Shown: positions 1 to 64,000 of the stretch, in pieces
Position numbering within the stretch: the stretch's first letter is position 1
Layout: every line of letters begins with the position of its first letter
NCBI RefSeq assembly: GCF_005860765.1
Contig: NZ_VCEI01000025.1
Span: forward strand, 1-64,000
Direction: 5' to 3'
DNA from: Dyadobacter sediminis
GTDB taxonomy: Bacteria > Bacteroidota > Bacteroidia > Cytophagales > Spirosomataceae
DNA length: 64,000 nt
The notes under the pieces: generated by a model
What the model saw: only the letters and a program-made list of their open reading frames with translations
What the model was told of the DNA's origin: nothing
The model's database searches: none
Made by a program: the position numbers and the translations under genes

Positions 1-2
1 TG

Positions 3-290
3 GCCTATGAAGAGCAGCGTTACCATGATGCACGCCGCTGGATGATCGCCAAGGAAACTTTGGGAAGACCATTGACCTACATTACCGTACTGGGCAAGTT
101 CAAGGCGGGCAAGTCGATGAAGGAACCTTACCGCTACGATCCGGCCGTGTATGACTATACTTACACGCCGGTGGAGGAAAAAGCGCATGAGAACCGGACC
201 TGGATCGACAAGATGTACTTCCGTCCGTTCAGCCGTGACGAGATTAACCGAAATGCACAGCTCGTGCAAAATCCCGGTTACGATAAATAG
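3..290 (+). CDS. RagB/SusD family outer-membrane lipoprotein, C-terminal fragment
   Basis: Only the last 95 codons lie in the window; the reading frame is open from base 3 and the start is upstream. The tail matches the conserved SusD ending, with a segment rich in aromatic and charged residues followed by RPFSRDEINRN and LVQNPGYDK before the TAA. SusD proteins are surface lipoproteins that sit as a lid on a SusC TonB-dependent transporter and bind the imported glycan or peptide. By analogy a SusC gene should lie just upstream, outside the window. A strong terminator follows, so the next lipoprotein gene probably has its own promoter, although its proximity suggests a functional link to this uptake system. 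The substrate cannot be inferred. Confidence 0.9.
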   Translation, partial: AYEEQRYHDARRWMIAKETLGRPLTYITVLGKFKAGKSMKEPYRYDPAVYDYTYTPVEEKAHENRTWIDKMYFRPFSRDEINRNAQLVQNPGYDK

Positions 291-316
291 TTATCTTTTA
301 TTGACTAATTTTACCT

Positions 317-356
317 GAAACTATGCCTTCCGTTAAGAAGGCATAGTTTCTTTTTT
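317..356 (+). terminator. Intrinsic terminator after the SusD gene
   Basis: A perfect 14-bp inverted repeat (317-330 and 337-350) with a 6-base loop is followed directly by a run of T at 351-356. It lies 26 bases after the SusD stop codon, the classical position of a Rho-independent terminator. Confidence 0.9.
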
Positions 357-381
357 CTATTCAACCCTTCGTTTTTCCGAT

Positions 382-3300
382 ATGAAGCGAATGCAACTTT
401 TGAAAGCAGGAATCATTCTACTGACAAGCGTTTCAATTCTTACAAGCTGTGACAAATCTTCGCATAACGATAAACCGGAAGAAGCAAATGACGGCCCGCA
501 CCTTTTTACGCTTTTGCCACCCGAGAAAACAAAAGTTGACTTTGCAAATACATTAACCGAAGGCCTTAATACCAACGTGCTGATGTATGAATACTTTTAT
601 AACGGAGGCGGCGTAGCTGTCGGCGATCTCAATGGCGACGGGCTGGATGATATTTACTTTACCGGAAATATGGTTTCCAACAAACTTTATCTGAACAAAG
701 GAAAGATGATTTTTGAGGATATTACCATGGCTGCGGCTGTCGGAGGAAGGGAAAGGCCATGGAAAACGGGCGTAACCATGGCGGATGTGAACGGTGACGG
801 AAAGCTGGATATTTATGTCTGTTACTCCGGGAATGTCTCGCCCGAAAGCCTGAAAGATCAACTTTTCATCAATAAAGGCAACAACGCTGCGGGCATTCCG
901 CAGTTTGAAGAATCCGCTGAAAAATACGGCCTTGGCAATCCGAGCAACAGTACGCAGGCGGCTTTTTTTGATTTTGACAAAGACGGTGACCTGGATATGT
1001 TTCTATTGAATCACAATCCGAAATCATTACCGATTCTGGACGAGGCGAGTACGGCCGATCTGCTGAAAAAAGATGATCCTGTAACCGGCGTAAGGTTGTT
1101 TCGCAATGATCAGAAAGGAAAAAGCGAGCCATACTTTACGGATATAACCAAGAAAGCAGGCATCCACAGTTCACCTTTGACTTACGGCCTCGGAATCGGG
1201 ATTGCCGATGTAAATCAGGATGGCTGGCAGGACATGTATATTTCCAATGATTACTCCGTTCCGGATTTTCTATACATCAATAACGGCAACGGAACATTTA
1301 CGGATGTCATGGAAGCAGGTATCGGACATACTTCTCATTCTTCCATGGGAAATGACATTGCCGATTTTAACAACGACGGGCTGCCGGATATTTTTACGCT
1401 GGACATGCTGCCGGAAGATAACCGCAGACAGAAACTGCTTTCCGGGCTGGATAATTACGAACTTTTTGACTTCAATGTAAAGGTCGGCTTTCATCACCAG
1501 TATATGCGGAATATGCTGCAGTTGAACGAAGGCTTGGGAAAAAATACAAAAGCGCCTTTGTTCTCCGAAGTCGGGCAGTTGTCCGGCGTTTCGAATACCG
1601 ACTGGAGCTGGGCAGCACTTTTTGCAGATTATGACAATGACGGCTGGAAGGATCTGTATATAACCAACGGTAATCTCCGCGATTTTACCAATATGGATTT
1701 TGTCAAATTCATGGGCGATCATCTGAAAAGGATTGAAGGTCAGGTGAAAAGAGAAGATGTACTGAACCTTGTGTATCAGATGCCTTCTTCCAATATGAAA
1801 AACTACCTTTTCCGGAATAATAAAAATCTCACTTTTACGAATGTTGCCGACAAATGGGGAACGGGCGACATTTCGAGCAGTGGCGGAGCGGCTTATTCCG
1901 ATCTGGACAATGACGGTGATCTGGATCTGATTGTCAACAACATCAACAAACCTGCATTCATTTATCAGAATGACGGCGATAAATTACTGAATAACAATTT
2001 CCTGAAAATAAAACTGAACGGAGCAGGAAACAACACACTGGGTCTCGGATCAAAAATCACAATTTACCAAAAAGGAAAGAAGCAATATCTCGAACAAATG
2101 CCTACGCGCGGTTATCAGTCCAGCGTTTCGCCTGTTCTGCATTTTGGTTTGGGGAAAGAAAGTGCAATTGATTCTTTAATAATAGTCTGGCTGGGTGGCA
2201 AACAACAGAAAATTACTGCTCCGAAAATAAATCAGTTGCTCACACTTTCTGAAAGTGAAGCAAAGTCTGTGAAAAGCATAATCAATACATCTGAGCCCGT
2301 ATTTACGCCAGTTCAGTCGCCGGTTGCGTATAAAAATCCGGGTATCAGGACAAACGATTTCAAGCGCCAGCCTTTAATGATCAATCCTATTTCGTTTTCA
2401 GGGCCTTGTTTGGTAAAAGGCGACGTGAACGGCGATGGGCTTGAAGATGTATTTGCAGGCGGCGGATCGGGCGAAGCTGGAAAACTTTATTTACAGCAGA
2501 AAAATGGTTCTTTTACCGATAAACCGGTACCGGCGCTGGAAGCAGACAAGCAAAGTGAAGATACTGACGCATTGTTCCTGGATGTAAATGGCGACGGATT
2601 TCAGGATTTGTTTGTGTGCAGCGGCGGTTATGCCAGTTTCATGCCTGAGGATCTGTTGCTGCAAAGCCGTTTGTATATCAATGATGGAAAGGGAAATTTC
2701 ACAAAGGACGTTGCTGCCTTGCCGAAAATGCTCACCAGTACAAGCTGCGTACGTTCTGCCGATGTAAACGGCGACGGGAAACCTGATCTTTTTGTGGGCG
2801 GGCGCGTCATTCCCGGCCGTTACCCGGAAACGCCAAGAAGTTATATACTGATCAATGACGGAAAAGGCAGGTTTTCAGATCAGACTTCGGCACTGGCTCC
2901 GGAAATTGAAAGGATCGGGCTTGTGACGGATGCAGCATGGATGGATCTGAACGGGGATAAAAAGCAAGATCTGGTCGTAGTCGGAGAGTGGATGCCGGTT
3001 ACGGTTTTTACCAACACAAACGGAAAGCTGGAAAATAAAACGACTGACTATTTCGATAAAACATACAGCGGATGGTGGAATAAAATCCTGGCGGAGGATC
3101 TGAACGGCGACGGCAAACCGGATCTGGTTCTTGGCAATATGGGATTGAACACGCAATGCAAAGCCAGTGATTCGGAACCTGTTGAAATGATTTACAAGGA
3201 TTTTGACGATAACGGCGCGATTGATCCGATCATGAGTTTTTATATTCAGGGGAAAAGTTATCCGTACGTGACAAGAGACGAACTGCTGGATCAGATGAGC

Positions 3301-3771
3301 ATCATGCGTACACGTTTTCAGGATTACAAAAGCTATGCGGATGCTACAGTAAAGGAAATATTCACACCCGAGGAACTGGAAGGTGCAAAAGAATTAAAGT
3401 CGAATTACCTGAAAACGGCTTATTTTGAAAGAAGCCCAAATGGCAAGTTCGCTGAAAAGAGCCTTCCTCTGCAGGCCCAGATTTCACCGGTTTACACCAT
3501 TACATCGCTGGATTACGATCAGGACGGGAAGAAAGATTTGCTGTTATGCGGCAATGTAAGCCGGGCAAGATTAAGGTTCGGCAAATACGATGCCAATTAC
3601 GGCGTTTTGTTAAAAGGAAACGGCAATGGAAAGTTCACGTATATGGATCAGAACAAATCCGGGCTTGGCCTGAAAGGCGATGTAAGAAGCGTGCTTCCAA
3701 TCGGGAATAAATTGTTGTTCGGGATTAATCAGCAGGAAATAAAAGCGTATAAAATTGATAAAGTTCAGTAA
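382..3771 (+). CDS. VCBS/FG-GAP repeat lipoprotein with ASPIC/UnbV domain
   Basis: A 1129-residue exported protein. It begins with a lipoprotein signal ending in LTSC (Cys23). At least thirteen FG-GAP/VCBS-type calcium-loop repeats of the form DxNxDGxxD are visible, in one block at about residues 75-520 and a second at about 675-1060. Between them, near residues 555-615, is an ASPIC/UnbV segment (LHFGLGKESAIDSLIIVW). This is the usual architecture of the CRTAC1-like family, which folds as beta propellers. The biochemical role of the family is unknown; such proteins often sit next to SusCD systems in Bacteroidota. The stop codon overlaps the start of the haloperoxidase gene by 17 bp, so the two are almost certainly co-transcribed and possibly translationally coupled. 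Confidence 0.88.
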   Translation: MKRMQLLKAGIILLTSVSILTSCDKSSHNDKPEEANDGPHLFTLLPPEKTKVDFANTLTEGLNTNVLMYEYFYNGGGVAVGDLNGDGLDDIYFTGNMVSNKLYLNKGKMIFEDITMAAAVGGRERPWKTGVTMADVNGDGKLDIYVCYSGNVSPESLKDQLFINKGNNAAGIPQFEESAEKYGLGNPSNSTQAAFFDFDKDGDLDMFLLNHNPKSLPILDEASTADLLKKDDPVTGVRLFRNDQKGKSEPYFTDITKKAGIHSSPLTYGLGIGIADVNQDGWQDMYISNDYSVPDFLYINNGNGTFTDVMEAGIGHTSHSSMGNDIADFNNDGLPDIFTLDMLPEDNRRQKLLSGLDNYELFDFNVKVGFHHQYMRNMLQLNEGLGKNTKAPLFSEVGQLSGVSNTDWSWAALFADYDNDGWKDLYITNGNLRDFTNMDFVKFMGDHLKRIEGQVKREDVLNLVYQMPSSNMKNYLFRNNKNLTFTNVADKWGTGDISSSGGAAYSDLDNDGDLDLIVNNINKPAFIYQNDGDKLLNNNFLKIKLNGAGNNTLGLGSKITIYQKGKKQYLEQMPTRGYQSSVSPVLHFGLGKESAIDSLIIVWLGGKQQKITAPKINQLLTLSESEAKSVKSIINTSEPVFTPVQSPVAYKNPGIRTNDFKRQPLMINPISFSGPCLVKGDVNGDGLEDVFAGGGSGEAGKLYLQQKNGSFTDKPVPALEADKQSEDTDALFLDVNGDGFQDLFVCSGGYASFMPEDLLLQSRLYINDGKGNFTKDVAALPKMLTSTSCVRSADVNGDGKPDLFVGGRVIPGRYPETPRSYILINDGKGRFSDQTSALAPEIERIGLVTDAAWMDLNGDKKQDLVVVGEWMPVTVFTNTNGKLENKTTDYFDKTYSGWWNKILAEDLNGDGKPDLVLGNMGLNTQCKASDSEPVEMIYKDFDDNGAIDPIMSFYIQGKSYPYVTRDELLDQMSIMRTRFQDYKSYADATVKEIFTPEELEGAKELKSNYLKTAYFERSPNGKFAEKSLPLQAQISPVYTITSLDYDQDGKKDLLLCGNVSRARLRFGKYDANYGVLLKGNGNGKFTYMDQNKSGLGLKGDVRSVLPIGNKLLFGINQQEIKAYKIDKVQ

Positions 3772-5116
3772 AGCTGCTTTTCTTATTGCGGCTATCTATT
3801 TGCTTGGCAGTTGTAAAAAGAATGAAAAACCGGATTATGTAAGTCCCCAGGCCATTGGGCAGGTTACTTCACGAATGACGGACGTAATGATACACGATGT
3901 TACTAATCCGCCGCTCAGTGCACGTTTTTTCGCTTACGCATGTCTGGCCGGCTATGAAGTTGTAGCGCAAAATGACACGGCTTACAAAAGTATGCATGGT
4001 GTTCTGAACGAGTTTCCTGAAATACAGAAGCCGTCAGTTGAAGCTTATTCCTATCAGCTCGCAGCAGCCTTGGCCATGATTGAAACGGCCAAAAAAATGC
4101 AGCCTTCGGGCGCGCTTCACCAGAAATTTCAGGATCAGCTGATCGATTCGTGCCGTCATGCGGGATTCAGTGATGAAGTGATTGCCGGCTCACAGGAATA
4201 TGCATCCGCCATAACCATGCAGATTCTCAAATATGCCAAGGCCGACCGTTACAACCGGATCAGTAATTTTCCCCGCTATGAGCCTGAAAAAGAAGCGGGA
4301 AGCTGGTACCCTACACCGCCGGGATATTTTCCGCCGGTAGAACCTTTCTTTAAAACAATACGTGCATTTACGCTGGATTCTTCATCCCAGTTTCGTCCGG
4401 CCCCGCCTGCAGCATTTTCCGAAAGCAAAAAATCGGAATTTTTCAGGCTGATGAAAATGAATTATGACGATCAGAAACAACCTGAACATCGTGTGATGGC
4501 TGCATTTTGGGATTGTAATCCGTTTGCACTTGAAAACAAAGGCCATTTGCTCGTCGGGATGAAAAAGATATCACCCGGTGCTCACTGGATGGGAATTACG
4601 GCTATTGCATGCAAACAGGCCCAATCGGATTTTTCCAGAACAATGCTGGTAACGACTTCAGTAGCCATCGGTTTAATGGACGGGTTCATGGCTTGCTGGG
4701 ACGAAAAATACAGAAGTAATCGCATCCGCCCTGAAACTGCGATCCGCAAATACATCGATCCGTCGTGGCAGCCGTTTTTACAGACACCGCCTTTTCCGGA
4801 ATATCTCAGCGGCCATTCGGTAATTTCCTCTGCGGCTGCATTGATCCTCACGCATTATCTTGGAGACCATTTTGCCTATACCGACACCGTGGAAGAGCCT
4901 TTTGGCCTGAAACCGCGTAAGTTCAAATCGTTTCTGGCAGCGGCACAGGAATCGGGCATGTCGCGGTTTTATGGCGGCATTCACTTTATGGACGCTGTTG
5001 TAAACGGTCAGAAGCAAGGTTTTCAGGTCGGGAACTGGGTGTTGCAAACTTTGGGAAACAAGCCAGAGCAATCTGCTGACGAACTGATGGCCAAAGCTGC
5101 ATTGGAAGCTCAGTAA
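3755..5116 (+). CDS. Vanadium-dependent haloperoxidase-like (PAP2 superfamily) lipoprotein
   Basis: A 453-residue protein with a lipoprotein signal ending in LLGSC (Cys20). The C-terminal half carries the PAP2/haloperoxidase phosphate- or vanadate-binding signatures: a Lys/Arg-rich helix (DEKYRSNRIRPETAIR), then PEYLSGHS near residue 350, whose His is the expected general acid/base, and SRFYGGIH near residues 403-410 supplying the Arg and the vanadate-ligating His. Characterised family members oxidise halides with peroxide, or act as phosphatases; sequence alone does not decide which. The start overlaps the preceding VCBS/UnbV gene by 17 bp, an arrangement implying joint export and function at the cell envelope. 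The gene ends just before a convergent patatin gene with almost no intergenic space. Confidence 0.87.
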   Translation: MIKFSKAAFLIAAIYLLGSCKKNEKPDYVSPQAIGQVTSRMTDVMIHDVTNPPLSARFFAYACLAGYEVVAQNDTAYKSMHGVLNEFPEIQKPSVEAYSYQLAAALAMIETAKKMQPSGALHQKFQDQLIDSCRHAGFSDEVIAGSQEYASAITMQILKYAKADRYNRISNFPRYEPEKEAGSWYPTPPGYFPPVEPFFKTIRAFTLDSSSQFRPAPPAAFSESKKSEFFRLMKMNYDDQKQPEHRVMAAFWDCNPFALENKGHLLVGMKKISPGAHWMGITAIACKQAQSDFSRTMLVTTSVAIGLMDGFMACWDEKYRSNRIRPETAIRKYIDPSWQPFLQTPPFPEYLSGHSVISSAAALILTHYLGDHFAYTDTVEEPFGLKPRKFKSFLAAAQESGMSRFYGGIHFMDAVVNGQKQGFQVGNWVLQTLGNKPEQSADELMAKAALEAQ

Positions 5117-5118
5117 AT

Positions 5119-5898
5119 TTATTTTGTAAAACCGCCTGAACGCATTTCTTCAGCCGCTCTTTCCTGCAGTAATTCCGTTGTATAACGATAGCCGACATCA
5201 AAAAGCTGGCGTGCTTTTCGGAAGTCGAAGATACTGTAACGGCTGAGTTCCGGCGGTTCGATCAGGAGATTGCATTTTTTAAAACGTTCTTTTGTTTTGC
5301 TGTGCATCGCAAGGATCATGCTTCTGTACACGATTTCAGACGTGGTTTTCAGCGGTTTGTCCAATGCAAACGGATTGCAGTGCATACCGATAATAAATTC
5401 GGCTTCATTCAGGACCGGCTCAACGGGCAGATTATTGAGCACGCCGCCATCTACAAGTGAATGTCCCTGAAATGGCACCGGGCTGAACAAGCCCGGAATC
5501 GAACACGAAGCCAGCACGGGTGTAGCCAGCATGCCTTTTCTGAAATGGATTTCTTCGCCTGAGACAATGTCCGTTGCAGTTACAATCAGCGGTATTTTCA
5601 GCGATTCAAAACTGTTTTCCGGAATGTATTTACACAAAATTGCTTCCATTCGGCTCATCCGTAACAAGCCTTTTGCGCCAAACCCAAATCGTAGATAAGG
5701 ATAAAAACTTGTCTGGATAACAGCTTCCAAAATTTCGTCCGGCGAATGGCCGTAAGCCAGCATGGCCCCGACAAAGGCTCCGGAACTCGTGCCGCTGAGG
5801 ATATCCGGCCGGATTCCATTTTGCAAAAGTGCCTTTATAACACCGATATGCGCAATTCCCCGCGCCCCGCCGCCCGATAAAACCAGTCCGGTTTTCAT
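5119..5898 (-). CDS. Patatin-like phospholipase family protein (RssA-like)
   Basis: A 259-residue serine lipase of the patatin family. Visible are the oxyanion-hole glycine loop GGGARG (residues 9-14), the nucleophile elbow GTSSG with Ser38, and the catalytic Asp in the DGG motif (Asp150), so the Ser-Asp dyad is complete. No signal peptide is seen, so it is probably cytoplasmic or peripheral to the membrane, as for RssA-type proteins. Expected activity is lipid acyl hydrolysis; the natural substrate is unknown. It follows the MBL-fold hydrolase gene with only 8 bases between them on the same strand, so they form an operon. It converges on the haloperoxidase gene with 2 bases between the two stop codons and no visible terminator. 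Confidence 0.9.
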   Translation of the reverse strand: MKTGLVLSGGGARGIAHIGVIKALLQNGIRPDILSGTSSGAFVGAMLAYGHSPDEILEAVIQTSFYPYLRFGFGAKGLLRMSRMEAILCKYIPENSFESLKIPLIVTATDIVSGEEIHFRKGMLATPVLASCSIPGLFSPVPFQGHSLVDGGVLNNLPVEPVLNEAEFIIGMHCNPFALDKPLKTTSEIVYRSMILAMHSKTKERFKKCNLLIEPPELSRYSIFDFRKARQLFDVGYRYTTELLQERAAEEMRSGGFTK

Positions 5899-5906
5899 AC
5901 ATTCAT

Positions 5907-6749
5907 TTAAATAAAATCACTTAATGCGCCACGCCTGCGGATAACAATGCCTTTTTCAGATTGTTCCAGAACCGCTGCTTCGTAAAACGGATCATGTTCA
6001 AATAACAGTATATGATTTTCCTTAATGGCTGTTTTTAGAACCTGTTCTTTTTCCTGCATCGTCAGAAGCGGCCGCACATCATAACCCATAACCCAGGGCA
6101 GCGCAATGTGAAAGGAAGACGGGACAAGATCGGCAGCATAAATGATTTTCTGATTGTTATAGCGGATCACCGGAAGCATCATTTGCTCGGTATGCCCGTC
6201 CACATGGATAAAATCAATGGACGCAAACGGCGAAGTTCCTTTTTCTATAAACCTTAGACTTCCTGAATCCTGCAACGGAATGATGTTTTCCTTAAAAAAG
6301 GACGCTTTTTCTCTCGGATTCGGATTTACGGCCCAGTTCCAGTGCGATTCATTGGACCAGTAAACAGCATTGGGGAAAGCCGGCAGCAGCTTCGTACGGT
6401 CGGGATTATAAATGACTGCGCCTCCGGCATGATCAAAATGCAGATGCGTTAAAATGACATCGGTAATATCCTCAGGCCGGTAACCGCATTTTGTAATAGA
6501 AGAAAACAGCGTGGCATCGCCGTGAAGATCGTAATGACTGAAAAATTTCGGATCTTGTTTGTCGCCAAGTCCCGTATCGATCAGAATAAGTTTTCCTTCG
6601 TCTTCCACAAGCAGACAGCGCATCGCCCAGGTACAACGGTTGTTTTCATCAGCCGGATTGTGCCTGTTCCATAATGTTTTGGGTACGACGCCAAACATGG
6701 CGCCGCCGTCCAGCTTGAAATAGCCGGTTTCAATGATATTTAATTTCAT
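5907..6749 (-). CDS. MBL-fold metallohydrolase
   Basis: A 280-residue metallo-beta-lactamase-fold protein. The zinc signature THLHFDHAGG (residues 101-110) provides His102, His104, Asp106 and His107, and LILIDTGLG precedes it as usual. Later His and Asp residues (VDGHTEQMM, IIYAADLVPS) fit the remaining metal ligands. The family includes lactonases, glyoxalase-II-like and other ester hydrolases; the specific substrate is not evident. I chose the ATG at 6749, giving MKLNIIETG, over an in-frame GTG 24 bases further upstream, because family members begin close to this point. There is no signal peptide. It is the first gene of a two-gene operon with the patatin gene and is divergent from the GH92 gene. 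Confidence 0.88.
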   Translation of the reverse strand: MKLNIIETGYFKLDGGAMFGVVPKTLWNRHNPADENNRCTWAMRCLLVEDEGKLILIDTGLGDKQDPKFFSHYDLHGDATLFSSITKCGYRPEDITDVILTHLHFDHAGGAVIYNPDRTKLLPAFPNAVYWSNESHWNWAVNPNPREKASFFKENIIPLQDSGSLRFIEKGTSPFASIDFIHVDGHTEQMMLPVIRYNNQKIIYAADLVPSSFHIALPWVMGYDVRPLLTMQEKEQVLKTAIKENHILLFEHDPFYEAAVLEQSEKGIVIRRRGALSDFI

Positions 6750-6854
6750 AAGGTAAAAGTTGATTTTTATCACCTTTAAACATTGCGCACTTCAAAAAGC
6801 GATGCGTAACATAACATATTTTCGGAATCTTTTGCCCTATTAAAACGAACAAAA

Positions 6855-9191
6855 ATGATCATGCATTTCCGGTTTTCTTTGCTGCCCGTTCCTTTTCTGC
6901 TATGCGTGTTGTTCGGCATCAGGAATGTTGCTGCGCAGGAAAAGCCTTTGATTGATTACGTGGAAACCAGAATCGGAACGGCTCCGTCCGCAACGGAAAG
7001 CGCACGCATGCACAGCGAAGCTGGCAGTGAGTTGAAGGGACAAACCATTCCTGTCGCCGGCGTTCCGAACGGCATGACGCACTGGACGCCGCAAACGAGA
7101 GCTTCCGAAGCAAAATGCATTGCGCCCTATTATTACAACGACACCAGCTTTCAGGGATTTCGCGGTACGCACTGGCTCAACGGTTCCTGCGTGCAGGACT
7201 ACGGCTCGTTTACTGTAATGCCATTATCCGGCGAACTGATTACGGATGCTGAACAGCGGGCTTCTGCTTTCATGCATGAAAAGGAAAAAACATCGCCGGC
7301 GTATTACGGAACATGGCTGGAAAAATATCAGATCCATGCCGAAGTAACGGCGACTGCGCGCGCGGCAATGATGCGGTTCAGCTTTGAAAGCGGGGAAGAA
7401 TCATTTGTTGTTATTGAGCCAAATAGCGATGAAGGAGAAGCTTTTATCGAAGTTTCCAAGGAAAAAGGAGAAATTACAGGCTATAATCCGGTGCACAGGA
7501 TTTATCAGGGAGCAGGCCAGCCGGCGGGAATCAGCGGCTATTTTGTCCTGAAATTTGACCGTCCGATCAAGCAGTTTGGCGTCTGGCGCGGCGATACGGT
7601 TTCACCGGCTGGAAGGTCCGTGACCGGAAACGGGGACAAGGTAAAATCCGGAGCGTACCTTGGTTTTGGATCTGGCAAGCAAGTCGTTTCGGTAAAAATC
7701 GGTACTTCTTTTACAAGTCTGGAAGGTGCAAGGCTGAATCTGGAAAAAGAAATAGGAAGTCAGGATTTTGAAACAATAAGGAAATCGGCTGAAAAAGCAT
7801 GGAACGAGGCTTTGGGAAAAGTAAAGGTAAAAGGAAGTGAAAAGGATAAAGTTCTATTTTACAGCGCCTTGTATCGTACCAAGCTGTCGCCGAGGCTTTT
7901 TTCAGATGCAGATGGGAAATATCCTTCTTTTGCCGGCGGAACGCCCGTTCAGCTTGCAGAAGGATTTGATTATTACTGCGATTTCAGCTTGTGGGATACT
8001 TTCCGGGCGGCTATGCCTTTGAATATTCTTCTGGAACCGAAAAAAACCGGCGATATGATGCAGTCGCTCGTCAAAAAAGCGGAGCAAGGCGGCTGGATGC
8101 CGATTTTTCCCTGCTGGAACCATTATACCGCTGCCATGATCGGCGACCATGCGATGTCGGTGATGGCAGACGCTTACATCAAGAACGTGCGGAATTTTGA
8201 TTTGAAAACGGCTTATAGTTATCTGAGAAAAAATGCATTTGAAGTCAATGCCGATCCGAAAAGCTACGATGCGGGAAAGGGCAGGAGAGCGCTGAATTCG
8301 TATCTTCAATACGGCTATATTCCTTTGGAAGACAGCGTATGGCAGGCTTATCACAAACGCGAACAGGTTTCACGCACGCTGGAATATGCTTATGACGATT
8401 TCTGCCTGTCGGTGCTGGCATCTGGTTTGGGATTCACAGACGATGCCGCGAAGCTGAAAAAAAGAGCCATGAATTACAGAAACGTCATTGATCCGGGAAC
8501 GGGCTATGCGCGCGGGCGCTATGCAAATGCAAAATGGATCGCTGACTTCGATCCGTTTGTGAAGCGTTCCAGCTTTATTACCGAAGGCTCTCCGGCTCAG
8601 TATACCTGGTTTGTACCGCAGGATATTGCCGGACTTCAGAACATGATGGGCAGCAGAAATGCATTGACCAGCAAGCTGGACACACTATTTGAACAAGGTC
8701 ACTACTGGCATGGAAACGAGCCAAATCATCAGATTTCGTATTTGTATGCATATGCAGGCCAGCCCTGGAAAACGCAGAAGCTGACAAGGAAAATCATCCG
8801 TGAGGAATATGACACCGGAAACGGCGGGCTAAGCGGAAACGAAGATGGCGGACAAATGTCGGCCTGGCTGGCGTTCAGTATGATCGGTTTTTATCCCGTT
8901 GCTCCGGGTACGCCGGAATATGTGTTGGGAAGTCCGGTTTTTGAAGAAGTAACAATCCATTCGGGTAACGGTAAAAAGTTTGTTATTGAAGCAAAAGGCG
9001 TTTCTGAGTCAGCGTATTATATTCAGTCGGCTACTTTGAACGGCAAGGTTTTTACAAGAAATTTCCTCACGCATGCTGAAATTGTCAATGGCGGAAAACT
9101 GATTTTGCAAATGGGCACAGAACCCAATAAAACCCGGGGTGCCAAACCGGAGGACGAACCTTTCTCTGTTTCAAAAATCAAATTGAATTGA
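6855..9191 (+). CDS. GH92 family alpha-mannosidase, exported
   Basis: A 778-residue protein with a signal peptide (cleavage likely after VAAQ, near residue 28). It shows the hallmarks of glycoside hydrolase family 92: an N-terminal beta-sandwich beginning DYVETRIGTA, then a six-hairpin domain with GNEPNHQ (acid Glu near residue 621) and the GLSGNEDGGQMSAW block near residues 657-670 holding the catalytic base Asp, followed by FYPVAPG. Family members are calcium-dependent exo-alpha-mannosidases that trim mannans and N-glycans. The signal sequence places it in the periplasm or beyond. It stands alone, divergent from the MBL gene, with no SusCD pair beside it. A second ATG two codons downstream could equally be the start. 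Confidence 0.93.
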   Translation: MIMHFRFSLLPVPFLLCVLFGIRNVAAQEKPLIDYVETRIGTAPSATESARMHSEAGSELKGQTIPVAGVPNGMTHWTPQTRASEAKCIAPYYYNDTSFQGFRGTHWLNGSCVQDYGSFTVMPLSGELITDAEQRASAFMHEKEKTSPAYYGTWLEKYQIHAEVTATARAAMMRFSFESGEESFVVIEPNSDEGEAFIEVSKEKGEITGYNPVHRIYQGAGQPAGISGYFVLKFDRPIKQFGVWRGDTVSPAGRSVTGNGDKVKSGAYLGFGSGKQVVSVKIGTSFTSLEGARLNLEKEIGSQDFETIRKSAEKAWNEALGKVKVKGSEKDKVLFYSALYRTKLSPRLFSDADGKYPSFAGGTPVQLAEGFDYYCDFSLWDTFRAAMPLNILLEPKKTGDMMQSLVKKAEQGGWMPIFPCWNHYTAAMIGDHAMSVMADAYIKNVRNFDLKTAYSYLRKNAFEVNADPKSYDAGKGRRALNSYLQYGYIPLEDSVWQAYHKREQVSRTLEYAYDDFCLSVLASGLGFTDDAAKLKKRAMNYRNVIDPGTGYARGRYANAKWIADFDPFVKRSSFITEGSPAQYTWFVPQDIAGLQNMMGSRNALTSKLDTLFEQGHYWHGNEPNHQISYLYAYAGQPWKTQKLTRKIIREEYDTGNGGLSGNEDGGQMSAWLAFSMIGFYPVAPGTPEYVLGSPVFEEVTIHSGNGKKFVIEAKGVSESAYYIQSATLNGKVFTRNFLTHAEIVNGGKLILQMGTEPNKTRGAKPEDEPFSVSKIKLN

Positions 9192-9356
9192 AATGATGAT
9201 TATTGGCTTATAATTGAAATATGTGCATTAATAATTGGATTTTGCTTGAATAGTTGGAATGATATATGGTTAATAACTACAAATACGATATAAAATTTGT
9301 AATACTTTGCTGTGTTGCTTAATTTCCGTCTGTATCTATTCTCTAAATCCAGTCCG

Positions 9357-10505
9357 ATGAATCGTAGAAGTTTTTTTGCCAGGGCCGTTCCTGCAAGTTT
9401 TGCAATAGGTGCGGTTGCAGCTTCCTGTGCGCCGAAATCTCAGCAATTATATCCCGACAAGCACTTTCACATCAGTCGTGGTTATCACCAGATTCCCAAA
9501 CTAAGGCTTTCCACCGATCGTATTGTAAAGGAAACGGTTGGTTTAAGGCCGTTTCGTGCTTCCGGTCCGAGACTGGATGTTGAAAAACTTGGAAATAAAA
9601 CAATTGTTCACAATTACGGACACGGAGGCAGTGGCTGGTCGCTGTCATGGGGAACGGGCAATATTGCAAGGAAAAATGTGCTTGCTACCAACGAAAAGAA
9701 AATTGCGGTTCTGGGCTGCGGTACCGTCGGCATTGCTACGGCGCGGCTGTTGCAGGAAAGCGGCTGCGAAGTGACCATTTATACAAAAGACGTTCCGCCC
9801 AATATCACGAGTAATCTGGCAACAGGCACTTGGTCGCCGGCATCGCGTGTATGTGATGTGAAAGTAGCCAAACCGGAATTTCGCACGGTCTGGGAAGAAG
9901 CTACAAGATTTTCATTCCGCAGGTTTCAGTTTCTGCTGGGTATGAATGAAATTGCATGCTGGGCGGAGGAATACGGCGTTTTCAGGGAAATGCCGGTTTA
10001 CACGCCGGGTGCCGGCGGCGAAGATTTTGAGATTGAAGGATTGCTGCCGGAACGTGTAAAACTGGATTCCAGAGAACATCCGTTTAAAGCAAATCATGTT
10101 ACGCGGCGTTCCAATCTGATGTTCAACATTCCGGCTTACCTGCGACATCAGTTAACTGATTTTGTGATGTTTGGCGGAAAAGTAAAAATTCAGGAAATCA
10201 GAAAACCGGAAGATATTGATGCGCTGCAGGAAAACGTGGTTGTCAACTGCATGGGACTGGGTGCAAAGCCTGTGTTTAATGACGAGGAACTTACGCCGGT
10301 TTCCGGTCAGCTTTCATGCCTTATCCCGCAAAGTGACATCCATTACAAACTCTATACGCAAGGTGCCAATTTTATTTCAAGAAAAGACGGCATATTCATT
10401 GGAAGCAACGGCATAGTCGGAAACTGGGACACTACGCCGAGTAAAGAGCAAACTGAAAAAACAGTAGGTATTCTGCAAAAACTGATGGAAGAAATGAAAG
10501 GATGA
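9357..10505 (+). CDS. Tat-exported FAD-dependent oxidoreductase, D-amino-acid-oxidase-like with permuted domain order
   Basis: A 382-residue protein. MNRRSFF at the N-terminus is a twin-arginine export signal and VAASC (Cys24) could be a lipobox. Sequence blocks typical of D-amino acid oxidase are present in rotated order. The block normally at the C-terminus, VGLRPFR (61-67, Arg64 equivalent to the substrate-carboxylate Arg) and HNYGHGGSGWSLSWG (85-99), comes first. The Rossmann FAD motif GCGTVG (120-125) and TSNLATGTWSP (151-161), normally at the N-terminus, follow. The chain ends at GIFIGSNGIVGNW, normally mid-to-late in the family. The expected reaction is oxidative deamination of an amino acid or similar, unproven. 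The start at 9357 is preferred over an upstream in-frame start at 9312 because it places the Tat motif at the terminus. Confidence 0.85.
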   Translation: MNRRSFFARAVPASFAIGAVAASCAPKSQQLYPDKHFHISRGYHQIPKLRLSTDRIVKETVGLRPFRASGPRLDVEKLGNKTIVHNYGHGGSGWSLSWGTGNIARKNVLATNEKKIAVLGCGTVGIATARLLQESGCEVTIYTKDVPPNITSNLATGTWSPASRVCDVKVAKPEFRTVWEEATRFSFRRFQFLLGMNEIACWAEEYGVFREMPVYTPGAGGEDFEIEGLLPERVKLDSREHPFKANHVTRRSNLMFNIPAYLRHQLTDFVMFGGKVKIQEIRKPEDIDALQENVVVNCMGLGAKPVFNDEELTPVSGQLSCLIPQSDIHYKLYTQGANFISRKDGIFIGSNGIVGNWDTTPSKEQTEKTVGILQKLMEEMKG

Positions 10506-10549
10506 TCCGGACGGATTCAGAAGATTCAGAAGAAAATGATATCAATAAT

Positions 10550-10588
10550 TGATTTACATTCCCGGAACATATCCGGGAATGTAAATCA
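10550..10588. terminator. Palindromic hairpin between convergent genes
   Basis: A perfect inverted repeat of 17 bp (10550-10566 and 10572-10588) with a 5-base loop lies between the convergent oxidoreductase and outer-membrane protein genes. There is no strong T-tract on either side, but the position suggests a bidirectional terminator. Confidence 0.65.
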
Positions 10589-10595
10589 GCGGTAA

Positions 10596-11186
10596 TCAGA
10601 ATGAACTTCCGAGACCAATGATGATACCGGCCTGAAGTGTAAAGTATTTGGTAGAATTGTTGAAGTCTACATTATTGGCATTGCCGACAGTCAGCGTGTT
10701 GTCATTACCAAAAACAACGTTATAAGCGCCTTCCGCAAATATCCCGAACGTTTTTCCCAGAGGAATCTGAAGACCTATTTTTGGTGCAATACCAAAGTTG
10801 GATGCATTGGCAGTCAGGTCACCGCTTTTCAGCTTAAGGAAGTAAACGCCGGCTTCTGTTCCCACGTATGGACGGATTCCTTTATCTGTAAAATAATACT
10901 CAAGTAATCCGGAAATCGGAATAATAGAGCTGGACGATTCCACAGTTGCTGTACTTGGGGTAATTTCCAGGTTTTCAGTAAATACTTTTGCAGTAGCACC
11001 CACCGCTACTCTGGGTCCAAGAAAAAAACGAAGCTGTGCTCCGCCGCCATAAAGTCCGTTTGAAATATCTCCCTGATCCGAGAATCCGTATGATCCGTGT
11101 AAAGAAATGGAAGGCTGGGCAGAAGCCTGGCCGTACAAAATGCTGCCAAGCAGCATAAGTGCAAACGTACAAAAGATGTTTTTCAT
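10596..11186 (-). CDS. Outer-membrane beta-barrel protein
   Basis: A 196-residue protein with a signal peptide ending near GQASAQ (residue 24). The mature part alternates short amphipathic beta strands with Gly/Asn-rich turns (LHGSYGFSDQGD, VGATAKVF, YYFTDKGIRPYVGTEAGVY, FAEGAYNVVFG) and ends in a hydrophobic strand with a terminal Phe, as in the OmpA-like/PF13505 beta-barrel group. About eight strands are expected from its length. It is probably a small structural or adhesive barrel in the outer membrane; no specific function can be assigned. It is monocistronic and separated from the upstream methyltransferase gene by about 90 bases. Confidence 0.8.
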   Translation of the reverse strand: MKNIFCTFALMLLGSILYGQASAQPSISLHGSYGFSDQGDISNGLYGGGAQLRFFLGPRVAVGATAKVFTENLEITPSTATVESSSSIIPISGLLEYYFTDKGIRPYVGTEAGVYFLKLKSGDLTANASNFGIAPKIGLQIPLGKTFGIFAEGAYNVVFGNDNTLTVGNANNVDFNNSTKYFTLQAGIIIGLGSSF

Positions 11187-11275
11187 TGATTTTAGAGATT
11201 ATAGTCGATTGAAGAATTAAGTATTACATTAATTGCCTTATCAATTATTGTGCCTGACTTCAAGCCTGAGTCTTC

Positions 11276-12034
11276 TCAGGCTTTGCGTGGCTGTTTTACA
11301 TTTCTTCCGATCCGCAGCAGTGTAGGAAAACGGACAGTTTTTTTATCTTCATTTCCCCACAACTGGCGAAGTTCCTCGGCTATCTCTTCAACAGGGTTGC
11401 TTTTGTTCTGTTCCATGTAATGCTGCACAGCAGACCAGGTATTCAAGTACCCGATCAGATCATCTGCGCTCCATTGCATAACCTGAACAAATTGTTGCCC
11501 TGATTTTATTTCATCAAACGGAAACGGGATGGTAGCATATCTCTGGTTGATATATTCCCGCTCTTTGTCCCAGTATGGCCCGAGAACATCTATGTATAAT
11601 TTCTGAACTACTTTGTCTGTTGCTTCGTCAATTTCGAGAAGTGCGTAGCCAATGACTGCAATAATGCCTTCATCTTTCAGTACAGCATGTACTTTGGCGT
11701 AAAATCTGTCGAAGTTGAACCAGTGAATGGCCTGCGCTATGGTAACAAGGTCAAACTGGTTTTCAGTAAAGCTGTTTTCTTCAGCACTCGCAACGATATA
11801 CCGGATATTTTCTCTTTTAACCGCATTACTAAGCTGCTTCTCGCTGATATCGGTTGCAAATACCGTATTGAAATATCCGGAAAGTTTTGCTGCAAGCTGA
11901 CCGTTTCCTGTTCCGCAATCCCATACAGCATCTTTGGTTTTAACCGTGGAAAGTATAAAGTCAAAAGCTTCGTCCGGGTACGTAGGACGAAACCTTGCAT
12001 ATGCATCGGCCTGTTTTGAAAAATTGTCTTTCAT
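11276..12034 (-). CDS. Class I SAM-dependent methyltransferase
   Basis: A 252-residue protein of the Methyltransf_11/UbiE-like type. The SAM-binding motif I is VWDCGTGNGQL (residues 37-47), followed by the acidic motif ATDISEKQL about twenty residues later and by a FDLVTIAQAIHWF strand that fits motif II/post-II. No signal peptide or membrane segment is seen, so it is cytoplasmic. It resembles proteins annotated as trans-aconitate or generic small-molecule methyltransferases; the acceptor is unknown. The stop codon lies within a small hairpin (11262-11283). No obvious partner gene is nearby. A run of 7-bp repeats lies just upstream of its start. Confidence 0.87.
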   Translation of the reverse strand: MKDNFSKQADAYARFRPTYPDEAFDFILSTVKTKDAVWDCGTGNGQLAAKLSGYFNTVFATDISEKQLSNAVKRENIRYIVASAEENSFTENQFDLVTIAQAIHWFNFDRFYAKVHAVLKDEGIIAVIGYALLEIDEATDKVVQKLYIDVLGPYWDKEREYINQRYATIPFPFDEIKSGQQFVQVMQWSADDLIGYLNTWSAVQHYMEQNKSNPVEEIAEELRQLWGNEDKKTVRFPTLLRIGRNVKQPRKA

Positions 12035-12100
12035 GAAATTTCTGGTTTTCTGTTCAGGAAAATACTGTACAAAAAACTCAGACCTGCGGGAAAGGTTAAT

Positions 12101-12130
12101 TTAGCTGTTGGCTGTTAGCTTTTAGCTTTT
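12101..12130. repeat. Degenerate 7-bp TTAGCTN repeat run
   Basis: About four copies of a heptamer near TTAGCTN/TTGGCTG lie head to tail in the gap upstream of the methyltransferase. The same motif occurs in larger inverted arrays at 27.6-27.8 kb and 29.7-29.9 kb. Confidence 0.6.
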
Positions 12131-12177
12131 GAAAGTTACGGATGCAGACATCAAGCTACTCTGAAAGAAAGAAAGCG

Positions 12178-12399
12178 TTATTCAAGCCGGATAAAAGGAT
12201 AGCCGCAATCCTTGATGTTCCGGTCAAAAAAAGAACCTTTGGACGGCGATTTCAGAAAAAGCTGAAATATTTCCGGGTCCACTTCCTTATAATCGTACAT
12301 CCGCCCTGATAAAAATTTCACGCGCAAAGTCCGTTTCGGATAATCATAGCCAATAGCAGCCAGACTGGAAGAATCAACAGAAACCATATCCATATTCAA
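12178..12399 (-). CDS. KTSC domain protein
   Basis: A 73-residue protein made up almost entirely of a KTSC domain: VDSSSLAAIGYDYPKRTLRV, then a strand ending in Y-D-Y and a final SKGSFFDRNIKD region near the C-terminus. KTSC domains are found next to lysyl-tRNA synthetase modules or alone; their activity has not been established to my knowledge. Two Met codons (residues 1 and 3) are possible starts. It is preceded on the same strand by a 62-residue hypothetical gene 35 bases away, so the two may be co-transcribed. Confidence 0.8.
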   Translation of the reverse strand: MNMDMVSVDSSSLAAIGYDYPKRTLRVKFLSGRMYDYKEVDPEIFQLFLKSPSKGSFFDRNIKDCGYPFIRLE

Positions 12400-12434
12400 C
12401 TACTTTATGCCAAAATGTAGTTTGTAAAATTGCA

Positions 12435-12623
12435 CTATGCAACATCCTCCTTGAGGTGATACCTTCTCCGTATTTCATTGATCAGGAATTTTTTCTGGGC
12501 TGTAAAGCTTTCAGGGTGCATGTTTGGAAACAATTCTTTCCATTCTGAAAACCGGGTTTCATCAGCTTCTCTGAATGCAGTAGCATCAATTTTTTTCTGT
12601 TTCAAAAATTCTTCAAATTCCAT
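12435..12623 (-). CDS. Small conserved-looking hypothetical protein
   Basis: A 62-residue, highly charged, predicted helical protein (FEEFLKQKKIDATAFREADE, then WKELFPNMHPESFTAQKKF). It has no signal peptide or membrane segment. The composition and the ordered, non-random sequence resemble small cytoplasmic proteins seen repeatedly in Bacteroidota genomes, but I recognise no named family. It is just upstream of the KTSC gene on the same strand and divergent from the threonine aldolase gene. Confidence that it is expressed comes from frame quality and context only. Confidence 0.6.
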   Translation of the reverse strand: MEFEEFLKQKKIDATAFREADETRFSEWKELFPNMHPESFTAQKKFLINEIRRRYHLKEDVA

Positions 12624-12802
12624 TCTTTCTTTTTTACTGCAATATATCAGTTTAAAATTTCAGGCGTACAGCTTTGAAATTTCATTTCTGCCTGCGTTTT
12701 TACCAAAATATACAGGTTCTTTAAAATGAACATTCCGTTATTTGCATTATAGAAATGTTGAAAAAAAAGAATTGGGCCTGAATGGCAAAGGTATTTTTGA
12801 AA

Positions 12803-13825
12803 ATGAAAATAGACTTACGAAGCGATACGATTACAAAACCTACGCCGGAAATGCAGCAGGCCATGTGGGCGGCAGAAGTGGGCGATGATGTACTGGGCGA
12901 CGATCCGACGGTGAATGCTCTGCAGGAAAAAGCAGCCAGGCTTTTTGGAATGGAAGATGCCTTGTTCTGTCCTTCCGGAACCATGACCAACCAGCTTGCA
13001 ATCCGTGTGCATACACAGCCCGGAAGCGATGTGATCTGTGACAAATATTCTCACATTTACCTTTACGAAGGCGGTGGCATTATGCTGAACGCACTATCGT
13101 CCGTGAAGCTGCTGGATGGTGACAGAGGCCGCATTTCTGCTGCTCAGGTTGCCGGTGCCATAAGTCCTGTCCATGATATTCATTCAACGGTAACGCGGCT
13201 TGTATCATTGGAAAACACCATGAACAAAGGCGGAGGCTGCTATTATGATTTTCAGGAGATAAAAGCGATCCGGGAGGTTTGTTCACAAAACAACATTCCG
13301 CTGCATCTGGATGGCGCCCGGCTTTTCAATGCATTGGTGGAAACCCGCGAGTCACCGGAACAGTACGGGCAGGTTTTCGACAGCATCAGCATTTGTCTCT
13401 CCAAAGGGCTTGGCTGCCCGGTCGGTTCACTGCTGCTCGGAACCCGGGAAGTAATCAGCAAAGCGCGTCGCTTCCGTAAGGTAATGGGTGGCGGCTGGCG
13501 GCAGGCCGGTTTTCTGGCTGCCGCAGGAATTTACGCGCTGGACAATCATATAGAACGTCTCAAAGAAGATCATGGCAGGGCACGCAAGATCGGAGAAATG
13601 TTCCGTGCCAGGCCGGAAGTCAGAAATATACTTCCTGTTGATACCAATATTGTCATTATAGAAGTGGATGAAACGATTTCAGAATCCGCCTATGTCAGAA
13701 AGCTGGCAGATGTTGGTATTCTGGCTGTTGCATTCGGCAAAAATCTGGTCCGTTTTATCACGCATCTTGATTTTAACGACGATCATCTGGAGGAAATGAA
13801 TAAAAGGCTCAAACTTCTGGAATAA
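12803..13825 (+). CDS. ltaE: Low-specificity L-threonine aldolase
   Basis: A 340-residue fold-type I PLP enzyme of the beta-eliminating lyase/threonine aldolase family. It begins with the family's characteristic [15 protein letters not shown], contains HLDGAR with the PLP-pyridine Asp170, and [10 protein letters not shown] with the Schiff-base Lys201. It cleaves L-threonine or L-allo-threonine to glycine and acetaldehyde in the cytoplasm. I take the ATG at 12803, which places the conserved DLRSDT at residues 4-9; an in-frame ATG 21 bases upstream is the alternative. The 3' end overlaps the convergent DUF1398 gene by 17 bp, so the transcripts must be antisense at their tails. Confidence 0.93.
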
Positions 13826-14210
13826 TTTCCTCGTATTCGTATTCAGAATTGGGCCCCTGATAAATTACCTTCATTCCGGTCAGGTCTGCAACGTACGTAT
13901 GAATCCCGGCATTTCCGATTTCTCTCAGGAATGTCGGGTAATCCGTGGCGCCTTCCTGATTACGCTTGATTGCAGCTTTGACATCTTCCAGTACAAACGC
14001 TTCGGCACACTCAAATTCAGGAAAATCGCCGGGAATAATCAGTTTTTCCCCGTTCATAGCGGTGTAAGTTCTCTTATTGTTCTTGACCTTTACTTCATAA
14101 TTGTCAACACCAAAGGATTTAAGACTTTTTACAAAATAAGGATAAGATTGTCCCTGTGAACGCTGCTCCACAGACTTAATAAGATCTTCTGTCAATTCAA
14201 TCAGTTCCAT
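13809..14210 (-). CDS. DUF1398 family protein
   Basis: A 133-residue protein matching the DUF1398 (YbcV-like) family in length and pattern: an N-terminal helix, [10 protein letters not shown], a central [19 protein letters not shown] segment, and a C-terminal GIHTYVADL strand. Members are sometimes labelled phage envelope protein after a distant lambdoid relative, but nothing around this gene looks like a prophage. Function is unknown. It is probably cytoplasmic. It converges on and overlaps the threonine aldolase gene by 17 bp and is followed upstream on the same strand by the DUF421 gene about 70 bases away. Confidence 0.8.
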
Positions 14211-14281
14211 AGTAATACTTTGATATTTTAACGTAAAATACCCAATTAGGGCCTTATTTCAAGAATTTCCAAGAGAAAAAA

Positions 14282-14974
14282 TCAGGCAAGCCGCAAATTG
14301 TTTATGGCTGTAACCCATTCGTCTTTTTCGCAAACCGGGCATATGGCGGTTCCTGCCTGGTGTTCTTCTGTATGGCCGCAAAATGAACATGCGTGATAAC
14401 CGTCTTTTGAAATAGACTTGCTTTTCTTATTGTAGAGTTCAGGCAGCAGAGGCAAGCCGTATTTTACATCTTCATCCTTGAAAAAGAAAACGCTGACCTC
14501 GCCGGAAGGTTCAAGATAAGCATTGCGCACTTGTCCGAGGTGCTCGATGCTTTTGACGCGCAGTTCAGAAAAAAATTCGTCCTGCGCCAGGCTTTCTTTT
14601 GCAAATTCGGTTATTGAAAATCTGCCATTATGGATGAGACAAACCGTTTTGCCTTCAATCAGTTTTTCAAACCAAGTGTTTTTCCCGGTCAGCCATGTTA
14701 CCGATCTGTACAGTGCAATGACGGTCGAAAACACGACAAGAGCAGGAATAATGCCTACGTCTTCGTAAAACATGGGATCACCCGCAGCAGAGCCCAGCGA
14801 AATAATGATAACGATTTCAAAAATCGACAGCTGTTTTACGCCTCTTTTTCCGGTAATGCGCAACGCAATGAGCAGGAAAGTAAACATGACGGTGGACCGT
14901 AACATTACTTCCAGCAGAAAAGCAACTGGCATTTCATTAAAAAGCACACGATCCCACTCGAAAATTTCTTTCAT
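14282..14974 (-). CDS. DUF421 (YetF-type) membrane protein with C-terminal zinc-ribbon
   Basis: A 230-residue protein with about three transmembrane helices in residues 15-92, followed by a soluble DUF421 domain (VCLIHNGRFS, ELRVKSIEHLGQVRNAYLE). YetF-type proteins are uncharacterised inner-membrane proteins of bacteria. The last 40 residues add a CxxC-x12-CxxC cluster (Cys196, Cys199, Cys212, Cys215) that fits a small zinc ribbon or rubredoxin-like knuckle on the cytoplasmic side. A metal-binding or redox-sensing role for the tail is my inference. The gene is on the same strand as the DUF1398 gene and follows the small protein at 15.1 kb behind a terminator hairpin, so it probably has its own promoter. 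Confidence 0.85.
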   Translation of the reverse strand: MKEIFEWDRVLFNEMPVAFLLEVMLRSTVMFTFLLIALRITGKRGVKQLSIFEIVIIISLGSAAGDPMFYEDVGIIPALVVFSTVIALYRSVTWLTGKNTWFEKLIEGKTVCLIHNGRFSITEFAKESLAQDEFFSELRVKSIEHLGQVRNAYLEPSGEVSVFFFKDEDVKYGLPLLPELYNKKSKSISKDGYHACSFCGHTEEHQAGTAICPVCEKDEWVTAINNLRLA

Positions 14975-15040
14975 AAAGGAAAAAATATTGGCATAGTACA
15001 GGATATAAAGTAAGTTCTCAGACGTTTTTAATTACGGGCC

Positions 15041-15089
15041 TCAAAAGAAAAGATGTTATTCAAACCAGAATCTGGTCAAATAACATCTT
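15041..15089 (-). terminator. Intrinsic terminator downstream of the 15.1-kb gene
   Basis: An 11-bp inverted repeat (15050-15060 and 15079-15089) encloses a second 6-bp stem, giving a long interrupted hairpin. Reading the minus strand, it is followed by TTTTCTTTT, as expected of a terminator for the gene ending at 15126. Confidence 0.75.
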
Positions 15090-15125
15090 GATCTTAACTA
15101 ATTTATTGATGAAGTGCAATATTGT

Positions 15126-15536
15126 TTACTCCGCATTCTGATCATCGGTCGGATGAACGATCAGCGAGCTTCTTGTATCCAGTTTCTTAATCATTTCTGC
15201 AGACATCGCATCGGCATAAACCCCGTAGCTGCTGACAAGCGTACCTTTCAGGCCATCTTTGGATTCAATCGCATAAAGTATGGACATGTCCGAAGGGTTT
15301 GTCATACCTTCAAACCTGAAAACTTTTACAATGTCAAAATCATCCGGGGAAAGCGACAGCTTGATGCCATCTTCTTTATGGAATTCCAACGAATGCGCGG
15401 TCATGTTGAAATCGTATGTATAACCTTGTTCCTGCAAACTTTCAAGTGTTTCTACCAGAGTATCCGGCTCACTCATATTTTTGTTCGATGGATGCGGTTT
15501 GTTTTCGTTATCCTTATCGGTGTGTTGCAAATCCAT
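15126..15536 (-). CDS. Small conserved protein (family often mislabelled PRPP synthetase)
   Basis: A 136-residue cytoplasmic-looking protein. After a hydrophilic 27-residue leader it has TLVETLESLQEQGYTYDF, LSPDDFDIVKVFRFEGM and VSSYGVYADAMSAEMIKKL. I recognise this as a Bacteroidota family of about 100 residues that is frequently annotated as phosphoribosylpyrophosphate synthetase; it has none of the PRPP-binding loop or length of real Prs enzymes, so that name should not be used. Function is unknown. The first 20-30 residues are longer than in the relatives I recall, and an internal ATG at about residue 21 could be the true start. It has its own terminator hairpin downstream. Confidence 0.72.
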   Translation of the reverse strand: MDLQHTDKDNENKPHPSNKNMSEPDTLVETLESLQEQGYTYDFNMTAHSLEFHKEDGIKLSLSPDDFDIVKVFRFEGMTNPSDMSILYAIESKDGLKGTLVSSYGVYADAMSAEMIKKLDTRSSLIVHPTDDQNAE

Positions 15537-15969
15537 AATGAAAATAATTTAGGTTATTGATATTTATATAATCAGTCTGGCTGACGTTTGTCGATTCCAT
15601 TTCACAAATACAGAAAACCAGATTCCGGCTTATGCTATAATAAAATAAACCGTACTGATTGATTCAATAAACGGATTACAAGAAAAAACTATGCCGAACA
15701 TACGCAACATTTCATGTGCAGGAATATTCAGTTTGTTCATTTAAAAATGCTATGCAGACCGTTGTTAAAAGTGATGCAAAATGCTGTAACCAATCGATTT
15801 AAGTTACTGCCCGTTCTTTGCCATTATGCACTTTATAACGGCCTATGTTCAGTTGCTGGCAAATAACATAAATGCCAATATGAGGTCAAAGCACCTCATA
15901 TTGGCATTTATGTAGAAACTGCAGCAATAAAATAATGTTATTGAAAAAACGGTTTAAATCATATTCGGA
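15537..15969. other. Intergenic region without a recognisable gene
   Basis: This 433-base stretch between two minus-strand genes is AT-rich and has no convincing ORF or RNA gene. It should hold the promoter of the 15.1-kb gene near its left end. The only clear structure is the long hairpin at 15867-15912. Confidence 0.6.
15867..15912. terminator. Perfect 20-bp stem hairpin downstream of the M3 peptidase gene
   Basis: Arms 15867-15886 and 15893-15912 are exact reverse complements, with a 6-base loop. Reading the minus strand it lies about 57 bases after the M3 peptidase stop and is followed by TTATTT, so it probably terminates that transcript, although the T-tract is weak. It could also be a palindromic repeat element. 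Confidence 0.6.
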
Positions 15970-18093
15970 TCAGAGTGCTTTGTCAAGTCCGCGGTTCTCG
16001 AGCAGGTATTTCACATCCGGTTCACGGCCCCGGAAGGATTTGTACAGATTCATCGGCTCTTCGGTTCCACCTTTTTCCAGAACATTTTTCCGGAAAGATT
16101 TGGCAGTGGCAGGATCAAACAGATTTCCGGTTTCCTTGAAAGCTGCAAAAGCATCGCTGTCCAATACTTCCGACCAGATGTAACTGTAATATCCGGCTGA
16201 GTAGCCGCCCGAAAATACATGCTGAAAATAGGTGCTGCGGTAACGCGGTGCAATTTGCCTGATCAATCCGAGTTCGTTCATTTGTTCCTTTTCAAATGAT
16301 GTCGTCTGCACTTTCGTACCGGAACGTATTGTATGATAACCCATATCCAGCAGGGACGCCGCAAGATATTCCACCGTTGCAAATCCCTGATTGAATTTGG
16401 AAGCCTTTTTCATTTTTTCAATCAGTTCGTTCGGGATCACTTCGCCGGTCTGATCATGTTTCGCATAAAATTTCAGAACTTCGGGTTCAAAAGCCCAGTG
16501 TTCCATAATTTGCGACGGCAATTCCACAAAGTCGCGCGGAACGGAAGTTCCGGACAATGTTTCAAATTTCACGTTTGACAGCAAGCCATGCAATGCATGT
16601 CCGAATTCATGAAAGTACGTTTCAACTTCATCGGGCGTCAGTAAGGCGGGTTCACCGGCAGCAGGCTTTGCATAATTGCAGACAATGGATACAACCGGTG
16701 CAATGCGCTTTCCGTTTTTGATCGCCTGCTTCCGGTATGATGTCATCCACGCACCGCCGCGTTTGGATTTGCGTGTGAAAAAATCCATGTAAAATATTCC
16801 CACATGTGTGCCGTCCGCTTCCTTTACTTCATAGGCGACTACGTCTTCATGGTATCTGGGAATATCTTTAACCTCGCTGAAAGTCAACCCGTAAAGTTTT
16901 TCAGTAACCGTAAAAATACCGTCTCTGACATTTTCCAGTTTGAAGTACGGTTTCAGTTCTTCTGCATTGTAGTTATATTTCTCTTTCCGCACTTTATCGG
17001 CATAGTAAAACCAGTCCCAGGCTTCCAGCTGTTCACCTTTGCCGTTTTTGCCCATAACTTTCTGCATTTCCAGCGCTTCCATTTTGGCAACAGGAAGTGC
17101 CGCTTTCCAAAGACTGTTAAGCAGTTCATAAGCCTGTGCGGGCCTTTTGGCCATGCTTTCTTCGAGTACGTAATCGGCATGCGACTTATAGCCAAGCAAA
17201 TCAGCTTTTTCAGCACGCAAGGTTGCAATCTGCGCTATGATTTCCTTGTTGTCGTATTGATCGTTGTAATTGCAGCGGTTGATATAAGCCGTGTACATCC
17301 TTTCTCGGAGCTGCCTGTCGTCCGCATATTGTAAAAAAGGCATTACGCTCGGATTGTGTAAGGTGAATTTCCATTTTCCATCCTGTCCGGCCTCTTTCGC
17401 AGATTGTGCCGCAGTGGATTTCAGCGAAACAGGCAATCCCGACAACTGCGATTCTTTGTCAACAATCAGCTCAAAATTATTTGTTTCGGCCAACAGGTTT
17501 TGGCCAAAACGCACGGTAAGTACCGAAAGCTCTTTGTTGATCTCCCGCGTCCGGGCTTGCTGCGCACCATTCAGATTGGCTCCACTTCGGACAAATGCCT
17601 TGTACATTTTTTCGAGGAGCCGCTTTTGTTCAGAGGAAAGGTTTTCACCTGCCTGCTTTTCATGGACTGTTTTTACTCTTTTAAACAGTTCGGCATTCAG
17701 GTAAATGTCATCGCTGTGCTGAGACAACCGGGGCGCAATTTCCTTTGATATCTTTTCAATTTCAGGATTTGTATGGGCTGAAGAAAGGTTGAAAAAAACG
17801 GTGCTCACATTTTTCAGCAAGTCGCCGCTTTCTTCAAGCGCAGTAATGGTATTTTCAAAGTTCGGAGCAGACTGCTGCTTGCAAATTGCCTCAATTCTTT
17901 TTTGCTGTTCTTTCATGCCCTCTGCAAATGCAGGCATAAAATGTTCAGGTTCCACTTTATTGAAAGGCGGAACCTGAAACGGCGTGTTGTACTCGGATAA
18001 AAAAGGATTGTTACTTTGTTGTGCCTCAGCGGCTTCATTGATTGATAAGGTCATGCTGGCGGTTATAATTATAGCCTGAGTAAAGCGTTTCAT
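15970..18093 (-). CDS. dcp: M3 family metallopeptidase (peptidyl-dipeptidase Dcp-like), exported
   Basis: A 707-residue zinc peptidase of family M3. The catalytic motif HEFGHALHGLL is at about residues 492-502, with the third ligand region following in the expected spacing, and the length matches Dcp/oligopeptidase-A-type enzymes (about 680-710). A signal peptide is visible (MKRFTQAIIITASMTLS, cleavage near EAAEAQ), so this copy is periplasmic. The expected activity is removal of dipeptides from the C-termini of oligopeptides, with peptide recycling as the role. It lies 66 bases downstream of a lipoprotein gene on the same strand, so they may share a transcript, and ends before the 20-bp-stem hairpin. 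The symbol dcp is assigned by family resemblance. Confidence 0.9.
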   Translation of the reverse strand: MKRFTQAIIITASMTLSINEAAEAQQSNNPFLSEYNTPFQVPPFNKVEPEHFMPAFAEGMKEQQKRIEAICKQQSAPNFENTITALEESGDLLKNVSTVFFNLSSAHTNPEIEKISKEIAPRLSQHSDDIYLNAELFKRVKTVHEKQAGENLSSEQKRLLEKMYKAFVRSGANLNGAQQARTREINKELSVLTVRFGQNLLAETNNFELIVDKESQLSGLPVSLKSTAAQSAKEAGQDGKWKFTLHNPSVMPFLQYADDRQLRERMYTAYINRCNYNDQYDNKEIIAQIATLRAEKADLLGYKSHADYVLEESMAKRPAQAYELLNSLWKAALPVAKMEALEMQKVMGKNGKGEQLEAWDWFYYADKVRKEKYNYNAEELKPYFKLENVRDGIFTVTEKLYGLTFSEVKDIPRYHEDVVAYEVKEADGTHVGIFYMDFFTRKSKRGGAWMTSYRKQAIKNGKRIAPVVSIVCNYAKPAAGEPALLTPDEVETYFHEFGHALHGLLSNVKFETLSGTSVPRDFVELPSQIMEHWAFEPEVLKFYAKHDQTGEVIPNELIEKMKKASKFNQGFATVEYLAASLLDMGYHTIRSGTKVQTTSFEKEQMNELGLIRQIAPRYRSTYFQHVFSGGYSAGYYSYIWSEVLDSDAFAAFKETGNLFDPATAKSFRKNVLEKGGTEEPMNLYKSFRGREPDVKYLLENRGLDKAL

Positions 18094-18159
18094 ATGTCAG
18101 AAAATTTTCTTTTCAAACCGCAATTTATCAATTGAATCTTATGGAGCAATAATTGAATC

Positions 18160-18930
18160 TCAGTTCATGCTCAATGCATCGTCTTCCAGGCTATTCCGCA
18201 ACATCAATCCGGAAGAAATACTTGCAAGTACCAGTTTAAGATCATCATCAAGTTCTTTCCTGATCCATACTTTTCCGTTATTTATTGTGGAAACTGCTCC
18301 AATGACTTTTCCCTGCATCTGAAACTCATATCCGTAAACATCACCTTGTGTGATCAGTGCAGAGGATCCTTCCAGCTCGCGAATGCCAATGATGTCAATC
18401 CGGGTTTGACGGTTTCTTGCGAATCCGATGGTCTGATTGTTTCTGATACTCCGGCTAGTGCCATCTACATTGTGCACGATGAAATCCCAGGAATCTTCTT
18501 CGGAATTCAGCTTTATAGTTCCCGCAAAGTAATTTTTGTATTGAAGCGCAATTGAGAAATAATCTTTGATAGGTTCGAATTCCGTTTCCTTAAACCGGCT
18601 TACCAAAGCTATGTCAGCTGTTTTGTTGTTTGCTCCAAATTGCTGAAAGCTTAGTTTTTGCTTTGCTCCGTTAAACTTCATAATAAACGGAACTGCATAA
18701 TTGAATGTCCAGCCACGTTTTACCTTGCCGGTTTTGTACGCGCCAAAAGATAACGTCTGACCAATCTGAAAACCTTGTTTTCCTTTGACATCATACATCT
18801 CGGATCCATTTCTAAGCTCGCCGTTTACCGCAAGTTCAGCAGTTCGGCAGGATGAAAAAGCAAGTGAAACAAAGGTGGCGAAGAGGAGTAATCGGGTACT
18901 AAAAAGATTGTTTGTGAAACAGGTGTTCAT
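18160..18930 (-). CDS. Hypothetical lipoprotein
   Basis: A 256-residue protein with a lipoprotein signal: hydrophobic residues 12-25 followed by AFSSC (Cys28). The mature part is rich in beta-strand-like segments (FQIGQTLSFGAYKTGKVKRGW, IDIIGIRELEGSSALITQ) without known motifs. I do not recognise the family. The distribution of charged and aromatic residues suggests a soluble periplasmic or outer-membrane-attached beta protein. It precedes the M3 peptidase gene on the same strand with a 66-base gap, and its upstream side faces the 132-bp repeat array. Confidence 0.75.
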   Translation of the reverse strand: MNTCFTNNLFSTRLLLFATFVSLAFSSCRTAELAVNGELRNGSEMYDVKGKQGFQIGQTLSFGAYKTGKVKRGWTFNYAVPFIMKFNGAKQKLSFQQFGANNKTADIALVSRFKETEFEPIKDYFSIALQYKNYFAGTIKLNSEEDSWDFIVHNVDGTSRSIRNNQTIGFARNRQTRIDIIGIRELEGSSALITQGDVYGYEFQMQGKVIGAVSTINNGKVWIRKELDDDLKLVLASISSGLMLRNSLEDDALSMN

Positions 18931-19021
18931 GGCTGGTTTTTTGATTTTGGATAATAATCAGAGAACCAGAATTTATTACAGAAGTTGCAATCGGGAGATG
19001 TTATTGTGTGAACGGCAACAA

Positions 19022-19653
19022 GGCTCCGGCCGGAGCCCTTTGTAAACTAAAAAGGCAACTCCTCCGGAGTTTGATTTTTCAATTCAAATCATCCATTTCT
19101 ATAAACAGAAAGCCCCTGCCGGGGCTCGCATAACTGGCTCCGGAGGAGCCCTCTGTTTGTAGCAACACAGCATGGAATAACAAACCAATGGCTCCGGCCG
19201 GAGCCTCCTTGCATTCCATTTCGACTATATGTAAAAACAGAAAGCCCTGCCGGGGCTCGCATAATTGGCTCCGGCAGGGGCCCTCTGTTTGTAGCAATAC
19301 AGTATGGAATAACAAACCAATGGCTCCGGCCGGAGCCTCCTTGCATTCCATTTCGACTATATATAAAAACAGAAAGCCCCTGCCGGGGCTCGCATAATTG
19401 GCTCCGGAGGAGCCCTCTGTTTGTAGCAATACAGCATGGAATAACAAACCAATGGCTCCGGCCGGAGCCTCCTTGCATTCCATTTCGACTATATATAAAA
19501 ACAGAAAGCCCCTGCCGGAGCTCGCATAATTGGCTCTGGAGGAGCCCTCTGTTTGTAGCAACACAGCATGGAATAACAAACCAATGGCTCCGGCTGGAGC
19601 TTTCCTGCATTCCGTTTCGACTATATGTAAAAACAGAAAGTCTCTGCCGGGGC
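19022..19653. repeat. Tandem 132-bp palindromic repeat array (four full units plus partial ends)
   Basis: The sequence CAGAAAG recurs at 19106, 19238, 19370, 19502 and 19634, an exact 132-bp period. Each unit holds two nested hairpins. One has arms AAACAGA/TCTGTTT enclosing AGCCCC/GGGGCT and GGCTCC/GGAGCC stems. The other has arms ATGGAAT/ATTCCAT enclosing the 16-bp palindrome GGCTCCGGCCGGAGCC. Units differ by few bases. Partial copies extend left to about 19022, with another GGCTCCGGCCGGAGCC and an ACTCCTCCGGAGT. Because 132 is divisible by three, long repetitive ORFs of 44-residue period appear on both strands; I regard them as artefacts. The array abuts the stop codon of the SMP-30 gene. 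It looks like a REP/BIME-type extragenic palindrome family. Confidence 0.92.
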
Positions 19654-19655
19654 TC

Positions 19656-20576
19656 TTACTTAATTCCTTTAACCTTCATTTTCAAGCCATAAACTGCTGT
19701 TTCAGCCGTTACAAAAAGCAAATCACGATTTTTTCCTCCAAAGCACAAGTTGGCTGTCCAGCCTTTATGCACCGGAAAATGAGCAATTTGTTCACCTTTT
19801 TTATCAAAAACCGTAACGCCGTCACCGGTAATGTAAAGATTGCCTTCCTCATCCAGAATCATTCCGTCCGAACCTTTTGAAACAAACAAAGTTCTGTTTG
19901 TCAGCGATCCGTCCTGAGCAATGTCATATACGTAGGTTTTATTGTCACCAATATCGGCTACATAAAGTTTTTTGCCGTCAGCAGTTCCGATTATTCCATT
20001 CGGTTTTTTTAGCTTTTCATCAACGCGGACAAGCTTTTTACTTCCTGGGCTTAAATAATAAACATGCTCACCTTCCTGTTGCATTTCCGGATTGCGTTTC
20101 CAGTAATCCCGTTTATACAGTGGATCAGTCAGGTAAATGCCGCCTTTCGGATCAATCCAGATGTCGTTTGGGCCGTTCAGAAGTTTGCCTTCGTAATCGG
20201 TTACCAAAACAGTCGGCTTTCCGTTTTTATCAAATGACCAAACCTGATTTTCTTCGTCCGAACATGCTACAAGATTGCCTTTATTGTCAAAATACATGCC
20301 GTTTGCACGGCCGGGACTATCAGAAAAAGTACTGAATTTGCCTGTTTCCGCATCCCATCGAATGATTTTATTATTTGGTTGGTCTGTGAAAAACACATTT
20401 CCGTCCTTATCGGCAACCGGACCTTCCGTGAATTTATAGCCGTCACCAATTTTTTCAACCTGAGCTCCGGGTGCTACGATTGATTTAGAATCCATAATTT
20501 GAGCAGAAAGTGAAAGCGGCAATAGCATCGCTGTCACACTTATAATGATTGAATGAATAACTGCAGATCTTTTCAT
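19656..20576 (-). CDS. SMP-30/gluconolactonase family protein, exported
   Basis: A 306-residue protein with a signal peptide (MKRSAVIHSIIISVTAM, cleavage near LSLSAQ). The mature part is a six-bladed SMP-30-type propeller with the expected metal ligands: Glu in EGPVAD, Asn in KPNGIIG and Asp in GSDGMILD, plus NGPNDIW. Family enzymes hydrolyse sugar lactones such as gluconolactone with a divalent metal; this copy would act in the periplasm. I take the ATG at 20576 because it starts the signal peptide; a longer in-frame start lies 51 bases upstream. The 132-bp palindromic repeat array begins directly at its 3' end, so the array lies in its 3' untranslated region. Confidence 0.88.
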   Translation of the reverse strand: MKRSAVIHSIIISVTAMLLPLSLSAQIMDSKSIVAPGAQVEKIGDGYKFTEGPVADKDGNVFFTDQPNNKIIRWDAETGKFSTFSDSPGRANGMYFDNKGNLVACSDEENQVWSFDKNGKPTVLVTDYEGKLLNGPNDIWIDPKGGIYLTDPLYKRDYWKRNPEMQQEGEHVYYLSPGSKKLVRVDEKLKKPNGIIGTADGKKLYVADIGDNKTYVYDIAQDGSLTNRTLFVSKGSDGMILDEEGNLYITGDGVTVFDKKGEQIAHFPVHKGWTANLCFGGKNRDLLFVTAETAVYGLKMKVKGIK

Positions 20577-20675
20577 ATTAAAACAATGCCGGGCAGAGTT
20601 GAGGTCCGGTTTGCTTATAAAGTCCACGAGTTAGTAATCCATACTTGCTAACAATAAGAATTCCGGTTTCAATTT

Positions 20676-20870
20676 TTACATTGTATGCTCAATAATAAGC
20701 CTGTTATCTTCCAGTCGCACCGTTATAAGTTGCCCGTGATCAAAACCAATTTCCTGCAACCATTTACCGCAAAGTCGTATTTCGGGAACAATCTTGAATT
20801 GATAAGAAGAAGTTGTCTGAAATTTATAATAGATTTTTAATTGCCGTGTGAAGGACTGAACTTGCTTCAT
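20676..20870 (-). CDS. SymE-like toxin
   Basis: A 64-residue protein with the SymE pattern: a basic strand RQLKIYYKF, then VPEIRLCGKWLQEIGFDHGQ and a final VRLEDNRLII strand. SymE proteins have an AbrB/MazE-like fold; in E. coli SymE is an SOS-induced toxin that cleaves RNA or binds DNA and is held back by antisense RNA SymR. No LexA box or antisense RNA is evident here, so type I control is not shown. The start at 20870 is chosen over an ATG six codons upstream by fit to the family. It is divergent from two small XRE regulators across a gap with strong palindromes, suggesting that these regulators control it. Confidence 0.8.
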   Translation of the reverse strand: MKQVQSFTRQLKIYYKFQTTSSYQFKIVPEIRLCGKWLQEIGFDHGQLITVRLEDNRLIIEHTM

Positions 20871-20909
20871 AGTAGTATAAATGATCAATGAAAAAATAAT
20901 CTGGATTTT

Positions 20910-20944
20910 AATATATTTATATAGAATTTCTGTATAAATATATT
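20910..20944. promoter_or_regulatory. AT-rich 12-bp inverted repeat, candidate operator
   Basis: Perfect inverted repeat (20910-20921 and 20933-20944, 11-base spacer) in the divergent gap between the SymE-like gene and the XRE genes. The dyad is centred about 57 bases from the SymE start. This fits an operator for a dimeric HTH protein; binding is not shown. Confidence 0.5.
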
Positions 20945-20973
20945 GATATTCTGGTTAGTTTGCTAATTAGTAA

Positions 20974-20987
20974 TCAAGAATTCTTGA
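20974..20987. promoter_or_regulatory. 14-bp perfect palindrome, candidate operator
   Basis: TCAAGAATTCTTGA is a perfect 14-bp palindrome in the same divergent gap, 48 bases upstream of the first XRE start codon. A smaller palindrome CTAATTAG lies at 20963-20970. Both are plausible XRE-type binding sites. Confidence 0.45.
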
Positions 20988-21034
20988 AGGATCGTCAGCC
21001 TATCTAAATTTATAATTTGAAAAAGCTGGAAATC

Positions 21035-21253
21035 ATGACAGAATTAGGTCTTTACTTGGGTAGAAAATCAATTAATAAAGCCGAAATTTCTAGAAAGACA
21101 GGAATCAGTGCTTCGCGGCTGAGCGAGTTGACATTAAATGATGGCGCGCATTTGCGTGCAAAGGAACTTTACCTTATTGCCTTAGCAATGGATGTAGCTC
21201 CTTGCGATTTGCTGAATGCGCTATTTAAGAATGTTGAACTAAGCAGATCTTAG
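21035..21253 (+). CDS. Small XRE-family helix-turn-helix protein
   Basis: A 72-residue protein that is little more than one HTH domain: an N-terminal helix, KAEISRKTGISASRLSEL as helices 2-3, and AKELYLIALAMDVAPCDLL as the closing helices. I use the ATG at 21035; a TTG six codons upstream is also in frame. It is likely a DNA-binding repressor or antitoxin-like regulator. It is followed 12 bases later by a second XRE gene on the same strand, and is divergent from the SymE-like gene. The two XRE proteins share only the fold, with little sequence identity, so they may heterodimerise or act on different sites; that is inference. Confidence 0.8.
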   Translation: MTELGLYLGRKSINKAEISRKTGISASRLSELTLNDGAHLRAKELYLIALAMDVAPCDLLNALFKNVELSRS

Positions 21254-21265
21254 CTAAAAAGCAAT

Positions 21266-21490
21266 ATGTATGTAATGACTAAATCTGAACTTCAAAGACT
21301 TATTGGTCAACGCATTGTTAAGCTCAGAACGCAAAAAGGATGGAGTCAGTCGGATCTTGCACGTGCATGTAACAAGGATCGGCAGTCTATTGAACGTATG
21401 GAAAACGGGAAAGTAGCACCTTCCATTTACTTGTTATACGAGATTTCGGTCGCGCTGGAAATACCAATCAGTGAACTTGTAACATTATAA
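21266..21490 (+). CDS. XRE-family transcriptional regulator
   Basis: A 74-residue protein with a canonical XRE/Cro HTH: IGQRIVKLRTQKGWSQSDLA, then DRQSIERMENGKVAPS, and the C-terminal YLLYEISVALEIPISEL helix pair. There is no additional domain, so it should be a simple dimeric DNA-binding protein. It starts 12 bases after the stop of the preceding XRE gene and is certainly in the same transcript. An alternative start three codons later is possible. Together with the SymE-like gene it looks like a compact regulatory or toxin-antitoxin-like module. Confidence 0.85.
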   Translation: MYVMTKSELQRLIGQRIVKLRTQKGWSQSDLARACNKDRQSIERMENGKVAPSIYLLYEISVALEIPISELVTL

Positions 21491-21518
21491 TTATAACATA
21501 AATAGCAAACTAATGAAG

Positions 21519-21692
21519 CTAATCTTGGTTTTGTCTTAACTGCATGGATTTTGGAAATTTTGCTTTTTTCAAGCTTGTAATAGCCTGGGCAAGTTTTTCA
21601 GGAAAAAGCACAACATTTTGGTAGTTGTCCAGAGAAGGATCAATTTCAACTTTTGGTACTCTATTTTTCCAGCGTTGTTGATTAGTTTTCAT
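21519..21692 (-). CDS. Small hypothetical protein paired with the DUF6934 gene
   Basis: A 57-residue basic protein, beginning MKTNQQRWKNRVPKVEIDP and continuing with VVLFPEKLAQAITSLKKAKFPKS. It starts 10 bases after the DUF6934 stop codon on the same strand, so the two form an operon. It has no signal peptide or membrane segment. The Arg/Lys-rich N-terminus followed by an amphipathic helix resembles small partner proteins in toxin-antitoxin-like pairs, but I recognise no family. That it is a real gene is inferred from the tight spacing and the intact frame. Confidence 0.6.
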   Translation of the reverse strand: MKTNQQRWKNRVPKVEIDPSLDNYQNVVLFPEKLAQAITSLKKAKFPKSMQLRQNQD

Positions 21693-21702
21693 AGTATGCA
21701 GT

Positions 21703-22146
21703 TTAACTAAATCTTCGTCGAACCAAAAACGAAGTATACTCTTTGTTTAGTTCAAAGTCACAAAATTCATCTCCAATTTCGCCATAAACATGGAAGTCTT
21801 CGGTTACTTCCCTAAAAAACTTGGAAATTCCCATTCGGTAGAGCCTTGTTCGTGATGTGCTACTGCCAACAGCATAAACTACTGAATCGGGATAAGCGTC
21901 AAAAAATTTATATAATGCAGATACAACCGTTGCAAGAACTTTTTCGCTATCTCCATTATCAGAAATAACCTGATCATCAAGATTACCTGTGTCCTGATTT
22001 TTGTCACCGAAGGCTAAGTTATAAACCCCATCATAAATTTTTTGAAACTGGATAAGTTTCTCAATGGAGCCTTTTGGCCCAATACTTGTAAATTGAAAAA
22101 TGGTAGAATCATTATCCGTTTTAATCGAATATTTTTCAATTTTCAT
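21703..22146 (-). CDS. DUF6934 family protein
   Basis: A 147-residue soluble protein. The pattern of an N-terminal FQFTSIGPKGSIEKLIQF strand-turn-helix, YNLAFGD, ISDNGDSEKVLATVVSALYKF and VVYAVGSSTSRTRLYRMGI fits the DUF6934 family, which is scattered in Bacteroidota genomes and of unknown function. The conserved G(S)STSRTRLYR block looks like an active- or binding-site loop. It is the first gene of a two-gene operon with the 57-residue protein at 21519-21692. Such small co-transcribed pairs in accessory regions are often toxin-antitoxin or mobile defence modules; this is inference from layout only. Confidence 0.75.
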   Translation of the reverse strand: MKIEKYSIKTDNDSTIFQFTSIGPKGSIEKLIQFQKIYDGVYNLAFGDKNQDTGNLDDQVISDNGDSEKVLATVVSALYKFFDAYPDSVVYAVGSSTSRTRLYRMGISKFFREVTEDFHVYGEIGDEFCDFELNKEYTSFLVRRRFS

Positions 22147-22216
22147 TCAATATGTATGTGTGTGTATTTCAAATAATTTTCTGAGCAAGATTAATAACAA
22201 AATTGCCCGCATCAAC

Positions 22217-23215
22217 TCATTTTTTCTTTTTCACCATTTCATCAATCTCTCCAAGCAGCGACTTTTTTCCTGTGCTGTCCTGCAATAATTGCCAGATCAT
22301 TATGCCGCTGACTTTTTGTAAAGCCAGTTCTGTTTTTCTTCGGATGGTCGGTATTCCGTTATAGTATACAGCGCCGCCGTTTATTTTCATTTCGTCCTGC
22401 ATGACTGAGTCGGGATATTGTTGCAGGATATTTTTAAAGGAAATGCTTTCCGGAGCGGTGCCTCCAAAGCCGTAACCGTAAAAGGGAACGCCTAATGTCA
22501 GTTTTTCCTTCGGGATTTTGCGCGTATCAAGCCAGTAATCCAGATCTTCTTCGGCCATTTCATAAGGCGAATGCGGGCCGGGTTTTTCAGGCCGCCACGG
22601 ACCGGTACGGTCGTAAGACATAATGTTTACAAAATCAAATTGCGCCAAAGCTTTATCGGTAAACTGATCTTTGTAAACCGTGGCAATGGCTGCGGTAATC
22701 TGCTTGTCTTTCTGTTTCAACGCCGCTGCAAGATCCACTACAAAATTCTCATAATTGGCATCAATCAATGCTCCTTCGAGATCCACATCAATTCCGTCCA
22801 GTTTATTGTCAACAGCCAGATTTACAAGATCATCAATCAGTTTTGCTTTCTTTTCTCCGGTCAGAAAAGAAGGATAGTAATGCGGAGCACCGCCTCCGCC
22901 GATGGAAGCCATGATCTTTACATTTCTGGAATGCGCCCGTTCTGCCATTGCTCTCAGGTTTGCCGTTCCCATCAGATTTCCCAATGAATCCGGATTTACA
23001 AATGCAATATACAAATGCGTAATCTTAGCAAAATCGACCTGGTCGGCGGATGCAAGAAGATTAGCCTGATTAGGTAAATAACCAATTATTTTAAATCGGT
23101 TTTCCGGACTTTCACTTTTGGAAACAGAACTATTTTTTCTGCTGCAACCGGTATTAAACGCAAAAATCACCAGAGCGGCGAAAATGCATAATTTAAACAG
23201 ATTCGGAACTGCCAT
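22217..23215 (-). CDS. GH18 family glycosidase, lipoprotein
   Basis: A 332-residue protein with a lipoprotein signal ending FNTGC (Cys24) and a GH18 TIM barrel. The catalytic DxxDxDxE motif is complete (LDGIDVDLEG, Asp140, Asp143, Asp145, Glu147), preceded by VKIMASIGGGG and followed by FVNIMSYDRTGPW, all standard for family 18. Such enzymes cleave chitin or N-acetylglucosamine-linked glycans by substrate-assisted catalysis. It is at the short end for the family and has no carbohydrate-binding module. The start at 23215 is preferred over one six codons upstream. It is 28 bases downstream of a Gfo/Idh/MocA gene on the same strand, so they are probably one operon. Confidence 0.9.
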   Translation of the reverse strand: MAVPNLFKLCIFAALVIFAFNTGCSRKNSSVSKSESPENRFKIIGYLPNQANLLASADQVDFAKITHLYIAFVNPDSLGNLMGTANLRAMAERAHSRNVKIMASIGGGGAPHYYPSFLTGEKKAKLIDDLVNLAVDNKLDGIDVDLEGALIDANYENFVVDLAAALKQKDKQITAAIATVYKDQFTDKALAQFDFVNIMSYDRTGPWRPEKPGPHSPYEMAEEDLDYWLDTRKIPKEKLTLGVPFYGYGFGGTAPESISFKNILQQYPDSVMQDEMKINGGAVYYNGIPTIRRKTELALQKVSGIMIWQLLQDSTGKKSLLGEIDEMVKKKK

Positions 23216-23243
23216 GGTGATTCTTGCCTGCATGAAAGTGCTG

Positions 23244-24356
23244 TTATTTACCTGTCAACATAATTTTTGCGCCATTTTTCCGGATCGATTCATAAACTGC
23301 ATCCACAACAATCATATCCTTTAAACCTTCGGCTCCGCTTACGTTCGGGTCGGGTTTGTTGTTGAGGATAATGTCTGCAATACCGTCCATCTGCAGAGTC
23401 TGATGCGTTACAACCGGCTGGTTCATCGGACCCAAATGCGTATGGCCTTTAATCGGGCCGTAACTGAAAGCCGGGCTTAGTTCCGCAAAACCTTTTTCGC
23501 CGACCACATATAGTCTTTCATAATTATTGAAATTGTAAGTGGTTCCGCAACTGGCGATTACACCGCTCGGAAAGCCAAGCTGGAACATAATGGTTTCGTC
23601 CACTTCCTTGAATTTTACGGGATCCGTTTTGCTTTCCTGCGCAGTGACCCAGATCGGTTCTTCGCCCGTTGCATATCTTGCGCCGTTCAGTGCATAAATG
23701 CCCACATCCATCATTGCACCGCCGCCAGCCAATGCTTTTTTGAGCCTCCACTGATTCGGATCGCCGGATTTGAAACCCATGTAATTGTTGACGTGCATAA
23801 TTTTGCCAAATTCGCCGGCTTCGCGCATCCGGATCAGCTCGCGGGTATGCGGTTCAAAATGCATGCGGTAACCGATATAGAATTTTACACCCGCCTTTTC
23901 GCAGGCTGCGATCATTTCGCGCGTTTGCTTTGCATTGTCAGCAACCGGTTTTTCGCAAAGTACATGTTTTCCTGCAGCGGCAATTTGCAGTACATGCTTG
24001 TGATGCAGCGAGTTGGGTGTAACTACATAAACAAGATCTATATCCGGATTGTCTTTTATTTTACTTACATTCTCGTAGTTATAAGTATTTTTCTCCGGAA
24101 TGTTGTATTTCTGTTTCCAGGTTTCCAGCTTGGAAGGCGTTCCCGAAACAGCCCCGACCAACGTGGCCATTTTACAATCTTTCATTGCCTCCGCAACGCG
24201 CGTACCGTAACTTCCAAGTCCCATAATGGCGACCCGTAATTGTTTGTCAGCTTTTGGGCTGGCACATGATGCGCCGGCATAAGCAGGCAAGCCGGAAATG
24301 GCCGTTGCACCAATTCCAAATGAAAGTTTCTGAAGAAAGTCCCGACGAGAATCCAT
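23244..24356 (-). CDS. Gfo/Idh/MocA family oxidoreductase with Tat signal
   Basis: A 370-residue dehydrogenase. Near its start it has SRRDFLQKLSFG, a twin-arginine export signal, followed by LRVAIMGLGSYGTRV, the NAD(P)-binding Rossmann loop. HVLCEKPVADNAKQT carries the family's EKP motif with its catalytic Lys, and GGGAMMDVGIYALNGARY is the typical active-site helix. The family oxidises or reduces sugars and derivatives. Export of such enzymes via Tat with bound cofactor is known from glucose-fructose oxidoreductase. I use the ATG at 24356, which puts the Tat motif at the terminus; an in-frame ATG 45 bases upstream exists. It is first in an operon with the GH18 gene, suggesting work on a sugar released outside the cytoplasm. 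Confidence 0.9.
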   Translation of the reverse strand: MDSRRDFLQKLSFGIGATAISGLPAYAGASCASPKADKQLRVAIMGLGSYGTRVAEAMKDCKMATLVGAVSGTPSKLETWKQKYNIPEKNTYNYENVSKIKDNPDIDLVYVVTPNSLHHKHVLQIAAAGKHVLCEKPVADNAKQTREMIAACEKAGVKFYIGYRMHFEPHTRELIRMREAGEFGKIMHVNNYMGFKSGDPNQWRLKKALAGGGAMMDVGIYALNGARYATGEEPIWVTAQESKTDPVKFKEVDETIMFQLGFPSGVIASCGTTYNFNNYERLYVVGEKGFAELSPAFSYGPIKGHTHLGPMNQPVVTHQTLQMDGIADIILNNKPDPNVSGAEGLKDMIVVDAVYESIRKNGAKIMLTGK

Positions 24357-24618
24357 GTGAGTAAGATCTGAATTATTTATTGATAAAGATTTTTGAGTCA
24401 TTTTTCAGGATCAATGCACGGATTAAATTTAAGCCGGTGCATGTTTTCGTAATGATAGCCATTTTTGTTTTCAATTCCGTGTTTCTGCTTGCAGATTAAA
24501 GCGATTGATTCTCGGATAATTAAAAAGAGGCATTGAAGAGTTATCTCCTTATATCAGGCTGTTTTTAGAAAATGATTGGCCGTAAAATCTCGGGTCAAGT
24601 AGATAAAAGTATTATTGT

Positions 24619-25209
24619 TCACAAAGTACTTTCAGATAAACGCTTCTTTGCCGGCGGAACAAGTTTCAGTCCATTTTTATCCAGTTTGATATTTCTTTCT
24701 GCCATTTTTTGCAATGAGCCTTGAATTCTGTTTAAAGTAGCAGCCGGGATTTCGGTAAAAAACAAATCTTCCATATCAATGTCCAGTAATTTATGGATCA
24801 AAAGAAGGTCATTGGCTGAAAAAGCACGGATTCCGTTCAGCAGTTCAGAAGTATAGGATTTGCTATGAGCCAGCAATATTCCAAGGTCATTCTGTTTGAG
24901 GCCAAGGCTTTTTAGCTTTTCCAGGATCAACGCTCTTCTCCGTCTGAAAAATTTAAATTCTGTGGCAGCCTGGATTTCTGCCGCATCGCTTTCCGCAACC
25001 TGAGCTTCTGTAACCAAGCTTTCATCCGACCAATGAGCAGATTCGTATTGGATGATTAAAGCTCTAAGTTCTTTTCTCATCGGTTTCAGTTCTGGTTGTT
25101 CTTCACTCAGCATGCGTAAAGATCTTTCAGCCAAGACGGCTCTTTCCAGATCGAGTTCAGAAGTTATTTCACCTTTCCGGATTATGGATAAAATATCTGT
25201 TTCTTTCAT
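24619..25209 (-). CDS. higA: HigA-type antitoxin with XRE helix-turn-helix
   Basis: A 196-residue protein. The HTH lies at about residues 93-150 (ALILEKLKSLGLKQNDLGILL then SYTSELLNGIRAFS), with HigA-like sequence before it. It is longer than typical HigA (about 100-130) owing to an N-terminal helical region of about 90 residues. The toxin gene ends in TGA overlapping this ATG as ATGA, so the start at 25209 is well supported and translation is coupled; a start 27 bases upstream inside the toxin gene is less likely. It should neutralise the HigB-like toxin and repress the operon. The toxin-first order is typical of HigBA. Confidence 0.82.
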   Translation of the reverse strand: MKETDILSIIRKGEITSELDLERAVLAERSLRMLSEEQPELKPMRKELRALIIQYESAHWSDESLVTEAQVAESDAAEIQAATEFKFFRRRRALILEKLKSLGLKQNDLGILLAHSKSYTSELLNGIRAFSANDLLLIHKLLDIDMEDLFFTEIPAATLNRIQGSLQKMAERNIKLDKNGLKLVPPAKKRLSESTL

Positions 25210-25547
25210 TTCAGAATATTGTTGCTTTTGAGCCATTTTTCAATACTTCTTTTGTTGTTCTTAAAAATGCTTACATATTCGTCATGTGAGCCAGCCCATA
25301 ATACAGTTGCTTCATTTTCTTCAAATTCAATCAATACCAATACCCGGTGATGATGAATATTAAGAAAGTAAATGCCATTGCTATGAACTTTATCCGCATC
25401 TTTTCTTAGCGTCTGAAAGTTTTCTGTTGAAATACATTCGATACTTTCAAAATCTGCAATCAGGTTTTCAATAGCCTTAGTCAACTTTGTATTTCCTTGA
25501 TTTTTAAGCTTTAATTTAATCAGGATTCTTGTTCCTTCTATCAGCAT
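25206..25547 (-). CDS. higB: HigB-type RelE-superfamily toxin
   Basis: A 113-residue protein with the HigB_toxin pattern: an N-terminal strand and helices (KLTKAIENLIADFESI), RKDADKVHSNGIYFLNIHHH, and a C-terminal AGSHDEYVSIF block corresponding to the GTHAEYDxI signature of the family. Such toxins are ribosome-dependent mRNA interferases. It is the first gene of a two-gene operon and overlaps the antitoxin start by four bases. A 9-bp inverted repeat lies just upstream of its start as a candidate operator. The N-terminus is unusual in lacking the common RII...F start, so this may be a divergent member. Confidence 0.82.
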   Translation of the reverse strand: MLIEGTRILIKLKLKNQGNTKLTKAIENLIADFESIECISTENFQTLRKDADKVHSNGIYFLNIHHHRVLVLIEFEENEATVLWAGSHDEYVSIFKNNKRSIEKWLKSNNILK

Positions 25548-25565
25548 GAATGGTCAAATTTAAAT

Positions 25566-25592
25566 AAAAGTTCTATTAAAAACAGAACTTTT
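25566..25592. promoter_or_regulatory. Inverted repeat upstream of higB, candidate autoregulatory operator
   Basis: Arms 25566-25574 and 25584-25592 (AAAAGTTCT/AGAACTTTT) are exact reverse complements with a 9-base spacer, centred about 32 bases upstream of the higB start. This fits the dyad bound by HigA in other HigBA operons; it is not shown here. Confidence 0.5.
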
Positions 25593-25649
25593 GGAAATGT
25601 AGCTTTGTACATTAGACTCACAAGCTGCATTGAAGTCACATCGTAACGC

Positions 25650-25687
25650 AAAAAAGCAGGCTTCCGGATCAGCGGAAGCCTGCTTTT
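25650..25687 (-). terminator. Intrinsic terminator downstream of the 25.7-kb secreted protein gene
   Basis: A perfect 14-bp stem (25652-25665 and 25674-25687, 8-base loop). On the minus strand it is followed by a run of T, 20 bases after the stop codon of the gene at 25708. Confidence 0.88.
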
Positions 25688-25707
25688 AAATTTGATGCAG
25701 AAAACGA

Positions 25708-26091
25708 TTACTTCACAGTAAGCATTCTTTCTGTTTTTTGTGCAGATAACTGGAATGTTTTAGACTGCATTTCATTGCCGCTGATTACTTCCAGACGATA
25801 CTTACCGGCTTCCATTTCATCCAGGTTCAGTGAGCGGCCGAATTTTTGCTCGTTCTTGTTAATCTTTTCACGATAAACAACATCACCGTTTTCATTTTTG
25901 ACCAGAAGCACTGTGCTGGCATCTTTATTGACTTTGTCTACCAGAACATTGATTTTGCCGGATTTTGTCGGATAAATGCCTGTTCCGAACGTCGATGCTT
26001 TTTTGGTTTCCTTGTCTTCTGCGCTGGCAGTGAAAGTGGCAGTTGCTAAAAGAACTAATGCGAATGCGAAGGTTTTTACTGAATTTTTCAT
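25708..26091 (-). CDS. Small secreted protein with an Ig-like/sorting-domain-like fold
   Basis: A 127-residue protein with a clear signal peptide (MKNSVKTFAFALVLLATATF, cleavage near TASAEDK). The mature 105 residues are basic and beta-rich (KINVLVDKVNKDASTVLLVKN, VYREKINKN, AGKYRLEVISGNE, KTFQLSAQK) and read like a single immunoglobulin-like domain, similar in pattern to DUF3244 proteins or free-standing type IX sorting domains. I do not claim export by T9SS. Function is unknown. It is monocistronic with a strong terminator immediately downstream. Confidence 0.72.
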   Translation of the reverse strand: MKNSVKTFAFALVLLATATFTASAEDKETKKASTFGTGIYPTKSGKINVLVDKVNKDASTVLLVKNENGDVVYREKINKNEQKFGRSLNLDEMEAGKYRLEVISGNEMQSKTFQLSAQKTERMLTVK

Positions 26092-26299
26092 GGCTATATT
26101 TATTTATGATTTGCTGTTGTTGTAACTAAAAGAACATGACAAATGTATATGTTATGCTTGGTACTATGTTATACAAAGTACATGAGCGGAGAAATGGAAA
26201 TGCTGAGTGGCAATTATGTAAAATAAGCAATTAAACGGTACGGAGTTGTTGGATTGCTTTCTTGTGAAAAAGTCCTGAAATCTCATTATAAAGGCTTAT

Positions 26300-26345
26300 A
26301 AAACGAAAAAAGCGGCTTTCACTCCAAAGCCGCTTTTTTCGTTTT
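26300..26345. terminator. Strong bidirectional-looking terminator after the MFS gene
   Basis: Perfect 20-bp stem (26300-26319 and 26326-26345, 6-base loop) with A-runs and T-runs inside the stem, 14 bases after the MFS transporter stop on the minus strand. Confidence 0.88.
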
Positions 26346-26358
26346 ATGAAATCGGACA

Positions 26359-27600
26359 TTACTCCTTTTCGATGAAATTCATGTCTTTTGTAAAAGTCTC
26401 TTCCAGAAAGTAAAGTGCAGTCAGCGCGACAAGGCTCGTTGTGGCTCCGATCAGTAATCCGCTTTGTATTACACCCAGATCGGGTTTGAAGTTTACAAAC
26501 AATGCAGCCAGCGGGATTGTGGCGCCTCGGACAAAGTTTGGAACCGTCGTTGCAACGGTCGCACGCAGGTTTGTCCCGAAAAGCTCAGCCGCAATGGTGA
26601 TGAACAGGGTCCAGTAGCCATTGCAAAATCCAAGTAAAGTGCACATCAGATAAAAGGAAAACAGATCCTGCATCGGAATCATCAGATAGCCGATCACCAT
26701 AGCCAGTGAAAGCATAATGAACAAGCCGATCACCCGTTTCCTGCTTTTCAGATACTGACTGAGCAGCCCGCTTCCGATATCTCCCAAAACCTGTCCGGAA
26801 AATGCCAGCATCACTGCTTTTCCTGCATTGATTCCTTCAACTCCCTTAGCTGCACCGAACTCCGGCGAAAATGTAATGAGAATTCCGACTACAAACCAGA
26901 TCGGTAAGCCGACGAGTATGGCCATCAGGTATTTTCCGAAACGTTTTCCGTTTGTCAGGATCATCAAAATATTTCCCCGGTCCGCAGTCTGTTCTTTTAT
27001 TTGTCGGAACATGCCCGATTCAAAAACATTGAACCGCAGCACCAAAAGCAGCAAGCCCATTCCGCCGCCTACGAAATAGGAAATCCGCCATGCAAAAAGA
27101 TCCGCCACAAAATAGGCAAGTATGGCGCCCAGAACGCCCAATGTTGCAACAAGCGTAGTGCCGTAACCGCGGATTTCTTTCGGAAGTACTTCTGTGACCA
27201 GCGTAATGCCTGCTCCAAGCTCGCCTGCAAGTCCTACGCCCGCAATGAAACGGAGTAATGCATATTGTTCCAGCGATGTCACCAATCCATTGCCGATATT
27301 GGCCAGTGAATACATGATAATAGAACCGAAAAGGACCGATAACCGTCCCTTTTTATCTGCAATGATTCCCCAGAGAACACCGCCGATCAGCATTCCGGCC
27401 ATTTGGTAATTAAGCAGACTGATTCCTTCAGTAAGCAATCTTTCAGCCGGAACATTCAGTGCCTTAAGACTAGGAACACGCACAACGCTGAAAAGAAAAA
27501 GGTCATACATATCGACCAGATAACCCAATGCCGCCACAATAACCGGCACTTGTAGAAGTTGCGAAAGCAAAGAAGGGCGTGATTCGGTTGTTTGTAGCAT
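26359..27600 (-). CDS. MFS transporter
   Basis: A 413-residue inner-membrane protein with about twelve transmembrane helices. The MFS motif A is visible in the loop after helix 2 (GIIADKKGRLSVLFG) and GYLVDMYDLFLFSVVR is helix 1, resembling the sugar/acid symporter branches. It is the last gene of the minus-strand catabolic block (27.8-32.2 kb) and is separated from the SDR gene by a 222-base gap bounded by 7-bp repeat arrays. By position it is the likely importer of the sugar or uronate handled by the GH88, dehydrogenase and isomerase genes. Substrate and energy coupling are not readable from sequence. Confidence 0.87.
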   Translation of the reverse strand: MLQTTESRPSLLSQLLQVPVIVAALGYLVDMYDLFLFSVVRVPSLKALNVPAERLLTEGISLLNYQMAGMLIGGVLWGIIADKKGRLSVLFGSIIMYSLANIGNGLVTSLEQYALLRFIAGVGLAGELGAGITLVTEVLPKEIRGYGTTLVATLGVLGAILAYFVADLFAWRISYFVGGGMGLLLLVLRFNVFESGMFRQIKEQTADRGNILMILTNGKRFGKYLMAILVGLPIWFVVGILITFSPEFGAAKGVEGINAGKAVMLAFSGQVLGDIGSGLLSQYLKSRKRVIGLFIMLSLAMVIGYLMIPMQDLFSFYLMCTLLGFCNGYWTLFITIAAELFGTNLRATVATTVPNFVRGATIPLAALFVNFKPDLGVIQSGLLIGATTSLVALTALYFLEETFTKDMNFIEKE

Positions 27601-27605
27601 GGTGG

Positions 27606-27822
27606 TTGGCGATTAGCTACCAGCTGTTAGCTGTTAGCTTCTTGGGGATTTGATTAACTATTTTTGAGAGTTACAATGGAGTAAATCTTTTATTTTGATA
27701 CTTATATTTAATTTCCTGATAACAAGCAAAATAGCTGAAAGTTCGAATTCAAAAAACTACATTTCACATCTCACTTTTAACAACAAACAGCCAAACGCTA
27801 AAAGCTAATCGCCAACAGCTCA
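27606..27822. repeat. Intergenic segment bounded by inverted 7-bp repeat arrays
   Basis: At 27606-27640 heptamers of the form TTAGCNN run head to tail. At 27790-27822 the reverse form GCTAANN appears (CGCTAAAAGCTAATCGCC and further copies). The two arrays face each other around an AT-rich interior without an ORF. They lie exactly between the SDR stop and the MFS start, splitting the operon. Confidence 0.65.
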
Positions 27823-28593
27823 TCACAACCTGTCAATCAGCATTCCGCCGTCCACGCCGATAACCTGTCCGGTGGAGTAGGGGAAATCGCCTCTTGTAAG
27901 CGAAGCAACGGCTTTTCCTACATCTTCCGGCGTTCCCCAGCGCGGTTGCAGTGCAATGCCGTTCTGAAATAAATTGTCGTATTTTTCCTGGACCTTGGAC
28001 GTCATGTCCGTAGCAATGATGCCCGGCCGTACTTCATAAACGGGAATGTTGAACTCGGCCATTCTGACTGCGAAAAGCAGGTTTGTCATGGCGAGTCCGG
28101 CTTTGGAAATACAATATTCACCGCGGTTTACCGATGCAACAGTTGCTGAAATGGAGGTTACAAAAATGATCGCAGCTTCAAAAGCATGATTGTTCTGCTT
28201 GATATGCGCCATTCTTTTTGCAATGGCCTGCGTCAGGAAAAACGGTCCTTCCAGATTCGTTTTCATGACTTCATGATAATTTTCTATGGAAGTTTCCAGA
28301 ATATCCAGTCGTTCGCGCGGTGCAATTCCGGCGTTGTTTACGAGCACATTAATCTGCCCGAAAACACCATATGCTTTTTCTATAACGAGTTCACGGTCAA
28401 TGGAACTCGCAACATTTCCCTGACAATACAACACCTCGGCGCCAAGCTGTCGGAGTTCGTCCAACGCGGCGGCGGCATTCTCCTCATCACGCACGCCGTT
28501 AATAGCAAGATTGTAACCTTCGTTCGCCAAAGCTTTTGCAATGCCAAAACCGATTCCGCGGCTTCCTCCGGTGATCAGGGCTGTTTTTTTCAT
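27823..28593 (-). CDS. SDR family NAD(P)-dependent oxidoreductase
   Basis: A 256-residue short-chain dehydrogenase. It has TGGSRGIG (residues 8-15), NNAGIAP, and the YCISK active-site Tyr/Lys, with a C-terminal GQVIGVDGGM. Databases would likely call it 3-ketoacyl-ACP reductase, but the context argues for a sugar or sugar-acid dehydrogenase. Its ATG at 28593 overlaps the stop of the Gfo/Idh/MocA gene as ATGA, so the start is well supported and translation coupled. It works in the cytoplasm, probably in the same pathway as its neighbours. Confidence 0.9.
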   Translation of the reverse strand: MKKTALITGGSRGIGFGIAKALANEGYNLAINGVRDEENAAAALDELRQLGAEVLYCQGNVASSIDRELVIEKAYGVFGQINVLVNNAGIAPRERLDILETSIENYHEVMKTNLEGPFFLTQAIAKRMAHIKQNNHAFEAAIIFVTSISATVASVNRGEYCISKAGLAMTNLLFAVRMAEFNIPVYEVRPGIIATDMTSKVQEKYDNLFQNGIALQPRWGTPEDVGKAVASLTRGDFPYSTGQVIGVDGGMLIDRL

Positions 28594-29735
28594 AATTCCT
28601 CGATGTTGACCCATTGACGTTTTTCCCAGCTTTCAATTCCTTTTTCAGCAAGCTGAACGCCTCTTGCTCCGGCTTTCAGGTCCCACGGAAAAGGCGTATC
28701 CTTTACAATGTGTTTTAAAAACAATTCCCACTGCGCTTTAAAGGCATTGTCAAAAATTTCCTGTTCAGGTACTTTTGCCCAACCTTCAAAAAACGGAATC
28801 GGCTGCGGAATATCCGGGTTCCAGACGGGTTTCGGCGTATTTCCGTAATGCTGGATATAACAGTCGCGCAATCCGGCAACAGCAGAGCCTTTTGTCCCGT
28901 CAACCTGCAAAGTCAGTAAATCATCGCGGCGGACGCGGACGGTCCAGGAAGAATTGAAATGGGCAATGACATCGTTTCCCAGCTCGAAAGTCGCGTAGCA
29001 GGCATCATCGGCAGTGCATTTGTAAGGATTTCCGTTTTCGTCAATGCGTTCGGGAATGTGCGTGGCTCCGAGGCAGGAAACGGCTTTTACATTGCCAAAA
29101 AGATTATCCAGCACATAGCGCCAGTGGCAAAGCATGTCTACAATAATTCCGCCGTCATCTTCCTTCCGGTAATTCCAGGACGGCCGTTGGGCAGGAATAC
29201 TGTGTCCTTCGAAAACCCAGTAACCAAATTCTCCGCGTACCGAAAGGATTTTTCCGAAAAAGTCATTCTCCATCAAACGTTTCAGTTTCAGCAGTCCGGG
29301 AAGCCAAAGCTTATCCTGCACAACGCCGTTTTTCAGTCCGGCCGAAGTCGCCAGTTCATACAATTCAAGTGCTTCCTGCACAGAAGTTCCCGTCGGTTTT
29401 TCACAGTAAATATGTTTTCCGGCAAGAATCGCCTTTTTCACAGACTCGGCCCGTCTTCCCGTAACCTGAGCGTCAAAATAAACCTGATACTGCGGATCGG
29501 CAAGTACCGAATCAAGGTCCGTTGTATATTTCTGAATGCCGGCTTGTTTGCAGAGCGTCTGCAGTTTGCTTTCGTTCCGGCCTACAAGAATCGGGTCGGG
29601 CATAATGGTTTCTTCGGCAGAAATCCTGACGCCGCCTTGTTCAATTATTGCCTTTATGGATCGTAATAAATGCTGGTTTGTTCCCATCCTGCCGGTTACG
29701 CCGTTCATGATGATGCCAATGGTATGTGTTGTCAT
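28590..29735 (-). CDS. Gfo/Idh/MocA family oxidoreductase
   Basis: A 381-residue cytoplasmic dehydrogenase. The Rossmann loop is NGVTGRMG near the N-terminus, and HIYCEKPTGTSVQEA carries the EKP motif; DGGIIVDMLCHWRY matches the conserved active-site helix of the family. No signal peptide is present, unlike the Tat-exported relative at 23.2 kb. It is coupled to the SDR gene (ATGA overlap) and belongs to the block with the isomerase and GH88-like hydrolase. The likely role is NAD(P)-dependent oxidation of a sugar or cyclitol intermediate; the substrate is not determined. Confidence 0.9.
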   Translation of the reverse strand: MTTHTIGIIMNGVTGRMGTNQHLLRSIKAIIEQGGVRISAEETIMPDPILVGRNESKLQTLCKQAGIQKYTTDLDSVLADPQYQVYFDAQVTGRRAESVKKAILAGKHIYCEKPTGTSVQEALELYELATSAGLKNGVVQDKLWLPGLLKLKRLMENDFFGKILSVRGEFGYWVFEGHSIPAQRPSWNYRKEDDGGIIVDMLCHWRYVLDNLFGNVKAVSCLGATHIPERIDENGNPYKCTADDACYATFELGNDVIAHFNSSWTVRVRRDDLLTLQVDGTKGSAVAGLRDCYIQHYGNTPKPVWNPDIPQPIPFFEGWAKVPEQEIFDNAFKAQWELFLKHIVKDTPFPWDLKAGARGVQLAEKGIESWEKRQWVNIEEL

Positions 29736-29748
29736 GGTGGTTTTTTTT

Positions 29749-29929
29749 TAGCTATTAGCCATTAGCTAATTAGCATTTAGCGGTTAGCTTTTGGCTTTTA
29801 GGATTTGGTTTTGACTTTTAGTATTTAACTTTCAGCTATTGAATATTTAAAGGTTTGACTTTCGCAAAGACAAATTGCCAATCGCTAAAAGCTAACAGCT
29901 AATAGCTAAAAGCTAATGGCTAATCGCCA
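29749..29929. repeat. Intergenic segment bounded by inverted 7-bp repeat arrays
   Basis: Heptamers TTAGCNN (29749-29800) face GCTAANN heptamers (29883-29929; six tidy copies in a row) across an AT-rich interior. The layout repeats that of 27606-27822, but the interiors are not obviously similar. No ORF or RNA gene is seen within. Confidence 0.68.
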
Positions 29930-29936
29930 GGAAATA

Positions 29937-30761
29937 TTAAACTTTCGAAACAAACGCCTCAACAACTTCTTCCAAAAACAAATGCTGATCTTTTGCCCAG
30001 TGGATATTTGAAAAAATCTCGACTTCGCAGAAACCTTTAAAGCCGGTGTTTTCGACCCAGCTGCGGATTTGCTTCAGATTAATACAGCCTTCGCCCATCA
30101 ACCCGCGGTCATTGAGCATATCGATCGTATTTACTTTCCAGTCGCAGACGTGATAAGCAAAAAGATTTCCGTTTGCGCCGCATCGTGCAATTTCACCTTC
30201 CAGATTTCCGTCCCACCATAAATGATATACATCCACAGCAATGCCTACAAACGGAGAATTAAAGTGTTCCGCCATGTCATTGGCCTGCGCCAGCGTATTG
30301 ATTGCCGAACGGTCCGCAGCGTACATCGGATGCAAAGGCTCAATGGCAAGCTTGACTTTCAGCTTTTCGGCCAGAGGCAGAATTGCCGTAATTCCTTCTT
30401 TAATCTGTTGTCTGGATGTTTCCAATGACTGGCCGGGCGATGCACCGCAAACCAGTACGAGCATGGAAGCGCCCAGTGCAGCGGCTTCTTCCAGCAGCTT
30501 TTTATTGTTTTCAATTGCCTGTGCTCTTCCGGCGCTGCCGGTATGCGTAAAAAAGCCGCCTCTGACATAAGAAACTATTTCAAGACCAGCCTCGCGGATG
30601 ATTTCACCCGCACGATGAGGCCCGATGCCTTCCGTAGCATTCTGCCATACGCTGATGCCTTTTATACCCATGGCTGCATAATTTTCAACGGCTTGCGGAA
30701 GGCTCCACGGCTTGGTTGTAATCGTATGAATGCAGCAGCGATCAAGTGTGATGTTCTCCAA
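29937..30761 (-). CDS. Sugar phosphate isomerase/epimerase (xylose isomerase-like TIM barrel)
   Basis: A 274-residue protein of the AP endonuclease 2/xylose isomerase-like TIM-barrel family. Visible are the metal-binding stretches LAIEPLHPMYA (Glu and His), VGIAVDVYHLWWDG (Asp and His), and the terminal FCEVEIFS (Glu). Members isomerise or epimerise sugars, cyclitols and keto acids with a divalent metal. There is no signal peptide. It lies 42 bases downstream of the GH88-like gene on the same strand, and a 200-base repeat-bounded gap separates it from the Gfo/Idh/MocA gene, so expression of the latter may need its own signal. Confidence 0.88.
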   Translation of the reverse strand: MENITLDRCCIHTITTKPWSLPQAVENYAAMGIKGISVWQNATEGIGPHRAGEIIREAGLEIVSYVRGGFFTHTGSAGRAQAIENNKKLLEEAAALGASMLVLVCGASPGQSLETSRQQIKEGITAILPLAEKLKVKLAIEPLHPMYAADRSAINTLAQANDMAEHFNSPFVGIAVDVYHLWWDGNLEGEIARCGANGNLFAYHVCDWKVNTIDMLNDRGLMGEGCINLKQIRSWVENTGFKGFCEVEIFSNIHWAKDQHLFLEEVVEAFVSKV

Positions 30762-30803
30762 TGTTAAATGATTTTTCAGGTAAATGAAATGGATCGTCTC
30801 AGG

Positions 30804-32186
30804 TTACTTCACACTGGCAGTATAGGCATAATAAGGCAGTCCTTTGTTAATCCGGTGCAGGTACAAAGCGACCTCGCGGGCGTGATAATCGCCCCACATG
30901 CTGGATTCTCCGTTCGGGATTTTTTGTCCGGCCGGAATATTGTCCCAGCCATTTGGCCGGTGATAAATGGAATGCAGGATCAGTCCCTGATGATTCGGGT
31001 CTGTGGAAAGGTATGGCTCGTCAAAAAGCGTGTTTAGCGCAGTAAGTCCTGCCTGCCAGTAACGGTTTCCTTCTTCAGACTGGTTTTTGTCATTCAGGTA
31101 TTTTCCCAGACGAAGCAATCCCTGCGCACCGATGGCTGCTGCCGAGCTGTCAACGGGTTCAAATTCATTGTAAGGATCGGAACTGCGGTTCGTGTAATCG
31201 CCCAGTTTGTATAGTTGCGGAGCGCCTGTATCCCAATATGGAATGCCGTCCGAAGCTGTATTTTCGATGTAAAAATCGCAGGTTGCTTTGGCTGCTTTCA
31301 GGTAAATGCGTTCGATTTCAGCGCGTCCGCCCAGGGAAGCCAGTTCTTCATCGGAAAACAGCGGCAGCGATTCAAGCTGTTCTGCAAATCCGGCCATAGC
31401 CCAGGCAAGTCCGCGTGTCCAGGTTGTAAATCCTGAAAATCCTTGTTGTGAATTCGGGCACCGGTAATTTCCGTCGTTTGTATTGAACACACTTTCATGC
31501 GCCGTTCTTCCCCACAAATCATAACTGTCACGGCCTTCTCCGTAGTAAACCGAATAATTCGCAGTTGCAATGGAATGCAGCGTTCCGCGTTCGAGCAAAC
31601 TGGTTTTTACGTCGTTTTCACCCATCAGGCTATGGCCCAGCAAGTGAGAAACCATCAAAGCACGAACGGAGCGGATCGTGTCAACGAATAAAGAATGCGG
31701 ACCGTTGAACGAATGAATAAAACCTTGTCCGTCCTTTGTAGCCGTCCAGCGTTTAGCCTGAACAGAGCCGGATACTTTAAGCGCGATCTCATAAAAGTTG
31801 CGTTCCCATTCATTTTCCGGAATACGGCCTTCATTCATCAGTCTCAGTAAATTTCCGTACGTGCTTACGTTATTGAAACCATGATCGTGTACACCGAAAT
31901 GACTGACGTGCGACGCCATGTTGCCAATGGTGTTTTTTCGCGCACTTTCCAGAAAAGCGGTTTCACCCGTTGCGTCAAATTGCAATACTTCCGCGCCGTA
32001 CTGAAACCCCTGCGTCCATTCGGTCCAGCCGCGCAATGTGTATTTTCCGTCTACGGTAAATACCGGCGTACCTTTGGAGTTGTCGTATTCTCTGGAAATA
32101 AGATTGATTTTCTCGGCAGAAAGCTGCCAGAGTTTATCAATTTTCGGCTGGATTGCGGCAGCAGTAAGATCGTTTCGGATTTGCAT
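30804..32186 (-). CDS. GH88-like unsaturated glucuronyl hydrolase
   Basis: A 460-residue alpha6/alpha6-barrel protein. The catalytic Asp of family 88/105 is in GVHDHGFNN (Asp101) and a second in LFVDTIRSV (Asp169); WTQGFQYG and the later RGLAWAMAGF motif fit as well. The family removes a 4,5-unsaturated uronate from the non-reducing end of oligosaccharides left by polysaccharide lyases, by vinyl-ether hydration. No signal peptide is seen, so cytoplasmic. It is the first gene of the isomerase-dehydrogenase block, just downstream of the AraC gene on the same strand. I cannot exclude a relative with other specificity, since some family members are annotated generically. Confidence 0.82.
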   Translation of the reverse strand: MQIRNDLTAAAIQPKIDKLWQLSAEKINLISREYDNSKGTPVFTVDGKYTLRGWTEWTQGFQYGAEVLQFDATGETAFLESARKNTIGNMASHVSHFGVHDHGFNNVSTYGNLLRLMNEGRIPENEWERNFYEIALKVSGSVQAKRWTATKDGQGFIHSFNGPHSLFVDTIRSVRALMVSHLLGHSLMGENDVKTSLLERGTLHSIATANYSVYYGEGRDSYDLWGRTAHESVFNTNDGNYRCPNSQQGFSGFTTWTRGLAWAMAGFAEQLESLPLFSDEELASLGGRAEIERIYLKAAKATCDFYIENTASDGIPYWDTGAPQLYKLGDYTNRSSDPYNEFEPVDSSAAAIGAQGLLRLGKYLNDKNQSEEGNRYWQAGLTALNTLFDEPYLSTDPNHQGLILHSIYHRPNGWDNIPAGQKIPNGESSMWGDYHAREVALYLHRINKGLPYYAYTASVK

Positions 32187-32278
32187 AAGTTATAAGTATG
32201 GTACTATTTAGCCATTTTTTATAAGTATATCGCAAATATATTCTGGTCAAAATGCTGCGGCAAGGTACATTTTTGCTA

Positions 32279-33193
32279 TTAAATGGTACTTTTCCGAACA
32301 TGGTCCCGGTATTCATTCGGCGTCAGACCGGTTTTCTTTTTAAATATTCTGCTGAAATACGATGGATCTTCCAGATGGATGTGATAACCGATTTCCTTGC
32401 TGCTCAGGCTTGTAAAAACAAGCAGCCGCTTGGCTTCAAGCAGTAACTTATCCAGAATATATTCCTGTGAAGAAATGCCGAGATGTTTCCGGACCATTTT
32501 TCCCAAGTAATCGGGAGAAACCGAAAGTGCCTGCGCATATTGCTGTACTTCATGCATTTGCCTGAAATTTTTCTCAACCATTTCCTGAAATCTGCCGGCC
32601 AGTTCCGGAACGGTATGCACCGGTGATTCGGGCAGATTGTCCTTTTCCCTGACCAGTGAACTGCACTTCTGAAGTAAAATGCCAAGGTATTTGCCAATCA
32701 TGGTCTGGTCTGCACCGGCATGCAAATGATCAGAAACCATATTTTCCAGAATATTGTGAAAATACTTCTTTTCAGGTTCGGAAATGGTTAAAACAGGCTG
32801 ACGGCGTTGAGGCTGAAAAAACGGGAGTGAAGAAAGGGATGGATTTACCGGATTGTAAAAAGTATAAAAATCCTCGGAAAACGCTACGATGTAACCCTGG
32901 AATGAAGTGGAAAATGTGAGTAAATGAACTTGGCCGGGCGTAAGGAAATGCATTCCGGCACCCTGAACCGGATAGGAACGGAAATCAATTTCGTGAAAGC
33001 CCTGGCCTTCTTCTATAAAAAGGATCTCGTAATAGGTATGGCGGTGCGGCGTATTCGTAGGCAGCGGGGTAATCGGCAGCGATAACGGCGATTCCTTCTG
33101 TGCGGTGCTGCTGTTTTTGAATCTGTATATTTTCAGCGCCGGAACCTGATCTGTTGTTTTGGGAAGAGAATGAACAGGAATGGTATTGCACAT
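32279..33193 (-). CDS. AraC family transcriptional regulator
   Basis: A 304-residue regulator. The N-terminal 130 residues form a cupin-type sensor (TPHRHTYYEILFIEEGQGFHE), and the C-terminal 95 hold the two HTH motifs of the AraC family, QQYAQALSVSPDYLGKMVRK and SSKEIGYHIHLEDPSYFSRI, followed by FKKKTGLTPNEYRDH. It lies 92 bases upstream of the GH88-like gene on the same strand and probably activates the downstream catabolic block in response to its sugar substrate. The inducer is unknown. The DUF4126 gene precedes it by 15 bases on the same strand, so the two may be co-transcribed. Confidence 0.92.
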   Translation of the reverse strand: MCNTIPVHSLPKTTDQVPALKIYRFKNSSTAQKESPLSLPITPLPTNTPHRHTYYEILFIEEGQGFHEIDFRSYPVQGAGMHFLTPGQVHLLTFSTSFQGYIVAFSEDFYTFYNPVNPSLSSLPFFQPQRRQPVLTISEPEKKYFHNILENMVSDHLHAGADQTMIGKYLGILLQKCSSLVREKDNLPESPVHTVPELAGRFQEMVEKNFRQMHEVQQYAQALSVSPDYLGKMVRKHLGISSQEYILDKLLLEAKRLLVFTSLSSKEIGYHIHLEDPSYFSRIFKKKTGLTPNEYRDHVRKSTI

Positions 33194-33208
33194 TGCAAAC
33201 AGGGTCAG

Positions 33209-33769
33209 TTATAACTTTTTCAGACTCATCAACCTTTTTAAAAGCCAGATAACCAGCAAAACTACCAGCACGATCGCCAGGAAAGGCAGGAAAATTGCCA
33301 GACCGGACAAGCTGAACGAAGCAACGTTTTCGGCCGTGGAAACAACCGGATTTCCAAAACCCGCCGTTGTTTTGGAAGATAACAGCCGGAGTAAACCCGT
33401 ACCCGCCTGCACAATCCCGGCTGTGCCGCCGCCCAGCATCAGGCCAAGACCCCAATGCAGAACCGGATTATTGATTTCAATTACTGAAGTTGTGAGTAAG
33501 GTTCCGGCAATTACTGCGGCGGGCGTGGCAATGGTATCCAGCAGATTGTCAACAAACGGAATGTAATAACCGCCGATTTCAGCGATTGTAGCGGAAAGCA
33601 ATGCAAAGAAAGCCGGCCAGGTGCTCAGCCAGGCAAATTGCTCACCCGGCGAAATCCATCCGCTCATGGCCGCCACGTTGGCCGCAAGCATGGGCAGAAA
33701 AACCCTGAAACCGCAGCTGGCGCTCAGGCCCAGTCCTACGCAAAGGCTAAGCAGTAAATTCATATTCAT
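33209..33769 (-). CDS. DUF4126 family membrane protein
   Basis: A 186-residue inner-membrane protein (start at 33769). It has five or six hydrophobic segments, among them LLLSLCVGLGLSASCGFRVF, LSTWPAFFALLSATIA, AAVIAGTLLTTSV, LGLMLGGGTAGIVQAG and LAIVLVVLLVIWLLKRL. This fits DUF4126, a bacterial family of unknown function. Upstream in-frame starts at 33763 and 33811 exist; 33769 gives the shortest N-terminus before helix 1 that keeps a Met-Asn-Met. It is followed closely by the AraC gene. The DUF4126 and ABC genes are divergent across about 130 bases. Confidence 0.82.
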   Translation of the reverse strand: MNMNLLLSLCVGLGLSASCGFRVFLPMLAANVAAMSGWISPGEQFAWLSTWPAFFALLSATIAEIGGYYIPFVDNLLDTIATPAAVIAGTLLTTSVIEINNPVLHWGLGLMLGGGTAGIVQAGTGLLRLLSSKTTAGFGNPVVSTAENVASFSLSGLAIFLPFLAIVLVVLLVIWLLKRLMSLKKL

Positions 33770-33903
33770 TTGTGTGAAGTGACGAGCATGTAAGGTAAGT
33801 AATTTGTTCAAAATGCATTCCCGGGAAAGGTTTTTTTAATCTGCGGGTGACATTTTTTACATTTACATTGTTGATCTAGAAAAGCCATAATCCAAAATAC
33901 AAG

Positions 33904-35670
33904 GTGAAGCAGGAAACCAAAAGCGGCCAGATATTCGATCTTCCTACATTAAGACGTCTTTATACATTCGTTCGTCCGTATCAAAAGCAGTTTTATCTGC
34001 TGATCGGGATTATTTTACTGAATGCATTGCTTGCGCCGCTTACGCCTCTTTTAATCAAATACACGATTGATACGCCGATTGCAAACGGCGATTATTCGCA
34101 GCTGACGGTCATGTTGGTTGTAATGATTGTCGTTACAGTCATTCAGGGCCTCGCGCAGTTCTGGAATACGTATATGTCGGGCTGGCTCGGGCAGTATATT
34201 ATTCGTGATATCCGTGTGCAGCTTTACCAGAAAATCATCGGGCTGAGGCTCAAATTTTTTGATAACACGCCAATCGGACGTCTTGTGACGCGCACGATTT
34301 CCGATGTGGAAACGCTTTCCAATGTATTCAGTGACGGAATGGCCGCCATTGCAGGCGATATCTTGCAGCTTACGCTCATTATTGCCGTGATGTTTTATAC
34401 CGACTGGAAGCTGTCACTGATCAGTTTGTCCATGATTCCGGTTATGCTGTACTGTACGTATGTTTTCAAGGAAAATATCAAGGATTCATTCAATGAAGTG
34501 CGTGCGGCGGTTTCCAACCTCAACTCGTTTGTTCAGGAACATCTGACGGGAATGGGGATTGTCCAGATTTTCAGCAGTGAAGATATTGAGTACAGGAAAT
34601 TTCAGGAAATCAATAAAGTTCACCGGGATGCCAATATCCGGTCTATTCTGTATTATTCCATTTACTATCCGGTTGCCGATGTGATTGCAGCGGCAGGAAC
34701 GGGCCTTGTCGTTTGGTATGGTTCGCGGCAAATTCTTGATGCAGAAGTGACTTTTGGTACAGTTACTGCATTCGTTATGTTTATCAACCTGTTTTTTCGT
34801 CCGATCCGCCAGCTTGCAGACCGTTTCAATACCTTGCAAATGGGAATTGTAAGTACGGACAGAATCCTGAAACTGCTTGACAGTGACGAGTATACTTCCA
34901 ATGAAGGAACCATTGCGCCGGAAACGATCAAAGGGAACGTAGAATTCAGAAACGTCTGGTTTGCTTACAATGAAGAAGAATATGTACTGAAAGACATCAA
35001 TTTTACGGTAAAAGAAGGCGAGACCATCGCGTTTGTAGGCGCGACCGGTGCCGGAAAATCATCCATTATCAATCTGTTATCGCGTTTTTACGATATCAAC
35101 AAAGGAAGCATTTACGTCGATGGCATTGAAATTCATGATTTTGAACTGAATGCATTGCGCAAGAACATCGGTGTCGTCCTTCAGGATGTTTTTCTGTTTT
35201 CCGATACAATCGAAAACAATATCCGGCTGGGAGATTTTTCCATAACGCATGAAAAAATTGTAGAAGCAGCCAAGCTCGTCGGCGTTCATGATTTCATTGA
35301 AAGGCTTCCGGGCGGTTATGCCTATAATGTCATGGAAAGAGGTTCCACGCTTTCTGTCGGGCAGCGTCAGCTTATTTCCTTTGTGCGAGCCATGGTGCAC
35401 GAGCCGAAAATCATTGTGCTGGACGAAGCGACTTCTTCGGTAGACAGTGAAACGGAAGAACTTATTCAGAAAGCGATTGAAACGTTAATGCAGGGCCGGA
35501 CGGCCATTGTCATTGCGCACAGGCTTTCAACGATTCAGGAAGCGGATAAAATCATTGTGGTGGATAAAGGACAAATTGTCGAAGAAGGCAATCATCTTCA
35601 ATTGCTTGAAAAAGAAGGCTTCTACGCCAATTTGTACCGTATGCAGTATAAAGAAGTTCTTAAAATCTAG
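33904..35670 (+). CDS. ABC transporter, ATP-binding/permease fusion (MsbA/multidrug type)
   Basis: A 588-residue half-transporter with an N-terminal six-helix ABC membrane domain (about residues 20-310) and a C-terminal ATPase. The ATPase carries Walker A GATGAGKSS near residue 380, the signature LSVGQRQ near 484 and Walker B IIVLDEA near 506, with the H-loop in IVIAHRLSTI. Such homodimeric exporters pump lipids, drugs or peptides out through the inner membrane. The start is GTG at 33904; no nearby in-frame ATG fits better. Its stop codon is 4 bases from that of the convergent PBP1A gene, with no terminator between. Confidence 0.93.
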   Translation: MKQETKSGQIFDLPTLRRLYTFVRPYQKQFYLLIGIILLNALLAPLTPLLIKYTIDTPIANGDYSQLTVMLVVMIVVTVIQGLAQFWNTYMSGWLGQYIIRDIRVQLYQKIIGLRLKFFDNTPIGRLVTRTISDVETLSNVFSDGMAAIAGDILQLTLIIAVMFYTDWKLSLISLSMIPVMLYCTYVFKENIKDSFNEVRAAVSNLNSFVQEHLTGMGIVQIFSSEDIEYRKFQEINKVHRDANIRSILYYSIYYPVADVIAAAGTGLVVWYGSRQILDAEVTFGTVTAFVMFINLFFRPIRQLADRFNTLQMGIVSTDRILKLLDSDEYTSNEGTIAPETIKGNVEFRNVWFAYNEEEYVLKDINFTVKEGETIAFVGATGAGKSSIINLLSRFYDINKGSIYVDGIEIHDFELNALRKNIGVVLQDVFLFSDTIENNIRLGDFSITHEKIVEAAKLVGVHDFIERLPGGYAYNVMERGSTLSVGQRQLISFVRAMVHEPKIIVLDEATSSVDSETEELIQKAIETLMQGRTAIVIAHRLSTIQEADKIIVVDKGQIVEEGNHLQLLEKEGFYANLYRMQYKEVLKI

Positions 35671-35674
35671 TTGA

Positions 35675-38194
35675 TCAGTTGGCACTGCCGGTATCCAGCG
35701 GGATCGGCGGCGGCCCGATCAAAAATTCATCTTCGTCGTTTCTTTTGGCAGGCGTGCTGTCGCCTTCTGAGCCTAGCGAATCACTTTCGTAACGTTGGTA
35801 ATAAGTCGGGCAATTGTACGTTTTTGCAACTTTGAAACTCGGTTTTGGAAACGGCCCGGGTTCAATACCATTGGATTTATCCTTGTAAATCTTTTCGAGA
35901 AAACTGCCGACAATCGGCAAAGCGGTTTTTGCGCCTTCGCCCAGATTTGTTGTCCGGAAGTGAATGCTTCTGTCATCGCCGCCCACCCATGCGCCAACGA
36001 CAAGGTCACGGGTAATGCACATAAACCAGCCGTCGGAGTTATTGGATGTAGTTCCGGTTTTGCCGCCGATTTCGTTTCCGTTTTTGGTTACGTCAAATTT
36101 CCAGCGGATACTTCCGGACGTTCCGCCCGGCTCTTCCACGCCGCCTTTCAGCATCTGAACCATCAGAAATGCAGATTCCGGACTGATTGCCTGCCGGTGC
36201 TCCGGCTGAAATTCCTCAATAACCTTTCCGTTACTGTCTTCGATTTTGGTGACCAGGATAGGCTGCGTGTAAGTTCCGCTGTTTACAAATACGCAATAAG
36301 CGGCAACCATATCATAAAGCGAAACATCAAACGGCCCCAGACCAATGGAAGGAAGCGGTTCCAGCGGGGTTGTAATCCCCATTTTTTTGGCATAACTGGC
36401 AACATTGGCCGGCCCGACCTGATCGGTCAGTTGAGCAGTGACGGAATTGATGGATTGCGCAAGCGCACGTTTCAGCGTCATGTTGGAATAAGAAAAGGTG
36501 CCGGTTGCATTTCTTGGCTTCCATTCTTTTTCCACGCCGTCTTCCATGTATTTCTTTTCAAATGGCTTGTCCACAATCTGATCGCACGGGGTCATATTGA
36601 AGTTCGGATCATCAATCGCAGTCGTGTAAACAAATGGCTTGAAAGTAGAGCCTGGCTGTCTTTTGCCTTGTTTTACTGCATCGTATTTGAAATAGTTATA
36701 ATCCAGACCGCCCACCCACGCTTTGATCTGCCCGGTTTGCGGGCTCATGGCCATCATGCCGGCTCTTAGCACTCTTTTGTAATAATCCAGCGAATCCATG
36801 GAACTCCAGTACTTCTTCATTTCGCTGCTGTTTTTCCAGTCGTAAACCGTCATGGTATCCTTTTTGTTAAGATAATGTCGGATGCTGTCGGGCTGGTTTG
36901 GGAATTTGGCTGCGAGATTTTTATACTTGCTTGTTCTTTTAACGACATTTTCAAGAAAGTCCGGGATTTCCTTTCCCTGTTCGTCAATCCATGGATTTTG
37001 CTTGCCCCAATGTGCTTCAAATACGCGCTGAAGCTGTTTCATTTTCTGCGTCATGGCTTCTTCCGCATCCGCCTGCATGCGGGAATCGATAGTCGTGTAG
37101 ATTCGAAGACCGTCGGTATAAAGGTCGTATCCATTTTCGTCGCCCCATTTTCTTACAAAATCGACAACGGCGTTTTTAAAGTAATTGGCGTTTCCGTCGT
37201 ACGGCGTTTCAAACTTTGTTTTCAGCTCAATCGGCAATGCACTGATGGAATCGGCCTGTCTGGCGCTGATGAATCCGTACTTCTGCATTTGCCCGATTAC
37301 AACGTTTCGGCGTTCCAGCGAGCGCTTTTTGTTTCGGATCGGATTATAAGTTGTTGTTGCTTTCTGTAATCCGACGAGCACAGCAGATTCCTGAATGTTG
37401 AGGCTGTCGGGCGATTTGCTGAAATAGGATTGTGCGGCCGTATTGATTCCATACGTATTGTTGCCGTAATCAACGGTATTGAAATACATGGTCAGAATTT
37501 CTTCTTTAGTGAAATTCCGTTCCAGTTTGATCGCCGTAAGCCATTCCTTGGTTTTATAAATCAGCGTACCAAATCCCGGAACGTAACCCAGAAAGCCGCG
37601 TGCATCCGTTTTCCTGGTTTTAAAAAGTTTTTTTGCCAGCTGTTGCGTGATCGTACTTCCGCCGCCGCGATCCGTTGCGCCGGTTATAATTCCGACCGCA
37701 ACGCTGGCCATGGCCTTGTAATCAATTCCGGAATGCTTGTAAAAACGAACGTCTTCAGTTGCAATCAGTGCCTTGATCAGGTTCGGGGAAATCATTTTTG
37801 CGGTGACGGGCGTACGGTTTTCCGTATAGAATTTACCGATCATCACGCCGTCTGCGGTATAAATTTCGGAAGACTGCGCCACCTTCGGGTTCTGAAGATC
37901 TTCCACGCTGGGCATGCTGCCCATCAGCCAGAGAAAATTGGTTTCAACGCAGAAAATATAAGCAGCAAACGTCAGAAAACCGTAAATGAAAGTTTTCCAG
38001 ATAAACTTGATCGGCCGGTAGTAAGCAGAATGTACATCTATGGTTTCTTCCCGCCAGTTCCTGAATGCTTGTTTCTTTCTACGGTATGACAAAAAAAATG
38101 AGTCAGCTCGTTCCTTGCCGGTTATTAACGAAGTTAGCTTGTAGGCAGTACGGTTAATGAATGTCGAAAGCTGATTCCCAAGGTTTTGGAACAT
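35675..38194 (-). CDS. Penicillin-binding protein 1A (transglycosylase/transpeptidase)
   Basis: An 839-residue bifunctional class A PBP. One transmembrane helix lies near residue 70 (FIYGFLTFAAYIFCVETNF). The glycosyltransferase GT51 motifs follow: IATEDVRFYKHSGID and GGGSTITQQLAKKLFKT. The transpeptidase domain has SxxK in GSTFKPF, SxN in SINS and KTGTT. It polymerises and crosslinks peptidoglycan in the periplasm. Length and order match family norms, with a proline-rich cytoplasm-distal tail (PPPIPLDTGSAN). It is the last gene on this strand before the ABC gene and is convergent with it. Confidence 0.95.
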   Translation of the reverse strand: MFQNLGNQLSTFINRTAYKLTSLITGKERADSFFLSYRRKKQAFRNWREETIDVHSAYYRPIKFIWKTFIYGFLTFAAYIFCVETNFLWLMGSMPSVEDLQNPKVAQSSEIYTADGVMIGKFYTENRTPVTAKMISPNLIKALIATEDVRFYKHSGIDYKAMASVAVGIITGATDRGGGSTITQQLAKKLFKTRKTDARGFLGYVPGFGTLIYKTKEWLTAIKLERNFTKEEILTMYFNTVDYGNNTYGINTAAQSYFSKSPDSLNIQESAVLVGLQKATTTYNPIRNKKRSLERRNVVIGQMQKYGFISARQADSISALPIELKTKFETPYDGNANYFKNAVVDFVRKWGDENGYDLYTDGLRIYTTIDSRMQADAEEAMTQKMKQLQRVFEAHWGKQNPWIDEQGKEIPDFLENVVKRTSKYKNLAAKFPNQPDSIRHYLNKKDTMTVYDWKNSSEMKKYWSSMDSLDYYKRVLRAGMMAMSPQTGQIKAWVGGLDYNYFKYDAVKQGKRQPGSTFKPFVYTTAIDDPNFNMTPCDQIVDKPFEKKYMEDGVEKEWKPRNATGTFSYSNMTLKRALAQSINSVTAQLTDQVGPANVASYAKKMGITTPLEPLPSIGLGPFDVSLYDMVAAYCVFVNSGTYTQPILVTKIEDSNGKVIEEFQPEHRQAISPESAFLMVQMLKGGVEEPGGTSGSIRWKFDVTKNGNEIGGKTGTTSNNSDGWFMCITRDLVVGAWVGGDDRSIHFRTTNLGEGAKTALPIVGSFLEKIYKDKSNGIEPGPFPKPSFKVAKTYNCPTYYQRYESDSLGSEGDSTPAKRNDEDEFLIGPPPIPLDTGSAN

Positions 38195-38268
38195 TGCCTG
38201 TAATTTATAATAAATTGATCGGTATAATTTCCTGCCAACTTTCCTGTTCGCTGGAATTCAAAGATAGC

Positions 38269-38302
38269 AAAAGCCGGATATATCTGACCAGATCCGGCTT
38301 TT
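38269..38302 (-). terminator. Intrinsic terminator downstream of msrB
   Basis: An 11-bp stem (38269-38279 and 38292-38302, 12-base loop) just after the msrB stop codon, with TTTTGC on the minus-strand exit side. The stem itself ends in four T residues. Confidence 0.7.
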
Positions 38303-38313
38303 GTGTAATGATG

Positions 38314-38709
38314 CTATTCCGCTTTCTCGAATTTCAGGGCAGCGCCGTTCATGCAGTAACGCAGGCCGGTAGGACGCGGGCCGTCGTCAAAAACATGGCC
38401 GAGATGTCCGCCGCATGTACGGCAAACTACTTCGGTGCGCGTCATGCCGTGGCTTTTATCCACTATTTCTTCCACATTGCCGGAAGCTACAGGCTGAAAA
38501 AAACTTGGCCATCCTGTTCCGGAATCAAATTTGGTTTCCGAACTGAACAATGGCGTTCCGCATGCTGCACAAACGTAAGTTCCATTTTCTTTATTGTCAT
38601 TATATGGATGCGAAAACGGTCTTTCCGTACCTTTTTCAAAAAGAACAAAGCATTGCTGCCCGGTGAGTTCTTTCCGCCATTCTTCCTTGGTTTTTTCTAT
38701 TTCTCTCAT
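38314..38709 (-). CDS. msrB: Peptide-methionine (R)-S-oxide reductase
   Basis: A 131-residue MsrB. The two zinc CxxC pairs are in [11 protein letters not shown] and [17 protein letters not shown] and the catalytic Cys in [11 protein letters not shown] are present. It reduces R-methionine sulfoxide in proteins using thioredoxin. I start it at the ATG at 38709 ([11 protein letters not shown]) because family members begin so; a longer in-frame start 39 bases upstream would add an unconserved leader. There is no signal peptide, so it is cytoplasmic. It lies alone between the PBP1A and DUF5723 genes. Confidence 0.95.
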
Positions 38710-38785
38710 TGTCAAAATATTTTTATTATCAATGGCATAAATTAGCAAAATTATGCCACTTATAGCATCAACGAATTACGGGCAT

Positions 38786-40306
38786 TTATCGTTTGCTGAA
38801 AATGCGCCTCAGCCACGAATCCTGCGGCGGCCAGCATTTGTTCTGCGATTCCGGCGATTTGTGGTAAATGCCTGCCGCTATTCCGAAGTAAACGTTAAAC
38901 GCTTTCGGATTTCCGATATTCAACAAGCCGGCCAGATGATCCGTCCCGATCCACAGCGGCCCGGCGCGGCCTGCCAATCCGATTGCCGGCGAACGGTAGC
39001 GGTTCATCAGCGAAAGCGGAACCGATAATTCGTACCATTTATGCTCATAACGCGGCGTTACCGAAACAGTGGATTCAGCTTTCATGCCAAATGCCTTTTG
39101 CGGAACAAGGTTCTGCACCCACAATCCGCTTACATATACATTGGGTTTGACGTTGTAATCCACACTCGCCTGAAATGCTGCCGGCAGAACGGAACGGAAA
39201 TCCGGTGCAATCGTCGGGCCGCCGTCCAGTGAATTATTGATGGCATTGAAAAATCCTTCCGATCCGTCCAGTTTCTGAAAATCATCAAACCTGAATTCCT
39301 TGTTGGTTGTGTGCGTTTCCTGCTGCAACAGATATGCCGGATTGTTGAAACGGACACGGCCGATATCTGTTAATGAAACCGCGATGCGGTACAGGTATTT
39401 GTTTTTTGAATGATCCTTTTTACGTTCTCCTTTTTCGTAATAACTGTATTTGCTGACATCCGGCCGGTATTCGTACACTGCACCGACATCAAAGCCCCAG
39501 CCTATACCGGGCGGCCTGCCGCTTGGAGCCAGGCCTTCGTCGCGCGTCATGGCATAGCGCACATTGATCTCATTGATATTGATATACTGGCGCTTGTTTT
39601 CCCAGGATGAATCGGGCAAAACGTTGAAAGATGAATTTTCAATGATGGCATGTGCGTTGTAAAGTCCCAGCAGTCCTTTCAGCGTTACACCGACTTTCAG
39701 AAAATCGGTTTCATTGTCCATCACCACGCCGCCCAGTGTAAAAGCAATTTCGCCCAGTCCGTTAAAATGAAGTTGTCCGGACTGGTTATTGAAAACCGGG
39801 CCCTGCAATGCTTTCAGCTGCGTCGTCTTGCTGATCAGTCTGGCCAGATCTTCAGTTATTCCGGAAGCATTCAGGATATATCTTGCCCGCAGCAGTACAG
39901 CAGCACCCAGTTTTCCTTTCAGCATGTTGAACATAACGGATGGAAGCCGCGTATCGCCGCCTGCATTCATGTACTTAAAATTGCCGTTCAGTTTTTCGCC
40001 GAGATAGGAGCGTGGAAACTGTACTACGCCCCGGTTGCTGCGGTATTTGGCAGAAACCGTATTGGTCAGTAGATTCAGAAATGAAAAAGGTGCTTCATAC
40101 CTGACATGATTATTGGCCGTATAAAGCTGTGTTGCAGCCACATTGATATAAGCCCGGTACCTGCTGTCGGCAACAAATGCCGGATTATGGTATAGCGCGT
40201 TGGTCCCCGCATAATTTCCCATGGAAGCTCCCGGCAAGTGCTGCGACCAGCCTGTAAGTGTCCAGCCGAAAACCATTCCGAGTGCAAGTAACCAGTTTTT
40301 GTGCAT
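38786..40306 (-). CDS. DUF5723 family outer-membrane protein
   Basis: A 506-residue protein with a signal peptide (MHKNWLLALGMVFGWTLTGW, cleavage near SQH). It is rich in barrel-like strands: MGNYAGTNALYHNPAF near the mature N-terminus resembles the FadL/PorV-type opening in which a helix-loop precedes a barrel, and the rest alternates polar and hydrophobic residues. This fits DUF5723, common in Bacteroidota. Function is unknown; a transport or structural role in the outer membrane is likely. The C-terminus ends in a basic RRIFSKR tail beyond the barrel, which is less common. Divergent from the ATP-grasp gene. Confidence 0.82.
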   Translation of the reverse strand: MHKNWLLALGMVFGWTLTGWSQHLPGASMGNYAGTNALYHNPAFVADSRYRAYINVAATQLYTANNHVRYEAPFSFLNLLTNTVSAKYRSNRGVVQFPRSYLGEKLNGNFKYMNAGGDTRLPSVMFNMLKGKLGAAVLLRARYILNASGITEDLARLISKTTQLKALQGPVFNNQSGQLHFNGLGEIAFTLGGVVMDNETDFLKVGVTLKGLLGLYNAHAIIENSSFNVLPDSSWENKRQYININEINVRYAMTRDEGLAPSGRPPGIGWGFDVGAVYEYRPDVSKYSYYEKGERKKDHSKNKYLYRIAVSLTDIGRVRFNNPAYLLQQETHTTNKEFRFDDFQKLDGSEGFFNAINNSLDGGPTIAPDFRSVLPAAFQASVDYNVKPNVYVSGLWVQNLVPQKAFGMKAESTVSVTPRYEHKWYELSVPLSLMNRYRSPAIGLAGRAGPLWIGTDHLAGLLNIGNPKAFNVYFGIAAGIYHKSPESQNKCWPPQDSWLRRIFSKR

Positions 40307-40636
40307 AGTGGATTAATGACATTTGCTATTTTCCAGTCATTTCAGTGTACAAAGAAAGTGCAAACGTTTCTGTAATGCGTATTTGCCGGTCAGAAAAATA
40401 ATATGGAGCAGGAACCAACCGCCTGATTTTAACATTTAAAACAAAAGCATTGGCGGCTGGCCGGCTCGTGTGTTCAGCTTTTTTTCAAAGTCAGGATGAA
40501 AGTATAAGTGTATAAATAAAGATGAGATTACAGAATCGGAAAAGGAATGTAAGTGCAGATTGTTTTGTATAGTCAAACATTGACCATATATTGTTCTGTA
40601 AATAATTGAAATATACTTATTCAAATTTTGTATTGT
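40307..40636. other. Divergent intergenic region
   Basis: This 330-base gap between the minus-strand DUF5723 gene and the plus-strand ATP-grasp gene holds no convincing ORF or RNA gene. The last 60 bases are very AT-rich, and AAATTTTG at 40623-40630 differs by one base from the Bacteroidota -7 consensus TAnnTTTG. It should contain promoters for both flanking genes, none of which I can place with confidence. Confidence 0.5.
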
Positions 40637-42067
40637 ATGAATTTTTCATTTTCAAATTATCAAAGCGAAAATTTCTTCGATGAGATGTTCACCCCAGAGG
40701 GAGAAATACGGCCGGGCTATGAACATTTAAAGAACAAATTTGAAAACCTGACACACGAAGATCTTACAAACCGCCAGCTTGCAACGGAGCGTGCCCTGCT
40801 TTCAATGGGGATTACTTTCAATGTTTATTCTGAAGGGGAAGGAACCGAGCGCATCATGCCGATTGACATCATTCCGCGTGTACTTTCCAATGCCGAATGG
40901 GAATGGCTGGAAAAAGGATTGAAACAGCGGATCAAGGCACTGAACATGTTTATTGACGATGTGTACAATGAACAGAATATACTCAACGACGGCGTTGTCC
41001 CGCGTGAACTGATCGAATCCAGCAAATGTTTTCTACGGCCTTGTATCGGCCTGAAACCGCCAAAGGGAATCTGGTGCCATATTACCGGTACGGATCTTAT
41101 CAAGGGCGAAGACGGCACGTTTATGGTTCTGGAAGATAACCTCCGCTGTCCTTCCGGCGTTTCCTACATGCTGGAAAACCGGGAGCTTTCAAAGCAGATT
41201 TTTCCGGATGTGCTGGCGCGTACGGGCGTAAGGCCGGTTTCCGATTATCCGACAAGGCTGTTGCAGATGTTGCAGCATCTGGCCGACAGGCCAAATCCGA
41301 CCGTTGCGGTGCTGACGCCGGGTATTTACAATTCCGCTTATTTCGAGCATTCCTATCTTGCGCAGCAAATGGGCGTTGAACTGGTGGACGCGCGTGATCT
41401 TGTGGTTTCGGACGGCTATGTGAAAATGCGTACAACCAACGGTCTTCAGATCGTGGATGTGATTTACCGTCGTATTGACGACACTTTTATGGACCCGGAT
41501 GCATTTAATCCCGATTCGCTGATCGGCATTCCGGGCATTTTCGAGGTTTATAAAAAAGGTCGCGTGGCGCTGGCCAACGCGCCCGGAACCGGTGTGGCCG
41601 ACGATAAAGTAGTGTACGCATATGTTCCCCGGATTATCAAATATTACCTTGGAGAAGAAGCCATCATACCCAATGTGAAAACCTACATATGCGGAGAAGA
41701 AGAAGACTTCAATTATGTTCTGGAAAATATTTCGCAGCTGGTTGTAAAAGAAGCCAATGAAGCCGGCGGATATGGCATGCTGATCGGTCCGAAGGCGACT
41801 GAAGAGGAACATGAGCAGTTCAGGGAAAAAATAAGAAACAATCCGCGTAATTACATTGCACAGCCCACCATTTCCCTTTCACGCGTGCCGTGCATGGTGG
41901 ACGGACACGCAGAAGGGCGGCATGTGGATTTGCGCCCTTATATTTTATATGGAGATGATATCAGCGTAATACCGGGCGGTTTGACGAGAGTAGCCCTGAG
42001 AAAGGGTTCGCTGGTTGTTAACTCGTCGCAAGGAGGAGGAGGGAAGGATACCTGGGTTTTGTATTGA
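40637..42067 (+). CDS. Circularly permuted type 2 ATP-grasp protein
   Basis: A 476-residue protein of the cpATP-grasp/DUF404-DUF407 family. Visible are RPGYEHLKNKF near the N-terminus, GIWCHITGTDLIKGEDGTFMVLEDNLRCPSGVSYM in the middle (a long conserved block), YRRIDDTFMDPD, and VNSSQGGGGKDTWVL at the end, the last being the family signature. Members catalyse ATP-dependent carboxylate-amine ligation; products are unknown in most. Usually an alpha-E domain and a transglutaminase-like partner follow; here the next gene codes for an esterase instead. I start at the ATG at 40637; a TTG three codons upstream is in frame. Confidence 0.92.
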   Translation: MNFSFSNYQSENFFDEMFTPEGEIRPGYEHLKNKFENLTHEDLTNRQLATERALLSMGITFNVYSEGEGTERIMPIDIIPRVLSNAEWEWLEKGLKQRIKALNMFIDDVYNEQNILNDGVVPRELIESSKCFLRPCIGLKPPKGIWCHITGTDLIKGEDGTFMVLEDNLRCPSGVSYMLENRELSKQIFPDVLARTGVRPVSDYPTRLLQMLQHLADRPNPTVAVLTPGIYNSAYFEHSYLAQQMGVELVDARDLVVSDGYVKMRTTNGLQIVDVIYRRIDDTFMDPDAFNPDSLIGIPGIFEVYKKGRVALANAPGTGVADDKVVYAYVPRIIKYYLGEEAIIPNVKTYICGEEEDFNYVLENISQLVVKEANEAGGYGMLIGPKATEEEHEQFREKIRNNPRNYIAQPTISLSRVPCMVDGHAEGRHVDLRPYILYGDDISVIPGGLTRVALRKGSLVVNSSQGGGGKDTWVLY

Positions 42068-42180
42068 AATGATCATGCTTGTTGCTGTAAACATCAAGGA
42101 AAATGATTGTTCCGATTCAGAAATCCGGGAATGGACATTCCTGATTTTAAATGAATTACAGCAACTTAAATGAAAACAAA

Positions 42181-42912
42181 ATGCAACGTGAGGTAACAGG
42201 CTGGTTTAGTCCGTCACTGAATGAACATATGGATATTGCAGTATACGGACATTACGGGTTTGCATTGCTGCTGATCCCGACTGCAGCTTCAAACTTCCTG
42301 GAATATGAAGAAAAAGGACTTATAGAAAGTATCCAGCCGTTTATCGATTCAGGAAAAGTAAAGGTATACTGTATCAACAGCATTAATTCGGAAAGCTGGC
42401 TCAATCCGTACATGCATGGTTATGACAAGGCAATCAGACATCAGCTTTTTAATGATTATGTGATCCGGGAAGTGATTCCGTTTATTAAGGAAAATTCAAG
42501 TCCAACGAACGAAATCATTGCAGGCGGTGCGTCATTCGGAGCCATGCATGCGGCCAATCTTTTCTTTAAGCATCCGGATTATATCCATGGCGTAATTGCA
42601 ATGAGCGGATGTTACGATCTGAGTGTTTATACTGAAGGTTATCACGACGATAATGTCTATTTCAATTCGCCTGTTCATTATCTGCCGCAGCTGAAAGCAG
42701 AATGGCACTTGTCCATGTACAGAGAAAGCCGTCACATTCATTTTATAACCGGCTCGGGCGCGTACGAAGTGCCGGAATATTCAAGGCAGATTTCCATGAT
42801 CCTGACATCCAAAAATGTGCCGCATGAACTTGATATCTGGGGAAGCGACATGCCGCATGATTGGTGGGTATGGCAAAGAATGCTTCCCTATTATCTGGAA
42901 ACAAGATTTTAA
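42181..42912 (+). CDS. Alpha/beta hydrolase-fold esterase
   Basis: A 243-residue enzyme of the PF00756 putative esterase group. The nucleophile elbow is GGASFGAMHA (Ser in GxSxG), and the later DMPHDWWVWQ gives the catalytic His in the expected C-terminal position; an acid in the GSGAYEVPEYS region fits. It starts at MQREVTGWFSPSL, the position where relatives I recall begin; an in-frame ATG ten codons upstream is possible. There is no signal peptide, so it is cytoplasmic. It follows the ATP-grasp gene by about 110 bases on the same strand and is likely co-transcribed, which suggests that it acts on the same peptide- or amide-type product. Confidence 0.87.
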   Translation: MQREVTGWFSPSLNEHMDIAVYGHYGFALLLIPTAASNFLEYEEKGLIESIQPFIDSGKVKVYCINSINSESWLNPYMHGYDKAIRHQLFNDYVIREVIPFIKENSSPTNEIIAGGASFGAMHAANLFFKHPDYIHGVIAMSGCYDLSVYTEGYHDDNVYFNSPVHYLPQLKAEWHLSMYRESRHIHFITGSGAYEVPEYSRQISMILTSKNVPHELDIWGSDMPHDWWVWQRMLPYYLETRF

Positions 42913-42919
42913 TATGGGT

Positions 42920-42962
42920 TTTTTCATCAGAGCAGATCACTGGAATCTGCTCTGATGAAAAA
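42920..42962. terminator. Bidirectional terminator between the esterase and pheS
   Basis: A perfect 18-bp stem (42920-42937 and 42945-42962, 7-base loop) with five T at one edge and five A at the other. It works in both directions and separates the convergent esterase and pheS genes. Confidence 0.9.
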
Positions 42963-42963
42963 G

Positions 42964-44004
42964 TCAGGCACCTTCAAACTGTCTTAAGAATCTTACGTCG
43001 TTTTCGGTAAACAATCGGAGGTCATTGATTCCGTAACGCAGCATTGTAATCCTTTCAATTCCCATTCCGAAGGCAAATCCGGTATATTCCTCGCTGTTTA
43101 TTCCGCAGTTTTCAAGTACGTTCGGATCCACCATGCCTGATCCGGCAATTTCCACCCAGCCGCTATGCTTGCATACGTTGCAGCCTACGCCCTTGCATAT
43201 AAAACAGGTTACGTCAATTTCAGCGCTTGGCTCTGTAAACGGAAAGTAGGAGGGACGCAAACGGATTTTCGAGTCTTTCCCGAACATTTCCTTGGCAAAA
43301 TGGTATAAAGTATCTTTCAAGTCTTTGAAGCTCACATTTTTATCCACATACAAGCCTTCCACCTGATGAAAAACGCAGTGCGCACGAGCCGAAATCGCTT
43401 CGTTCCGGAATACCCTTCCTGGCATGATGGACCGGATCGGTAATTTCTGCCTTTCCATCAGGCGCACCTGAACATTGGACGTATGCGTTCTCAGTAAAAC
43501 ATCTTCTTTTACGTCATTTTCACTTTTCGAGATAAAAAATGTATCCTGCATTTCACGCGCGGGATGGTTATCTGCAAAGTTCAGCGCACTGAAATTATAC
43601 CAGTCTTTCTCGATTTCGGGCCCGTAGGAAACATTGAAGCCCATGCGTTCGAATATTTCAATGATCCTGCGGCGTACGATGGTCAGCGGATGCAGGCTGC
43701 CCTGAAGATTGGGAACCACGGGCAAAGTAAGGTCCTGAGCCGTAACCGAATTTTCTTCCAGAGTATTTTCGAGAATGGCTGAAAATTCCTGAAAGCGGTT
43801 TTGCGCCAGGTTTTTAAGCGTGTTCAGTTCCTGCCCAACCGTACGCCTGTCTTCCTGCGGTACATTTTTCAGACCTTCAAAAAGTTCTGTAACAACACCT
43901 TTTTTACTGATGTATTTCAATCTGAACGCTTCCAGCTGTTCTTTGCTGGTTATTGTAACCTGTTCAATTTCCGAGATTAATTCCTTTACCCGTTCGGTAA
44001 TCAT
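42964..44004 (-). CDS. pheS: Phenylalanine--tRNA ligase, alpha subunit
   Basis: A 346-residue class II aminoacyl-tRNA synthetase subunit. N-terminal coiled-coil (about 1-85) is followed by HPLTIVRRRIIEIFERMGF, the motif-2 region with FRNEAISARAHCVFHQVEGLYV, and motif 3 in FGMGIERITMLRYGI. The CxxC pairs in ICKGVGCNVCKHSGW fit the zinc-like insertion seen in some bacterial PheS. It forms an alpha2-beta2 enzyme with PheT, which is not adjacent here, as is common in Bacteroidota. It charges tRNA-Phe in the cytoplasm. No T-box or leader peptide was recognised upstream. Confidence 0.97.
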   Translation of the reverse strand: MITERVKELISEIEQVTITSKEQLEAFRLKYISKKGVVTELFEGLKNVPQEDRRTVGQELNTLKNLAQNRFQEFSAILENTLEENSVTAQDLTLPVVPNLQGSLHPLTIVRRRIIEIFERMGFNVSYGPEIEKDWYNFSALNFADNHPAREMQDTFFISKSENDVKEDVLLRTHTSNVQVRLMERQKLPIRSIMPGRVFRNEAISARAHCVFHQVEGLYVDKNVSFKDLKDTLYHFAKEMFGKDSKIRLRPSYFPFTEPSAEIDVTCFICKGVGCNVCKHSGWVEIAGSGMVDPNVLENCGINSEEYTGFAFGMGIERITMLRYGINDLRLFTENDVRFLRQFEGA

Positions 44005-44104
44005 ATCACTTTTTTTGTATCAGTTGCAAGTAAGCTGTCTGTCTTAAAGACGGTAACAGCATTTTGTTCAGTCATGCTTCATGACGCAATTTATACGCAG
44101 CATG

Positions 44105-44237
44105 CTTACTAAAACACGGCAAAGATAATTAAAGTTGAGCCTACATCGGAGAGAACCCGTATTCTTATGTCCGTTTCGGTGGACTTTGCTTCAAATCCAT
44201 GGTTTCCGGAGTAGGTAAAATTACGTGTTTTAGTAAG
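44105..44237. repeat. 14-bp perfect inverted repeat flanking 105 bases
   Basis: CTTACTAAAACACG at 44105-44118 and its exact reverse complement at 44224-44237 enclose 105 bases with small internal dyads (GTCC...GGAC). The arms could mark a small MITE-like remnant or allow a long-range hairpin in the pheS leader. No coding potential inside. Confidence 0.6.
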
Positions 44238-44320
44238 TTCAGTTACGCCTTTTTGTAATGTTCATCCATGTTAAGTAATTGTAATTCAGCACATTGTTGA
44301 TATGTAAGTATTTTTACGTA

Positions 44321-44351
44321 TTTCTTACATTTAGGCTAAATGTTAATTTTG
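44321..44351 (+). promoter_or_regulatory. Bacteroidota-type promoter for the LytTR gene
   Basis: TAATTTTG at 44344-44351 matches the -7 consensus TAnnTTTG exactly. TTTC at 44321-44324, 19 bases upstream, differs from the -33 TTTG by one base. The start codon lies 37 bases downstream of the -7 box. Confidence 0.6.
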
Positions 44352-44388
44352 ATACAAGAAACAAAAACATTTATTAGCCTTACTTAAC

Positions 44389-44787
44389 ATGAAAAATTTT
44401 ACAAGTATCGTTCGCCCTAATCTGTCAGAAAAAAGCTTGAATGACAGCAAGGCTTCCATCTCGGTTCAGTCGATGGGCAGAACTGTTTTTTTGACTCCTG
44501 ACGTAATCATCTTCCTGGAAGGTGAGGGAAACTATACGTATATATATACAAATACCGGGAAAAAATACCTGGTTTCAAGAACTTTAAAATCGCTTGCTGA
44601 ACAATTGAATCCCAACTTCATGCGTGTACACAAATCGTACCTTGTGAATGTGGATTACGTTGTGGAACGTCTGGAAGATGACCGTCTGCTCAAATTATCC
44701 TGCGGAAAAGAAGTAGTGGTTTCTCGCCGTAAAATAAAAGAAATCACCGGATTGCTGGATCATTCCAACCTTCGTATCAGCGCGTAA
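44389..44787 (+). CDS. LytTR-domain DNA-binding protein
   Basis: A 132-residue protein consisting of a LytTR domain from about residue 28: TPDVIIFLEGEGNYTYIYTN, YLVSRTLKSLAEQLNPNFMRVHKSYLVN, and SCGKEVVVSRRKIKEI. LytTR domains bind DNA through beta-strands, usually as the output of response regulators. Here the receiver domain is missing and the first 27 residues are unstructured and polar. No histidine kinase lies next to it. It has a good promoter signal and its own terminator, so it is monocistronic. It may act as a constitutive DNA-binding factor or be controlled by its own level. Confidence 0.9.
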   Translation: MKNFTSIVRPNLSEKSLNDSKASISVQSMGRTVFLTPDVIIFLEGEGNYTYIYTNTGKKYLVSRTLKSLAEQLNPNFMRVHKSYLVNVDYVVERLEDDRLLKLSCGKEVVVSRRKIKEITGLLDHSNLRISA

Positions 44788-44827
44788 GTCTTATAGTGAA
44801 TTAAATTAGTGGGTTATTCATAAAAAC

Positions 44828-44866
44828 AGCAGCCATCGCTTGATCGAAGGCTGCTTGTTTTGTTTT
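44828..44866 (+). terminator. Intrinsic terminator after the LytTR gene
   Basis: A 7-bp stem AGCAGCC/GGCTGCT (44828-44834 and 44849-44855) extended by three more pairs after one mismatch, with the loop at 44839-44844, followed by TTGTTTTGTTTT. Confidence 0.82.
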
Positions 44867-44882
44867 ATAACCTTTATGAGTT

Positions 44883-45602
44883 TTATAGCAGCTTGAGCCC
44901 CAAAGTAACCTGCCACGAACTGATTTTCTGTTTTACGGACGCATTGCCTCCTCCAACGGACTGGCCATTTACCTGAAAAGAGGCAAGGTTTGTAAATGAG
45001 CCCTCTTTTCTTACATCCAGGCTTATATTTCCTATATCAATACCGGCACCGAGCTGATACCCGAAACTCGCTTCGGACAATGCATTGTTCAAATCCGAAG
45101 TATATTGTTTGAAAGCATCCCTTAAACGCTGATTGTCCCCGATCCTGAAAGAAGTAACCGGCCCCGCCAGAATCCGGATCGGCCCGCCTTTAAGCCCGAT
45201 CAGCAACGGAACATCAATATTGCTGTATTTGATATCAACTGTTTTGCTTACTGGTTGTTCCCGATCCATTTGTACGATTTCAAAAGAGCCGCCTTTGGTA
45301 GAAACCAGTACTTCGGGCTGAATGAATATCGTACGGCCGAATCGCATATAAATTCCACCAACGGCACCTGTTCTTGTACTGAAGCTTTGTTTCAGATTAT
45401 CCTTTACTTCCTTTCCATCATAGCCCAGATACGGGTTTCCGTTGTCGTCATAGCGTGTCGTAAAAACATCTCCCATCGTCAGGCGTGAAAGATTTACACC
45501 TCCCTTAATTCCAAATGCAAAGCCTTTTTTCTGCGCTTTCACGGTTGAAGCCGCAAAAATGCACAACAAACAGATGCAGGCTACTTTTTTCAGGATGTTC
45601 AT
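44883..45602 (-). CDS. PorT-like outer-membrane beta-barrel protein
   Basis: A 239-residue protein with a signal peptide (MNILKKVACICLLCIFAAST, cleavage after VKAQ). The mature protein opens KKGFAFGIKGGVNLSRLT and ends ISSWQVTLGLKLL, with regular alternating strands between, typical of the PF13568 barrel group that includes PorT relatives. The likely location is the outer membrane; a specific function is not evident, and I do not equate it with PorT of the type IX system. The start at 45602 is favoured over an ATG four codons upstream because the longer form places a polar leader before the signal. Confidence 0.82.
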   Translation of the reverse strand: MNILKKVACICLLCIFAASTVKAQKKGFAFGIKGGVNLSRLTMGDVFTTRYDDNGNPYLGYDGKEVKDNLKQSFSTRTGAVGGIYMRFGRTIFIQPEVLVSTKGGSFEIVQMDREQPVSKTVDIKYSNIDVPLLIGLKGGPIRILAGPVTSFRIGDNQRLRDAFKQYTSDLNNALSEASFGYQLGAGIDIGNISLDVRKEGSFTNLASFQVNGQSVGGGNASVKQKISSWQVTLGLKLL

Positions 45603-45768
45603 GGATAATATCATTTTTTAAGTAAAACTGGATAATAACGCTGAAAGGAAGAAAACTGTACCTTGCCATTATTTTTTTTGAAATGATGGCCAAAACATGC
45701 GAATATTTGGATATTTATGTCTCGATTCTTGTTATTAATAAGCTAATCTAAATTATACTTTTCTACTT

Positions 45769-47142
45769 ATGGCCAAAGCCAAAACAGCATATTTTTGCCA
45801 AGAATGCGGATATAATTCTCCTAAATGGGTGGGGCGCTGTCCGGCCTGCGGTGAATGGAATACGTTTGTTCAGGAAGTTATTGAAAAAGAAGATAAAAAG
45901 CCGACAGTCACTTTTAAAGGCGTAAACCTCGCTAGCCGGCCGCGGGCCATTGCCGAAATAGAATACGAGAACGAACCAAGAATTGAAACGCTTGATGGCG
46001 AACTGAACCGGGTTCTGGGCGGAGGTATCGTTCAGGGTTCTCTTGTGCTGATCGGCGGAGAACCTGGAATCGGAAAGTCTACGTTGATGCTTCAGATCGC
46101 TCTGACGCTTGCCAACAAAAAGGTTTTGTACGTCTCCGGTGAGGAATCGGAACAGCAGATTAAAATGCGGGCGGAAAGAATGACTTCCAAAAGTGACCGC
46201 TGCTATATTTTTACAGAAACGCATACACAGAATATTTTCCGGCAGATTGAAGATTTCCAGCCCGAAATCCTGATCGTGGATTCCATTCAGACGATGCAAT
46301 CGACATACATTGAATCGGGTGCGGGGAGTGTCTCACAGGTGCGGGAATGTACGGCGGAATTCATGAAATATGCAAAGGAAACGGGTGTTCCCGTATTTCT
46401 GATCGGCCATATCACCAAAGACGGCTCGCTTGCAGGTCCAAAAGTGCTGGAACATATGGTGGATACCGTTTTGCAGTTTGAAGGTGACCGGCATAATACG
46501 TATCGGATTTTACGTACCATTAAAAACCGCTTCGGCAGTACTTCCGAACTCGGAATTTATGAAATGCTGGGCTCCGGTCTCCGGCAGGTAAGCAATCCGT
46601 CCGAAATCCTTATTTCTCAGCGCGACGAACCCGTCAGCGGAATTGCGATCGGCTCCATGATGGAAGGCAACAGGCCGCTGCTCGTTGAAATCCAGTCGCT
46701 TGTGAGTGTGGCTACTTACGGAACGCCGCAGCGGAGCAGTACGGGTTTTGACGCCAAGCGGCTGCAGATGCTGCTTGCCGTACTTGAAAAACGCGGCGGG
46801 TTCCGGCTGGGCGTGCAGGATGTTTTCCTGAATGTTGCCGGCGGGTTAAAAGTGGAAGATCCGGCTATAGACCTTGCCGTTGTGGCTTCCATTGTTTCAT
46901 CTTATGAAGATAAATTCATTGCGCCGTCGGTCTGTTTTGCTGCCGAAGTCGGGCTGGGCGGTGAAGTGCGTGCGGTAAACCGGATTGAAAGCCGGATTTC
47001 AGAATCGGAAAAGCTGGGATTCAAGAAGATTTATATCTCGAAGTATAACAGCAAGGGACTGGATCTGAAAAAGTCAAAGATTGAGATTATTCCGGTCGCG
47101 CATTTGGATCAGTTATTTATGTCGCTCTTTCTGAATACCTGA
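45769..47142 (+). CDS. radA: DNA repair protein RadA
   Basis: A 457-residue RadA/Sms protein. It starts with the zinc finger CQECGYNSPKWVGRCPACGEW (the two CxxC pairs, residues 9-29). Next come the RecA-like ATPase with Walker A GGEPGIGKST (about 96-105) and the KNRFGS motif near residue 252, and then a Lon-like C-terminal domain (LQMLLAVLEKRGGFRLG, VFLNVAGGLKVEDPAIDLAVV). It promotes branch migration in homologous recombination. Length and domain order are normal. It is monocistronic and convergent with the DUF58 gene. Confidence 0.97.
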   Translation: MAKAKTAYFCQECGYNSPKWVGRCPACGEWNTFVQEVIEKEDKKPTVTFKGVNLASRPRAIAEIEYENEPRIETLDGELNRVLGGGIVQGSLVLIGGEPGIGKSTLMLQIALTLANKKVLYVSGEESEQQIKMRAERMTSKSDRCYIFTETHTQNIFRQIEDFQPEILIVDSIQTMQSTYIESGAGSVSQVRECTAEFMKYAKETGVPVFLIGHITKDGSLAGPKVLEHMVDTVLQFEGDRHNTYRILRTIKNRFGSTSELGIYEMLGSGLRQVSNPSEILISQRDEPVSGIAIGSMMEGNRPLLVEIQSLVSVATYGTPQRSSTGFDAKRLQMLLAVLEKRGGFRLGVQDVFLNVAGGLKVEDPAIDLAVVASIVSSYEDKFIAPSVCFAAEVGLGGEVRAVNRIESRISESEKLGFKKIYISKYNSKGLDLKKSKIEIIPVAHLDQLFMSLFLNT

Positions 47143-47184
47143 TCTTTATAATTACCAATGAAGTTTAAAAAAGCAGGACAAAAA

Positions 47185-48099
47185 TTACCGCATTTTGGAG
47201 TGTTTTACCAGATATGCCATCAGAATCGGATCAAAGCCTTTGGCGATATCCGCTTCAATAAAGTCTATTTTGTACTGACCGCATTTTAATTTGAGTTGCT
47301 GGTAAAAATTGCCGACAAATTCCTTGTAAGAATCTCTGACCTGATCCGGCTGAACTTTTATTTTTTCGCCGGTTTCAAGGTCTATAAATTCGTAAGGCCG
47401 GTTTTCAAAAGAAAAATTCTCTTCGGTTTTCCGGTCGGTAACATGAAACAGAAGCACTTCATGCAGATTGTGCCGCAAATGCTGCAAAGCAGAAAAAATC
47501 TTGTCTGAATTTTCCAGATTGTCAAACATGTCACTGAAAATAACCACAAGCGAACGCTTATGAATTTTTTCTGCGATCTGATGGAGTACTTCAGAAACGG
47601 AAGTTTTGAGAAGCGGACGTCTGGACTGGAGCAGGTTTTCCAGTTCAAGCATGATTTTATGAACGTGCGAAGGCGTGGATTTTACAGCTGTCTGAATTTC
47701 AATGTTTTCGGAAAATGTACACAGGCTCACAGCATCTTTCTGTCTCTGCAACAAATAAGTCAGGCTGGCGGCAGCCATCACGCTGAATGTCATTTTGCCG
47801 TTATTTTCTTCCGGATAATACATGGAAGAAGATGTGTCCAGTAAAATATGGCAGCGCAGATTGGTTTCTTCTTCGTAGCGTTTTACATAAAGCCGGTCAC
47901 TTTTTGCAAAAACTTTCCAGTCAATATTTCGGGTGGATTCGCCGGTATTATAAAGCTGGTGCTCGGCAAATTCGACAGAAAAGCCGTGGAATGGCGATTT
48001 GTGCAGGCCAGTAATAAATCCTTCAACCAGTTGCTTGGCAAGAAATTCCAGATTTCCGAATTCTCTTACTTTCGCTAAATCAAGCTGCCTGCTGCTCAT
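47185..48099 (-). CDS. DUF58 domain protein (vWA-like)
   Basis: A 304-residue protein with the DUF58 block near the N-terminus: FAEHQLYNTGESTRNIDWKV, then ASSDRL-type KVFAKSDRLYVKRYEEET and the von Willebrand A-like HILLDTSSSMYY with the MIDAS DxSxS motif. The rest (SLVVIFSDMFDN) is the second acidic vWA strand. Such proteins usually accompany MoxR ATPases as part of a chaperone-like system; no MoxR gene is in view here. There is no signal peptide. The upstream RlpA gene ends 10 bases before it on the same strand, suggesting joint transcription. Confidence 0.92.
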   Translation of the reverse strand: MSSRQLDLAKVREFGNLEFLAKQLVEGFITGLHKSPFHGFSVEFAEHQLYNTGESTRNIDWKVFAKSDRLYVKRYEEETNLRCHILLDTSSSMYYPEENNGKMTFSVMAAASLTYLLQRQKDAVSLCTFSENIEIQTAVKSTPSHVHKIMLELENLLQSRRPLLKTSVSEVLHQIAEKIHKRSLVVIFSDMFDNLENSDKIFSALQHLRHNLHEVLLFHVTDRKTEENFSFENRPYEFIDLETGEKIKVQPDQVRDSYKEFVGNFYQQLKLKCGQYKIDFIEADIAKGFDPILMAYLVKHSKMR

Positions 48100-48109
48100 C
48101 GGAAAGATT

Positions 48110-48562
48110 TTAATGCTTGGTTCTCATGGTTATTACCTTGCCGGATTTCGGATCTATGTCTTCATTGGAACCCAGTAAAACCATTCCTTCCATACCGACT
48201 ACGCGAATCGAAACATTGGCAACGCCTTTTGCAATGATTCCAAGCAGTCTTGCGGCTTCCTTGCTGACATCAACTACACGGTTTTTGGAAAAAGGCCCCC
48301 GATCATTCACTCTTACGATTACTTTTTCATCGTTATCAAGATTCGTCACTTCCAGCATTGTATTAAGCGGATAACTCTTGTGAGCGGCAAGCAATTCGGT
48401 GCTGTTATGGACTTCACCAAATGAAGTTTTCTTGCCATTGAACCGGGTTGCGTAATACGATGCATTTCCGGTTTCCGTTTTGCCTAGTTTAACCTGAGCG
48501 AATGTGTCCGGCTGTGCAGCAAAAGCTAAAATGATGAGAATCAGAATACGATAATAAGTCAT
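48110..48562 (-). CDS. RlpA-like septal ring lytic transglycosylase family protein
   Basis: A 150-residue protein with a signal peptide (TYYRILILIILAFAAQP, cleavage near DTFAQ) and a double-psi beta-barrel typical of RlpA: TGNASYYATRFNGKKTSFGE, YPLNTMLEVTNL, and VRVNDRGPFSKNRVVDVS, including the conserved Asp in NDRGPF. RlpA acts on peptidoglycan denuded of stem peptides in other bacteria; this copy lacks the SPOR domain, so activity and septal targeting are not assured. It lies just upstream of the DUF58 gene and is likely co-transcribed with it. Confidence 0.9.
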   Translation of the reverse strand: MTYYRILILIILAFAAQPDTFAQVKLGKTETGNASYYATRFNGKKTSFGEVHNSTELLAAHKSYPLNTMLEVTNLDNDEKVIVRVNDRGPFSKNRVVDVSKEAARLLGIIAKGVANVSIRVVGMEGMVLLGSNEDIDPKSGKVITMRTKH

Positions 48563-48767
48563 ATCGCTGGATTTAGGTGAAACTGAATAAGGCTGAACAA
48601 CCTTATATGGATCCTGTTTGCCCTGGAATTTCGCGGAATTTGAAACCCGGGAATTTCAAAAGTAATACAAAATTCGAAGAAACGTATAATTTTTAAGGTG
48701 AAAGTGCAAATCGGTGTGAAAATTTAAGATGTTCAATGCTAACAAATTGCTAATATCCCGAGGTTTT

Positions 48768-48798
48768 TTTGTTCGCAGCAATAAACTTTATATTTTAG
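48768..48798 (+). promoter_or_regulatory. Bacteroidota-type promoter for the PUR-family gene
   Basis: TTTG at 48768-48771 and TATTTTAG at 48791-48798, 19 bases apart, match the -33/-7 consensus with one mismatch. The spacing puts transcription start near 48805, just ahead of the GTG at 48828. This supports the short coding sequence. Confidence 0.5.
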
Positions 48799-48827
48799 CG
48801 TTTGAAAACCTATTTAAACTAATCATA

Positions 48828-49148
48828 GTGGAAGACAGAGAGCAAATCTACTCCAAAAGGGTCAGGGCAGGAAAACGGACTTACTTCTTCGATGTTCGCT
48901 CTACGCGATCCAACGATTATTATCTAACGATCACTGAAAGTCGCCGGCATCCTCAGGGCGATGGCTTTACGTACGAAAAACACAAGATGTTTTTGTACAA
49001 GGAAGACTTTGATAAGTTCGTAGATGCGTTAAAGGATGCAGTGGATCACGTCAAAACTGAGTTGATGCCAGAGGTTGACTTCTCTCAGTTCGAAACCAAA
49101 GCCGATGAAGTCGATGTAGTCGGAGAATCGGATCTTAAGTGGGATTAA
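48828..49148 (+). CDS. PUR-family (DUF3276) DNA/RNA-binding protein
   Basis: A 106-residue protein of the bacterial PUR-alpha-like group. It has the conserved opening EDREQIYSKRVRAGKRTYFF, then STRSNDYYLTITESRR and HKMFLYKEDFDKFVDAL, and an acidic C-terminal tail. Relatives bind single-stranded nucleic acid; a homologue in Borrelia regulates gene expression. The start is GTG at 48828, since homologues begin with M/V-E-D-R and the promoter lies between the GTG and an in-frame ATG 99 bases upstream. It is monocistronic with a terminator downstream. Confidence 0.87.
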   Translation: MEDREQIYSKRVRAGKRTYFFDVRSTRSNDYYLTITESRRHPQGDGFTYEKHKMFLYKEDFDKFVDALKDAVDHVKTELMPEVDFSQFETKADEVDVVGESDLKWD

Positions 49149-49168
49149 AAAAATGATGCTAAAAATGG

Positions 49169-49205
49169 AAGCCTTCGCAATCTCTTACGAAGGCTTTTGG
49201 TTTTT
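49169..49205 (+). terminator. Intrinsic terminator after the PUR-family gene
   Basis: A 9-bp stem (49169-49177 and 49188-49196) with a 10-base loop followed by TTGGTTTTT. It lies 20 bases after the stop codon. Confidence 0.83.
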
Positions 49206-49308
49206 GTACCCGCTAAATGGTAATTTTGTCAAAAATATCATTTAGCAGTCAGGAGTTCTTTGCCTGTGCATTGAAGATTGCCTGCTATTCACTGCATACC
49301 TTTATAAT

Positions 49309-50409
49309 ATGAGTCTTCAATGTGGGATTGTTGGATTGCCGAACGTAGGGAAATCCACTCTTTTTAATGCCATTTCTACCGGTAAAGCCGAAGCTGCAAA
49401 TTATCCTTTCTGTACTATAGAACCGAACGTTGGCGTCGTTACAGTGCCGGACGAACGTCTGGATATTTTAACCGAACTGGTGAAGCCGCAGAAAGTAATA
49501 CCGACCATCATAGAATTCGTCGATATAGCCGGGCTTGTGAAAGGCGCAAGCCAAGGCGCCGGTCTCGGAAATAAATTTCTGGCCAATATACGGGAAGTAG
49601 ACGCCATCGTGCATGTTGTACGCTGTTTTCAGGATGAAAATGTCGTGCACGTCGAAGGACGTGTCGATCCGGTTTTTGACAAGGAAATTATTGATATCGA
49701 ACTTCAGCTGAAAGATCTTGAATCTATAGAAAAGAAAATCCAGCGTACCGAAAAAGGAGCCAGAGCCGGTGATGCCAAAGCAAAAGCAGAACTGGAATGG
49801 CTGAAAAAGTACAAGGAAACACTCGAAGCCGGCAAGAATGCAAGAAGCCTGCAAATTGACGAGGAAACCAAAGAAGCTGTAATCGGCGATCTGCAGTTGC
49901 TTACGGCGAAGCCGGTTTTGTACGTTGCCAATGTGGACGAAGGTTCCATGCTTACCGGAAACGAATATTCCGAGAAGTTGAAAGAAGCTGTAAAGCATGA
50001 AGGTGCTGATGTCATAATCCTTTGTGCCGCCATCGAATCGCAGATCTCGGAAATCGAAGATCCGGAAGAGCATGCCATGTTTTTGGGTGAATACGGGCTG
50101 GAAGAATCGGGATTGAGCAAACTGATCAAAGCTTCGTATGCGCTTTTGAATCTGATTACTTATTTTACAGCGGGCGTTAAGGAAGTGCGCGCGTGGACGA
50201 TTGTAAAAGGCTGGAAAGCACCGCAGGCGGCCGGCGTAATCCATAGTGATTTTGAAAAAGGGTTTATCCGAGCAGAAGTAATCAAAATTGCCGATTACGA
50301 ACAATATAAAACGGAAGCAGGTGTAAAGGAAGTTGGGAAAATGGCCGTTGAAGGCAAAGAGTACGTTGTTGCAGATGGCGACATCATGCATTTCCGGTTC
50401 AATGTATAA
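49309..50409 (+). CDS. ychF: Redox-regulated ATPase YchF
   Basis: A 366-residue Obg-family protein. G1 is GLPNVGKST (residues 8-16), G3 is [19 protein letters not shown] and the TGS domain is at the C-terminus ([35 protein letters not shown]). YchF prefers ATP over GTP because G4 is NVDE in place of NKxD (YVANVDEGS is seen here). It binds the 50S ribosome and is involved in stress responses. Length and order are exactly as in the family. It has a terminator hairpin downstream. Confidence 0.97.
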
Positions 50410-50432
50410 GCCTATATATTCAGCCTATATAC

Positions 50433-50466
50433 AAGAAAGGAGCAGCTTTGGCGCTGCTCCTTTCTT
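50433..50466. terminator. Bidirectional terminator after ychF
   Basis: A perfect 14-bp stem (50433-50446 and 50453-50466, 6-base loop) with TTTCTT on the exit side, 24 bases after the ychF stop and 13 before the convergent gene's stop. Confidence 0.85.
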
Positions 50467-50478
50467 ATTGATATAAAG

Positions 50479-50874
50479 TCAGTCCTCCTGAAAATCGGCA
50501 AGGTCATTGTATATAACGGCGCGCAAGGTCTTGGCCATTCTCAAAATGGAATCCACGCGGTAATGCGCTTTTTTAAGAACTTCGGCATTTAATCCTTCAC
50601 GGACAAGCCGGGCAAAAATTTCTCTCAGGCAAAAAAGCTGATCAATGTTTACGGAAAAGTCTTCAACGATATACATCTGAAATCCGCGGTCTTCAGGATT
50701 GGAGAAGTATAAAACAAGGTACAGGTCTTCTTTTTCGTAAAATGAAATTACATGACCGCGCTCAAAATCCGAGGGCATTTCTTCATGGTCTGCAAGGAAA
50801 TCAACGATCAGACTTTCATCATTGGTAATCCATAAATGCGGAGCAAGGCAAGTCTTCTTTGGAAGTAATTTCAT
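50479..50874 (-). CDS. Hypothetical protein
   Basis: A 131-residue soluble protein without a signal peptide. It is acidic and mixed alpha/beta (LWITNDESLIVDFLADHEEM, ISFYEKEDLYLVLYFSNPED, INQLFC-type helix NIDQLFCLREIFARLV, KKAHYRVDSILRMAKTLRAV). I do not recognise a family. The start at 50874 (MKLLPKK) is preferred over an ATG three codons upstream. It precedes nothing on this strand and follows the T9SS plug gene by 29 bases after it, so it may be co-transcribed with it. Context suggests no function. Confidence 0.68.
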   Translation of the reverse strand: MKLLPKKTCLAPHLWITNDESLIVDFLADHEEMPSDFERGHVISFYEKEDLYLVLYFSNPEDRGFQMYIVEDFSVNIDQLFCLREIFARLVREGLNAEVLKKAHYRVDSILRMAKTLRAVIYNDLADFQED

Positions 50875-50911
50875 AACGAGCAATTTAGTTGTCAGAAAAT
50901 CCTTTACAGAT

Positions 50912-52195
50912 TTACCTTCTTCGGTTCCATTCTACTGTTCTGTAACCAACCAGAAGATCGGCGCGGCCAGCTGGCGGACGGTGATAAACCAGGATATCAT
51001 AATCGTTTTCTGTGGGTGCATAATTGCCTTCAATGTAGGCTTCATCCGCTTTTGCACCCGCTTCTTTCACCATCGTATAGTCATAATTGATCACGCCTTG
51101 TTTTAGCATGATTTCCACTTCGTAGGCATTTGTAACCGGATTGTAAGTCATCCGGTTGCGGTCGTTCAGCTGCCAGAGATTAAAAGCACCGTTTACATAA
51201 AACTCTGTGCCGGGCTCCTCCGGAATGTGCAAGTTAAAGAGCACCGGCGTATAATCAGCCTCAATGCTTCCCCGTCCGGATTCCTTTTGATCCACAACAT
51301 ACTGGCCGTTAAAATCATCAATCTGAATGTAAGAACCGTTAGAGCGGAACTTGTCGGGAAAAAGGATCAGTCTTGTAAATGCATCGGTTCTTTCAATTTC
51401 CGTAATCCCGTATCCGCGTCCGGTCAGCGAACGACTGTCAAAGTAGCGGAATTCATTGCCGCCGGGAAACGTATTTTCGAGGTCAAAAAAGGCATATTCA
51501 AGAATCTGGTCAAAAGGCCTTACATTGGTTGGCTTGAAACCTGAGCGGATCTGATCCCAGCGAAAGTTTTTTCTCAAAACAACTTTCAGGTCAGTCTGCG
51601 GCGCATTCAGGGGATACCCTTTGTAATCAATGTTAAAATCAATCTGCTGGTCTGTAAACTGCTGCTGGATACCTTGTGAAAAGCGTGCTTTCGCATCAAT
51701 ATTTACCCGGTTTTCATACAGCATAAACCGTCGGCTCAGAACGACTTTCCGACCGCGCTCGGCATATACATAAACTACATAATTGCCAGATAATTTCAGT
51801 TTGGGTAATTCAAGCCGGTAATGAAAATACGGCACTTTGGTGCTGAAAGACTGTTCGGAACTGTGGATCGGGTATTCATTGTACTCAAAAGTAAACTCAA
51901 TGTCATTCAGGTTGGACTTGCTCCAGTCCGCATTGCAATGGATAATTTTTGCGCGATAACCTTCAAACTGACCGGAAAGATCATCAAATTCAAGAACAAG
52001 CGGAGCATCGCTGTTCAGCGGTTTGATAGCGGGCGTTAAAAGTCGTGCAGGATTTTCCGGATCTTCAAGTGCGGGATAAAGCAATACCGTTTTGATTTGC
52101 TCATTGTAAATGTGATCCTCAAGGCGGACATTTTGTGCATTTGTAAATGATGCTAACAAACAGGATATTACGCAAAGCAGAAGTAATAAACGCAT
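50912..52195 (-). CDS. Type IX secretion system plug protein (DUF5103)
   Basis: A 427-residue protein with a signal peptide (MRLLLLLCVISCLLASFTNAQ). After it come NVRLEDHIYNEQIKTVLLYP and LEFDDLSGQFEGYRAKIIHC, then AEGRGRK-type strand segments, and in the C-terminal half PEEPGTEFYVNGAFNLWQLN, all conserved in DUF5103. In Flavobacterium johnsoniae the Plug protein seals the periplasmic side of the SprA translocon in the type IX system. Presence implies that this organism has the T9SS, although other components are not in the window. It is monocistronic or paired with the hypothetical gene just downstream. Confidence 0.92.
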   Translation of the reverse strand: MRLLLLLCVISCLLASFTNAQNVRLEDHIYNEQIKTVLLYPALEDPENPARLLTPAIKPLNSDAPLVLEFDDLSGQFEGYRAKIIHCNADWSKSNLNDIEFTFEYNEYPIHSSEQSFSTKVPYFHYRLELPKLKLSGNYVVYVYAERGRKVVLSRRFMLYENRVNIDAKARFSQGIQQQFTDQQIDFNIDYKGYPLNAPQTDLKVVLRKNFRWDQIRSGFKPTNVRPFDQILEYAFFDLENTFPGGNEFRYFDSRSLTGRGYGITEIERTDAFTRLILFPDKFRSNGSYIQIDDFNGQYVVDQKESGRGSIEADYTPVLFNLHIPEEPGTEFYVNGAFNLWQLNDRNRMTYNPVTNAYEVEIMLKQGVINYDYTMVKEAGAKADEAYIEGNYAPTENDYDILVYHRPPAGRADLLVGYRTVEWNRRR

Positions 52196-52301
52196 AACAG
52201 ATTTTTAAGATATTAACGTTACTATTTAATGAAAGGTACGTATAGTTAATAAAAGGTATTTGATGAGAATTAATTATTTTTGTTTTAACTGCTACGTATA
52301 A

Positions 52302-52886
52302 ATGTCTGCACAACCTATTAAAATGTATTCAGAAAAAGAATATCTCGAGCTGGAAAGGGAAGCACCGTACAAAAGCGAGTATTACCGCGGTGAAATTTTT
52401 GCAATGGCCGGAGCCGGTCATAATCACAACCGCATTGTAGAAAACCTGTCCGGCGAATGTTATATTATGTTCAAAGGCAAATCCTGCCGGACTTATTCCA
52501 GCGACCAGCGGCTGCATATTCCTGCGAATGGTATTTACACTTATCCTGACCTGTTAATTGTATGCGGCAAAAACGAATTTCTGGATGCAAAAAAAGATAC
52601 GATCCTGAATCCGAGCGTAATTATCGAGGTACTTTCCGAAAGTACTGCCGCTTATGACCGGGGTGAAAAATTCCATTTCTACCGCAGCATTCCTTCGTTG
52701 TCGGAATATGTTCTGATCAACTCCCAATCCGTAGCGGCTGAAGTTTTCAGGAAAGATGAACAGGGAACATGGTTTCTGGCTTCCGAAGCTTATAATTCAG
52801 ATGAAAGTATTCGTTTACAAAGCGTAGATTTAAGTTTGAAGCTGTCGGATATCTACGCTGAAACAGAGGATTTGATCAATGGCTGA
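52302..52886 (+). CDS. Uma2 family putative restriction endonuclease
   Basis: A 194-residue protein of the Uma2/DUF820 family with a PD-(D/E)xK-like core. Visible are YKSEYYRGEIFAMAGAGHNHN near residues 24-44, DQRLHIPANGIYTYPDLLIVCG (Asp of PD), and PSVIIEVLSESTAAYDRGEKFHFYR with the E-x-L acid and downstream Lys. Members are widespread in multicopy in some bacteria but rarely characterised; DNA cleavage has not been shown for most. There is no methyltransferase beside it, so it is not a classical restriction pair. A stem-like terminator follows. Confidence 0.9.
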   Translation: MSAQPIKMYSEKEYLELEREAPYKSEYYRGEIFAMAGAGHNHNRIVENLSGECYIMFKGKSCRTYSSDQRLHIPANGIYTYPDLLIVCGKNEFLDAKKDTILNPSVIIEVLSESTAAYDRGEKFHFYRSIPSLSEYVLINSQSVAAEVFRKDEQGTWFLASEAYNSDESIRLQSVDLSLKLSDIYAETEDLING

Positions 52887-52910
52887 TTCAATATAAATAG
52901 CGGATATATA

Positions 52911-52944
52911 GTAAAAAAGAAGACCGCCGGATCTCCTTTTTTAC
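52911..52944. terminator. Probable bidirectional terminator between Uma2 and ABC-F genes
   Basis: An 8-bp stem GTAAAAAA/TTTTTTAC (52911-52918 and 52937-52944) with further interrupted pairing inside, between convergent genes. Confidence 0.6.
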
Positions 52945-52949
52945 TTAGA

Positions 52950-54908
52950 TTATTTGCCTGCCAGCTCGTCGACTTCAAGCATGAGGTTTTCCCACGTTTC
53001 GGTACTTTGTTCCAATTTCTTTTTAATGTCTGAATAAGAAAAGTTCAGTTCGGCAAGCGCAGCATTGTCGTTGTAGATTTTCGGATCGGCCAGTTTCGTT
53101 TCCGTTTCTGTCTTCTTTATTTCAAGATTTTCAATACTCGCTTCCAGTTCTTCAATCTGCTTCTGTACCTTTTTCAGTTTCTGGGCATCTTCATTGGAAA
53201 CCGGCTTTCCGTTGCTTTTCTGAGCATTGCTGCTGGCTGCTGGCTGCGGGTTGCTCTTCACTTGCGGCGGCGCGCTGCTCACAACTGCTTTTTCACTGAC
53301 AGCAGACTGCAATCCGCGTTCTTCCACCCAGATTTCATATTCCTCATACGTGCCCGGATATTCTTTTATCTTGTGATCTTCAATATACCAGATTTTGTTG
53401 GCTATGTTTTCAACAAAATAACGGTCGTGAGAAACGACAATATAGCTGCCTTCATACTGCTGCAATGCCTGAATAAGGATATTTACCGATTGCATGTCAA
53501 GGTGGTTCGTAGGCTCATCCAGAAGCAGAAAATTGGCTTGTGAAAGCAATACTTTGGCCAGTGCAACCCGTGATTTTTCACCTCCTGAAAGCACCTTGAT
53601 TTTCTTGAACACGTCATCGCCCGAAAAAAGGAAGCAGCCAAGAACAGTCCTTAACTCGGTTTCTGTTTTGTTCGGATTGGCGTATTTAAGTTCTTCGATC
53701 AGGTTATGCTGTACATTCAGTGATTCCAGCTGATGCTGTGCATAAAATGTAAAAGATACATTATGTCCGAGTCTTCTTTTTCCTTCAATGGGCTCCGTTC
53801 CTGCAACAACGCGCAGAACCGTTGACTTTCCTCGTCCGTTTGCCCCGATCAAAGCAATCTTGTCGCCCCGTTCCATGCTGATGTTCGTGCTGTCCAGAAT
53901 GACTTTGTCACCGTAAGCCTTGGACGCATCTTCCAGCTGGAAAACATGTCTTCCCGGCTGTGTTGTAAACTGAAAGCGGAAATGGACTTTTGCATTTTCA
54001 TCCACTACCTGATCCACAACTTCCATTTTGTCCAATGCTTTTACACGGCTCTGAACCTGGCGGGATTTGGTTGCTTTTGCTTTAAAACGTTCAATGAAAC
54101 GTTCCGTCTGGCGGATTTTAGCCTGCTGGTTTTCATATGCACCGCGCTGGATTTCATTGCGTTCTTCTTTTTCCTCCAGATAGTAAGAATAGTTTCCCGC
54201 GTAATAATTCAGCTTGCCGCCTGAAACCTCAACGGTTGTATCAATGGTATTATCCAGAAACTGCCTGTCGTGAGAAACCACAATCACAGCGCCTTCATAA
54301 CTCTGCACATATTTTTCTACCCATTGAATAGAAGGCAAGTCAAGGTGGTTGGTCGGCTCATCGAGCATCAGCAGCGAAGGCTTTTGCAAAAGCAGCTTGG
54401 CAAGCATGACGCGCATGCGCCATCCTCCTGAAAACAGCCTAAGCGGCCGGTGAAGGTCATCTGTCGAAAATCCCAGACCTTCCAGAATGGCTTCGGCTTT
54501 GGACTGAATGGTATAACCGTCCAGCGCGTCAAATTCATCCTGAACTTTGGCCAGCTTGTCAACAAGTGCATCCGTGTAGTTATGCTCCATATCGTGCAGG
54601 ATCTTGTCAATCTGAATCTGAAGCTGGTTCTGGCGTTCAAACGCCTGCATGGCTACGGAAAGAATCGAATCGTCACTTTGGTAAGAAAGCAGGTCCTGAT
54701 TCAGAAATCCGATGGTGCAGTCGCCTGCTTTGGAGATATTTCCGCCGTCAGGCTGGAATTCTCCGTTTATCATTCTGAGGAGCGTTGACTTTCCGGTGCC
54801 GTTCAGGCCGATAAGGCCGATTTTCTGTTTGGGCTTGATATGCAGCGAAGCACCGTCATAAAGCGCACGGTCGCCAAGAAAGTAACTGAGGTTTGTAATC
54901 GCGATCAT
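52950..54908 (-). CDS. ABC-F family ATPase (Uup/YdiF-like)
   Basis: A 652-residue protein with two ABC ATPase domains on one chain and no membrane segment. Walker A motifs are GLNGTGKST near residue 36 and GANGRGKST near 356; the signatures are LFSGGWRMR and LSGGEKSRVALAK; the two Walker B motifs end LLMLDEPTNHLD and LLLDEPTNHLD. Between the domains lies the P-site tRNA interaction motif linker (QQAKIRQTERFIERFKAK), and a coiled-coil C-terminal tail is present. ABC-F proteins act on stalled ribosomes or resolve branched DNA (Uup). No antibiotic-resistance arrangement is seen. It is monocistronic. Confidence 0.93.
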   Translation of the reverse strand: MIAITNLSYFLGDRALYDGASLHIKPKQKIGLIGLNGTGKSTLLRMINGEFQPDGGNISKAGDCTIGFLNQDLLSYQSDDSILSVAMQAFERQNQLQIQIDKILHDMEHNYTDALVDKLAKVQDEFDALDGYTIQSKAEAILEGLGFSTDDLHRPLRLFSGGWRMRVMLAKLLLQKPSLLMLDEPTNHLDLPSIQWVEKYVQSYEGAVIVVSHDRQFLDNTIDTTVEVSGGKLNYYAGNYSYYLEEKEERNEIQRGAYENQQAKIRQTERFIERFKAKATKSRQVQSRVKALDKMEVVDQVVDENAKVHFRFQFTTQPGRHVFQLEDASKAYGDKVILDSTNISMERGDKIALIGANGRGKSTVLRVVAGTEPIEGKRRLGHNVSFTFYAQHQLESLNVQHNLIEELKYANPNKTETELRTVLGCFLFSGDDVFKKIKVLSGGEKSRVALAKVLLSQANFLLLDEPTNHLDMQSVNILIQALQQYEGSYIVVSHDRYFVENIANKIWYIEDHKIKEYPGTYEEYEIWVEERGLQSAVSEKAVVSSAPPQVKSNPQPAASSNAQKSNGKPVSNEDAQKLKKVQKQIEELEASIENLEIKKTETETKLADPKIYNDNAALAELNFSYSDIKKKLEQSTETWENLMLEVDELAGK

Positions 54909-55017
54909 ACCGCAAAGGTACGGGGAAAGATGGAGATAGTAAAAGTGTAGTTGTTGGAATAGTTATAAAGTAACAGGTACGGTGCAGTATTTGCAAGTTT
55001 TCATGTAAATTTGGTAT

Positions 55018-55602
55018 ATGAACCATTTGTTTCCCATATTCCTGAAACTTGAAAACCTGCATACGCTCCTTGTCGGCGGCGGTTATGTCGGCCTGGAAAA
55101 ACTGACGGCTGTTCTGGATAATTCCCCGATGGCAAAAGTCACTTTGGTTTCGCCCGAAATCAAGAAGGAAATCCTGGATATAGCTGAGCAGAATTCACGG
55201 ATTAATTTAATCCTGCGCCGGTTTGAAGATGAAGATCTTTCAGGAAAAGACCTCGTGATTGTGGCTACAAACGACAAGGAGGAAAATAAAAGGATATGGG
55301 AACTGGCGCGGACCAAACATATACTGGCCAATGTGGCCGATACGCCTGCCATTTGCGACTTTTATCTTTCGTCCGTCGTCCGTAAAGGAAATCTGAAAGT
55401 CGCCATTTCAACCAACGGCATGTCGCCGACTTTTGCCAAACGCCTGAAAGAAGTGCTTGGCGATGCGCTTCCGGATAATTTGGATACGGCAATGGAACAG
55501 CTGAAAGCGGTAAGGGATATGCTGAAAGGCGATTTTGCATACAAAGTAGAAGAACTGAACCGCATTACAGCCGTATTGACCACAAAAAACAATGCCGGCT
55601 AA
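55018..55602 (+). CDS. Precorrin-2 dehydrogenase (siroheme synthase N-terminal domain type)
   Basis: A 194-residue protein matching the CysG N-terminal/Met8p-like NAD-dependent dehydrogenase. The Rossmann loop is LLVGGGYVGLEK (residues 17-28), and NVADTPAICDFYLSSVVRKGNLKVAISTNGMSPTFAKRLKEVL follows, a long stretch conserved in the family. It oxidises precorrin-2 to sirohydrochlorin and usually also chelates iron. It lacks the uroporphyrinogen methyltransferase domain found fused in CysG. No sulfite or nitrite reductase gene is adjacent. It is monocistronic, divergent from the ABC-F gene. Confidence 0.9.
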   Translation: MNHLFPIFLKLENLHTLLVGGGYVGLEKLTAVLDNSPMAKVTLVSPEIKKEILDIAEQNSRINLILRRFEDEDLSGKDLVIVATNDKEENKRIWELARTKHILANVADTPAICDFYLSSVVRKGNLKVAISTNGMSPTFAKRLKEVLGDALPDNLDTAMEQLKAVRDMLKGDFAYKVEELNRITAVLTTKNNAG

Positions 55603-55947
55603 CGGATTTTATATTCGTCGGCTAAAAAATACCTTACTTTTTTAAAGTGTCTGTAATTCCCTGAAATGTTGTAAAATACGCACGTTGTGAGTACAATAAT
55701 TCAGGGTTTTGCATTGTTTTAAATTAAAACTGGTCACATTTGCCGGCCTCTCCACCTCAGTAATTTATTCTGCGTACTTTAGTCATTACCGACTACGGCT
55801 ATTTTATTTTTTTGTGTAAATGCTATTGAAAAGGTATATCGACATTCCTGTTAAAATACTTTTCGTTTTTTACCTTGATAATTCGTATTATTGAATTCAT
55901 GATTATTTAAAGCCCGTTAATCCAGAGTCAGACTTATACTTATTTAT
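55603..55947. other. Long leader region upstream of the SusC operon
   Basis: This 345-base AT-rich stretch has no ORF or recognised RNA. It should hold the promoter of the SusC operon. One-mismatch candidates for the -7 box exist (TATTATTG near 55887, TACTTTTC near 55857), but none has a well-spaced -33 partner, so I do not call a promoter. Confidence 0.5.
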
Positions 55948-58900
55948 ATGGATGTTTTTTATCGGATCAGTGGCCTGAATCGGCTTCTAGTGCTGTGCTT
56001 AAGTTTAATTCTCCTCCAGCTTTCTTTTCCTGCATTTTCATTGCCTCTGGCGGCTATTGATGTGAAAGGCGTTGTCAAAAGCAGTTCCGGTGAATTGCTG
56101 ATTGGTTCTACAATCCGCGTAAAAGGAACGCAGCAGGGAACCGTCAGTAATGAAAAGGGTGAATTCGTACTTACAGGTGTGAGCGAAGGTGCTACGCTGG
56201 TGATATCGATGATCGGGTTTTTACCGAAAGAAGTAAAAGCTGCCCGAAGCCTGAGTATCGAACTTGCCGAAGATGCCGTTGGTCTTCAGGATGTCGTGGT
56301 TACGGGTTTTCAGCAAATTGACAAGGATAAATTTACCGGTTCGGCCGTCACCCTTAAAACGGACGATGTGAAAATCGATGGTCTGCCGGATGTAAGCCGC
56401 ATGCTGGAAGGCCGCGCTGCGGGTGTTTCCATTCAGAACGTTTCCGGTACTTTCGGCGCAGCGCCGAAAGTAAGGATCCGGGGCGCCACTTCACTGAACG
56501 GCGACAACAAGCCTTTGTGGGTTGTGGACGGCGTTGTGCTGGAAGATATCGTCAATATTTCCAATGACCAGCTTTCCAGCGGCGACCCGACTACTTTGCT
56601 TGGTTCTGCCGTTGCAGGGATCAATCCCAATGATATTGAAACCTTTGATATTCTGAAAGACGCGGCAGCGGCGGCATTATATGGTGCACGCGCCATGAAC
56701 GGCGTTATTGTTATTACAACCAAGCGCGGTAAAAGCGGCAAGCCGGTTATTACTTATTCCGGTAATTTCAGTACGCAGCTGACGCCTTCTTACAGGAATT
56801 TCAATATCCTGAATTCGGCTCAGCAAATGTCGGTTCTGGGCGAGCTGGAAAGAAAAGGTTATTTGACTTCTTCCATTTTGTCCAAGCCTGATTATGGTAT
56901 TTATGGTAAATATTACAACTCTTTAACCGGTGATAACGAGGGAAATTTTCCGATAGCAAACACGCCGGAAGCAAAAAGAGATTTTCTTCTCGGATATGCA
57001 AAAGTTAATACAGACTGGTTTGACGTGCTTTTCAAGCAGAACTTAATTCAGGAGCATTCAGTAAGTGTTTCTTTCGGAACCGATAAATCAAATTCTTATT
57101 TTTCAACTAGTTATCTGGATGATAGCGGCTGGACGATTGCCGATAAAGTAAAAAGGTATACGCTTAACTTTAAAAATACGTACAATCTTACCGACAAAAT
57201 TACCCTAGTGACTTCCACGCTGGCATCCGTCCGAAGGCAGCAGGTGCCGGGTTCGGTAAACCGCAGAAGCAATCCGGTCGAAGGCAAATTTGACCGGGAT
57301 TTCGACATAAATCCATTCAGTTATGCACTCAACACCAGCCGTACGCTCACTGCGTATGATGAAAACGGTAATCTTGAGTTTTTTAGAAGAAATTTTGCTC
57401 CGTTCAACATTGTTCACGAACTGGCAAATAACAAGATCAATCTGAATCTGGTGGATATCAAATTACAGGGAGAATTGTCCTACAAAATTACGGATCATCT
57501 GACTTACGATTTTCTGGGTGCATTGCGCTACACACAAACCGGGCGCGAGCATATCATTACGGAGAATTCAAATATGGCAAATGCGTATCGTGCAGCAGAC
57601 AATTCAACGATTGCAGCAGCCAACAAGTACCTTTATACCGATCCTGACGTGCCCAATGCAAATCCGGTTGTCGTATTGCCGAGCGGTGGTTTTTACAACC
57701 GGAATGAAGATCAGATGCTGTTTTATAACATCCGTAACAACTTGAGATACAATCGCACTTTCGCTGCGCGGCATGCGGTTAACTTGCTTGCAGGTTCTGA
57801 AATCAAATATACAAACCGGCAGAACTCAAATAATACAGGCTACGGATTTCAGTATGATCAGGGCGGAACGCCGTTTGTGGATTACCGGATTCTGAAGCAG
57901 ACGATTGAAAGCAATTTTCAATATTACGGCATGAAGATGGATTACGAACGGTTTGCAGCATTTTATGGAAGTGCCGGCTACACGCTCGATGACAAGTACA
58001 ACTTTACAGGTTACATTCGCTACGACGGTTCCAACGGATTTGGGAAATCGGCAAGGGCCCGCTGGCTGCCAACTTATACCGTTGCGGGATCGTGGAATTT
58101 TGACCGTGAAAATTTCTTCAAGAACTTCAAATGGCTGAGCATGGGACGCCTTCGTGCAAGCTACGGGCTTTCTGCGGATACAGGTCCGGCAACGAATACA
58201 GCCGTTTTGTTTCAGAGCATTATTACAAGAAGGCCGTATACCGACGAAAAAGAATCGGCAACGCAGCTGGCTTCTTTGGAAAATACGGAGCTTACGTGGG
58301 AAAAACTTTACAGCGGCAACGTAGGAATGGATTTGGGATTTCTTTCCAATCGCATTAATCTGTCTGTAGACGGCTATATTCGAAACAGTTTCGATCTGAT
58401 TGATGAAATCAGAACGTCGGGAATCGGCGGACAGATTAATAAAGTCGCCAACTATGCTGATATGGAATCGCATGGCGTTGACCTTTCGCTGGACGGCGTG
58501 CTTTTCAAAAATAAAGACTGGGATTTCCGGTCCAGAATTACTGTTGGCTATGCTAAAACACGGATAACCAAAGTGGACAACAGCCCGAATATTTTTGAAC
58601 TTGTGAAAGCCGAGGGCGCCAATGTGCAGGGAAGGCCGGTAAGAAGTTTGTTTTCCATCGATTTCAAATCGCTTGATCCAAAAACAGGCGTTCCGATTTT
58701 TGTAAACGAAAACGGAGAAGTCAATTCGGATGTATATCTGCAGGATCAGAATCTGAGATATTTAAAATACGAAGGCCCGGTGGATCCGCCGATTACAGGC
58801 GGTTTCAATAATACGCTTACATACAAGGATTTTACATTAAATGTATTTCTGACTTATCAGGCCGGAAACAAGATCAGGATGAACCCGTTATACAAAGGTA

Positions 58901-59316
58901 CGACGTCGAGCAGCAATGTATTCAGCGATCTGGATGCCATGCCAAGAGAATTTCTCGACCGTTGGGTACTGTCCGGAGAGGAGGCGAGCACAACAATCCC
59001 GAACATTAGCGATATGCTTGAACAGCAATATCTTTCAGGAACTTATCCGTATAATATTTTTAATTACTCCACAGAACGCGTTGCCAAAGGTGATTTTATT
59101 CGTCTTAAGTCTGTTTCGCTACTGTACCGAGTTCCGTTGCCGGTTGCAGCAAAAGCAGGTTTCAAAGCAGCCAGCATTCAGTTTTCATCGATCAATCCGT
59201 GGCTGATTTATGCGGACAAAAAGCTGAAAGGACAGGACCCCGAATTCTTTAATTCCGGAGGTGTTGCGCAGCCGATCCAGAAACAGTTTACCGTTGCCAT
59301 CAAACTGACACTATAA
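55948..59316 (+). CDS. SusC/RagA family TonB-linked outer-membrane protein
   Basis: A 1122-residue TonB-dependent transporter. A long signal (hydrophobic stretch residues 13-32) is followed by a carboxypeptidase-D regulatory-like domain (VKGVVKSSSGELLIGSTIRVKGTQ... ending IGFLPKEVK). The plug holds LQDVVVTGFQQIDKDKFTGS, KVRIRGATSLNGDNKPLWVVDGV and AAAALYGARAMNGVIVITTKRG, all canonical SusC. The 22-stranded barrel ends FTVAIKLTL. No STN domain is visible between signal and CarboxypepD domain, so ECF-sigma signalling through this protein is not expected. It imports the substrate into the periplasm together with the SusD encoded 52 bases downstream. Confidence 0.96.
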   Translation: MDVFYRISGLNRLLVLCLSLILLQLSFPAFSLPLAAIDVKGVVKSSSGELLIGSTIRVKGTQQGTVSNEKGEFVLTGVSEGATLVISMIGFLPKEVKAARSLSIELAEDAVGLQDVVVTGFQQIDKDKFTGSAVTLKTDDVKIDGLPDVSRMLEGRAAGVSIQNVSGTFGAAPKVRIRGATSLNGDNKPLWVVDGVVLEDIVNISNDQLSSGDPTTLLGSAVAGINPNDIETFDILKDAAAAALYGARAMNGVIVITTKRGKSGKPVITYSGNFSTQLTPSYRNFNILNSAQQMSVLGELERKGYLTSSILSKPDYGIYGKYYNSLTGDNEGNFPIANTPEAKRDFLLGYAKVNTDWFDVLFKQNLIQEHSVSVSFGTDKSNSYFSTSYLDDSGWTIADKVKRYTLNFKNTYNLTDKITLVTSTLASVRRQQVPGSVNRRSNPVEGKFDRDFDINPFSYALNTSRTLTAYDENGNLEFFRRNFAPFNIVHELANNKINLNLVDIKLQGELSYKITDHLTYDFLGALRYTQTGREHIITENSNMANAYRAADNSTIAAANKYLYTDPDVPNANPVVVLPSGGFYNRNEDQMLFYNIRNNLRYNRTFAARHAVNLLAGSEIKYTNRQNSNNTGYGFQYDQGGTPFVDYRILKQTIESNFQYYGMKMDYERFAAFYGSAGYTLDDKYNFTGYIRYDGSNGFGKSARARWLPTYTVAGSWNFDRENFFKNFKWLSMGRLRASYGLSADTGPATNTAVLFQSIITRRPYTDEKESATQLASLENTELTWEKLYSGNVGMDLGFLSNRINLSVDGYIRNSFDLIDEIRTSGIGGQINKVANYADMESHGVDLSLDGVLFKNKDWDFRSRITVGYAKTRITKVDNSPNIFELVKAEGANVQGRPVRSLFSIDFKSLDPKTGVPIFVNENGEVNSDVYLQDQNLRYLKYEGPVDPPITGGFNNTLTYKDFTLNVFLTYQAGNKIRMNPLYKGTTSSSNVFSDLDAMPREFLDRWVLSGEEASTTIPNISDMLEQQYLSGTYPYNIFNYSTERVAKGDFIRLKSVSLLYRVPLPVAAKAGFKAASIQFSSINPWLIYADKKLKGQDPEFFNSGGVAQPIQKQFTVAIKLTL

Positions 59317-59368
59317 AAAGCAAAACCGGGAATGTTGAAGTTCAGAATGATTTTAAGTATCTGCTAAT

Positions 59369-60838
59369 ATGAAGAACCAATTTTATAAAAGATTTTTACT
59401 GATCATACCCATACTGATCCTTTCAGGCTGTGACGAATTTTTGTCTACAGAACCGGACAGCACGCGGGCTACGATCAGTACGCCGAAACAGGTTTCGCAA
59501 TTACTTACAACTGCTTATCCACAAGCGAACTATGTTGTATTTGCCGAGTCGATGAGTGACAATGTGAGCGATAAAGGAGTAGGCGAGGACGACAAGACGA
59601 ACCGGGCTTCGTACCTTTTTCAGAATGTGGAAGCGACTGTGGATGATTCGGATTCGCCTGATCTGTACTGGGCGGAATGCTATCGTGCGATTTCAGTTAC
59701 AAACCAGGCGCTGGAAATCATTGACAATGTTGAAAATCCGTCCGAATTTTCGGCTCAGCGCGGAGAAGCACTTGTTGCAAGAGCTTATGCGCATTTTATG
59801 CTCGTTACTTTTTTCAGCAAGTTTTATGATCCGGCACAGCCGAACACCAATCCCGGCATTCCGTATGTAACCAAGCCGGAAACTGTTGTGCTTGAAAAAT
59901 ATGAAAGAAAAACAGTAGCCTACGTTTATGAAATGATTGAAAAGGATCTGCTGGAAGGATTGCCTTTAATTAGTGACGGTTCCTATACGGTTCCCAAGTA
60001 TCATTTTAACCGTGCGGCTGCATATGCATTTGCCACCCGTTTTTATCTGGTCAAAAAGGATTATGCAAAAGTAGTGCAGTACGCCGATCAGGCTTTTTCA
60101 GGAGGCAGTATCGGTGATTATCTGAGGCCGTGGAACACGACCTATGCGTCCATGTCGCCGGCAGAACTGAACAATATTTTTTCAAGGGCAAGTGAGAATG
60201 CCAATCTTTTGCTGATAGAAACCGCTTCTACTGTTGGCCGGTTTGTAGCCCGGTACAGATATGGAATGACGTATCAAAAATGGCTTGAAATATCTTCGGG
60301 GGACGGAATCATTGCAGGCGGAGCAAACTGGGCTTATCCATTATATTATCAGGGTGATAACAATTATTTTATTCCGAAATTGTCAGAGTATTTTGTACGC
60401 GAATCCGTGAATGCTGAAATTGGTATCGCCTATGTGATGCTACCGGCATTTACAGCCGAAGAAGTCTTGTTCAACCGTGCCGAAGCCAACGCATATCTTG
60501 GAAATTCAGCTGCTGCTCTTGCTGATTTAAACGTATTTGCGAGTAAAAGAGTAAGTAATTACAAGGCATCAACGCATGTAATTACGGCAGCCAGTATCCG
60601 CAGTTTTTTCGGAACTTCCAATGTAAGACAAGGTTTGATCAATACCATTTTGGCTTTTAAAAGAATTGAATTCGTTCAGGAAGGAATGCGATGGTTTGAC
60701 ATTCAGCGATACGGCATTGAAGTGGAACATGAAACAGTAATGGGTTCAGTTATAACAGTTTCCGCCAATGATCCGAGGCGCGTTGTGCAGATACCGCAGT
60801 TTGCTACGGTTTCAGGAATAAAACAGAACGATAGATAA
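59369..60838 (+). CDS. RagB/SusD family nutrient-uptake lipoprotein
   Basis: A 489-residue SusD-type surface lipoprotein, lipobox LILSGC (Cys21). It has the SusD tetratricopeptide-like helices, including ALVARAYAHFMLVTFF near residue 135, EEVLFNRAEANAYLGN and IEFVQEGMRWFDIQRYG, which match conserved family motifs. It covers the SusC channel and binds substrate at the cell surface. The C-terminus is shorter than usual, ending GIKQNDR without the typical QNPGY tail, though length is normal. It lies between SusC and the zinc-metallohydrolase lipoprotein gene, 20 bases upstream of the latter. Confidence 0.94.
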   Translation: MKNQFYKRFLLIIPILILSGCDEFLSTEPDSTRATISTPKQVSQLLTTAYPQANYVVFAESMSDNVSDKGVGEDDKTNRASYLFQNVEATVDDSDSPDLYWAECYRAISVTNQALEIIDNVENPSEFSAQRGEALVARAYAHFMLVTFFSKFYDPAQPNTNPGIPYVTKPETVVLEKYERKTVAYVYEMIEKDLLEGLPLISDGSYTVPKYHFNRAAAYAFATRFYLVKKDYAKVVQYADQAFSGGSIGDYLRPWNTTYASMSPAELNNIFSRASENANLLLIETASTVGRFVARYRYGMTYQKWLEISSGDGIIAGGANWAYPLYYQGDNNYFIPKLSEYFVRESVNAEIGIAYVMLPAFTAEEVLFNRAEANAYLGNSAAALADLNVFASKRVSNYKASTHVITAASIRSFFGTSNVRQGLINTILAFKRIEFVQEGMRWFDIQRYGIEVEHETVMGSVITVSANDPRRVVQIPQFATVSGIKQNDR

Positions 60839-60858
60839 AATTTTGAAATTATTGCAAT

Positions 60859-61785
60859 ATGATTTTTAACAAAATACCCGGGCTTTTCTTTGCTGCATTG
60901 CTGATGAGCTTTGTATTGAGTGGCTGCAAAGAAGAGGAAATAGGCGAAGTGGATGATATATCCGGCCTTGGCGGCGTTGAATGGGCTCAGGGTCCGCTGG
61001 ACAAATGGATACTGGACAGTCTGGTAATGCCTTATAACATTTCAGCCAAATACAAATGGGACCAGTTTGAATTCGGGAATATCACAAAAAACCTCGTGCC
61101 GCCGGATGAAGCGCAGGTTGTGCCATTATTAAGCGCCATTAAAAGGGGATGGGCCGCTCCGTACGTTGAAGAAGCCGGAAAAGTGTTTTTTAACAAGTAT
61201 TCGCCCAAGTTCTTCATTCTTTCCGGAAGCAACGAGTTCAATACCAACGGAACCGTAACGCTGGGAACAGCCGAAGGCGGACGCAAGGTGATTCTGTACG
61301 GCGTAAACCTTTTCAAGGTAAAAGGAATGCCTGAATACAATGCGGTAAGAGATTCTTCTTTTGTTAAGCAATGGTTTTTTCAGACGATACATCATGAATT
61401 TGGCCATATCCTGCATCAAACCGTATTGTATCCTGTGGAGTATAAAAGCATAAGTGCTGGCGTATATCAGGGCGGTAACTGGATCAACTGGGACGATGCA
61501 TACGCACGCAGAAACGGGTTTATTACCGCTTACAGCTCTTCCAGCTTTGATGAGGATTTTGTTGAAATGATTGCCATCATGCTGATTGAAGGCAAGGCGG
61601 GTTTCGATAAAATGGTTAATGAAATTCCGGAAGGAACCAGCGAACAGGGTGTAACGCGCGCTCAGGCACAGGCTGCGCTGAGACAAAAAGAAGCGATCGT
61701 TGTGGCATACTATAAGAATACGTGGAAAATTGATTTTTACAGCCTTCAGACCAAGGTCAGAAAATCCATGAACACGCTTTTCTAA
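60859..61785 (+). CDS. Substrate import-associated zinc metallohydrolase lipoprotein
   Basis: A 308-residue lipoprotein (FVLSGC, Cys23). The HExxH zinc motif is IHHEFGHILHQ (His179, Glu180, His183), and SFDEDFVEMIA about 50 residues later may supply the third ligand. This matches the family known as substrate import-associated zinc metallohydrolase lipoprotein, which always sits next to SusC/SusD genes. It is probably surface-exposed and may cleave a peptide or protein at the mouth of the transporter. It lies 20 bases after the SusD gene and before the DUF4302 gene, in one operon. Confidence 0.92.
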   Translation: MIFNKIPGLFFAALLMSFVLSGCKEEEIGEVDDISGLGGVEWAQGPLDKWILDSLVMPYNISAKYKWDQFEFGNITKNLVPPDEAQVVPLLSAIKRGWAAPYVEEAGKVFFNKYSPKFFILSGSNEFNTNGTVTLGTAEGGRKVILYGVNLFKVKGMPEYNAVRDSSFVKQWFFQTIHHEFGHILHQTVLYPVEYKSISAGVYQGGNWINWDDAYARRNGFITAYSSSSFDEDFVEMIAIMLIEGKAGFDKMVNEIPEGTSEQGVTRAQAQAALRQKEAIVVAYYKNTWKIDFYSLQTKVRKSMNTLF

Positions 61786-61838
61786 CAGAATTATCAAGTA
61801 CCTTTTTGCAAGCTATTCCAATTACAAAATTATCCCGG

Positions 61839-63146
61839 ATGAAAAAGTCCATTTTATATCTGCTGTTTTTAAGTACTGCTTTCTTTTCCTGCGAAAACAA
61901 AGACGATACCGTTTTTGAAGAAACAGCGGACGTTCGCATCAATGCCGCTCTTGCATCTTATGAAAAACAGCTGGTGGAAGCGCCGTATGGATGGAATGCC
62001 GTCGTTTATCCGGCACTCGGAGGTAGTTATGGCTTTTATTTCAAATTTGACGACAAGAACCGCGTGGTCATGTATTCGGATTTCAGCAATGAAGCGGCGG
62101 CGACTTCCAAGGAAAGCAGTTACCGGCTGAAAGCCATGCAAACACCCACTCTGATTTTTGACACGTATTCCTATCTTCATGTGCTTGCAGATCCTGACCG
62201 GGATGTAAATGGAGGTGTAACGGGAGTAGGGCTTGGTGCGGATTTCGAGTTCAGCATTTTTCCGGATTCTGTGAAAACGGATGTGATTTCACTGGTTGGA
62301 AGAAAAAACCAGAGCCGGCTTGTGCTGACAAAAGCCACGCAGGAACAATCGGCTGCATACCTGAAAGGTGATCTTGCAAAAGGATTGTTGTTTAATAATA
62401 TAGAAAAATATCAGACTTATTTCAAGCGTGTAACACTAGGCGGTGTAGCGTATGAAATAACAGCGAACCCCATTGCCAGAACAATGAAGCTGACATGGCT
62501 GGACGGCAATGCGCCAAAGACTTTTACAACCAATTATTACTATACTTCGTCAGGTATTGCTTTTGTTTCTCCGCTGACAAACGGCGCACAAACCATCTCC
62601 GGTTTCAGTAATATAACCTGGAATGCAGCCACTCTTCAGCTCGGCGTTTCGGCCGGCGGTTCCACGGCTATTGTACAAAGTGCGGCAAAACCCTTGTCAG
62701 TGGATGCAGGCGCCGCAAAAAGATGGTGGCAGTCTCCGATAGAGTCGGGCGGTGAATGGCGGTCGGACAGTGCATTTCACGTAAACGGAGCGGACGATGC
62801 CTATAATGTCAGTTCGTTGAAAGTTGATCAGGGATTTTATGTGTTTTACGTTTATCAGCCGGGAATTAATCCTAAATACGACTTGTTTGGGCCTGCATTT
62901 GTTGTAGGTAATGCATTGACACTGGAATATGCCGATGCACCAGCGACGCCAACCTTTGCAGCTGACGGAAGAATAATTTTTACCAAGTACGGCACATTCG
63001 GAGAATTCCCGAAAACAGGACCGGCGGTAAGCACATCCAATTTGCTGTTTGATACCAGCGGTTATTATATGGTTCAGACCTCGGCAACAACTTACGATAT
63101 GATCAGTGCCAAAGATGCCAAATCCTGGATAAGCTGGTACAGATAA
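61839..63146 (+). CDS. DUF4302 family lipoprotein
   Basis: A 435-residue lipoprotein (FLSTAFFSC, Cys18). The pattern after the lipobox, ADVRINAALASYEKQLVEAPYGWNAVVYP then GGSYGFYFKFDDKNRVVMYSD, is typical of DUF4302, whose members accompany SusCD and HExxH lipoproteins. The rest is beta-rich and may bind the same substrate on the outer leaflet. The start at 61839 gives the signal directly; an in-frame ATG 33 bases upstream overlaps the end of the preceding gene's untranslated spacer and is less likely. It is the last gene of the four-gene uptake operon, followed by a strong terminator. Confidence 0.88.
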   Translation: MKKSILYLLFLSTAFFSCENKDDTVFEETADVRINAALASYEKQLVEAPYGWNAVVYPALGGSYGFYFKFDDKNRVVMYSDFSNEAAATSKESSYRLKAMQTPTLIFDTYSYLHVLADPDRDVNGGVTGVGLGADFEFSIFPDSVKTDVISLVGRKNQSRLVLTKATQEQSAAYLKGDLAKGLLFNNIEKYQTYFKRVTLGGVAYEITANPIARTMKLTWLDGNAPKTFTTNYYYTSSGIAFVSPLTNGAQTISGFSNITWNAATLQLGVSAGGSTAIVQSAAKPLSVDAGAAKRWWQSPIESGGEWRSDSAFHVNGADDAYNVSSLKVDQGFYVFYVYQPGINPKYDLFGPAFVVGNALTLEYADAPATPTFAADGRIIFTKYGTFGEFPKTGPAVSTSNLLFDTSGYYMVQTSATTYDMISAKDAKSWISWYR

Positions 63147-63164
63147 TAATTTGTAAAAGATACT

Positions 63165-63206
63165 ACAACAAAAAATCACTTCCGTAAAGAAGTGATTTTT
63201 TGTTGT
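63165..63206. terminator. Bidirectional terminator between facing SusCD operons
   Basis: A perfect 17-bp stem (63165-63181 and 63190-63206, 8-base loop) containing A- and T-runs that serve as the U-tract in each direction. It separates the convergent DUF4302 and SusD genes. Confidence 0.9.
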
Positions 63207-63234
63207 TCAGTAAATTATTTAAAACGCAGTATTC

Positions 63235-64000
63235 CTAGTTATAACCTTCATTCTGAACTAGTTTCGGGTTCACATCGATTTCACGCTGCGGAAGTGGAAG
63301 AATAAGTTTCGGCGAGTTGTACGGCAGCGTTCCGACGTTGCCTTTGTTGCGTTTGATGTCGTATAAAGTATGACCTTCAAAAGCAAGTTCAAGATGACGT
63401 TCCTTCAAGATGGATGCCAGCGTAACGGTTGTTGCCGGTTTCAGCTTTGCACGGGTCCGGATCACATTGATATCTGCCAGCGGAGTCGCACCGATTGCCG
63501 TTCCCAGGCGGAAATTGGCTTCCGCACGCGTCAGATACATTTCCGCAAGCCGGAATACAAGCACATTGGTAAAAGTGTCCAGATATTTCCGTGTAAATGT
63601 ATTGTTCGTCGGAGTTATAAAGAAAGTTCCTCTGACATCGCCAGGCTCATAAAGGCTGATATGCTTTGGCAGTATCCGGATGTCACCGCGTCCGGAAGTA
63701 CCCGGAATGTCGGAAATGGTTGTTCCAAAGAAAGTAGTCATATCATTGACTCCGTCCTGCTGCGTAACAATCATGGAAAATATATATTCTCCGGGATTCG
63801 CACCGCCGTTGTTCAGAAACGTGTTGAACAGATCTTCAAAGTTTTCTTCAAGAGCAAATTCACCGGAGGAAATTACTTCATTGGCTTCATCGCGTGCCCC
63901 TGCAAAATTGGACTGCATCAGGTAAACGCGTGAAAGCTGGGCAGAAGCGGCATACTTGGTGGCATAATTGGTGTTGGTTTCAGGCAGCAGCGTTTTAGCC
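63235..64000 (-). CDS. RagB/SusD family lipoprotein, partial (C-terminal part)
   Basis: About 254 codons of a SusD-type protein remain; the frame is open to the right edge, where the N-terminus is cut off. It has VFRLAEMYLTRAEANFRLG, ILKERHLELAFEGHTLYDIKRNKGNVG, and the classic tail LPLPQREIDVNPKLVQNEGYN, all conserved SusD motifs. It belongs to a second uptake operon on the minus strand whose SusC gene should lie beyond the window. It converges with the SusC-SusD-HExxH-DUF4302 operon across a bidirectional terminator. The substrate is unknown. Confidence 0.92.
   Translation of the reverse strand, partial: AKTLLPETNTNYATKYAASAQLSRVYLMQSNFAGARDEANEVISSGEFALEENFEDLFNTFLNNGGANPGEYIFSMIVTQQDGVNDMTTFFGTTISDIPGTSGRGDIRILPKHISLYEPGDVRGTFFITPTNNTFTRKYLDTFTNVLVFRLAEMYLTRAEANFRLGTAIGATPLADINVIRTRAKLKPATTVTLASILKERHLELAFEGHTLYDIKRNKGNVGTLPYNSPKLILPLPQREIDVNPKLVQNEGYN

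Follow-up and report, generated by a model that had tools for sequence, protein, structure and literature searches.

A natural circular permutant related to D-amino acid oxidase, probably an exported lipoprotein, in Dyadobacter and other bacteria

The closest described relatives of the protein reported here are the D-amino acid and D-aspartate oxidases (DAAO and DASPO), represented by the pig (1kif), human (6rkf) and Rhodotorula (1c0k) enzymes. The canonical order, with the FAD fingerprint first and the GxRPxR and YGHGG motifs last, is general in the DAO fold, and is also that of the glycine oxidase ThiO and of DadA and DauA. Both domains of a two-domain flavin oxidase are built of non-contiguous segments, and a natural permutation of such an enzyme is therefore unexpected. 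According to excerpts of PMC9844085, the GxRPxR and YGHGGxG motifs emerge on alignment of bacterial DAAOs and occur also in some glycine oxidases, and among accepted DAAOs the active-site Arg is conserved and the Tyr is not. As an analogue of the pathway considered below we propose the DadA/DadY and DauA/Rid couples of Pseudomonas, where the imino acid formed by a flavoenzyme is removed by a Rid deaminase: excerpts of the two descriptions have the DadA-released imine deaminated by DadY (PMC9714295) and iminoarginine from DauA as a substrate of Rid2 and Rid3 proteins (PMC5619798), and an exported Rid partner is absent from these excerpts. An excerpt of PMC4433059 adds that genes for FAD-dependent amine oxidases are found clustered with RidA genes and that RidA hydrolyses imines from an amino acid oxidase, whereas Rid4-Rid7 appear to be without imine hydrolysis. 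Among the matches listed in the open-access literature we found no report of a natural permuted DAAO (subscription papers and preprints being outside the scope of the search); a "D-amino acid oxidase" of Asaia bogorensis, named among released proteins in an excerpt of PMC12502724, is a lead only, known by name.

The window, i.e. the whole stretch of 64,000 nucleotides from Dyadobacter sediminis that was analysed (contig NZ_VCEI01000025.1, positions 1 to 64,000), contains at 9357-10505 an open reading frame of 382 amino acids plus stop, delimited from the ORF list, the sequence and its relatives; all parts of this gene given below lie on the forward strand. An alternative in-frame GTG is found at 9312, and close relatives start at the position of ATG 9357. 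The first-pass annotation had read this frame as a D-amino-acid-oxidase-like flavoprotein in rotated order, and the frame and its motifs do sit where it had placed them. The protein has in common with DAAO and DASPO both homologous blocks, the FAD fingerprint, GxRPxR and the HNYGHGG-type motif, and differs from them in its rotated order, in a Tat lipoprotein-type signal and in having Asn338 where those enzymes have the active-site Tyr. An N-terminal block of about residues 45-112 (9489-9692), recognised by Pfam DAO and by a block profile as homologous to the C-terminal end of canonical DAAOs, holds GLRPFR (residues 62-67, 9540-9557), HNYGHGG (residues 85-91, 9609-9629), both located from PDB sequence matches and motif counts, and the canonical last helix. 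It stands ahead of the core, residues 113-382 (9693-10502), which comprises the FAD-binding and substrate domains through the helix that canonically precedes GxRP (Pfam DAO 1-298 at 115-378, and VIA-align), and in which the dinucleotide-binding fingerprint GCGTVG occupies residues 120-125 (9714-9731).

Several types of comparison gave the blocks in swapped order. On the DNA, positions 285-350 of Pfam DAO match 9456-9668 and positions 1-55 match 9699-9857, in the same frame and with the order reversed (6.2e-6 and 8.1e-6 for pieces 1-55 and 285-350, calculated for one genome, the second piece alone being just below cut-off), while the protein belongs to PF01266 with 74.8 bits against a cut-off of 27.9, in two stretches. 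The best phmmer matches among PDB sequences were human DASPO and yeast DAAO, and in the 6rkf match residues 113-368 correspond to chain residues 12-262 and residues 57-104 to chain residues 280-330. The swapped Pfam and PDB pieces therefore indicate a rotated order. When the sequence was rotated in silico, pig DAAO (1dao, 1an9) aligned as a single stretch (3-340 against 2-323) and in native order as two, with near-equal scores for the rotated and native searches (40.6 and 40.2 bits for 1dao, 62.9 and 63.6 for 6rkf, 56.9 and 58.3 for 1c0i). For each block a profile was made from 27 permuted rows and applied to sequences outside the profile set. The C-terminal end of every one of the 17 canonical DAAOs was matched by the N-block profile (i-Evalue at most 6.7e-9 for 100,000 sequences), with a match of the core profile nearer the N-terminus in each (at most 5.6e-7); in nine of the 17 the best core stretch was confined to the second half of the core profile. 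These bacterial canonical DAAOs (Bacteroidota L053-L063, Verrucomicrobiota L153 and Actinomycetota L163-L167), with open frames of about 305-420 amino acids, core first and block last, had been chosen beforehand by motif order, and the profile test is therefore a test of block homology. In 10 of 10 permuted proteins held out of the profiles the block order was reversed, and the genome of the window encodes six further DAO-family proteins that were tested, of which the N-block matched none, the best core match being 0.02. Two homologous blocks are thus swapped, with the old termini joined and a new break, as in a circular permutation. The order of the window protein is not the canonical one, which makes it a permuted relative and not a canonical member; canonical DAAO membership was rejected on this ground. 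Glycine oxidase identity was rejected too: ThiO is the best NCBIfam match, in two stretches, with a score far under the cut-off (33.4 against 250.8 bits), and no model exceeded its cut-off among the best 25 of the 61 touched.

Genome searches with the window protein as query (threshold 1e-10, overlapping samples that include the window's genome) matched 50 of 150 genomes of the family, 20 of 241 of the order and 12 of 395 of the phylum, a patchy distribution; at this threshold no match was obtained in G064, G112 and G142, genomes of the window's own genus. In the phylum search the permuted form was present in two of the 12 genomes (the window's and G031), and the other ten held 11 canonical loci. 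A scan of named genomes, which favours close relatives, gave 78 loci from the best 80 of 94 relative-encoding stretches; 31 are from Dyadobacter, and the other genera include Runella, Larkinella, Spirosoma, Lacihabitans, Jiulongibacter, Adhaeribacter, Chryseolinea, Lunatimonas, Flexithrix, Pelagicoccus and more. The rotated order is conserved in these homologues, 79 of 79 genes in the 78 loci (best 80 of 94 stretches) being permuted, with near-constant length. Six of 240 genomes of Verrucomicrobiota were matched, five with the permuted form (one being the Pelagicoccus gene itself) and one with the canonical; a search of the same phylum with a canonical relative matched three of 230 genomes, namely the query's own gene and two known permuted genes. 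Matches on plasmids came from seven records: the permuted form is carried by those of Niveispirillum, Kozakia, Rhizobium, Bradyrhizobium and Nonomuraea, the annotation splits the Mesorhizobium copy in two, and the Streptomyces gene is of canonical order. Permuted relatives outside Bacteroidota are found in Verrucomicrobiota, Pseudomonadota and one actinomycete, Nonomuraea being the only actinomycete found with this form. L050, a relative in Bacteroidota with as little as 27% identity, is permuted too, and this together with the occurrence in several phyla makes the permutation look old. One permuted copy, L049 in genome G226, has 8 in-frame stops within the matched stretch.

Residues 1-24 (MNRRSFF...AASC, 9357-9428) form a predicted Tat lipoprotein signal, with RR at residues 3-4 (9363-9368), a hydrophobic stretch and a lipobox-like Cys24 (9426-9428), all seen on inspection of the sequence. 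The Tat signal proposed in the first-pass annotation is borne out as to its motif, and its type is refined to Tat-lipoprotein-like. An RRx-hydrophobic motif is present in 80 of 80 proteins (the 79 scan genes from the best 80 of 94 stretches and the window protein, with an upstream start used for L127), and a lipobox-like Cys, by pattern, in 76 of the same 80; the four without this Cys, three from Lunatimonas and one from Pelagicoccus, keep RR. Since both features are so general, the scan proteins and the window protein are probable Tat lipoproteins, and the window's genome gave one TatC match. The permuted proteins of Rhizobium, Bradyrhizobium and Nonomuraea and that of L152 were judged by eye to be without signal, so permutation and export are separable.

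RPxR, H[NH]YGHGG and GxGxxG are each present in 91 of 91 permuted rows, a set preselected as permuted that consists of the window protein, the 79 scan genes and 11 further relatives; the G of GxRPxR is replaced in three distant rows (L050, L157 and L158). We take Arg64 to correspond to the Arg that binds the substrate carboxylate, Arg283 of pig DAAO, and the HNYGHGG motif to be the loop near the flavin in DAAO. Asn338 (10368-10370), located in aligned sequences by counting back from a shared R-x-D-G motif, is at the place of Tyr228 of the pig enzyme, and the window protein thus lacks the active-site Tyr. A motif-anchored count at this position over the 91 permuted rows gave N in 40, Y in 30, S in 19, A in 1 and E in 1.

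A RidA-family gene lies at most 1.8 kb from the permuted gene in 34 of the 78 named loci (best 80 of 94 stretches), corresponding to 34 of 47 non-Dyadobacter loci versus none of the 31 Dyadobacter loci; none is near the gene in the window either. Seven neighbours with a Pfam PF01042 match, of which two matched PF14588 as well, were the source of the profiles used, and ten neighbour proteins in all had their family membership confirmed. By chance, a RidA gene would be expected within 2 kb at about half a percent of loci, as estimated from the six RidA genes in the 6.2 Mb of the window's genome, all of which are away from the permuted gene, and the RidA loci are not independent because many come from the same genera. 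One of these six genes, L145, has a Tat-like start by eye. In the 34 loci the RidA gene is divergent and upstream in 23, on the same strand downstream and of another subtype in 8 (Larkinella and Spirosoma), convergent downstream beyond another gene in 2 (Adhaeribacter), and on the same strand upstream in 1 (L118). Three verrucomicrobial loci also have a RidA neighbour, namely L148, L149 (identical with the gene of L141) and L150. No RidA gene was found near the permuted genes of L050, L051, L052, L151 and L152 (flanks of about 1.5 kb), in the seven plasmid loci, or in 12 of 12 canonical DAAO loci scanned with flanks of about 1.5 kb. By eye the RidA neighbours look exported, and the 32 complete ones listed keep an Arg in the C-terminal P/H-x-R motif, which we take to be the catalytic Arg. 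They are small genes with apparent signal peptides and of varied subtypes and sides (L092, L097, L104, L139, L148 and others), which suggests that, next to one and the same oxidase, one exported Rid deaminase may have taken the place of another.

A Tat-type class-V aminotransferase gene is directly 3' of the permuted gene in six loci (L124, L125, L128, L134, L136 and L137). Members of the signal-less clade directly precede a gene for a TPP-dependent enzyme, assigned by Pfam in Rhizobium, Bradyrhizobium and Nonomuraea and by annotation in Mesorhizobium. In these loci (L159-L162) an FAD-binding oxidoreductase gene comes before the permuted gene in L159 and L161 (BBE type by Pfam in L161), and the gene set may represent a small pathway that plasmids of rhizobia and an actinomycete have in common. 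The Kozakia relative is followed by a cytochrome c gene, in a plasmid cluster (L158) comprising a canonical DAO enzyme, a beta-lactamase-fold hydrolase, an S9 peptidase, the permuted DAAO relative, the cytochrome c and a TonB receptor. In the window itself, a Glycoside hydrolase family 92 protein is encoded upstream on the same strand (6855-9191; homologous ORF in 24 loci of a total of 79, the window counted), and a beta-eliminating lyase family PLP enzyme, threonine-aldolase-like, at 12782-13825 (homologous ORF in 30 of these 79).

We consider it likely that the gene encodes a naturally circularly permuted DAAO relative which is exported, anchored and deaminates D-amino acids. The protein would fold with its FAD in the cytoplasm, leave through the Tat pathway and be held outside the cytoplasm by a lipid anchor at Cys24. 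Arg64 would hold the carboxylate of the D-amino acid, and hydride transfer to FAD would yield the imino acid, which a RidA-type deaminase, encoded near the gene in many other genera and elsewhere in the genome in Dyadobacter, would convert to keto acid and ammonia; FADH2 may pass its electrons to O2 or to a respiratory acceptor. The TPP-dependent enzymes beside the signal-less clade are counted in favour of this reading. Asn338 at the Tyr position, the lack of a nearby RidA gene in Dyadobacter, in the five further loci and on the plasmids, the patchy distribution and the weak support for one origin in the full tree count against it. The best surviving alternative, which we hold to be rather unlikely while giving it appreciable weight, is that the permuted DAAO fold catalyses a different reaction, either on another alpha-amino or hydroxy acid or as a dehydrogenase that passes electrons to a cytochrome or quinone and not to oxygen. 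Such a change of reaction would accord with Asn, Ser, Ala or Glu at the active-site Tyr in 61 of 91 rows, with a stretch before the strand of the Tyr position that is shorter than its counterpart in the majority of 13 aligned canonical rows, with the cytochrome c gene directly behind the Kozakia relative and with the aminotransferase behind the six loci. However, RPxR is kept in 91 of 91 rows, and the RidA neighbours accord with release of an imino acid. The Tyr, moreover, is variable among accepted DAAOs too, according to the excerpts of PMC9844085.

The permutation was probably a single old event, since the signal-less clade is permuted too. The canonical order, being general in the DAO fold, is inferred to be ancestral. 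A permutation usually arises by tandem duplication followed by loss of the outer ends, and no intermediate was found among the loci examined. Two permuted genes in tandem, in one frame with stops between them, are present at L123:2507-4975; the record is titled Thalassovita, a name that may be wrong because the same contig turned up in the window's own order. In an unrooted tree of 54 rotated sequences the permuted rows fall on one side of a branch with support 49/80, and with six long or odd rows dropped (48 rows) the same branch has 100/99, here with a program warning about long branches that meet. The next alternative is that the same loop was broken independently at least twice, once in the exported and once in the mostly signal-less clade, which we regard as unlikely but not negligible. 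It would agree with the low support of the uniting branch when all rows are used, which occurs in 46% of bootstrap trees, and with the distance between HNYGHGG and GxGxxG, 28 residues in 82 of 91 rows and 32 in the signal-less L152, L159, L160 and L161, so that the joint is alike and not identical in the two clades. The rise in support without the six rows speaks for one origin, as does the break in the same loop in both clades; L151, furthermore, groups with the signal-less clade (82/85) and yet has the 28-residue distance and a Tat-like start.

The structural consequences of the rotation were examined in an AlphaFold2 model of the mature protein, computed with 36 other rows (model residue n is protein residue n+24). 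The model is confident (mean pLDDT 88.9, pTM 0.88), with block means of 87-98 in the N-block and values under 50 in the first 19 residues. In protein numbering it has a helix at 92-109, a strand at 115-119 and a C-terminal helix at 363-379 (model 339-355; 10443-10493), which by the model and VIA-align is the helix before GxRP in canonical DAAO. The new joint, which leads from the helix that is last in canonical DAAO to strand one of the FAD domain, is accordingly placed by model secondary structure at about residues 110-114 (9684-9698). The old ends would thus be joined by about five residues, with the new N-terminus just before the GxRPxR strand and the new C-terminus directly behind the helix from which this strand follows in the canonical order. 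Two details of the first-pass annotation have to be changed: the linker, given there as about residues 101-114, is in the model reduced to about 110-114, since 92-109 is the helix that comes last in canonical DAAO, and GSNGIVGNW (residues 349-357) is not the end of the chain, which continues for some 25 residues, including helix 363-379. VIA-align superposed model residues 88-354 on residues 2-263 of 6rkf_B (Z 22.0, rmsd 2.5, 251 residues) and gave Z 21.3 for 1kif_A; over DASPO and DAAO residues 1-269 the predicted core scored Z 19-22 (19.8-22.0 for 1kif, 6rkf and 1c0k), indicating a core fold like theirs. The best row outside DAAO and DASPO was glycine oxidase, which has the DAO-type fold in common with the window protein at a lower score (Z 16.6), and in Foldseek DAAO or DASPO made up all of the first 33 rows. 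Both programs align sequentially and omitted the N-block. For the N-block, the order of secondary structure, the pLDDT block means of 87-98 and the sequence homology agree, as indirect indications, with a putative DAAO-like place in space.

It may be asked whether the N-block instead docks on a second protomer or another protein, as in a domain swap, and not on its own core. An un-permuted counterpart, a canonical-order chain obtained by reading L123:2843-4174 through 9 stops, was modelled with 28 core rows and zero N-block rows, because MAFFT misplaced core ends or N-blocks when given both; from residue 281 on, the stretch holding the N-block, its pLDDT block means were 20-36. That model, made without N-block rows, left the block unplaced and has no bearing, either way, on the permutation; the predictions are of monomers only. 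Against a swap stand the joint of only about five residues from last helix to first strand and the high confidence of the block in the monomer model, and we find the swap very improbable. Accidental fusion of two gene fragments, an assembly error or a decayed gene can be rejected for the family as having practically no chance, for although such artefacts can mimic a rotation and the related copy L049 has its 8 in-frame stops, the same order and near-constant length recur in 79 full-length open genes of 78 named loci (best 80 of 94 stretches), and the uncorrected pN/pS between the window gene and its nearest relative L064 is 0.043.

Overall, our data establish the rotated order and its conservation, the homology of both blocks to DAAO, and a confident model with a DAAO-like core. 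Beyond this we tentatively propose, as an idea with somewhat less than even prospects, that one ancient permutation founded a separate branch of DAAOs in at least four phyla, that this branch comprises two clades, one cytoplasmic and associated with TPP-dependent enzymes, the other of exported lipoproteins associated with exported RidA, the latter forming an unrecognised extracytoplasmic pathway of D-amino acid deamination, and that through the rotation the export anchor would no longer have to be borne by the first strand of the FAD domain, which is buried. A rotated enzyme of this kind is passed over by sequential annotation, as with NCBIfam (none over cut-off among the best 25 of 61), and by sequential structure search. 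A conserved and widespread permutation is a natural experiment on the tolerance of the fold to new termini, and the permuted DAAO may serve as a template for DAAO engineering in biosensing and chemogenetics. For Bacteroidota, it gives a testable proposal for the use of D-amino acids outside the cytoplasm.
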